Notes under the pieces: generated by a model
The model's database searches: none
What the model was told of the DNA's origin: nothing
What the model saw: the letters and a program-made list of their open reading frames with translations, nothing else
Part shown: piece after piece, positions 1 to 26,693 of the stretch
Layout of the letters: each line of letters begins with the position of its first letter
How positions within the stretch are numbered: the stretch's first letter is position 1
From: a virus
DNA length: 26,693 nucleotides
Virus record (IMG/VR): IMGVR_UViG_3300012920_000215
Location: 1-26,693 of that record
Reading direction: 5' to 3' (one strand)
Position numbers and translations under genes: made by a program

Positions 1-1
1 C

Positions 2-529
2 CAGCTTATTCTGGGCACCGGCCCTCAGATGACCGCGACAGAGGTCGTACAAAGGACTGAGGAAAAAATGCGGCTTCTTGGCCCTCTGACTGGAAGATTG
101 AGCCAGGAGCTACTGCAACCATTGATCAGCCGTGTATATAACATCCTGTCCCGGCAAAAAGCATATCAGCCGGCGCCGGAGTTTATGGCCAACACAAATC
201 TGGAGATCGAATATGTCAGCCCATTGGCCAAGGCACAGCGCCAAGGCGACATTCAGTCTATGACCAGACTGCTTGAACTGATGACGCCATTGTCACAGCT
301 TGACCCATCAATCATGGATTATGTGGACAGTGACGGCATATCCAAGCACCTGATCAAGATACTGGGTGTGCCGGCCTCAGCGGTGCGTGGTGAGCGTGAG
401 GTTTCAATTATGAGAGCTGAACGTGCAGAACAGCAAGCGGCCATGGCAGAACAACAACAACTAATGCAACAGGCTGAAGCTGCCGGCAACGCCGCGCCAA
501 TGGTAAGAGCAATAGACGCGGCGGAGTAA
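2..529 (+). CDS. Portal / head-tail connector protein, C-terminal part (5' end outside window)
   Basis: The reading frame is open from base 2 with no start in the window, so this is the 3' end of a longer gene; the internal ATG at 29 is not the true start. The 175 visible residues match the end of T7 gp8-type connectors: the stretch around MTATEV..R.EEK...LGP is typical of this family, followed by an amphipathic region and a Q/A-rich tail (about residues 135-165) usual for podoviral portals. The portal forms the dodecameric ring through which DNA is packaged and ejected. It lies one base upstream of the next gene and starts the head operon (portal, small protein, scaffold, capsid). Family identity comes from recognition of the motif and gene order. 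Confidence 0.85.
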   Translation, partial: QLILGTGPQMTATEVVQRTEEKMRLLGPLTGRLSQELLQPLISRVYNILSRQKAYQPAPEFMANTNLEIEYVSPLAKAQRQGDIQSMTRLLELMTPLSQLDPSIMDYVDSDGISKHLIKILGVPASAVRGEREVSIMRAERAEQQAAMAEQQQLMQQAEAAGNAAPMVRAIDAAE

Positions 530-530
530 C

Positions 531-755
531 ATGACACCAGAAGATATTATCCAGCTTTATAAAACCGTATTTACTAGCGAAGACGGGCAAAAAATACTCG
601 ATGATCTGGGTGTGAGATTTTGTGAACATTCGTCCACATTTTCATCAGACCCATGTGAAACAGCATACCGGGAAGGTCAACGGACGGTCTTGCTGTTTAT
701 TAAATCTATGATCCGTGACCGCAAACCATTAGAGGACATTACATCAAATGAGTGA
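531..755 (+). CDS. Small Bbp19-like phage protein
   Basis: A 74-residue protein directly after the portal gene; its TGA overlaps the ATG of the scaffold gene. The pattern 'YKTVF.S.EGQKILDDL..RFCEHSSTF..DP.ETAYREGQRTVLLFI' resembles the small Bbp19-type proteins that sit between portal and scaffold genes in many podoviruses: a short helix, a conserved cysteine region, then a 'DP..TA..EG.R.V' helix. Function is not established to my knowledge. Position suggests a head-assembly or virion-associated role. No signal peptide or membrane segment is visible. The ATG at 531 has no strong ribosome binding site of its own and is probably translationally coupled to the portal stop at 527-529. Confidence 0.65.
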   Translation: MTPEDIIQLYKTVFTSEDGQKILDDLGVRFCEHSSTFSSDPCETAYREGQRTVLLFIKSMIRDRKPLEDITSNE

Positions 756-1569
756 AGAACAGGTAGCTGAGGTCTCTGCCGATGCAGAGGTAGCCCAGTC
801 TGTCGCCAGCGATTGGCGCACTAGCATCCCCGAAGAAATCCGGGGTCATAAATCATTAGAACATATTCAGGACGTCGGGGCACTGGCTAAGTCCTATGTC
901 AACGCACAATCAATGATTGGCGCTGATAAAGTGGCTATACCGGGCAAACATGCCACCGATGAGGACTGGGGCGAGGTATATCGCCGATTGGGTAGGCCAG
1001 ATACGCCGGATGGCTATGAGCTTGAGAATGAAATTCCGGAGGGCGCCCAATCAAGTGATGAAATGCTCAACTGGTTTAAAAACGCGGCTCACGAGGCCGG
1101 CCTGACCCCTAGCCAAGCTCAAAGACTGCTAGGCGGGTATAACGAGTTTTTAGGTAACATGGTCGCTAATGATAGCGGTCAGGTGCAACAAATCCGTGAA
1201 AACACGGAGATTGAGCTAAAAAGAGAATACGGCGCTGCCTATAACGATATGATATCGAATGGCAACGCAGTCATGCAGGAATTTGGTGAGGCCGGCATGT
1301 CGGAGATTGAGCTGGCCGATGGCCGGCTGTTGGGTGACCACCCGGAAATGATCCGCATGATGGTAAACATCAGTCAGTTTATAAATACAAAGATTGGCGA
1401 AGATAGCCTCGAAGGCATCAAAAATTCTGGCGCTCTGACGCCGGCAGATGCACAAGGCCGGCTGGCAGAGTTAACAGCCCAAGGTTCGCCATATTGGGAT
1501 CAACGCCACCCTGAGCATACGTTTTATGTAAACGAAGCTCTCAAATACAGGGAGATGACGGGTGGCTGA
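748..1569 (+). CDS. Capsid assembly scaffolding protein
   Basis: A 273-residue acidic, mostly helical protein immediately before the capsid gene, which is the canonical scaffold position. The N-terminal region (about residues 21-80: SDWRTSIPEEIRGHKSL, then ALAKSYVNAQSMIG and VAIPGKHATDEDW...YRRLGRP..P.GYEL) is a signature I recognise from scaffolding proteins of many tailed phages. A helical middle follows, and the C-terminal end (HPEH..YVNEAL.YREM) fits the capsid-binding helix-turn-helix of such proteins. The scaffold templates the procapsid and is expelled during DNA packaging. The ATG overlaps the stop of the upstream gene, implying translational coupling. Its own stop overlaps the GTG of the next gene. 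Confidence 0.85.
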   Translation: MSEEQVAEVSADAEVAQSVASDWRTSIPEEIRGHKSLEHIQDVGALAKSYVNAQSMIGADKVAIPGKHATDEDWGEVYRRLGRPDTPDGYELENEIPEGAQSSDEMLNWFKNAAHEAGLTPSQAQRLLGGYNEFLGNMVANDSGQVQQIRENTEIELKREYGAAYNDMISNGNAVMQEFGEAGMSEIELADGRLLGDHPEMIRMMVNISQFINTKIGEDSLEGIKNSGALTPADAQGRLAELTAQGSPYWDQRHPEHTFYVNEALKYREMTGG

Positions 1570-1756
1570 TATTGAAGCAGATCGCGAGTTCCGGCTTGAG
1601 GTGTTGCGGCTGACCTTGGAAACAGGATCGGCGGCGATGATTAACAACCCGCTGGAACATGCTGAAAGAAATTTGCAATGGTGCCTACAACCGATTGACA
1701 AGCCAATGGCCCAGTCAGTTAAAGCGCCAAGCAAAAAACCGGGACAAGCAAGTTAG
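1562..1756 (+). CDS. Hypothetical small protein between scaffold and capsid
   Basis: 64 residues, GTG start, overlapping the scaffold stop by 8 bases, which suggests coupled translation. The first half is acidic and helical (roughly residues 1-45, with an 'EFRLEVLRLT' helix). The tail is rich in proline, lysine and serine. I do not recognise a family. Similar small genes between scaffold and capsid occur in marine podoviruses, so a head-assembly accessory role is possible, but this is inference from position. Support that it is real: it fills the gap on the same strand in the operon and its ends fit the overlap pattern. Against: it is short and has an unusual start. Confidence 0.5.
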   Translation: MADIEADREFRLEVLRLTLETGSAAMINNPLEHAERNLQWCLQPIDKPMAQSVKAPSKKPGQAS

Positions 1757-1793
1757 CCCCCGTCGGCGCAACCGTTATTGCACAAACCTTTGT

Positions 1794-1808
1794 CCGGCGC
1801 GGTGCCGG
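1794..1808 (+). other. Small GC-rich hairpin in the leader of the capsid gene
   Basis: CCGGC-gcggt-GCCGG lies in the 92-base gap (1757-1848) before the major capsid gene. No T tract follows, so it is not an obvious terminator. It may be a leader structure that stabilises or processes the capsid mRNA. I see no clear sigma-70 promoter in this gap. Confidence 0.35.
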
Positions 1809-1833
1809 GTAGCAACTATTTAACTGCAAAACG

Positions 1834-1840
1834 AAGGGAG
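1834..1840 (+). promoter_or_regulatory. Ribosome binding site of the capsid gene
   Basis: A purine tract AAGGGAG ends 8 bases before the ATG at 1849 and fixes this start. Most neighbouring genes rely on start/stop overlap, so this dedicated site fits high expression of capsid protein. Confidence 0.7.
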
Positions 1841-1848
1841 ACATAGAT

Positions 1849-2712
1849 ATGTCTACGCAAATCACTACCGCGTTTTCCCAGCAGTTTAGCGCTAACGTAC
1901 AACTGCTTTCTCAGCAGATGGGCTCAATCCTACGGGGTGGCGTATCTGAGGAATCAGTGACTGGTGAAAAGGCTTTCTTTGACCAAGTTGGTGCCGCCGC
2001 TGCGGTAAAACGTACATCACGGCATCAGGATACGCCTATGGTTGAAACACCCCATAGCCGTAGAATGGTGACTATGGATTCATATGAATGGGCTGACCTG
2101 ATCGACGACGCCGACAAAGTGCGTATGTTGATCGATCCAACCAGCACATATGCTCGTGCGGCTGCCGCCGCCATGGGTCGTGCTATGGATGATGCCATCA
2201 TTGAAGCCGCTACAGGCACAGCGAAAACCGGCAAGTCCGGTGGCACAAGCACATCAATGCTTGCGGCTCACCAGATTGCTAATGGTTCGGCTGACCTGAC
2301 CTTGGCGAAACTGATTGAGGCCAAGAAAGTTCTTGACCTTGCATCTGTTGACCCATCAATCCCGCGTCATATTGCCGTGGGGCCAGACCAGATTGAGGCG
2401 CTGTTAAACAGCACCACAGTCACCAGCTCTGATTTCAATACGATCAAAGCTCTGGTACAAGGCGAAATTAACACATTTCTGGGCTTCCAGTTCCATGTGT
2501 CAACTCGCTTGGCCAAGTCTGGCAACATTCGTACATGCTTTGCTTGGGCTGAAGACGGAATCAAGCTGGCTGTCGGTAAAGACGTCATGTCACGCATCGA
2601 TGAGCGTTCTGACAAATCTTACTCAACACAGGTTTACTACTGTGCAACATTCGGGGCTACCCGGATGGAGGAAGAGAAAGTCGTGCAAATCGATTGTGAC
2701 GAAAGCGCATAA
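1849..2712 (+). CDS. Major capsid protein (HK97-fold)
   Basis: 287 residues, directly downstream of the scaffold gene. It opens with MSTQITTAFSQQF, and the region of residues 20-110 (QMGSILRGGV....G..AFFDQVGAA, then DTPMVETPHSRRMVTMDSYEWADLIDDADK and YARAAAAAMGRAMDDAII) has the layout of the phage major capsid group in which an N-arm is followed by an E-loop and long spine helix. The C-terminal part (YYCATFGATRMEEEKVVQIDCDE) is the usual final beta-strand and helix. It builds the icosahedral shell. Length is somewhat short for HK97-fold capsids (about 300 or more) but normal for this subgroup without a delta domain. It has its own ribosome binding site and a 92-base leader, in keeping with high expression. 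Confidence 0.9.
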   Translation: MSTQITTAFSQQFSANVQLLSQQMGSILRGGVSEESVTGEKAFFDQVGAAAAVKRTSRHQDTPMVETPHSRRMVTMDSYEWADLIDDADKVRMLIDPTSTYARAAAAAMGRAMDDAIIEAATGTAKTGKSGGTSTSMLAAHQIANGSADLTLAKLIEAKKVLDLASVDPSIPRHIAVGPDQIEALLNSTTVTSSDFNTIKALVQGEINTFLGFQFHVSTRLAKSGNIRTCFAWAEDGIKLAVGKDVMSRIDERSDKSYSTQVYYCATFGATRMEEEKVVQIDCDESA

Positions 2713-2717
2713 GGAGG
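2711..2717 (+). promoter_or_regulatory. Strong Shine-Dalgarno site AAGGAGG
   Basis: A perfect AAGGAGG overlaps the stop codon of the capsid gene (2710-2712) and ends 9 bases before the ATG at 2727. It indicates strong independent translation of the next gene, as expected for a high-copy virion component. Confidence 0.8.
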
Positions 2718-2726
2718 GCATGAGAT

Positions 2727-3191
2727 ATGGCTACTGTATATAGCACTCAGCGTACCACGCTGACTCAGGACGACCCTTCTGGTTTCGTACAAGCTAATGA
2801 GCTTGCAGGAAATGTTCGCGTTGCTTATGGCACATACGAAGCATCATCACTTGCATCAGGCGATGTAATTGAGATGTTTGCGTTGCCAAACGGTGCGCGT
2901 ATCCTGCAAGGCCAGTTGGCTCACGATGCTTTGGGTGGTTCTACCACATTGTCTGTTGGCTACGCGGCTCACACAGATAGCAGTGGATCGGCTGTTGCCG
3001 CATCTGCCGCTGCCTACAAAGCCGCCGCCGCTTCAACATCAGCCCAGATTGTGGACATTGCGGCCACTCTCGCACTGCTGAACGGTGAAGAGGTAGACGC
3101 CAATGAAGATGGCAAGGTTGTTACAGTAACAATGGGCGGTGCCGCTGGCACAGGCACTATTGCTGTGACAATGCTTTATGTCATCGACTAA
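2727..3191 (+). CDS. Probable capsid-associated (decoration-type) protein
   Basis: 154 residues, rich in Ala, Ser, Thr and Gly, predicted mainly beta. The pattern 'AYGTYEASSLASGDVIEMFALPNGARILQGQLAHDALGGSTTLSVGY' resembles small beta-rich proteins encoded right after the capsid gene in many marine podoviruses. A run of alanines at residues 90-105 may form a helix. No signal peptide or membrane segment is seen. Position directly behind the capsid gene, a perfect Shine-Dalgarno sequence, and a terminator right after the stop suggest a high-copy head protein such as a decoration protein. The specific role is inference and no enzymatic motif is visible. Confidence 0.65.
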   Translation: MATVYSTQRTTLTQDDPSGFVQANELAGNVRVAYGTYEASSLASGDVIEMFALPNGARILQGQLAHDALGGSTTLSVGYAAHTDSSGSAVAASAAAYKAAAASTSAQIVDIAATLALLNGEEVDANEDGKVVTVTMGGAAGTGTIAVTMLYVID

Positions 3192-3197
3192 ACCACC

Positions 3198-3222
3198 AGA
3201 GGGCGGCGCAAGCCGCCCTCTT
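3198..3222 (+). terminator. Hairpin terminator after the head genes
   Basis: A perfect 10-bp stem, AGAGGGCGGC (3198-3207) with GCCGCCCTCT (3212-3221), closes a GCAA tetraloop. The T tract is weak (TTCCC), so it may act as a partial terminator or as an RNA stabiliser that lowers tail-gene transcription relative to capsid. Confidence 0.75.
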
Positions 3223-3232
3223 CCCTATGGGA

Positions 3233-3257
3233 GGGGGGTTAAACCGAAACACCCCCC
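3233..3257 (+). other. Second hairpin, G6/C6 stem
   Basis: GGGGGGT (3233-3239) pairs with ACCCCCC (3251-3257) around an 11-base loop, only 11 bases after the first hairpin. No T tract follows. It ends 22 bases before the ATG of the tail tubular A gene and just upstream of that gene's ribosome binding site (TAGGAG, about 3269-3274), so it could influence either termination or translation. Confidence 0.5.
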
Positions 3258-3279
3258 AACCACCTTCTAGGAGTTTGAT

Positions 3280-3870
3280 ATGGCATCTGTCGTTGATATA
3301 TGTAACAGCGCTTTGAATCAGATTGGCGCGTCTAATATCATCAGTCTCACCGAAGACAGTAAGGCGGCACGGATCTGCAACCAGCGTTACAATTTTGTGC
3401 GCGATAGCGTTTTCCGCTCACATCCTTGGAACTGCCTGACGACCAGAGTGTCACTATCACCTGACTCCGCTACCCCCGCATTTACATTTAGCCAGCAATT
3501 TACTTTGCCGACCGACCCGTTTTGTCTACGCGTGTTGCAATTAAGCGATACGGATATTCTGTATAAGGTCGAAGGCCGCAAGCTATTATGCAACGAAAGC
3601 TCTATCGAAATGATTTATATTGGCCGGGTCACAGATCCTGTCCAATATGACACATTGCTGGTAGAGGCTCTAGCCGCCGCCATGGCCGCTGATCTTGCAT
3701 ATCCGCTGGTAAACAGCTCAGCGTTGTCTGCCAATATGTTTACGCTGTATCAACAGAAACTAACTGAGGCTAGGTTTGTTGATGCCACAGAAGACAACGA
3801 CATCAACACATCTGTCATTTCAGATAGCCGCACAGTTGCTGCCGACACCTTTATTAACGCGAGGTTCTAA
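3280..3870 (+). CDS. Tail tubular protein A (T7 gp11-like)
   Basis: 196 residues. The N-terminus (VVDICNSALNQIGA..I.SL.EDS.AARICNQRYNFVRDSVFRSHPWN) is the hallmark of T7 gp11-type adaptor proteins. The middle (FTLPTDPFCLRVLQL, YKVEGRKLLCNESSIEMIYIGRV.DP..YD.LLVEALAAAMAADLAYPL) also matches that family. The protein forms the ring joining the portal to the nozzle of the short tail. The start is supported by the upstream TAGGAG. The stop overlaps the ATG of the next gene (TAATG). Confidence 0.9.
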   Translation: MASVVDICNSALNQIGASNIISLTEDSKAARICNQRYNFVRDSVFRSHPWNCLTTRVSLSPDSATPAFTFSQQFTLPTDPFCLRVLQLSDTDILYKVEGRKLLCNESSIEMIYIGRVTDPVQYDTLLVEALAAAMAADLAYPLVNSSALSANMFTLYQQKLTEARFVDATEDNDINTSVISDSRTVAADTFINARF

Positions 3871-6146
3871 TGGCGAAGGCGTCACCAGCGTTTACCAATT
3901 TCACAGCCGGAGAGCTGAGCCCCCGCCTCGATGGCCGGACAGATATCAGCAAATATTTTAATGGCTGTAAAAAACTACAGAATTTTTTAGTGCACCCGCA
4001 TGGTGGCGCTAGCCGGCGCCCCGGTACTATTTTTGTGCGTGAGGTAAAAAACAGCGCCCATAACGCCCGTTTAATACCATTTGAGTTTAATGTCACCCAA
4101 GCCTATATCTTGGAGTTTGGTGATCAATATTTCCGTATTCATAAAGATGGCGGCACGGTGGTTGATGGCAGTAGCAATCCTATTGAGGTGACTACGCCAT
4201 ACGCTCACACAGACTTAGACAAACTCAAGTTTACACAATCTGCTGATGTGATGTATCTTGTGCATCCTGATTTTTCGCCGCGCAAGATTACAAGAACCAG
4301 CCACACCGCATGGACGATTGCAGAGGTTGATTTGTTGCGTGGCCCCATGGGTGACGACAACATAACATCAACCACATTGGTGGCTGACGCTAGAACCGGC
4401 AACGTGACGATCACAGCCAGTGCTAACACATTTGCCAGTACAGACGTTGGCCGGCTGGTAAAATTACATGATGGTTTTGCCAAGATAACCACATTTACAT
4501 CCGCCACATCTGTCGATGCTGATGTAACAGAAAACGCAGACGGTCGCACAGAGCTGATGCCTAGCTATACGGCGACAACCATATCAGCCCACGAGGGAGA
4601 TCCATCGTCTACCGGTCTGGAACATAATGACCGGTATCAAGACAGCGCCGGCCAGTTTATAGAGCAAGGCTTTAAGGTAGGCCAAAAGGTAACCGTTACC
4701 GGCTTTACCACAGCCAATAACAATGAAACCTCAGCTATTGTTGTAAAGGTTACTGAAGATACATTATTGCTAGCACCCAGCGCTGATTTAACAGATGAAG
4801 CCGCTGGCGATACCGTCACAATATCTGGAGATCTTACAGCTAGCACAGATTGGGCGCTAGGCGCGTTTTCAAATACCACCGGCTATCCGGCAGCCGTTGC
4901 TTTTTATGAACAGCGCCTGGTGTTCGCATCAACCACTGATCAGCCGCAAACATTGTTTTTCTCAGTAGGTGGCAGCTTCGAGGATTTTGCCGCCGGCACC
5001 GATGCCGATGATGCTCTGGTCTACACACTGGGGTCAAATCAGGTAAACATTATCAGATACCTGCAAGCTGGCAGGGTATTGTTGGTTGGCACATCAGGCG
5101 GTGAGTTTGTGGTGACCAGCTCTGAGGATGCCCCTCTAAGCCCCACAAACGCCGTTGTGAGGCGTCAGGCTACATATGGGTCGGCAGACGTCCAACCGGT
5201 GCAGGTGGCCAACGTAACGCTGTTTGTGCAACGCGCAAAGCGTAAGCTAAGGGAGCTAGTGTTCGATCTAAACACCGATAGCTATCAAGCGCCCGATATG
5301 ACGTTGCTGGCTGAGCACATTACCGAAAGCGGCATTAAAGAAATGTCCTTGCAACAAGAGCCAGACAATGTGGTTTGGTGCGTGTTGGAGAATGGTAAAT
5401 TTGTCGGCATGACCTACCGGCGCGAAGAAAACGTGATTGCTTGGCATGAACATATCATTGGTGGAGGTTTTGGCTCTGATGCGTTTGGTCATGTAGAAAG
5501 CGTGGCAACTATACCCGGCGACCTAAATGAGGATGACACATACCTTGTCGTCAAGCGTACAATCAATAGCGGCACCAAGCGTTATGTTGAATATTTTAGC
5601 AGTTTTGATTTTGGCGATGATGTCGAGGATGCTTTCTTTGTTGATAGCGGCCTGACCTATTCTGGGTCAGCGGCGACGACTATTAGCGGTCTTGATCACT
5701 TAGAGGGCGAGGTTGTCTCAATACTGGCTAACGGTGCCACACACCCAGATAAAACTGTCAGCTCTGGCAGTATCACATTAGACTTTTCTGTGACCAAAGC
5801 GCATGTCGGATTAAATTATAATTCAATATTGCAAACGATGCGTATTGATGCCGGCGGCACAGAGGGCACATCACAAGGCAAGATAAAGCGCATACATGAG
5901 GTGGTGTTACGTTTGTTCCGCACGGTTGGTGTTACTGTGGGCAGTTCAGAAACTGAGCTAGACCGCATACCGTTTAGATCGTCTGCCAATCCAATGACGG
6001 CGGCGATACCGCTGTTTACCGGCGACAAAGAGATAGAATTTAGAGGCGGGTTTGATACCGACGGTTTTGTAGTGGTAAAGCAAGATCAACCGCTACCAAT
6101 GACTATTATTGGCATATTCCCGCGCCTAATTACGTTTGATCAGTGA
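3870..6146 (+). CDS. Tail tubular protein B / nozzle protein (T7 gp12-like)
   Basis: 758 residues, close to the 794 of T7 gp12. The N-terminus (ASPAFTNFTAGELSPRLDGRTDISKYFNGCKKLQNFLVHPHGGASRRPGT.FV) is diagnostic for this family. The central part contains 'YPAAVAFYEQRLVFASTTDQPQTLFFS', a conserved beta-propeller strand segment of nozzle proteins, and 'YGSADVQPVQVANVTLFVQRAKRKLRELVFDL'. The protein forms the hexameric tail nozzle and carries fibre-binding surfaces. The insertion at roughly residues 160-320, rich in Thr/Ala with beta-type repeats, looks like an extra immunoglobulin-like or host-specific domain. It follows gp11 in T7 order and overlaps the next gene by 4 bases. Confidence 0.9.
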   Translation: MAKASPAFTNFTAGELSPRLDGRTDISKYFNGCKKLQNFLVHPHGGASRRPGTIFVREVKNSAHNARLIPFEFNVTQAYILEFGDQYFRIHKDGGTVVDGSSNPIEVTTPYAHTDLDKLKFTQSADVMYLVHPDFSPRKITRTSHTAWTIAEVDLLRGPMGDDNITSTTLVADARTGNVTITASANTFASTDVGRLVKLHDGFAKITTFTSATSVDADVTENADGRTELMPSYTATTISAHEGDPSSTGLEHNDRYQDSAGQFIEQGFKVGQKVTVTGFTTANNNETSAIVVKVTEDTLLLAPSADLTDEAAGDTVTISGDLTASTDWALGAFSNTTGYPAAVAFYEQRLVFASTTDQPQTLFFSVGGSFEDFAAGTDADDALVYTLGSNQVNIIRYLQAGRVLLVGTSGGEFVVTSSEDAPLSPTNAVVRRQATYGSADVQPVQVANVTLFVQRAKRKLRELVFDLNTDSYQAPDMTLLAEHITESGIKEMSLQQEPDNVVWCVLENGKFVGMTYRREENVIAWHEHIIGGGFGSDAFGHVESVATIPGDLNEDDTYLVVKRTINSGTKRYVEYFSSFDFGDDVEDAFFVDSGLTYSGSAATTISGLDHLEGEVVSILANGATHPDKTVSSGSITLDFSVTKAHVGLNYNSILQTMRIDAGGTEGTSQGKIKRIHEVVLRLFRTVGVTVGSSETELDRIPFRSSANPMTAAIPLFTGDKEIEFRGGFDTDGFVVVKQDQPLPMTIIGIFPRLITFDQ

Positions 6147-6586
6147 GGATTATTGATTATCACCCCAGCCATTTACATGATCTCATGGATGGCGACTTGA
6201 ACGACGGCGCCGTCAAAAACATTGGCTATATGAAATCATATGCTGATAGTTTGCAACAGCCGGGGTGGTCGTACACATTATTGGAAAACGGACATATCAT
6301 ATGTTGTTCTGGCATTGTTGATATGTGGCCAGGTGTAGGCGAGGCGTGGTTCATAGCGTCTAGCAAAATACATCAAAACGTCAGGCCATTTATCCGGTTT
6401 GCAAAAACAGACATTATGGAAAAGGTCGTCACAGAAAACAAACTGTGGCGGGTGCAGGGCGTTTGCAAAGCAGACTGGCCGGCAGCGCGGCGCTTTGCCA
6501 AGCTCATGGGATTTGAAGAAGAGGGGCTGATGCGTAAGTACGGCCCAGAGCAAGCAGACTACATCAGGATAGCAAAGGTAACATAA
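6143..6586 (+). CDS. T7 gp13-like / GNAT-fold protein
   Basis: 147 residues, GTG start overlapping the previous TGA. The fold pattern looks like an acetyltransferase: 'YTLLENGHIICCSGIVDMWPGVGEAWFIAS' (strands beta 2-4), then 'WRVQGVCKADWPAARRFAKLMGFEEEGLMRKYGPEQADYIRIAK' (the usual GNAT C-terminal helix and strand with the 'A..F...LGF..EG..R' pattern). In T7-like phages a protein of this type (gp13) is encoded after the nozzle gene and is required for virion assembly. I do not see a confident acetyl-CoA P-loop (Q/RxxGxG/A), so enzymatic activity is doubtful. Confidence 0.75.
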   Translation: MRIIDYHPSHLHDLMDGDLNDGAVKNIGYMKSYADSLQQPGWSYTLLENGHIICCSGIVDMWPGVGEAWFIASSKIHQNVRPFIRFAKTDIMEKVVTENKLWRVQGVCKADWPAARRFAKLMGFEEEGLMRKYGPEQADYIRIAKVT

Positions 6587-7032
6587 TGGGATTTTTGTTT
6601 GAGTATCAGGCCGGACAACAAGAACAGGCCGCATATAATTTTAATGCTGATGTAAATGAGCGTAATGCCAAAGCGGCAGATCAGGAAGCGGCACAGCTTA
6701 TTTTCACAGAAGAACAGAACATTGTGAAATTTCGTGAAGATTTCCAAGATCTGCAAGATGCGACGCAACAGGCGTATCGTTACAATGGCTGGATCGCTGA
6801 GGAGGGCACCCCGCTCAAAGTGGCCTTGGCTAACGCTCAAGAGGCGGATGCTGAGATAGAAACTCGGCGTTACAACGCGCAGGTCGGCGCTCAGACGCTA
6901 CGCGAAAAAGGCGTAGAGTCACGGCTACAAGGCCAGCTCAACAGAATGTATGGCAAGGCTGCCGCCACACGGGGCAAGGCTAGAGCCTTTCAGAGCTTAA
7001 TGCAAACAGCCACAGCTATAGCGGGTGCATAA
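6586..7032 (+). CDS. Internal virion protein (T7 gp14-like)
   Basis: 148 residues, helical, rich in Ala, Gln and Glu (QAGQQEQAAYNFNADVNERNAKAADQEAAQLIF), then 'YRYNGWIAEEGTPLKVALANAQEADAEIETRRYNAQVGAQTLREKGVESRLQGQLNRMYGKAAATRGKARAFQSL'. This is the pattern of gp14-type internal virion or ejection proteins, which leave the capsid first and form a channel part in the outer membrane. T7 gp14 is 196 residues, so this version is shorter. The gene lies between the gp13-like and gp15-like genes. The ATG overlaps the preceding TAA, and the stop is directly followed by the next ATG. Confidence 0.8.
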   Translation: MGFLFEYQAGQQEQAAYNFNADVNERNAKAADQEAAQLIFTEEQNIVKFREDFQDLQDATQQAYRYNGWIAEEGTPLKVALANAQEADAEIETRRYNAQVGAQTLREKGVESRLQGQLNRMYGKAAATRGKARAFQSLMQTATAIAGA

Positions 7033-8868
7033 ATGAAAGTGCCAACATATAGACAACAGACCGGTATCACTGAAAAAACTGGGGCTACCATGTTTGGCGT
7101 AAGAGCCGACCCTGGCGCCATGTCTGCCGGCTTACGGGCTGTGGGTGATCTGGTGTCATCAGCCGAAAAAATGGCGGTTGACTATTATGCTGAGCAACAA
7201 AAGATAAAAAGACAGACTGAGCTCGATGACGCTGAGTTTGAGTACAAGCAGGAACTGCAAAAGCTCCAGCAAGAGCAAACAACCAGAAAACCTAAAGAGG
7301 TGTTGTTTGATGACCCGACGGCCCGTACTCAGAGCTTTAGCAGTATAGGGCAACAAAAATTAGACGCGATTGCCGACAAGATCCAAGACAAACGTGTTCG
7401 TCGCGCTTTTAAGCAAAAGGCTCGTAACTCTCTCAACACATTTACCATTGATGTAAATCAGAGTGCGCGTAACCGCCTTATTGATCAGAACAAAGCCGCC
7501 GGCCTGTCGAAAGGTAATCAGCTCGTTGACGATATAGTCATGGGTAATGGAGCGAAAAAAGCGCAGGCGATGCTTGAGCTGTTTGGCGACCCGTCAACAA
7601 ACACTCCGGGTCATTATGAAAAGATGGCTCAGGATGGATATATAAAAGACTCAGAGTCGGTCAAATATACTCGTGACGCTCAGGTCAGCGTCAGGGATCG
7701 TGCTAGACAAGCTGATACCGCTATTATGGAAAACAACGTAAATAAGCGCGTTGTTGTGGCTGGCGACGTCAACGCCAACATAGCTGACCGGCAAAACGCA
7801 TATACATCTCTTATTAAAGAAATAGACGACAGAGTTAATAACGGCACGATTGATCCGGCTGAGGGGCAAAAGAAAAAGATGGCCGCTGCCGACGATACGG
7901 CACGATCAACCATCATGGGCATTATGACATCCTCTGCGGATGCCACCGCGGCGGTAATGCAGATTGCCAGCGGTGACACGACAGACCCCATCCTTGGCCA
8001 AATATTCAAAGAAATGGATCAGGGCGACGTCACAAAAATAGTCAATGATATGTTTACCATTGGCACCAAGATCGATACTGAGCGCCGCGAAAAAGAAGAG
8101 GCCGACGAAGAAAAGGCCGACGAAGCTAATCGCAAAAATTATGAGACCATCATTAACGTCGATCAAAGTGATGAAGAGGCCATGGCCAGCGCTTTGGCAT
8201 TACACAAAGATTTGTTGAAAGATAATTTTTACACAGCGACAGAGCGCAAAGCCGCTGAGGCTGTGCTTGGTCTGGGCAAGAAAACACAAGCCGGGGCTGA
8301 TATTAAAACAACAAAAGAAGCGACGAAAATATTAAACCGGGCTGACAACGACAACATTTTGACGCCGGGTTTGGTTGATCAATACGCCGATCAATTGTCC
8401 ACATCAGATTATAACGCATATTACAAAAGAGCTATTACAGAGGGCAAAGAAGGACGCACAGCGGCCAAGTCTTTGATCGGCAGTAAGCTACGTTATAACG
8501 AGTTTAAAGATAGCAACAACGCACTGGGCGATGCGTCTGATGCCATGTTTCAGCAAAGCATGTTTGAGCTTGATGACTGGCTCAACACATCCGGCGAAGG
8601 CGGCGGCGCCGGCGCGAGTTATCAGCAAATAGTCCAGAAAGCGCGTGAGATTATCAAAGAAAATGACGCTGAGTATAAAACGCAAATGCAAGAGGCGTTG
8701 ATTACTTATGTGACCGGGATCAGCACTTTGCCTGATTTGATTGTAGACCCAGCCGATCCTGTCGGCTCAACACTACAGTATTTGGCAAATCAAGACCCTA
8801 GAAACCCAGTCGTCAAAGCTATTACGCTTAACATTAAAAACTATCAGAAACTGATACAGGGCAACTAA
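7033..8868 (+). CDS. Internal virion / ejection protein (gp15-like position)
   Basis: 611 residues, very helical and highly charged, with long coiled-coil-prone stretches (about residues 55-90, and 350-380 with EEADEEKADEANRK). The N-terminus 'MKVPTYRQQTGITEKTGATMFGVRADPGAMSAGLRAVGDLVS' resembles internal virion proteins of marine podoviruses. By position and composition it corresponds to T7 gp15 (747 residues), a core protein ejected into the periplasm to build the DNA translocation conduit. Sequence conservation of this class is low, so the assignment rests mainly on gene order and helical content. Start and stop overlap its neighbours. Confidence 0.7.
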   Translation: MKVPTYRQQTGITEKTGATMFGVRADPGAMSAGLRAVGDLVSSAEKMAVDYYAEQQKIKRQTELDDAEFEYKQELQKLQQEQTTRKPKEVLFDDPTARTQSFSSIGQQKLDAIADKIQDKRVRRAFKQKARNSLNTFTIDVNQSARNRLIDQNKAAGLSKGNQLVDDIVMGNGAKKAQAMLELFGDPSTNTPGHYEKMAQDGYIKDSESVKYTRDAQVSVRDRARQADTAIMENNVNKRVVVAGDVNANIADRQNAYTSLIKEIDDRVNNGTIDPAEGQKKKMAAADDTARSTIMGIMTSSADATAAVMQIASGDTTDPILGQIFKEMDQGDVTKIVNDMFTIGTKIDTERREKEEADEEKADEANRKNYETIINVDQSDEEAMASALALHKDLLKDNFYTATERKAAEAVLGLGKKTQAGADIKTTKEATKILNRADNDNILTPGLVDQYADQLSTSDYNAYYKRAITEGKEGRTAAKSLIGSKLRYNEFKDSNNALGDASDAMFQQSMFELDDWLNTSGEGGGAGASYQQIVQKAREIIKENDAEYKTQMQEALITYVTGISTLPDLIVDPADPVGSTLQYLANQDPRNPVVKAITLNIKNYQKLIQGN

Positions 8869-11648
8869 TGGATTACGAATCACAACAGCTCGATGCGTAT
8901 GATGCCGAAGACACACGGCGTTTTTTAGCAGGTGCCATTAAAAAGCCTGAGCCAGAAATGGAAGTCAGGGGCGTCCCGATCAGTGAGCTTGAGAAGGCCG
9001 GCGAACAGGTCAAAGACGAATTGTTTCGCGTGGGCGTGGGCGGTTTGCGAGATGCCGCCCAATCTGGCATGGAGACAGGCGCCGATCTTTTAGAGACAGG
9101 TGCGTTTGGGCCAGCTCTTAGCTTGGTAGGCAAACAGATAAAGGCAACTGTCCCGCCATCCAGATTGCCAGACGTCCCTGAGCCAGAGGGCTTTATAGGA
9201 CAATTAGCTAGAGATTTTGTGCAATTTGGCGCCGGCATGGCCATGACGCCAGGAGCTGGAGCCGCTACGCCATTAAAAATTGCCGGTAAAAGCGCACTCG
9301 CTGAGGGTGGTTATTTTGACCCGAAGGAAGGCGGCTTTATCAGACCGCTTATTGATTTAGGCATCCTGCCACAAGCGCTGGAATTTTTGGCTGTGGAATC
9401 AGAGGAGGAAGACACAGCGGCTGAGCGCCTAAAAAGCAGACTAGGCTTGGCCATGCAGGGCGGCGCATTAGGGCTCGCTTTTGATGGCATTATTGCCACT
9501 CTGAAAAAAATTAAAAACAACCCGACGGCGTTGCGTTATGCGGCCAACACTATAGCCACAGCTACCGGCGCAACAACTTTGATGCCAAGTGAGGCAGAGG
9601 GCGCACCGGGCAAAACGCTTATTAAAAGACTGGCACAATCAGAGGTAGATACCCTGACAAAGGCCGCGACAAAAGACGGGGCGGTAGACAGACCGTTGCT
9701 CAAGAGGGCACAAGACGAAGCTCTAAGAATTAAAAATGAATACCCAGTATCTGATGGCTGGTTGCCTATAAATGTGAACGCAAAAGGCACAGCCCCAGCT
9801 TTCAAGGTAAACAAAAAAGGCTTTATAGAAATTAAATGGGAACAGCCATCATACGCTTTTCACGTTCCAAAAAACAAAGGCAACAAAGCCGCCCATAAAA
9901 CAAATCTTGTTAACAGAACGGTCGATGATGTGAATGACGTACTGCAGCGGGCGCAGAACGGCGACACAGCGGCTCAAGAGATCATTGGGCAAGCTAACTG
10001 GTATAGAACAATGAGAACCCGCCTACGCCAAGAATTTGGTGGATTGGGCGATGTTTTCGCAGATATTCTTGGCGCAACATCAGCGCAAACTAATGTGCAA
10101 CAGAATTACGAAAACGCATTGCAGGTTTTGCGTCGCTTCACCAGGGGTGAGTTCGATCAAGAAATTGATGAATATATCAAGTTGATTGAGAGCGGTGAAC
10201 CACGGGGCACAGCATTATATGCGAAAGACAGAGACCCTAATGATCCGTTCAAGCTAATTCGCAAGGCTACTGGTGAGCTTTTCAATACTAATAGCGCTGC
10301 CGCGACTGAGGCATTGCTTGATATGTTCCGGCAGGTAAAGGTTGGAGGATCTCCAAAAACCATCAACTTTACAGGCAATCTGATTGGTTTTGGCAATGAG
10401 GCCACTATCGATGTCTGGGCCGCTAGATATTTAAGAGATGCCGCCGGCTTGCCGCGCATCCCGCCGCCGGCAGAAAAAGCTGTTGCGGGTAAACATTTGA
10501 CTGGGTCAACACTCGACGATCCCAAAATAGGTGGTGAATTTGGTTTTGGGCAAGAGGTGTTTTCTGAGGCCGCAAATATATTGAACCAGCAAGGTGGCAT
10601 AAAATCGTATGATCCAAACCTTGGTGATCTTGGGCCGGACGATTTGCAAGCTGTTGTGTGGTTTTTAGAAAAAGAAAAGTGGACAAAGAACGGATGGACA
10701 ACCAAAGCCGGCGAAGGCGGGTCATTGGATTATGAATCTGTTTATGGCGGTTCTGCTGATCGTGCGCGTGTCGCAGAGTTACGTTCAGTAATTAACAAAA
10801 AGGGGAGCACCCCGGAACAGATCGCCGCGGCTAAAGAAGAGCTGGCCACATTAGAAGGCGCACCACAGCGGTTTACTGCCGGCGTATCTAGAGAGCGGCC
10901 AAATCAACGGCCAACAAATTTAGAACAGGCAGAGCTGGCATCTGAGCTGACGGCACCATTGAAAGGCGACCAGCGCGTTATTGGTTATCAGGCCAACAAC
11001 ACATACGGTGAGTTCATGGGCGAAGCAGAACGCGCTTTGAATTTTGAGGTTGTCACGCAAATTGATTTTGACCCTGCTGATATGACAAAAGCTCTGGTAG
11101 AGGCTGGGCGTAAATATGATCAAGACGCTGTGTTTGTTTCTAAGATAGTGCCGGCTGGCACACTTGGGTCTCGCCCCGGCGTTGAGATATATTTCCGTGA
11201 TCGCCAAGGTGCAGACTACGCGCAACAAATTACGTCAATATTAAGAAAGCGAGGCATTGACGGGTTTACGTTTGTTACTGACGCCCGTCAGATGGATAGA
11301 GTTGATGTGCAAGCAACCGGCACTGAGGACATTGGCAGCTTGGTAGGCATTAGATTCCAATACATACCAGAATTTGATGATGCCTTTGATCCTGCACGGG
11401 CTGATGAGATTTTTGCAGAAAAATCTAAAGAGTTCCGCAAGGTCATGAATGACATGGAAAATATTGATGGAATTACCTACGCCGATGTAGTACACTTTGA
11501 CACGACTGTGTTTAAGAACACGGATAGATCAGGAACGGAGTGGATCAATGGCGGAACAAGCTATGATGAATACCTTGGAGGCTCAGCTACAGGAAGAACT
11601 GAAGGAGTCCAAGGGTCAGGAGACCTTTTCAGCTCGGCAGCTCCGTAG
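8868..11648 (+). CDS. Large virion / ejection protein with an enzyme-like internal domain
   Basis: 926 residues. The N-terminal part (1-260) is Ala/Gly-rich and amphipathic, with a hydrophobic stretch near residues 120-140 (FGAGMAMTPGAGAATPL). A compact region from about 345 to 630 has conserved-looking motifs: W378-Y379, 'FGGLGDVFADILGATSAQT.V..N', 'KTINFTGNLIGFG', I514-D515-V516-W517, and later 'LGPDDLQAVVWFLEKEKW'. This looks like the poorly characterised phage domain DUF7178, with a layout recalling HhH-type DNA glycosylase or processing folds. The last 250 residues form a separate alpha/beta part. Position after the gp15-like gene and size suggest a gp16-type protein ejected with DNA. 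Both the domain name and the role are tentative. Confidence 0.6.
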   Translation: MDYESQQLDAYDAEDTRRFLAGAIKKPEPEMEVRGVPISELEKAGEQVKDELFRVGVGGLRDAAQSGMETGADLLETGAFGPALSLVGKQIKATVPPSRLPDVPEPEGFIGQLARDFVQFGAGMAMTPGAGAATPLKIAGKSALAEGGYFDPKEGGFIRPLIDLGILPQALEFLAVESEEEDTAAERLKSRLGLAMQGGALGLAFDGIIATLKKIKNNPTALRYAANTIATATGATTLMPSEAEGAPGKTLIKRLAQSEVDTLTKAATKDGAVDRPLLKRAQDEALRIKNEYPVSDGWLPINVNAKGTAPAFKVNKKGFIEIKWEQPSYAFHVPKNKGNKAAHKTNLVNRTVDDVNDVLQRAQNGDTAAQEIIGQANWYRTMRTRLRQEFGGLGDVFADILGATSAQTNVQQNYENALQVLRRFTRGEFDQEIDEYIKLIESGEPRGTALYAKDRDPNDPFKLIRKATGELFNTNSAAATEALLDMFRQVKVGGSPKTINFTGNLIGFGNEATIDVWAARYLRDAAGLPRIPPPAEKAVAGKHLTGSTLDDPKIGGEFGFGQEVFSEAANILNQQGGIKSYDPNLGDLGPDDLQAVVWFLEKEKWTKNGWTTKAGEGGSLDYESVYGGSADRARVAELRSVINKKGSTPEQIAAAKEELATLEGAPQRFTAGVSRERPNQRPTNLEQAELASELTAPLKGDQRVIGYQANNTYGEFMGEAERALNFEVVTQIDFDPADMTKALVEAGRKYDQDAVFVSKIVPAGTLGSRPGVEIYFRDRQGADYAQQITSILRKRGIDGFTFVTDARQMDRVDVQATGTEDIGSLVGIRFQYIPEFDDAFDPARADEIFAEKSKEFRKVMNDMENIDGITYADVVHFDTTVFKNTDRSGTEWINGGTSYDEYLGGSATGRTEGVQGSGDLFSSAAP

Positions 11649-11733
11649 GCAAATTGCCGCGCAACAATCCAGACAAACCAGTCAAGATTTATATGTGACT
11701 GGTAGTTACAAGCGTTCAACACAAACTGTGTAG
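11548..11733 (+). CDS. Small gene overlapping the end of the ejection-protein gene
   Basis: 61 residues from the ATG at 11548, which has an AGGAACGGAG purine tract just upstream. A longer frame opens at 11497, but its first 17 residues lack a ribosome binding site. The gene overlaps the preceding gene by 101 bases in another frame. The protein is hydrophilic and helical (AEQAMMNTLEAQLQEELKES, then SARQLRRQIAAQQSRQT) with a short polar tail. No family is recognised. It ends the transcription unit before the terminator at 11771-11794, so it may be a small virion or assembly accessory. Real status is supported by the ribosome binding site and by coding beyond the overlap (11649-11733). Confidence 0.55.
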   Translation: MAEQAMMNTLEAQLQEELKESKGQETFSARQLRRQIAAQQSRQTSQDLYVTGSYKRSTQTV

Positions 11734-11770
11734 CCAACGCCTCAAAAATGTAGTAAAAATAAATAAGATG

Positions 11771-11794
11771 GGCGTCCTCTTGGGGCGCCTTTTT
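11771..11794 (+). terminator. Rho-independent terminator
   Basis: GGCGTCC (11771-11777) pairs with GGGCGCC (11783-11789, one G-U pair) over a 5-base loop, followed by TTTTT (11790-11794). It separates the ejection genes from the next large virion gene, whose ATG lies 13 bases after the T tract. Confidence 0.8.
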
Positions 11795-11807
11795 CTTTGG
11801 AGCTAAT

Positions 11808-14800
11808 ATGGCAACACCCGGACAACAAGCCGCCAAAGCGTTGCAGACAGGGGGCGTAACCGAATTTGCAGACACGCAACCTCAAGTTGATGAAGGTATC
11901 GTGCTTGCTAGCGCTCTGAGTAAGGTGTTGCAAAAAGCGGCGCAAGCCGCACCCAGTGCGTCGCGTGAGCTAATTGATGAGGGCGTTGCTGGCCGTGTTC
12001 CTGAGCCTATTACCGAAGGCGTCATGCCCGAAGGTGCAACGGTACAAAAAACACAAGAAGCTCTAGCAAAAGACGCGCTATCACCAGAGGGGCAGGAGCG
12101 GTTCCAAGCCGCCGGCGGCGAAGCTGCCACTGCAATACAGATGCCCACACAGCGTGAGCTGGCTGATCAGCCGGATCTGTTCGAGCCAGCTGATCCAGAG
12201 CTGCCGAATAATGAGCAAGTCACTCAAAAAGCCCAAATGTCTATTGGTGGGGCTGATCCAGTTGTTAAAAGCAAATACGAAAAGTTTGCTGATGATGTTC
12301 CGCAGATAAATAAAGATGCCCGTGATTTGATCAGTAGCAATGTGCAAGGCAAAGACGGCATTGATTTTAATTTCGACAATTTTGAAGGCGGCGAAGATAT
12401 CAACCGCGTTGTCAACGCAATGTCAGAAATTATCGCCAACCCTATAGAAGCAGAAAAGAGGGGTATCCGTACAAACCAAGAAACGTTGGCAAGCGCCGGC
12501 GACTTGTTGGCAGATGAGGTTGGATTTACCCGGCGCATTTTAAGAAAGCAAACTGGCCAAGCGTTAAACGCCGAAGAAATGACGGCACTTAGAATTTTGC
12601 TACAGCGATCTGCCGCTAAATTAGAAAATATGGCAATACAAATACAAAGCGGCCTTGGCAGCCCTAAGCTCATGATTGATTTTAGGCGCCAGATGTCAAT
12701 TCACGCCGGCATACAAATGAAGGCTAAAGGCGCACAGACAGAGATAGCACGGGCTCTACAGGCTTTTAAAATACCGGCTGGCACTCAGGTGCCGGCGGAA
12801 ATGATGAACGCCATACTGACTGAATCTGGCGGCACCAAGCTGGTAAACAAAATGGCCAAGGGCTACCTTGATGCTCTAGAAGAGGGCGGTCAAGCTGGCG
12901 CTAATAAATATGTTGCCGGCGCTTGGGAGCAAAAGGTTGAGGATGTTTGGATGGAGGTCTACATCAATGGCCTGTTGTCCTATTTTCCTACACATTTTAA
13001 GAACGGATTAGCTACACCTTTATTTATGGGCTACAACGTCCTCAGTGATTTGATGGCGGCGAGTATAGGCACCACAGCTCGTACTGGCGCTAGACTTATG
13101 GGGCGCGATGCAAGCCCGGACGGTGTCCATTTTGAGGATGTGTTTGCTCGTATCCACGGCATGAACCGGGCATGGGGTGATGCGTGGGCTGTTGCGTCAA
13201 AATCATTTCGCGAAGAAAGCCCGGCAGATGTCCTCAATAAGGTAGAGGCCGGCACACTACGCGCTATTGATAGAGAGCGCCTTAACATAGACAACAACGC
13301 AATCGGCACCGCGGTTGATCATTTAGGTCGCGTCATCCGCCTACCAGGTAGAGCGTTAATGTTTGCCGATGATTTGTTTAAGACCGTAGCGGCCAGAGGC
13401 GCATTATATGAGGAATCAGTAAGAGCCCACCGGAGAGCTAAGTACATAGGCCGAAATGACACTGAGGCCATGGACGACGCCATGATGGTGATGCTTGACC
13501 CTAAATATGCAAGCGATGAAATGGACGCTGCCGGCAGATATGTGACCATGACCACCGATCTGGGTGATGGCATTATAGGCAAGTTCACATCTGCGTTTAG
13601 GTCAAACCCGCTGGGCAAATTGATTATGCCGTTTGCCAAGGCGCCTAGTAATACAACGCTCATTGTTGCTGAGGGCCACCCGTTAGCTGTTGCTGTTTCT
13701 ATGCTAAACCCTAGAAGCAAGATTAGAGATAACCTGCTAGGCAGAAACGGGCCGCAAGCTAGAGACCGGCAACTTGGCAGGCTGGCTATGGGTAGCACAA
13801 CTATGGCTGGGTTCCACGAGCTGGCTATCAATGGCAGGATTACGGGCTCTTATCCGGCAGACCGGCAATTGCAAAAGATGTTGCCGCCCGGTTGGCAACC
13901 TTACAGCTTTGTTTTCCGCGGCAAAGATTTTCCGGTTGATGAAGATGGCGACCCATTGCCGTTGTACAATCGTGAGACCGGCCTACCAAACGGGCCGCTC
14001 ACTTATATTAGCTATCAGGGCTTGGAGCCGGTCAGTGCGTTTATAGGCATTGCGGCTAGCACGGCGCGTCATCAGACTATGTTTGTTGACCCAGAGGATA
14101 GAAAAAACCTCGCGGCAGCGTCTGCCATGGCGACAGTGGAGTATTTCCGTGACCTGCCAATGTTGCAGGGTATAGGCGATATTTACAGGGCGTTTCAGTA
14201 TGAAGACCCAAGTATTATAACGAATGGGTTTTTGGGCGGCACGGTGGCTGTTTTCCCAATGCCGTTCAGCTCTGTCGTTAGAAATGTTGAGAAGCTAACC
14301 GACAACGAGCGCAAATCTGTAGATAAGCCGTATCGGTATTACAGCGTAGAAGACGTTGAGAGGCTGTATCAAGAAAGCCAAGATACAGACAACCCGTATC
14401 CAGAGGTGCCATATAGCTTGGTCGGCACTGTCAAAAACTGGCAGGACGCTAGCTGGTCAAAAATGTTTTACGAACAGGTCGCATGGGGCTGGGAACAGCA
14501 GGTCATGCAAATACCGTATGTCAAAAAGATTGAAGAGAATTACGCATTTCAATATGACATGCTGGGCAACAAAAAGACACGGGGGTTGGGTTTTGATGTC
14601 AATCCCGTTGCATCTGTATGGAGCAACATCACGCCATTTAGAATGTCATATGGTGAAGACATTGAGCCGTATCATAGAGAATTGATACGCTTAGGTGCGC
14701 CTCTAACAGAAAGCCGTGATAAGAAAAAGATACAAGGCGTAACCTTGAGTGAGCGCAATCGAGGCATGTTGACTGACATTGCAAAGAACCAGATCACATT

Positions 14801-15059
14801 GCCATTACAAATGGTGACGACCAGAGGGCAGCGCCAACGTGGGCCGGCTGTATATAATTTTAATGACTATTTGAGGGTAATGATGACTGACCCTCTTTAT
14901 CAGCAAGCAGACGATGATCAGCGCATCAGCATGATTAAAAATGCTGAGGCTCGTTTTTATCGTGCGGCTTTGCCGGTCTTGTTAGCTCAACCGGGCAACC
15001 AAGACCTGGCACTAAGATTTGCTGAACGTGCAGAGCTTAAAGAGCTAGGGGTGCAATAA
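11808..15059 (+). CDS. Very large internal virion / ejection protein (gp16-like position, LPD38-like region)
   Basis: 1083 residues, ATG with GGAG 6 bases upstream. Residues 1-150 are low-complexity, Ala/Glu/Pro-rich and probably disordered. A helical middle follows (about 160-420). Residues 480-680 contain 'LPGRALMFADDLFKTVAARG' (from 512), 'RYVTMTTDLGDGIIGKFTSAFRSNPLGKLIMPFAKAPSNT', and later '..YDMLGNKKTRGLGFDVNPVASVWSNITPFRMSYGEDIEPYHRELIRLGAPL'. This pattern recalls the 'large polyvalent protein-associated' domain 38 seen in phage proteins delivered with DNA. Size and position before the fibre gene match the T7 gp16 slot, but I see no lytic transglycosylase motif, which T7 gp16 carries at its N-terminus. 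Likely ejected at infection; its activity is unknown. Confidence 0.7.
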   Translation: MATPGQQAAKALQTGGVTEFADTQPQVDEGIVLASALSKVLQKAAQAAPSASRELIDEGVAGRVPEPITEGVMPEGATVQKTQEALAKDALSPEGQERFQAAGGEAATAIQMPTQRELADQPDLFEPADPELPNNEQVTQKAQMSIGGADPVVKSKYEKFADDVPQINKDARDLISSNVQGKDGIDFNFDNFEGGEDINRVVNAMSEIIANPIEAEKRGIRTNQETLASAGDLLADEVGFTRRILRKQTGQALNAEEMTALRILLQRSAAKLENMAIQIQSGLGSPKLMIDFRRQMSIHAGIQMKAKGAQTEIARALQAFKIPAGTQVPAEMMNAILTESGGTKLVNKMAKGYLDALEEGGQAGANKYVAGAWEQKVEDVWMEVYINGLLSYFPTHFKNGLATPLFMGYNVLSDLMAASIGTTARTGARLMGRDASPDGVHFEDVFARIHGMNRAWGDAWAVASKSFREESPADVLNKVEAGTLRAIDRERLNIDNNAIGTAVDHLGRVIRLPGRALMFADDLFKTVAARGALYEESVRAHRRAKYIGRNDTEAMDDAMMVMLDPKYASDEMDAAGRYVTMTTDLGDGIIGKFTSAFRSNPLGKLIMPFAKAPSNTTLIVAEGHPLAVAVSMLNPRSKIRDNLLGRNGPQARDRQLGRLAMGSTTMAGFHELAINGRITGSYPADRQLQKMLPPGWQPYSFVFRGKDFPVDEDGDPLPLYNRETGLPNGPLTYISYQGLEPVSAFIGIAASTARHQTMFVDPEDRKNLAAASAMATVEYFRDLPMLQGIGDIYRAFQYEDPSIITNGFLGGTVAVFPMPFSSVVRNVEKLTDNERKSVDKPYRYYSVEDVERLYQESQDTDNPYPEVPYSLVGTVKNWQDASWSKMFYEQVAWGWEQQVMQIPYVKKIEENYAFQYDMLGNKKTRGLGFDVNPVASVWSNITPFRMSYGEDIEPYHRELIRLGAPLTESRDKKKIQGVTLSERNRGMLTDIAKNQITLPLQMVTTRGQRQRGPAVYNFNDYLRVMMTDPLYQQADDDQRISMIKNAEARFYRAALPVLLAQPGNQDLALRFAERAELKELGVQ

Positions 15060-15811
15060 TGACAGTATCAACAACCACAAGCCGCGCCAGTTATTCCGGC
15101 AACGGCACTAATCATAGCTTCGCTTATGGTTTCAAAATTTTTGCCGATGGCGATCTTAGCGTAATCATCAGATCAAGTGATGGCACTGAAACAACAAAAA
15201 CGCTCAATACTCATTATGTAGTAACCGGCGCAGGTAGTGACAGCGGCGGTAATGTGTTGTTCAAATACAATACCGGTGACGCCACTGACGCTCACTACAG
15301 TGCCACAGACAATCGGCCACAGACTGGCGAAACCGTTGTTATATTGCGTCAACTGGATTTGACACAAGGCACCGATTACGTTGCCAACGATCCTTTCCCG
15401 GCGGAGAGCCACGAGGACGCGCTTGACCGGTTGACCATGATCACACAACAGCTCGACGAAGCTGTAGGCAGATCATTGAAAGTGTCACAAACAAATGTGA
15501 TTGCGACATCTGAGTTCACGGTTGGCGCGTCTGATCGCGCAAACAAAATCCTAAGTTTTGACACTAGCGGAGATTTGACTGTTACTGAGGGCAAGGTTGA
15601 CTCTGTAACAGCTACAGCATCTGGTTTAACTGAGGGTGCTAGTCCAACAGCCACCGCCACATATACAGGCAGCACAGGCGCACTGGCTATAGCGTTTGGC
15701 ATCCCGGCTGGTGCAACAGGGCCGCAAGGCCCAGCGGGTGCCGATGGTGGCGGCGCATCAACAGCAGAGGTTGAATCCACCGCAACATCTCTGGCAATAG
15801 CGTTAGGATAA
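15059..15811 (+). CDS. Tail fibre anchor protein (T7 gp17 N-terminal type) with collagen-like tip
   Basis: 250 residues. Residues 1-150 match the T7 tail-fibre N-terminal domain: 'SRASYSGNGTNHSFAYGFKIFADGDLSVIIR', 'LNTHYVVTGAGSDSGGNVLF', and 'VVILRQLDLTQGTDYVANDPFPAESHEDALDRLTMITQQLDEAVGRSL'. This domain docks the fibre on the nozzle. A beta-rich spacer follows, then a short collagen-like Gly-X-Y stretch at residues 218-229 (GATGPQGPAGAD), which can form a triple helix. The protein is far shorter than T7 gp17 (553 residues) and lacks a receptor-binding tip; that function is probably supplied by the separate fibre genes downstream. The ATG overlaps the preceding TAA. Confidence 0.88.
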   Translation: MTVSTTTSRASYSGNGTNHSFAYGFKIFADGDLSVIIRSSDGTETTKTLNTHYVVTGAGSDSGGNVLFKYNTGDATDAHYSATDNRPQTGETVVILRQLDLTQGTDYVANDPFPAESHEDALDRLTMITQQLDEAVGRSLKVSQTNVIATSEFTVGASDRANKILSFDTSGDLTVTEGKVDSVTATASGLTEGASPTATATYTGSTGALAIAFGIPAGATGPQGPAGADGGGASTAEVESTATSLAIALG

Positions 15812-15815
15812 AAAA

Positions 15816-16166
15816 ATGGCTAACACCTTTAAACTAAAAACTAATGGGTCTATGCCAGCCTCCGCTGGTACGCCTTTAGCTTTATATACTGTTCCAGCTT
15901 CAACAACGACAGTTGTCATTGGCTTGACACTGGCAAATAACGACACAGCCAGCATCACTGTTGATGTGAAGATTGTATCTACAACATCTGATAACGAAAC
16001 AAACGAAACTGTGTTTGTTATTAAAGATGCGCCGATTATTGGGGGTGGCGCGTTGGAGATGATGTCAGGTAACAAATACATTTTGCAAACTGGCGACATC
16101 TTGCAGATTGACAGTGATACAACAGGAAAAGTTGACGCAACATTGAGCATTATGGAGATAACCTGA
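15816..16166 (+). CDS. Small beta-rich fibre-associated protein
   Basis: 116 residues, all-beta composition (Thr, Val, Ile and Gly rich) with alternating hydrophobic strands: 'TPLALYTVPASTTTVVIGLTLANNDTASITVDVKIV', then 'VFVIKDAPIIGGGALEMM.GNKYILQTGDILQI'. This resembles small tail/fibre-associated proteins found between fibre genes in marine podoviruses, with a compact beta-sandwich appearance. No signal peptide, no catalytic motif. It starts 4 bases after the anchor gene, and its TGA overlaps the next ATG. Likely a virion surface protein; the specific role is not known. Confidence 0.65.
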   Translation: MANTFKLKTNGSMPASAGTPLALYTVPASTTTVVIGLTLANNDTASITVDVKIVSTTSDNETNETVFVIKDAPIIGGGALEMMSGNKYILQTGDILQIDSDTTGKVDATLSIMEIT

Positions 16167-17005
16167 TGCCATACTTAGGTAACGCACCATCAGCCACTTT
16201 TCAGTCTGTTGCCTATCAGGATTTAACAGGTGGCACTGGCACTAGTTTTACACTGAGCCATGCTGTTGCATCAGCAATGGAAATAGAGGTATTTGTAAAC
16301 AACGTGCGTCAGGAGCCAACTGTGGCTTATACAGTTGCTGGCACAGCGCTGACTATGACTGGTACGATTGCGGCAACAGATGATTTCTATGTTGTGTTTC
16401 AAGGCAAGGCCGTTGGTAGTGTTAGCCATCCAACGACATCGCCACTGGCGGCAACGACTGGCAACTTTACTGGTAACGTCACATCTAGCGGCTCAGTAAC
16501 AGCCACATCATTTAGCGGTGATGGTTCTTCTTTGACAGGATTGGGTGGTAGCATTGCATTTTTAGCTACAATCACAACTACTTACACTGTAAACGCATCA
16601 TCGTTTGCAACAATTGATTATAATACAAATGGCACTGAAGAATTTGACGTAGGTAATTGTTTTGATAAAACCAATAATAAGTTTATTGCTCCGGTGGCAG
16701 GTATTTATCAATTCAATATTTCGCTCCGTGTAGATAGTGGTACAACAAACGATTACATCAATATGGGTTTGAGAACACCTTCATACTCAGGTGACGGACA
16801 AGGAACTAATCAGTCAGATATAGTATACCGTTCAGCCTATGTTTTGATTGGTCAACCTTCTCCTGATTTTCAAAGTCTTACTGCTTCTACGATTTTACAA
16901 TGTACCGCTAATCAAGAAATAGAACATTGGGTTCTTACTGAAACCGATACGTCTGTTGGTATTAATAACCGGGGCAGTATGTTTTCTGGCTGTTTTTTAG
17001 GATAG
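16166..17005 (+). CDS. Tail fibre protein with C1q/TNF-like C-terminal domain
   Basis: 279 residues. The N-terminal module (1-126) starts MPYLGNAPS and ends with the fibre linker SGDGSSLTGL (117-126). The C-terminal module (about 130-279) has the order of a C1q-like jelly roll: 'VNASSFATIDYNTNG..FDVGNCFDKTNNKFIAPVAGIYQFNISLRVDSG' and a final 'NNRGSMFSGCFLG' strand. Such trimeric tips often bind host surface receptors. The base composition changes at the module border: 55% G+C in 16441-16500 but 27% in 16621-16680 (counted by hand), suggesting that the tip domain was acquired separately. The N-terminal module is shared with the gene at 18011. Confidence 0.75.
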   Translation: MPYLGNAPSATFQSVAYQDLTGGTGTSFTLSHAVASAMEIEVFVNNVRQEPTVAYTVAGTALTMTGTIAATDDFYVVFQGKAVGSVSHPTTSPLAATTGNFTGNVTSSGSVTATSFSGDGSSLTGLGGSIAFLATITTTYTVNASSFATIDYNTNGTEEFDVGNCFDKTNNKFIAPVAGIYQFNISLRVDSGTTNDYINMGLRTPSYSGDGQGTNQSDIVYRSAYVLIGQPSPDFQSLTASTILQCTANQEIEHWVLTETDTSVGINNRGSMFSGCFLG

Positions 17006-17016
17006 GAACCTAACAA

Positions 17017-17346
17017 ATGCAACACGAAGCAATCTACGTACTACATTCAAATGTGGTTTCAATTAGCGGTAGCGGCGCTGATGCTGTTGCTAAAGATGCT
17101 GATGGCAATACTGTATCTTGGGATGCCTCTGCGGTGGCAAGCAAAGAAGCTGAGTTGCTGGCGGCTTACAAGTTGAATGAATTACGAACAGAGCGTAATC
17201 GTCTTATTGCAGAAACTGACTGGTGGGATATGTCTGACACACCGACTATGACTGCGGCTCAGACTACATACCGTCAGGCATTGCGTGATATTACTGATAG
17301 CTATTCATCATTAGACGATGTGGTGTGGCCTACAAAGCCGGAGTAA
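17017..17346 (+). CDS. Tail assembly chaperone-like protein (fibre module)
   Basis: 109 residues. The C-terminal half has the pattern 'LRTERNRLIAETDWWDMSDTPTMTAAQTTYRQALRDITDSY...VVWPTKPE', which I recognise from the phage tail assembly chaperone group found next to fibre genes (a 'R..RN.LL..TDW' helix, 'YRQALRD' and 'WP..P'). In related phages these proteins help fibre folding or attachment and can be carried into the virion. The N-terminal half is short and beta-like. The gene lies between two fibre genes, 11 bases after the first and 3 bases before the next. Confidence 0.7.
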   Translation: MQHEAIYVLHSNVVSISGSGADAVAKDADGNTVSWDASAVASKEAELLAAYKLNELRTERNRLIAETDWWDMSDTPTMTAAQTTYRQALRDITDSYSSLDDVVWPTKPE

Positions 17347-17349
17347 GAT

Positions 17350-18000
17350 ATGGCACTTTCAAAGCTAAGATCTGAGAGCATAGATTTAACTGATGACTTT
17401 GCGTTTACTGGTACGGTAACAGGTGCTGGGTCTAACAGTGGTTTTAGGTTTATCAAGAAGGTAAACATTTCAACAACCAGCGCCGTTCAGGATTTCACTA
17501 ACTTGTTCAGCGCAGATTACAATTTTTACAAATTAATTTTTGATATTACAGGAGATGATACTAGTGATACCGATACTTCACACTCTTTTCAATATTTGAA
17601 AGCAAGTGATGGTACTGTCGATACAACTGCTGACATAGATTACGCATTTAGAGGCATTGATTCATCAAATGCTTCTAGAAATATGGGAGCATCCAGAAAT
17701 AACAGATCACATTTTAATTTTATGCTTAATACTGTACAAGATGATCATAGAGCAAATTATGAATTTGGAATTTATAATCCATTTAATGCGCTTCATACTG
17801 TTGTTCAAGCTAATGGAGCGTACAGTGTAAACAGCGGTACAGATGCAACAAGTTTTCATGGTTGCGCCATAAGACATAATACAACAAGTTACTCAGGCAT
17901 GAGGCTAATTATTGTTGCTGATTCGAATACTTCTACGACACCAGATGTCTCAGCTTCTGCTACAGGCACGTTGTTAGTTTACGGAATGGCAGAAAGTTAA
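17350..18000 (+). CDS. Putative tail fibre / receptor-binding protein, AT-rich
   Basis: 216 residues. It starts with 'MALSKLRSESIDLTDDFAFTGTVTGAGS', a short N-terminal segment often seen in phage fibre tips of marine viruses. The rest is beta-rich with many Ser, Thr, Asn and Asp (for example 'NFYKLIFDITGDDTSDTDTSHSFQYLKASDG' and 'ATGTLLVYGMAES' at the end), compatible with a jelly-roll or lectin-like fold. I see no catalytic motif. Base composition is the lowest of the area (25% G+C in 17701-17760, counted by hand), pointing to lateral acquisition. The neighbours are fibre genes on both sides. The precise role is inferred from context. Confidence 0.6.
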   Translation: MALSKLRSESIDLTDDFAFTGTVTGAGSNSGFRFIKKVNISTTSAVQDFTNLFSADYNFYKLIFDITGDDTSDTDTSHSFQYLKASDGTVDTTADIDYAFRGIDSSNASRNMGASRNNRSHFNFMLNTVQDDHRANYEFGIYNPFNALHTVVQANGAYSVNSGTDATSFHGCAIRHNTTSYSGMRLIIVADSNTSTTPDVSASATGTLLVYGMAES

Positions 18001-18010
18001 GGAGAGGCAG

Positions 18011-18925
18011 ATGCCCTATCTTGGAAACTCACCATCAAGCGGCGGCTATCACAAACTAGATAGCCTGACTGCATCTGCGACTGCTACCTACGCCTTGACG
18101 CTTGGCGGCTCTGCCTACTATCCAGCAACAGCCAATCAGTTACTGGTTTCACTTAATGGAGTAATACAGGCCCCTCAAGATTCGTTCACTATTAGCGGCA
18201 GTAACATTGTATTTGCCAGTGCATTGTCATCTAGTGACAGCATTGATTTTATAATGTCGTTTGGTGATGTGTATAATGTTGGCACTCCGGCTGATGGTAC
18301 AATTACAAACGCTAAGATACAATCAATGGCGGCATCCAAGTTGACTGGTGCATTACCAGCAATTGATGGTTCTAATCTGACTGGCATATCGTCTAATGCA
18401 GGAAGCGAATACTTTGAGGTAAACTTAACAACTGACCAAGCAAGTCTGACTGACTCATCAAATGTTGTAGTTGATTTTGGTGGTAGTGGAACTGTCGTTT
18501 ATGACACAGCATCTTACTTTGACAGCGCAAATGACGCTTATCTATTAGATAGCAGTAATGGTGTTTATATAATTAGTTTTAGCTGTGGTGTTTCTTCAAA
18601 CGCACCAGAAACAGAACAGTTAATTTATGCACATGCTGGCATTGAGGTGGCTACTGATGGAACTACTTATTCTGCTTACAAAGCTGGCGGTTCACAGTTG
18701 CGTAACAATGACACTGATAGTGGTGGTAGTTTAACTCTGACAGGTTCTTTTATCTATAAAGCAACAACTGCCACTACTAAAATAAGATTAAAAGCATTTG
18801 CAGATAACGCTGGGACTTCCACTTGGAGGATAGGTTCAACCGCCGCAAACATTGTTCAAGTTTCAGGTTCAAGTGATTTGGCAAATGCAAGGGTAACTTG
18901 GATGTCAGTGATGAGGATAGCGTGA
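18011..18925 (+). CDS. Second MPYLGN-type tail fibre protein
   Basis: 304 residues. The N-terminus MPYLGNSPS and the fibre linker DGSNLTGI at residues 119-126 stand in the same register as in the gene at 16166, so the two share an anchor module of about 126 residues. A short 'PADGTITNAKIQSMAASKLTGALP' segment of the kind seen in phage fibres precedes the linker. The C-terminal module (about 130-304) is beta-rich ('YFEVNLTTDQASLTDSSNVVVDFG', 'GVYIISFSCGVSS', 'TKIRLKAFADNAGTSTWRIG') and differs in sequence from the first fibre. It has GGAGAGG 3 bases before the ATG. Likely a receptor-binding or side-fibre component. Confidence 0.7.
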   Translation: MPYLGNSPSSGGYHKLDSLTASATATYALTLGGSAYYPATANQLLVSLNGVIQAPQDSFTISGSNIVFASALSSSDSIDFIMSFGDVYNVGTPADGTITNAKIQSMAASKLTGALPAIDGSNLTGISSNAGSEYFEVNLTTDQASLTDSSNVVVDFGGSGTVVYDTASYFDSANDAYLLDSSNGVYIISFSCGVSSNAPETEQLIYAHAGIEVATDGTTYSAYKAGGSQLRNNDTDSGGSLTLTGSFIYKATTATTKIRLKAFADNAGTSTWRIGSTAANIVQVSGSSDLANARVTWMSVMRIA

Positions 18926-19434
18926 TGGCACTAATACGATTAAACAATCAGTCTCTGACTAGCGTTACTTCATTGCCAACTGGTGTTGGTGGTAAGATAC
19001 TTAAAGCATCAATCAGTGAAATCGCCACTCAAAGTACACGAGCAAGTGCGGCTGCTTACGCAAATGACTTAGACTTTGGTTCATTCACACCTTCAGCGAC
19101 TAGCAGTACCGTTTTGATTTATGGTGTTGCTTATGCTGATATAACTTACCAAAAGTATCTTGATTACAAATGGGTAATTGATGGCACTGACTATGTAACA
19201 GGCAATGGTGATTGCACTATGAGTGTTTATAATGGAGTCACCAATAATTCTTTAGGTATTATTCCTTGTAATATTATGACAAGTGTAAACAACACAGATG
19301 GTTCAGCTATTACAGTTGTATGCCAAACCAGAACAGGTAATAACGGCTCAACAACTCTATACATTAACAGAACTCAAAATGATGCAGCCACTGGAGCAAA
19401 ATCATCTGTAATATTTATTGAAGTTTCAAGCTGA
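18925..19434 (+). CDS. Putative fibre-tip protein
   Basis: 169 residues from the ATG at 18925, which overlaps the TGA of the previous gene. A frame also opens at 18898, but that start would lie inside the upstream gene without need. Starts 'MALIRLNNQSLTSVTSLPTGVGGKIL', a motif common at the start of small fibre-tip proteins of marine phages. Mostly beta strands with Thr, Ser and Asn (YKWVIDGTDYVTGNGDC, SVIFIEVSS at the C-terminus). No catalytic motif. It closes the fibre module; its TGA overlaps the ATG of the first lysis-region gene. Function as a fibre tip or receptor-binding domain is inferred from composition and context. Confidence 0.6.
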   Translation: MALIRLNNQSLTSVTSLPTGVGGKILKASISEIATQSTRASAAAYANDLDFGSFTPSATSSTVLIYGVAYADITYQKYLDYKWVIDGTDYVTGNGDCTMSVYNGVTNNSLGIIPCNIMTSVNNTDGSAITVVCQTRTGNNGSTTLYINRTQNDAATGAKSSVIFIEVSS

Positions 19435-19604
19435 TGCCAAAGCCAACCCTGCAATCAATTCATGTCGAACTTGAAAAGCATGTCGCTGTATCTGATGAGC
19501 GTTGGAAAGAAACTATCCTACGTATTAAACGTATTGAGCATATTATGATAGGCTCTGCTGGTACGATGATTATTCTTTTGCTGGGTGTAATCTTGCGGGG
19601 CTGA
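19434..19604 (+). CDS. Small single-span membrane protein (lysis region)
   Basis: 56 residues, starting at the ATG that overlaps the preceding TGA. The N-terminal half is polar and helical (VELEKHVAVSDERWKETILRIKRIEH), followed by one membrane span at about 38-54 (MIGSAGTMIILLLGVIL) and a short RG tail. The layout (soluble helix then one C-terminal span) is like XhlA-type proteins, which assist holins in other phages. No family match is certain. It opens the lysis cassette, with the next gene only 1 base away. Confidence 0.65.
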   Translation: MPKPTLQSIHVELEKHVAVSDERWKETILRIKRIEHIMIGSAGTMIILLLGVILRG

Positions 19605-19605
19605 C

Positions 19606-20106
19606 ATGGAGCCTATCACGACAGCGGTAGCAGCCGTAGCAGCCGCCAGCAATGCCATAGCATTTATCAAAGCAAGGATTAACGATGTTCAATCTGTTGC
19701 TGATATTTCACAACAAATCGGTACGCTCTTTGACTGCCAAAAAAAACTTAATGACGAGCGTAATAAACAAGCTGGCGTTGGTGACATCAAGTTTCAAAGC
19801 AGTATTGATGCAGTTCTTGAAGCCAAAAAATTACAGGAACAAATGCAAGAAATCAAAACTATGATTAACTTGCGGTTTGGCCCAGACACGTGGAATGAAA
19901 TCGTCAATCATCATAATCAGAAACTCAGGGAGCAAAAAGAAGCGGAGAAAGCGGCGCGTCGAGAGGCTGCAAGAAGGGCCAAAGAAATTGAAGAAACGAT
20001 TAAAACAACGTTACTTGTCGCCGGTATTATCGCGGTTACGATAGCGCTGTTTGTTTTCTTGTTTGTCACCGTAGCCCAAAGCAGCGCTGAAGAGATTGTC
20101 CTATGA
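19606..20106 (+). CDS. Tail-anchored coiled-coil membrane protein
   Basis: 166 residues. Ala-rich hydrophobic N-terminus (residues 5-20), then a long charged helix with coiled-coil character (about 65-133: EAKKLQEQMQEIK, then KLREQKEAEKAARREAARRAKEIEE) and one C-terminal membrane span at 134-156 (TLLVAGIIAVTIALFVFLFVTVA). I recognise this type from marine podoviruses, where it lies near the holin, but its function is not established to my knowledge. Possible roles are lysis control or membrane-attached spanin-like action; no lipobox is present. ATGA overlap with the next gene. Confidence 0.65.
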   Translation: MEPITTAVAAVAAASNAIAFIKARINDVQSVADISQQIGTLFDCQKKLNDERNKQAGVGDIKFQSSIDAVLEAKKLQEQMQEIKTMINLRFGPDTWNEIVNHHNQKLREQKEAEKAARREAARRAKEIEETIKTTLLVAGIIAVTIALFVFLFVTVAQSSAEEIVL

Positions 20107-20318
20107 CCGATTGGTGGAAACGATACATACAGTTTAATCTTACAGCCAAGCTTACAATGCTTGCATCTGTTGCTATGTCATGGCGGTGCGCCGAATGGTT
20201 CATGAATTTAGAAGCGCCGACAACCCAGCAATCTGCTTTTGTGTCGGTCATCATGGGGGTGATGACCGGGGTCTATGGTATTTATCTGGGCAAGGAAGCA
20301 AGGACGCCGAAAGAATGA
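20103..20318 (+). CDS. Holin-like two-span membrane protein
   Basis: 71 residues with two predicted membrane spans (about 15-34 and 43-62), a short loop with EAPTTQQ and a charged C-terminal tail (GKEARTPKE). Size, topology and the lysis neighbourhood fit a class II holin. The ATG overlaps the preceding TGA, and its own TGA overlaps the next ATG. A second holin candidate, of the 3-span type, is encoded 215 bases downstream, so one of the two may be an antiholin or act at another stage. Confidence 0.6.
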   Translation: MTDWWKRYIQFNLTAKLTMLASVAMSWRCAEWFMNLEAPTTQQSAFVSVIMGVMTGVYGIYLGKEARTPKE

Positions 20319-20536
20319 AAGAAACATTATACATTCTTGTAATTAGTATGTGGGGTAGCGACGGCGTTACAAACCATCCCATAGGGCAGATGGCACTTCA
20401 ACAGCCACTTACACTAGAGCAATGCAACTGGCTTAAATCTGACGGGTTGTGGCATAAATCTACAAATAACGATTTTTATTTTATGATTCCACAATGTTTT
20501 CCAGAGGACTGCGCTGGAAAGGACAGATGCGAATGA
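20315..20536 (+). CDS. Small Cys-containing protein of the lysis cassette
   Basis: 73 residues from the ATG at 20315, chosen because it overlaps the preceding TGA; the frame is open further upstream but inside the previous gene. A short hydrophobic N-terminus (TLYILVISMWG) could be a weak signal or membrane anchor. Four cysteines (in EQCNW, MIPQCFPEDC and DRC) in the C-terminal part suggest disulphides in the periplasm. No family with known function is recognised, though small proteins beginning in a similar way occur beside lysis genes in other marine phages. Both ends overlap neighbours, so it is very likely translated. Confidence 0.5.
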   Translation: MKETLYILVISMWGSDGVTNHPIGQMALQQPLTLEQCNWLKSDGLWHKSTNNDFYFMIPQCFPEDCAGKDRCE

Positions 20537-20928
20537 TCCAGGCATTGATAGGGCCGGTGACCGGCTTGCTAGATAAATTTATTGAAGACAAAGATCAAAA
20601 GAACAAGCTCGCACATGAGCTGGCCACGATGGCAGATCAACACGCCCAACAAGCGTTGCTTGCTCAACTGGAGATCAACAAGGCTGAGGCGGCCAGCGGC
20701 AGTGTATTTAAGGGCGGCTGGCGCCCGGCTGTGGGCTGGGTGTGCGCTATTGCTTTTGCCTATCACTTTATACTCAAAGACCTGATCATCTTTGGCGCGA
20801 CATTTGCCGGCGTTGATTTGCCTGAGATGCCTGATTTTGACATGGGTACGCTGTTAACTGTGCTTGGCGGTATGCTCGGCATTGGTTCGCTTAGAACTTA
20901 TGAAAAGCAAAAAGGTTTAACCAAATGA
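20533..20928 (+). CDS. Holin, GTA-type 3-TM family
   Basis: 131 residues. The ATG at 20533 overlaps the TGA of the previous gene and begins 'MIQALIGPVTGLLDKFIEDKD', the usual N-terminus of this family; an in-frame ATG at 20494 would add residues inside the upstream gene. The amphipathic helix (22-57) is followed by the family signature 'GGWRPAVGWVCAIAFAYHF' and membrane spans at about 63-80, 82-94 and 105-121 (LLTVLGGMLGIGSL). These proteins are the holins of gene transfer agents and many alphaproteobacterial phages and open the inner membrane for the endolysin. The endolysin gene follows with an ATGA overlap. Confidence 0.85.
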   Translation: MIQALIGPVTGLLDKFIEDKDQKNKLAHELATMADQHAQQALLAQLEINKAEAASGSVFKGGWRPAVGWVCAIAFAYHFILKDLIIFGATFAGVDLPEMPDFDMGTLLTVLGGMLGIGSLRTYEKQKGLTK

Positions 20929-21377
20929 AGCTGTCCAAAAACTTTAGCTTGGCTGAGATGGTAAAGAGCCAAACAGCGCTCAGGAAGGGCATTGACAACA
21001 CGCCTGATAGTTCTGCCATTGAGAACATGGAGAAGCTGTGTGCGGAGATCCTACAGCCGATACGAGATGCATATAATATACCTTTTACAGTCAGCTCTGG
21101 ATATCGATGCCCGGAGCTGTGCATAGCTGTTGGTAGCAACATTCATAGCCAACACGCTAAAGGTCAGGCGGCAGACTTTGAGGTTCCTAGTATAAGCAAC
21201 ATGGAGCTGGCTGAGTGGATCAGGGATAACCTAGAGTTCGATCAGCTTATCTTAGAATGTTACACCGGCGGCAACACCGGTTGGGTGCATTGTAGTTATG
21301 TGCATGAGCCACGCAAAGAGGTGCTGACTTATGATCGGGCCAACGGATACCGGCACGGATTGATTGATGGCAGCTAA
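20925..21377 (+). CDS. Endolysin, M15-type peptidase
   Basis: 150 residues. The 'NFSLAEMVKSQTA' start, 'SSGYRCPELC' (57-66) and the zinc motif 'SQHAKGQAADFE' with H77 and D84 plus 'GWVHCSY' with H122 match the M15 family (D-Ala-D-Ala carboxypeptidase / L-Ala-D-Glu endopeptidase type) used as endolysins. E111 precedes the last His and may be the catalytic base. The enzyme cuts cell-wall peptide bonds. There is no signal peptide, in line with dependence on the holin encoded just upstream. Complete domain, normal length. Confidence 0.9.
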   Translation: MKLSKNFSLAEMVKSQTALRKGIDNTPDSSAIENMEKLCAEILQPIRDAYNIPFTVSSGYRCPELCIAVGSNIHSQHAKGQAADFEVPSISNMELAEWIRDNLEFDQLILECYTGGNTGWVHCSYVHEPRKEVLTYDRANGYRHGLIDGS

Positions 21378-21627
21378 GCGTAAAAAGAAATCCGTAAATC
21401 TATCTGTTGGCCGCGGCGAAAAGCGGTCAGTCAAGCAGGGCGGTGGGCTGACTGCCAAAGGCCGTGCCAAATATAATCGTGCTACCGGCAGTAACTTAAA
21501 GGCGCCGGTTACGGGCAAAGTAAAGCCGGGCAGCAAAGCTGCGAAAAGGCGCAAGAGCTTCTGTGCCAGATCCAAAAATTGGACTGGCCCCAGAGGAAAA
21601 GCCGCAAGGCGTAGATGGGAATGTTAA
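21367..21627 (+). CDS. Small basic protein (DUF6321-like)
   Basis: 86 residues from the ATG at 21367, overlapping the end of the endolysin gene by 11 bases. The sequence is very rich in Lys and Arg with only two acidic residues. The stretch 'GGLTAKGRAKYNRATGSNLKAPV' and 'KPGSKAAKRRKSFCARS' is one I recognise from small proteins of marine phages, usually annotated as DUF6321 and of unknown function. The composition suggests nucleic-acid binding. It is followed by three more small basic genes. Confidence 0.65.
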   Translation: MAAKRKKKSVNLSVGRGEKRSVKQGGGLTAKGRAKYNRATGSNLKAPVTGKVKPGSKAAKRRKSFCARSKNWTGPRGKAARRRWEC

Positions 21628-21643
21628 CAAAGGAGACTGCGTG

Positions 21644-21787
21644 ATGCCGATGGGGCCAGGAACATACGGAAGCAAGCGAGGCCGTCCACCAAAAAAAGCT
21701 GGTATGAAAAAAGCAAAGCTGACTGCAAAGCAAAAGACTTTGCCAAAAGCATTGCGAGCTAAAATTATCAAAGCCAAGAAAAAGTAA
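21644..21787 (+). CDS. Lys-rich 47-residue protein without acidic residues
   Basis: The ATG at 21644 has AAAGGAG about 8 bases upstream (GTG at 21641 is an alternative), so I chose it over a frame opening at 21563 inside the preceding gene. Product: MPMGPGTYGSKRGRPPKKAG, then nearly only Lys, Ala and Leu. 17 of 47 residues are Lys or Arg and none is Asp or Glu. The N-terminal GRPPKK resembles an AT-hook core (RGRPP), which binds the DNA minor groove. Proteins like this are common in small phage genomes but lack known function. Confidence 0.55.
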   Translation: MPMGPGTYGSKRGRPPKKAGMKKAKLTAKQKTLPKALRAKIIKAKKK

Positions 21788-21972
21788 TGGCAAAGAAGAA
21801 AAGCACAGTCAACAAGGCTGGCAATTACACCAAGCCTGGGATGCGAAAAAGAATGTTCAAGTCTATCTTGGCCAGCGCATCCTATGGCACGGCTGCTGGC
21901 AAATGGTCAGCTCGTAAAGCTCAGGGTTTGGCCAAGCGTTATAAAGCTGCCGGCGGGGGATATAAAAACTAA
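21787..21972 (+). CDS. Small basic phage protein without acidic residues
   Basis: 61 residues; the ATG overlaps the previous TAA and the stop overlaps the next ATG. The pattern 'KSTVNKAGNYTKPGMRKRMF', 'GKWSARKAQGLAKRYKAAGGGY' is one I have seen in many marine phage genomes as a conserved small protein of unknown function. 16 Lys/Arg and no Asp or Glu. Probably binds nucleic acid; it may be packaged or act on DNA during assembly, but this is inference only. Confidence 0.65.
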   Translation: MAKKKSTVNKAGNYTKPGMRKRMFKSILASASYGTAAGKWSARKAQGLAKRYKAAGGGYKN

Positions 21973-22205
21973 TGCGTAAACCACAACAGTCATTAAAAAA
22001 CTGGGGCAAACAAAAGTGGCGCACCAAATCCGGTAAAAAATCTAGCGTTACCGGGGAGCGTTACTTGCCCGAAGCCGCAATCAAAGCCCTGTCGCCGGCA
22101 GAGTATGCGGCCACAACCAGAGCCAAACGCAAAGCCAAACGGGCTGGCAAACAATTCAGCAAGCAACCTAAAAGCATCATGGCTAAGACAAGGCGATACC
22201 GCTGA
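21972..22205 (+). CDS. Small basic phage protein
   Basis: 77 residues, the last of four basic genes in a row. Motifs: 'SLKNWGKQKWRTKSGKKSSVTGERYLPEAAIKALSPAEY', then a Lys/Arg-rich helix 'RAKRKAKRAGKQFSKQP'. The N-terminal part resembles a conserved small phage domain of unknown function seen beside the two preceding genes in related phages. Only three acidic residues. After its stop comes the promoter region of the acidic 225-residue gene, so this gene closes the late rightward unit unless transcription reads through (no terminator seen here). Confidence 0.65.
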   Translation: MRKPQQSLKNWGKQKWRTKSGKKSSVTGERYLPEAAIKALSPAEYAATTRAKRKAKRAGKQFSKQPKSIMAKTRRYR

Positions 22206-22217
22206 TATTTATTTCTC

Positions 22218-22246
22218 TTGAACTTGACGGAAACCGTCACTATATA
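22218..22246 (+). promoter_or_regulatory. Sigma-70-type promoter of the acidic early gene candidate
   Basis: TTGAAC (22218-22223), a 17-base spacer, and TATATA (22241-22246) form a near-consensus sigma-70 promoter. A second reading uses TTGACG (22224-22229) with 15 bases to TATTTA (22245-22250). Expected transcript start about 22253, with AAGGAG at 22265-22270 and ATG at 22277. It is the clearest promoter in the window. Confidence 0.75.
22225..22239 (+). promoter_or_regulatory. Palindromic operator candidate, copy 1
   Basis: TGACGG-AAA-CCGTCA, a perfect inverted repeat of 6-bp arms, fills the spacer of the promoter at 22218-22246. Its position would let a bound protein block RNA polymerase. 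The core GACGGAAACCGTC is shared, with a compensated G/C swap in both arms, with the site at 25621-25633. Confidence 0.65.
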
Positions 22247-22276
22247 TTTAGTGTGAGGTTTAAAAAGGAGAAACAA

Positions 22277-22954
22277 ATGTTTTGGTTTGAAAAAGAAAGC
22301 TACAGAAATTTCCATGCCGCGTTGCTTGAAGACATCAACGCTTTGCCACTTGCACAAATTGGCGAAACAAAATTTGAAAACAGTTCATATAACAACGACG
22401 CTTGTGGTTCAATCATGTGTGAGATTGACCGCGACAGAGAAACCTATGTGCAACTGTTTGCGTTTGAGACAAAGGAAGAAGCTGTGCAGGAATTGGGTGA
22501 GGAATATGGCACACAGTATGCCATCACTGTTTGCCGTAATGGTGAGCGTCTTCCTATTTCATGGGAAGGCGATGACCGTGAAGAAGCAATGGTCAAAGCA
22601 ATAGATGCCGTGGACGATCTAAAGGTTATGGGCTTTGACCATGAGGGCATATATATTGAAAACATCAAAGAGGACTCATCCGGCTTCCCACATAAGGCTG
22701 ATGATGCGATTGCTGAGTACCGCGATACGATTGCTTCACTTGTAGTAAAGAGCAAGCCAAAGGATTTGGACAGACTGTGTCTGATCGTGCAGAACGCTAT
22801 TGGTCAGACTGATGGCGGTCATGCCGGCAACTACTGGATTGATCCTGCTTCTATCGTAGACGATTACGAGTTTGTTTTAGATGCAATGACTCATGATCAA
22901 TTGCTTGAGTACATTGAATATGAAATTCATTGTTACTTTCAAGAAGACAAGTAA
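22277..22954 (+). CDS. Acidic protein of unknown function with its own promoter and terminator
   Basis: 225 residues from the ATG at 22277, chosen because AAGGAG lies 6 bases upstream; a frame opens earlier (22253) but at the expected transcript start. Acidic: 49 Asp/Glu against 19 Lys/Arg by hand count. Mixed alpha/beta, with 'YVQLFAFETKEEAVQELGEEYG', 'YAITVCRNGERLPISWEGDDREEAMVKAIDAVDDLKVMGFDHEGIYI' and a C-terminal helical part (LDRLCLIVQNAIGQT, YEFVLDAMTHDQLLEYIEYEI). No known domain recognised. As a single-gene unit between a strong promoter with operator and a strong terminator it resembles early host-takeover or anti-restriction genes, though this is inference. Confidence 0.75.
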   Translation: MFWFEKESYRNFHAALLEDINALPLAQIGETKFENSSYNNDACGSIMCEIDRDRETYVQLFAFETKEEAVQELGEEYGTQYAITVCRNGERLPISWEGDDREEAMVKAIDAVDDLKVMGFDHEGIYIENIKEDSSGFPHKADDAIAEYRDTIASLVVKSKPKDLDRLCLIVQNAIGQTDGGHAGNYWIDPASIVDDYEFVLDAMTHDQLLEYIEYEIHCYFQEDK

Positions 22955-22967
22955 TTCAAGCCGAAAG

Positions 22968-22996
22968 AAAGGGGCGCATCAGCGCCCCTTTTTTTT
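22968..22996 (+). terminator. Bidirectional Rho-independent terminator
   Basis: AAAGGGGCGC (22968-22977), loop ATCA, GCGCCCCTTT (22982-22991), with eight T (22989-22996) for rightward transcription. On the minus strand the same stem is followed by TTTCTTTC, giving a weaker leftward terminator. It lies between convergent genes, and the loop contains the stop codon of the leftward 78-residue gene (22979-22981). Confidence 0.9.
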
Positions 22997-23215
22997 GTGT
23001 CTTGTATGGTATGGGTCTATCTTTTCACAGTGATCATATGAGCGCCACCTTGTGAAAACGTAGGTGGTTTGCCAATCAACCTTACCATATTGATCTGGAT
23101 CAGCGACGGCTCTGGGGTCATCCACAAAGCCGTCACTTGTTTGCACCTCACCAACCATTGTCGTCTGAGGCGCTTGGGGCGCTTGCGACTGGTTGTCTTT
23201 TTTCTTTTGGCTCAT
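22979..23215 (-). CDS. Hypothetical protein at the end of the recombination operon
   Basis: 78 residues if started at 23215; a second Met at 23158 would give 59 residues and reduce overlap with the upstream gene from 68 to 11 bases. Neither has a clear ribosome binding site. Gln/Pro-rich N-terminus (SQKKKDNQSQAPQAPQ), then 'GEVQTSDGFVDDPRAVADPDQYGKVDWQTTYVFTRWRSYDHCEKIDPY' and a basic end HKKKGR encoded within the terminator hairpin. No family recognised. Being the last gene of the leftward operon suggests a link to DNA metabolism, but nothing in the sequence shows it. Confidence 0.5.
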   Translation of the reverse strand: MSQKKKDNQSQAPQAPQTTMVGEVQTSDGFVDDPRAVADPDQYGKVDWQTTYVFTRWRSYDHCEKIDPYHTRHKKKGR

Positions 23216-23510
23216 TGCACAATAACGAAAACGTCATGACCTTTGGCATATCTTTGACGTCCTCAACCCCTTCAGCTCTGTATTGTACGCTGATGCCGAA
23301 CTCAACGCCAGCCTCAAACAATTGCTGATGTAGCTCATCACATATTGCCTGTTGCTCTGGTGACATGGGCTTGAAGCGCCGCGCACTGTCATCCCACTCA
23401 GTGCGGAATTGCAGATACGCGGTAGCACGGAACTCATTAGGCACACCCATGTCGTCGGTAGCTTGAATGTCCTGACGCATTTTAAATTTAGCTCGTGAAA
23501 ACTGAGGCAT
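23148..23510 (-). CDS. Hypothetical protein of the recombination operon
   Basis: 120 residues, with GGAGAGAGATA before the ATG; the start overlaps the preceding TAA by one base. Beta-rich middle ('NEFRATAYLQFRTEW', 'GVEFGISVQYRAEGVEDVKDMPKVMTFSLLCNE'), then a low-complexity Pro/Ala/Ser tail ending SDDNGW. A small beta-domain followed by a flexible tail with an acidic-aromatic tip looks like the general plan of single-strand binding proteins, but I cannot show homology. It lies next to the annealing-protein gene, which would suit a single-strand-binding partner. Function unproven. Confidence 0.6.
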   Translation of the reverse strand: MPQFSRAKFKMRQDIQATDDMGVPNEFRATAYLQFRTEWDDSARRFKPMSPEQQAICDELHQQLFEAGVEFGISVQYRAEGVEDVKDMPKVMTFSLLCNEPKEKRQPVASAPSASDDNGW

Positions 23511-24178
23511 TATCTCTCTCCATTGTTTACAGTTTCATATTTAGCGGCATAGAAATCTTTCAGCTCAGCGTATAACTCGCGGTCATACTCTTGTAATTCT
23601 TCGCGCTGGGTCTTTGTGTTCTTGCCCCAGCCCATGAGCTGATACGCTTTGGTAAACCCGGATATCTTTTTCTTTTCCTGATCCACCCACTGGCGCCACA
23701 GATCGTCGTCAAACGGTATGTCATCCACGGTTGGCGCCGGCTTGCTTGGCGCTGCCGGCTCTTGTTTCGCCGGTGCAACGCTGATGTGTTCCGGGCGGGT
23801 CTGCTTGAAATCATCAGCCTCATCCTCAGAATAAACAAACCCAGCTACACCAATCAGCTTGAGGATCACGCGGTCTTTTGCGCGTTTCTCAGCCATGGCA
23901 TATGGGTAGCTGTTCTTGTTGTTGTAAGGCGCGGCCTCACCAACAGACCATTCGACCTTGTCGCCAAGCCGGCCAGACACCTGCATCACGACTGTCTTTT
24001 TATCAGCGTTTGCCTCAATCATGACCGGCGGGTCAAACGTGATACCTTTATAAGCGGCCACCTGTTCCAGCGCTTTATGCAAAGCAACCGGTGTGCCATG
24101 GCAATCCCATGTTGCCTGATCTTTTGTGAGCCCTATCGCTTTGAATATTTCGATAAGCTCGTTTGGTAAATTAGCCAT
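23510..24178 (-). CDS. Probable single-strand annealing recombination protein (Rad52/ERF-like)
   Basis: 222 residues. N-terminal domain (1-125): 'WDCHGTPVALHKALEQVAAYKGI.FDPP', 'KKTVVMQVSGRLGDKVEWSVGEAAPYNNKNSYPYAMAEKRAKDRVILKLIGVAG.VYSEDEADDF'. The 'A..MAEKRAKDRVILKLIG' helix with a preceding beta sheet resembles phage annealing proteins of the ERF/Rad52 type, which pair complementary single strands. A Pro/Ala linker (132-150) leads to DDIPFDDDLW (152-161), similar to the C-terminal tip of SSB, and a helical C-terminal part. The exonuclease encoded upstream in the same operon supports a two-component recombination system. Family assignment is tentative. Overlaps the upstream gene by 8 bases. 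Confidence 0.6.
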   Translation of the reverse strand: MANLPNELIEIFKAIGLTKDQATWDCHGTPVALHKALEQVAAYKGITFDPPVMIEANADKKTVVMQVSGRLGDKVEWSVGEAAPYNNKNSYPYAMAEKRAKDRVILKLIGVAGFVYSEDEADDFKQTRPEHISVAPAKQEPAAPSKPAPTVDDIPFDDDLWRQWVDQEKKKISGFTKAYQLMGWGKNTKTQREELQEYDRELYAELKDFYAAKYETVNNGER

Positions 24179-24512
24179 CTACGCCCTCCAAAAATTTTAA
24201 ACCTGCTTCAGTGATACGCCAGACAACCTCTTGTCTGCCGCGGGGGTTCTTGGCTCTCAGGCCACTATCCTCAACGAGCCCCATGTTTTGCAACTCAGTG
24301 ATGCGAGGCTTGACACTATACTCATACCGGCCAACGCCATCTACTACCTGACTAGACGACATGCCGGTAGGTCTATCGCCAAGACATTTTAATGTGTCCA
24401 GCCTCAAGCCGGTCACCCTTGGATTGATCGCCTCAGCGGCTTTAATCTCAGTGTCCTTGGCATCTCTGTGCACCAGAGCTGGCCGATCAAAATCAATTTC
24501 ACCTTGAACCAT
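24171..24512 (-). CDS. Winged-helix DNA-binding protein
   Basis: 113 residues from the ATG at 24512. A GTG at 24524 is possible but would overlap the upstream 36-residue gene; GGGGG 7 bases before 24512 supports this start. Residues 35-110 form a winged-helix domain: 'LRLDTLKCLGDRPTGMSSSQVV' (helices 1-2), 'EYSVKPRITELQNMGLVED' (recognition helix), then a wing 'RQEVVWRITEAGLKFL'. The type is common in phage genomes and MarR-like regulators. It may regulate the operon, or assist recombination; no ligand or partner motif is visible. It sits between exonuclease and annealing-protein genes. Confidence 0.7.
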   Translation of the reverse strand: MVQGEIDFDRPALVHRDAKDTEIKAAEAINPRVTGLRLDTLKCLGDRPTGMSSSQVVDGVGRYEYSVKPRITELQNMGLVEDSGLRAKNPRGRQEVVWRITEAGLKFLEGVDG

Positions 24513-24514
24513 AA

Positions 24515-24625
24515 TTACCCCCACCAGTTTGAATCAACGAATACGATTGTCAGACCGACATACAAAATGCCCATCAGAATAACCCACAACAAAGTGTTCA
24601 TGGCTTCCCTCAACAAAGTTTTCAT
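24515..24625 (-). CDS. 36-residue single-span membrane peptide
   Basis: ATG at 24625 overlaps the stop of the exonuclease gene (ATGA), GGGGG lies 5 bases upstream, and the TAA at 24515-24517 is 2 bases before the next ATG. The product starts MKTLLREAMNTLLW and has one hydrophobic span (about residues 10-30), ending DSNWWG. It fits exactly into the operon, so it is likely translated. No known family; a membrane peptide here could target the exonuclease complex or act separately. Confidence 0.6.
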   Translation of the reverse strand: MKTLLREAMNTLLWVILMGILYVGLTIVFVDSNWWG

Positions 24626-25563
24626 ATCAACCCCCATACTTTCTTAGCTTCATCAAGATAGGTTTCGGTTTCCTGCCAGTAAATTGCAGACCAATCAGGC
24701 GACACCAATCTGAACACATCCGCCTTTGTTTTGGATGCTTTCAGGATGTTTTCGGTTGTCCGGTGGTAAAGCGTGGTTTCATTTATGATGTCTTGCAGGA
24801 AATCATCACGCAATTCGGGCGCGTTTTCCGGTGTGAAAACACGATAGTCTGTAGCGTTTGCATAGACAATGAATGGTGGCAGGTTGCCGTTCAATGCCCA
24901 AAACCCCGCGGCTTGAAACACGTTGTTCATATCAAACATGCCGGTCAGTGAGTTAGGCAAGCTGGCATTTTGCCAGCCGGATTTAGATCGTGAACTAGGC
25001 CGCGACCATTTTGTTTTGAGATCACCGCGCCGGTTATAGTCCGGCTTGGTGTGATAAGGTATAGACAATGTAGGCAGGGGCTTCAGTAATTCGACCTCAC
25101 CTAGTATACGGTTGTCGCTAGCCATAGCCTCTTGCAAGCCCTTGACCGCATGTTCGGCCACCAATGGTAGCTCTTCTAGATATTTTTCTTTTTTGCTTCC
25201 ATCCAGCTCACTGTTTGGCTGATACGCTTGGAGCTGTTCGACGCCGGCGTATGTGGCTTCAGCCATATCCAATGTCTTGCCCTCTTTATCCATAACAAGA
25301 GCAAGGTCACATATGGTTTGGGTAGCTACACCACCCATCATGTTGGCGCTACCCCGCCGATCCCGCAACCGATACAGTGTATCCTTGGCAATCAGCTTGT
25401 CTTTTTCAGACACATCAGGATTTCGCAGGGTTTTTTTTGCCTCTTCAATCTGTGGTCTGACATGTATTTTTTCGAAAAAATCTTTCGCTCGATCCTTTGA
25501 CCGGGGGTTTGAAACCGTCCAAATCCCCAGCTTTGTAGCGAAATCTGGTGCATCTACTAGCAT
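24622..25563 (-). CDS. PD-(D/E)XK exonuclease (RecB/Cas4-like), recombination
   Basis: 313 residues. The catalytic core shows 'GEVELL' (155-160), then 'KPDYNRRGDLKTKW' with D181-L-K183 as the (D/E)xK motif, and Q217 in 'QAAGFW' as the QxxxY-like motif IV. Helical N-terminal third. This pattern is typical of RecB-like or lambda-exonuclease-like nucleases, which resect double-stranded ends to give single strands for an annealing protein. An annealing-protein candidate is in the same operon. The ATG at 25563 has AAAGAGA upstream; a promoter with operator lies at 25609-25635. Confidence 0.75.
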   Translation of the reverse strand: MLVDAPDFATKLGIWTVSNPRSKDRAKDFFEKIHVRPQIEEAKKTLRNPDVSEKDKLIAKDTLYRLRDRRGSANMMGGVATQTICDLALVMDKEGKTLDMAEATYAGVEQLQAYQPNSELDGSKKEKYLEELPLVAEHAVKGLQEAMASDNRILGEVELLKPLPTLSIPYHTKPDYNRRGDLKTKWSRPSSRSKSGWQNASLPNSLTGMFDMNNVFQAAGFWALNGNLPPFIVYANATDYRVFTPENAPELRDDFLQDIINETTLYHRTTENILKASKTKADVFRLVSPDWSAIYWQETETYLDEAKKVWGLI

Positions 25564-25595
25564 TTCACATTCTCTTTTTGTCTGTTTCCGTTAAA

Positions 25596-25614
25596 TGTAA
25601 TTAGTTTCATTACA
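25596..25614. promoter_or_regulatory. Inverted repeat TGTAAT-N7-ATTACA (operator candidate)
   Basis: TGTAAT (25596-25601) and ATTACA (25609-25614) separated by 7 bases, a perfect 6-bp dyad in the divergent region between the exonuclease and the Cro-like gene. It covers the -10 area and expected start of the leftward promoter. The size (19 bp) fits a dimeric helix-turn-helix repressor. Confidence 0.6.
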
Positions 25615-25635
25615 GGGCTAGACGCAAAGCGTCAA
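25609..25635 (-). promoter_or_regulatory. Promoter of the leftward recombination operon
   Basis: On the minus strand TTGACG (25635-25630), a 15-base spacer, and TGTAAT (25614-25609). A 17-base reading to TAATGA fits less well. The 15-base spacing is shorter than the usual 17 but equals that of TTGACG-TATTTA at 22224-22250. Transcript start near 25602, leader about 39 bases. I see no equally clear rightward promoter for the gene at 25655. Confidence 0.55.
25621..25633. promoter_or_regulatory. Palindromic operator candidate, copy 2
   Basis: GACGC-AAA-GCGTC, a perfect dyad overlapping the -35 hexamer of the leftward promoter. It differs from the core of the site at 22226-22238 only by a compensated G/C exchange in both arms, which keeps the symmetry. 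It lies 22 bases before the Cro-like gene. Confidence 0.65.
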
Positions 25636-25654
25636 GGCATGATAGCAACAAAGC

Positions 25655-25867
25655 ATGATATTAGATGATTATAGAAAGAAAAAGGCTTGGTCTTATTCGG
25701 AGCTGGCACGCCAGGTGGGGGCTTCCCATGCCACGGTAGTGCGTCGGTGGTGCTTGCCATTTGGCCATGAACAGCGTTTGATTCCAAACGAGGTGTTTAT
25801 GGATCGCATCATGCGAATGAGTAACGGTGAGGTTATGCCCAATGATTTCTACATACGACATGACTGA
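25655..25867 (+). CDS. Cro/YdaS-like helix-turn-helix repressor candidate
   Basis: 70 residues. 'YSELARQVGASHATVVRRWC' (14-33) is a helix-turn-helix, and the C-terminal 'MSNGEVMPNDFY' (55-66) is a tail often seen in Cro/YdaS-type phage repressors. Such small dimeric proteins bind palindromic operators near their own gene. The gene begins 22 bases downstream of the palindrome at 25621-25633 and next to the 25596-25614 dyad, so autoregulation and repression of the divergent operon are likely, though binding is not shown. No clear ribosome binding site is seen before the ATG at 25655. Confidence 0.75.
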   Translation: MILDDYRKKKAWSYSELARQVGASHATVVRRWCLPFGHEQRLIPNEVFMDRIMRMSNGEVMPNDFYIRHD

Positions 25868-26231
25868 GGACGAGCTACAAAAGCAAGTTGTCAATTGGTT
25901 ACAGGTCGCGCTGCCGGAGGGTTGTGTGTTTCATCACAGCCCTAATGAGGGGACGCGCCATGTGGCGTTCAAGCGAAAGCTCAAGCTGATGGGCACCAAG
26001 TTCGGCTGGCCGGATCTGGAAATATTTGTGCCGGCGGATCAGTCGCGGGTTGGCATTAGCACATCCATATTTATTGAGCTGAAGCGTTTGAAAGGCGGCA
26101 AGCTCACGCCTAATCAAGAGGAAATGAAAGCCCGGCTATTACTAGCTGGATGCCACTGGGGTTTGGCTAGGTCGTTGGAACAGGTGCACGAGATCCTAGA
26201 TCCTATCGTGAAATTAAAAGCAGGTGTGTGA
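25842..26231 (+). CDS. VRR-NUC nuclease
   Basis: 129 residues from the ATG at 25842, with GGTGAGG upstream and a 26-base overlap with the repressor gene; GTG at 25827 and ATG at 25860 are weaker alternatives. Core motifs: E11 in 'TEDELQKQV', P57-D58 in 'GTKFGWPDLEIFV', and E79-L-K81 in 'FIELKRLKGGKLTPNQEEM', followed by a final helix 'LLLAGCHWGLARSLEQ'. This is the VRR-NUC form of the PD-(D/E)XK fold, known as structure-specific or Holliday-junction nucleases. In phages stand-alone VRR-NUC proteins are linked to replication and junction resolution. All key residues are present. The TGA overlaps the next ATG. Confidence 0.85.
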   Translation: MISTYDMTEDELQKQVVNWLQVALPEGCVFHHSPNEGTRHVAFKRKLKLMGTKFGWPDLEIFVPADQSRVGISTSIFIELKRLKGGKLTPNQEEMKARLLLAGCHWGLARSLEQVHEILDPIVKLKAGV

Positions 26232-26464
26232 TGGAGCAAGGCGACGGCACATGGCATAACCGGTTGCGCTGGGGTATGTGCCCTAAATGCGAGACCATGT
26301 TGCCAAAGCCGAAAGGCGGCTTGGTGGTGTGCGAAACGTGCCGGCTAGGCATTGCAGTCAAGGCTTGCACCGATTGTGATGATGGCATGATACGTCAGCC
26401 TGATGGCTATGGCTGTGTTGAGTGGACAAGTTGCTACACCTGCGATGGTAAAGGCTATGTGTAA
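26231..26464 (+). CDS. Zinc protein with four CxxC motifs (DnaJ-type)
   Basis: 77 residues. C17-x2-C20, C34-x2-C37, C46-x2-C49 and C68-x2-C71 form two probable zinc sites; the last two pairs read CxxCxDG and CxxCxGKG, like the DnaJ central domain. No J-domain is present. It may bind DNA, RNA or a protein partner. It lies between the nuclease and methyltransferase genes with TGATG and TAATG overlaps, indicating one transcription unit. Stand-alone DnaJ-like zinc proteins are seen in many phages; function is usually unknown. Confidence 0.75.
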   Translation: MEQGDGTWHNRLRWGMCPKCETMLPKPKGGLVVCETCRLGIAVKACTDCDDGMIRQPDGYGCVEWTSCYTCDGKGYV

Positions 26465-26693
26465 TGCGGCATGTGGATTTATGCAGTGGCATAGGCGGGT
26501 TTGCTTTGGGCTTTCAGTGGGCTGGATTATCACGCCCGGTATTGTTTTGTGACATAGAGCCATGGTCACGCAAGGTATTAGCAAAGCATTGGCCTGATGT
26601 GCCGATTGCTGAAGATGTGAGGGAGCTAGCCAATGACCCAACAGGACTTGTTCCAGACTGCGACATCCTCACAGCAGGATACCCATGCCAGCC
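26464..26693 (+). CDS. DNA C5-cytosine methyltransferase, N-terminal part (3' end outside window)
   Basis: The frame runs open to the window end, giving the first 76 residues. Motif I is 'DLCSGIGGFALGF' (5-17, AdoMet binding), D30-I-E32 with P33-W34 is motif II, and 'GYPCQP' (72-77) is motif IV with the catalytic C75. These place it in the Dcm/HhaI group, which methylates cytosine C5 in specific sites. A phage-borne enzyme may protect phage DNA from host restriction. No cognate restriction endonuclease is seen in the visible part. Confidence 0.92.
   Translation, partial: MRHVDLCSGIGGFALGFQWAGLSRPVLFCDIEPWSRKVLAKHWPDVPIAEDVRELANDPTGLVPDCDILTAGYPCQ

Follow-up and report, generated by a model that had tools for sequence, protein, structure and literature searches.

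The immunity regions of the temperate phages lambda, 434 and P22 encode a CI-type and a Cro-type HTH protein on divergent strands, with palindromic operators lying over the early promoters; lambda has three operator sites close together. Virulent derivatives of temperate phages, in which part of this apparatus has been lost, are a known kind of phage. Mycobacteriophage D29 carries a deletion of its repressor gene and is lytic, and is still homoimmune with its temperate relative L5 (PMC3203893). Mycobacteriophage TM4 likewise derives from a temperate parent, having lost its integration apparatus and probably its repressor (PMC3203893). Among marine phages, integrase and att sequences have been linked to SAR11 for the group that holds the relatives of HTVC010P, and to SAR116 for other groups (Mizuno et al. 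2013, PMC3861242). The locus described here belongs to a phage of the HTVC010P kind and resembles the control regions of lambda, 434 and P22 in its divergent arrangement, its palindromic operators over predicted early promoters and its Cro-type gene. Unlike those regions, it lacks the CI partner.

The DNA analyzed (hereafter, the window) is the whole 26,693-bp IMG/VR virus record IMGVR_UViG_3300012920_000215, and we designate by L and G numbers the related loci and contigs fetched for comparison. Its virion genes, termed T7-like in the original prediction, fit that label only loosely, as the capsid is of the HTVC010P type: the major capsid protein is 69% identical over its whole length to that of the Pelagibacter phage HTVC035P, and the window also encodes homologs of the portal, scaffold, tail tubular, tail fibre and M15 proteins of HTVC010P. 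Both the homologous capsid and tail genes and the gene order are those of an HTVC010P-type podophage. The pelagiphages HTVC203P, HTVC034P and HTVC010P have capsid proteins 62-69% identical to that of the window and share with it the order of leftward genes for a nuclease and a single-strand-annealing protein (SSAP) and a rightward small HTH gene. However, their HTH proteins are only ~31% identical to the window protein, and no operators of the window type lie upstream of the corresponding genes. GC content is 48% in the window versus 32% in HTVC010P, a difference that probably reflects a different host. Judged from a 36-kb relative (G013), the window falls short of the complete genome by ~6 kb. 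The window runs off at 26464-26693 within the start of a C5-cytosine DNA methyltransferase gene, the G013 counterpart of which is 88% identical.

The control region consists of the 91 bp (25564-25654) between a leftward nuclease-type gene (24622-25563, minus strand) and a rightward gene encoding a 70-aa HTH protein (25655-25867, plus strand). The identification of the latter as Cro-like in the original prediction is upheld by its conservation among relatives, which are encoded by 228 IMG/VR viral-contig stretches (the best 80 of these 228 loci were fetched), and by an AlphaFold model (pLDDT 94) with a five-helix HTH fold of the Cro/C1 type. The best structural neighbors of this model, at Z 8.1-8.5, are DR_2454 and P22 c2 (8.2); 434 Cro scores Z 6.2, and YdaS is found at Z 7.4 together with many other HTH proteins. 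A Foldseek search with the model returned no match below E 0.001, and the Pfam and PHROGs matches of the protein were to HTH families, all of them sub-threshold. Sequence and model together point to a small HTH protein of the Cro type adjoining an early promoter, and we refer to its gene as cro. In the cultured pelagiphages the gene at this position (HTVC203P gp16 and HTVC034P gp14; L083 and L084) is annotated merely as hypothetical, and both genes encode distant Cro homologs without window-type operators. A search of bacterial genomes for prophages by means of cro yielded only two contigs, L081 and L082, neither of which constitutes host evidence; L081 sits in a MAG labeled Euryarchaeota, into which a phage contig was probably binned.

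The genes on either side are also shared with relatives. Downstream of cro, a gene at 25827-26231 (plus strand), conserved in this place, encodes a VRR-NUC or Holliday-junction-resolvase-like protein matching phrog_5702 (Holliday junction resolvase) with E 1e-10 and, below the cut-off, VRR_NUC with E 5e-4. The nuclease-type gene obtained no match in a Pfam search and is named after its relatives, the syntenic genes of HTVC203P and HTVC034P being annotated as 'putative nuclease'. The leftward operon further includes a gene for an SSAP-type protein (23510-24178, minus strand), 64% identical to the product of the gene in the same place in L003, and the HTVC203P gene adjoining the nuclease is annotated as 'putative single strand-annealing protein'.

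To delineate the operators of this region, we compared 62 distinct control-region sequences, comprising the IMG/VR relatives and the window. Two nested dyads had originally been proposed, GACGC-AAA-GCGTC (GACGCAAAGCGTC, 25621-25633) and TGTAAT-N7-ATTACA (TGTAATTAGTTTCATTACA, 25596-25614). In dinucleotide-matched random sequences of 91 bp, an inverted repeat with 5-bp arms and a spacer of up to 3 occurs in 28% of cases, and one with 6-bp arms and a spacer of up to 10 in 18%, so neither dyad is significant alone and conservation must decide. The first dyad is the core of a conserved site, O_R (CTAGACGCAAAGCGTCAAG, 25618-25636), found at the same position in relatives, the right half of which, GTCAAG, is invariant in 62/62 distinct sequences. 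The second is present, and overlaps the predicted -10 of the leftward promoter as had been noted, but is absent from 61/61 other sequences, six of which have an unrelated palindrome at its position; we therefore rejected this unconserved, chance-level repeat as a second operator. Rather than nested dyads, the region contains two operators side by side, 41 bp apart, the second being a conserved site (O_L, TTTGTCTGTTTCCGTTAAA, 25577-25595) that had gone unnoticed in the first reading.

Nearly all fetched relatives present two sites of the form TTGAC-N7-GTCAA upstream of cro, spaced by 41 bp in 41 loci and by 39 bp in 33, with spacings of 38 and 49 in one locus each and a single site in three loci. 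Searches for this motif allowing up to two mismatches produce ~12 chance matches per window, which makes a plain motif search useless by itself, and sites were hence scored with a position matrix built without the window. Under this matrix O_L scores 18.1 and O_R 20.1, and a score of 18 was reached in 0 of 5000 shuffled versions of the 91 bp. The window has two further matches, one within a coding region (19265, score 15.7) and one within the nuclease gene (25396, score 12.9), both of which were taken as chance. Operators accompany Cro homologs that are ~52% identical (L081, L114) and are absent with those that are ~31% identical (HTVC203P, HTVC034P). At the level of sequence, the window retains palindromic operators common to its predicted divergent promoters, and the operator motif can be used to recognize this control region in unannotated contigs. 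Strong matrix matches also occur elsewhere in some relatives (L019:8336, L045:8455, L068:5538), and the regulon may extend beyond the switch.

Alignment of the relatives on O_R revealed a pattern consistent with two divergent promoters. The left arm of the operator is TTGAC-like, as expected of a -35 element, and a T/A-rich -10 is conserved 17 bp rightward; on the minus strand, the right arm provides an invariant TTGAC, and seventeen bases leftward lies a -10 in which TA is conserved at 100% and 97%. The corresponding predicted promoters of the window are P_R (TAGACG-17-ATAGCA, 25619-25647, plus strand) and P_L (TTGACG-17-TAATGA, 25607-25635, minus strand), with O_L just downstream of the predicted leftward start. 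Both predictions draw on this comparative pattern, the hexamers of the window being modest, and a generic promoter consensus scan of the window reported neither of them, nor the hexamer pair at 22218 described below. O_R thus seems to double as operator and as the source of the -35 elements of both divergent promoters. In this respect, and in having two operators 41 or 39 bp apart, the region differs from that of lambda.

In the relatives, the same control region is part of a larger arrangement. In L003 the order is int (+), a xis-like gene (-), a 127-aa gene (-), the SSAP gene (-), a 149-aa gene (-), the nuclease gene (-), a gene for a 211-aa HTH protein (-), two operators, cro (+) and the VRR-NUC gene (+). 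The 211-aa protein matches HTH_26 above threshold and also phage repressor profiles, and its AlphaFold model (pLDDT 87) has as its best PDB matches the lambda-186 hybrid repressor (E 4e-8), 186 CI and lambda CI, a second aligner covering mainly the DNA-binding domain. On this basis we call this protein CI, a putative λ/186-CI-like repressor, the resemblance of which to lambda CI extends the parallel with the lambda region. A CI homolog lies between nuclease and cro in 73 of the 80 contigs having both genes, and one is also carried by the distant member L114. In CI-bearing relatives the interval separating CI from the nuclease gene holds one more operator (e.g. L003:4258-4276), which is missing from the window clade, as is CI.

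Integrase follows a similar distribution. The tyrosine integrase domain PF00589 was detected in 22 of the 32 related records searched, and among the 32 loci that reach the int region Int was identified by tblastn in 27 and by Pfam search in L041 and L042, leaving only the CI-less L026, L031 and L081 without it. Many int-bearing loci contain a tRNA 3' end (e.g. GGTTCGAGTCCCGTCACTCCCGCCA) a few hundred bases before int, which is expected to constitute attP. These fragments were found by pattern; scanning the window and nine loci for tRNA genes detected none.

The comparison also uncovered a third operator in the window, likewise unnoticed in the first reading. In L002, L003 and L118 the 19-mer CTTGACGGAAACCGTCACT is located just upstream of int; in L003 it sits between the -35 and the -10 of the int promoter, and L118 shows TTGACC-17-TATATT before int. 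The identical 19-mer occurs at 22223-22241 of the window in the same promoter context, where it fills the spacer of a predicted former integrase promoter with the same layout as that of L118 (TTGAAC-17-TATATA, 22218-22246, plus strand). What follows is not int but a 233-aa gene of unknown function (22253-22954, plus strand), which among the fetched loci was seen in the window and in L086 (83% identical), is absent from G013 and has no match of note in Pfam or PHROGs. L086, L026 and L124 all retain the operator in the place of the int promoter, and the genes downstream of it differ in L026 and L124. A strong terminator-like hairpin followed by a T run (22962-22997) separates the 233-aa gene from a convergent 78-aa gene.

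No CI gene, integrase, excisionase-like gene or tRNA-end attP was found in the window. The place of the repressor is closed, with O_L starting 14 bp from the nuclease start codon, and a 77-aa gene ends just before the operator at 22223, with no tRNA end there. The arrangement is shared by L026, L030 and L031, and by L086 as far as its contig reaches, whereas L027 has another gene in the gap between nuclease and O_L. The junction behind O_L is near-identical in the sister phages, reading ACGGAAACAGACAAAA and then AGAGAATGT, and is one base longer in the window. The original prediction had remarked that no integrase was in view, and this is not an artifact of a short window: the near-complete G013 contig (36 kb), which includes L031, carries the entire control region as well as terminase, portal, capsid, tail and M15 genes, and it too is devoid of integrase. 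Searches of G013 with the collected CI, Int and Xis sequences gave no convincing match, and PF00589 and PF00239 are absent. The search for an integrase or a second repressor elsewhere in the genome, which had been suggested as a check, thus found none in the window or in G013; for the missing ~6 kb of the window genome itself, a repressor is excluded only by analogy with G013.

To place these absences in an evolutionary context, we examined the nuclease phylogeny, in which the window, L086, L087 (the L026 contig) and L090 (the L027 contig) form a single clade with support of 100/99, itself nested in CI-bearing clades (100/97, then 99/94). This nested and supported position, together with the operator retained at the int promoter, indicates loss rather than ancestral absence. 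In the tree of cro and VRR-NUC the window lies beside, not within, its sisters, so the control region may be mosaic, or the loss may have happened more than once.

Taken together, the comparisons suggest that this region is very probably the remnant of a temperate-phage immunity region, with an orphan Cro and its operators, from which CI, int, the xis-like gene and attP have been lost. The temperate-type switch of the original prediction is correct for the kind of control region, since relatives present CI on the left, two operators and Cro on the right, but does not extend to a working two-way switch. A CI-type repressor gene divergent from cro is not found in the window, and neither are the integrase and attP of a temperate phage; the lysogeny genes are missing where close relatives have them, as in a virulent derivative of a temperate phage, which is what the window phage appears to be. 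With neither repressor nor integrase, it should be obligately lytic.

From the operators and gene losses established by comparison, we infer binding, promoter use and lifestyle as follows. The ancestor would have had a CI-type repressor gene left of O_L and a Cro-like gene right of O_R; additional operators would have lain in the int promoter and in the interval separating CI from the nuclease gene. Loss of the lysogeny genes (CI, int and the xis-like gene) and of attP would then have left the lineage with Cro, O_L, O_R and the operator of the old int promoter. On infection P_R and P_L would fire, and Cro dimers would build up, bind the TTGAC-N7-GTCAA sites at O_L, O_R and 22223, and silence P_R, P_L and the 22218 promoter, in the manner of lambda Cro during lytic growth. 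Damping of the early promoters during obligately lytic growth is the most likely role of Cro, and continued use by Cro best explains the persistence of three sites without CI and int. CI produced by a related prophage should also still be able to repress the window phage. On balance, we lean towards the broader proposal that a stable and diverse marine lineage became obligately lytic through loss of repressor and integrase, with the operator network, including an old integrase promoter that would now drive unrelated genes, under the control of Cro alone.

Alternative explanations differ in which part of this reading they dispute. That the window encodes a working two-way switch, with a repressor elsewhere in the genome and integration by an unseen recombinase or maintenance in a plasmid state, would fit the intact operators and Cro and a window that lacks part of its genome; it is nevertheless very improbable, because the repressor of the relatives directly adjoins O_L, a place that is closed in the window, and because the 36 kb of G013 yielded no convincing CI, Int or Xis match and no tyrosine or serine recombinase domain. 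The absence of CI might instead be ancestral, the region being an ordinary lytic early control region in which Cro is a self-limiting regulator, and CI and int having been gained by other lineages. HTVC010P-type isolates, which have a distant Cro homolog in the same place and neither CI nor integrase, are in agreement with such a history. We regard it as distinctly unlikely, as CI-bearing lineages surround the CI-less clade in the nuclease tree, the distant L114 also has a CI homolog, and the window carries an operator identical to that of the int promoter with no int behind it.

The remaining alternative accepts the losses and questions the role of Cro: the operators could be used by another regulator, such as a host factor or the product of a later phage gene, while the small HTH protein acts elsewhere. 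The HTVC relatives encode a downstream 'putative transcriptional regulator' in a part of the genome that is missing here. Given that the sites flank the cro promoter in relatives and that their presence tracks Cro similarity, this explanation also appears unlikely, and regulation by Cro remains the preferred reading.

As a virulent derivative, the window phage invites comparison with the two mycobacteriophages. Like D29, it has lost the repressor and kept the operators; in contrast to D29, it belongs to an unrelated phage group, also lacks int, a xis-like gene and attP, and shares the loss with a clade that is defined by it rather than with a single isolate. It resembles TM4 in deriving from a temperate parent through loss of lysogeny functions. 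TM4, however, still encodes a predicted Xis and is able to infect hosts lysogenic for its relatives, whereas the window clade conserves operators at three promoters and the lost repressor gene can be identified by position. Within the literature covered, such a derivative is newly seen in HTVC010P-like marine podophages. HTVC010P-type phages count among the most numerous in the sea, and the locus bears on how often phage lineages shift between temperate and lytic lifestyles. It provides a before-and-after comparison between temperate relatives with int and the full CI/Cro region and a nested clade that has neither. In this setting it can be tested whether selection on an operator network is sustained by Cro alone, and whether the immunity of temperate kin still acts on their lytic derivatives. 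If the proposal of an obligately lytic lineage under Cro is true, temperate relatives would still impose superinfection immunity on such a lineage.

Further instances of altered lysogeny genes were observed among the relatives. L038 contains a wrecked CI gene (L038:216-482) with the start codon and N-terminus left and most of the rest deleted, which may be a recent loss in its own right or a misassembly. L055 and L081, both outside the clade of the window, are CI-less with integrase undetected, which suggests that loss of lysogeny genes recurs in this phage family. The capsid gene of the window (1849-2712) is uninterrupted, and an Rfam search of the window returned no match; in the close relative L116 (IMGVR_UViG_3300030098_001795, minus strand), ~190 bp at L116:17052-17234 interrupt the major capsid gene and match the group I intron family RF00028 with 57.8 bits, above the gathering score.
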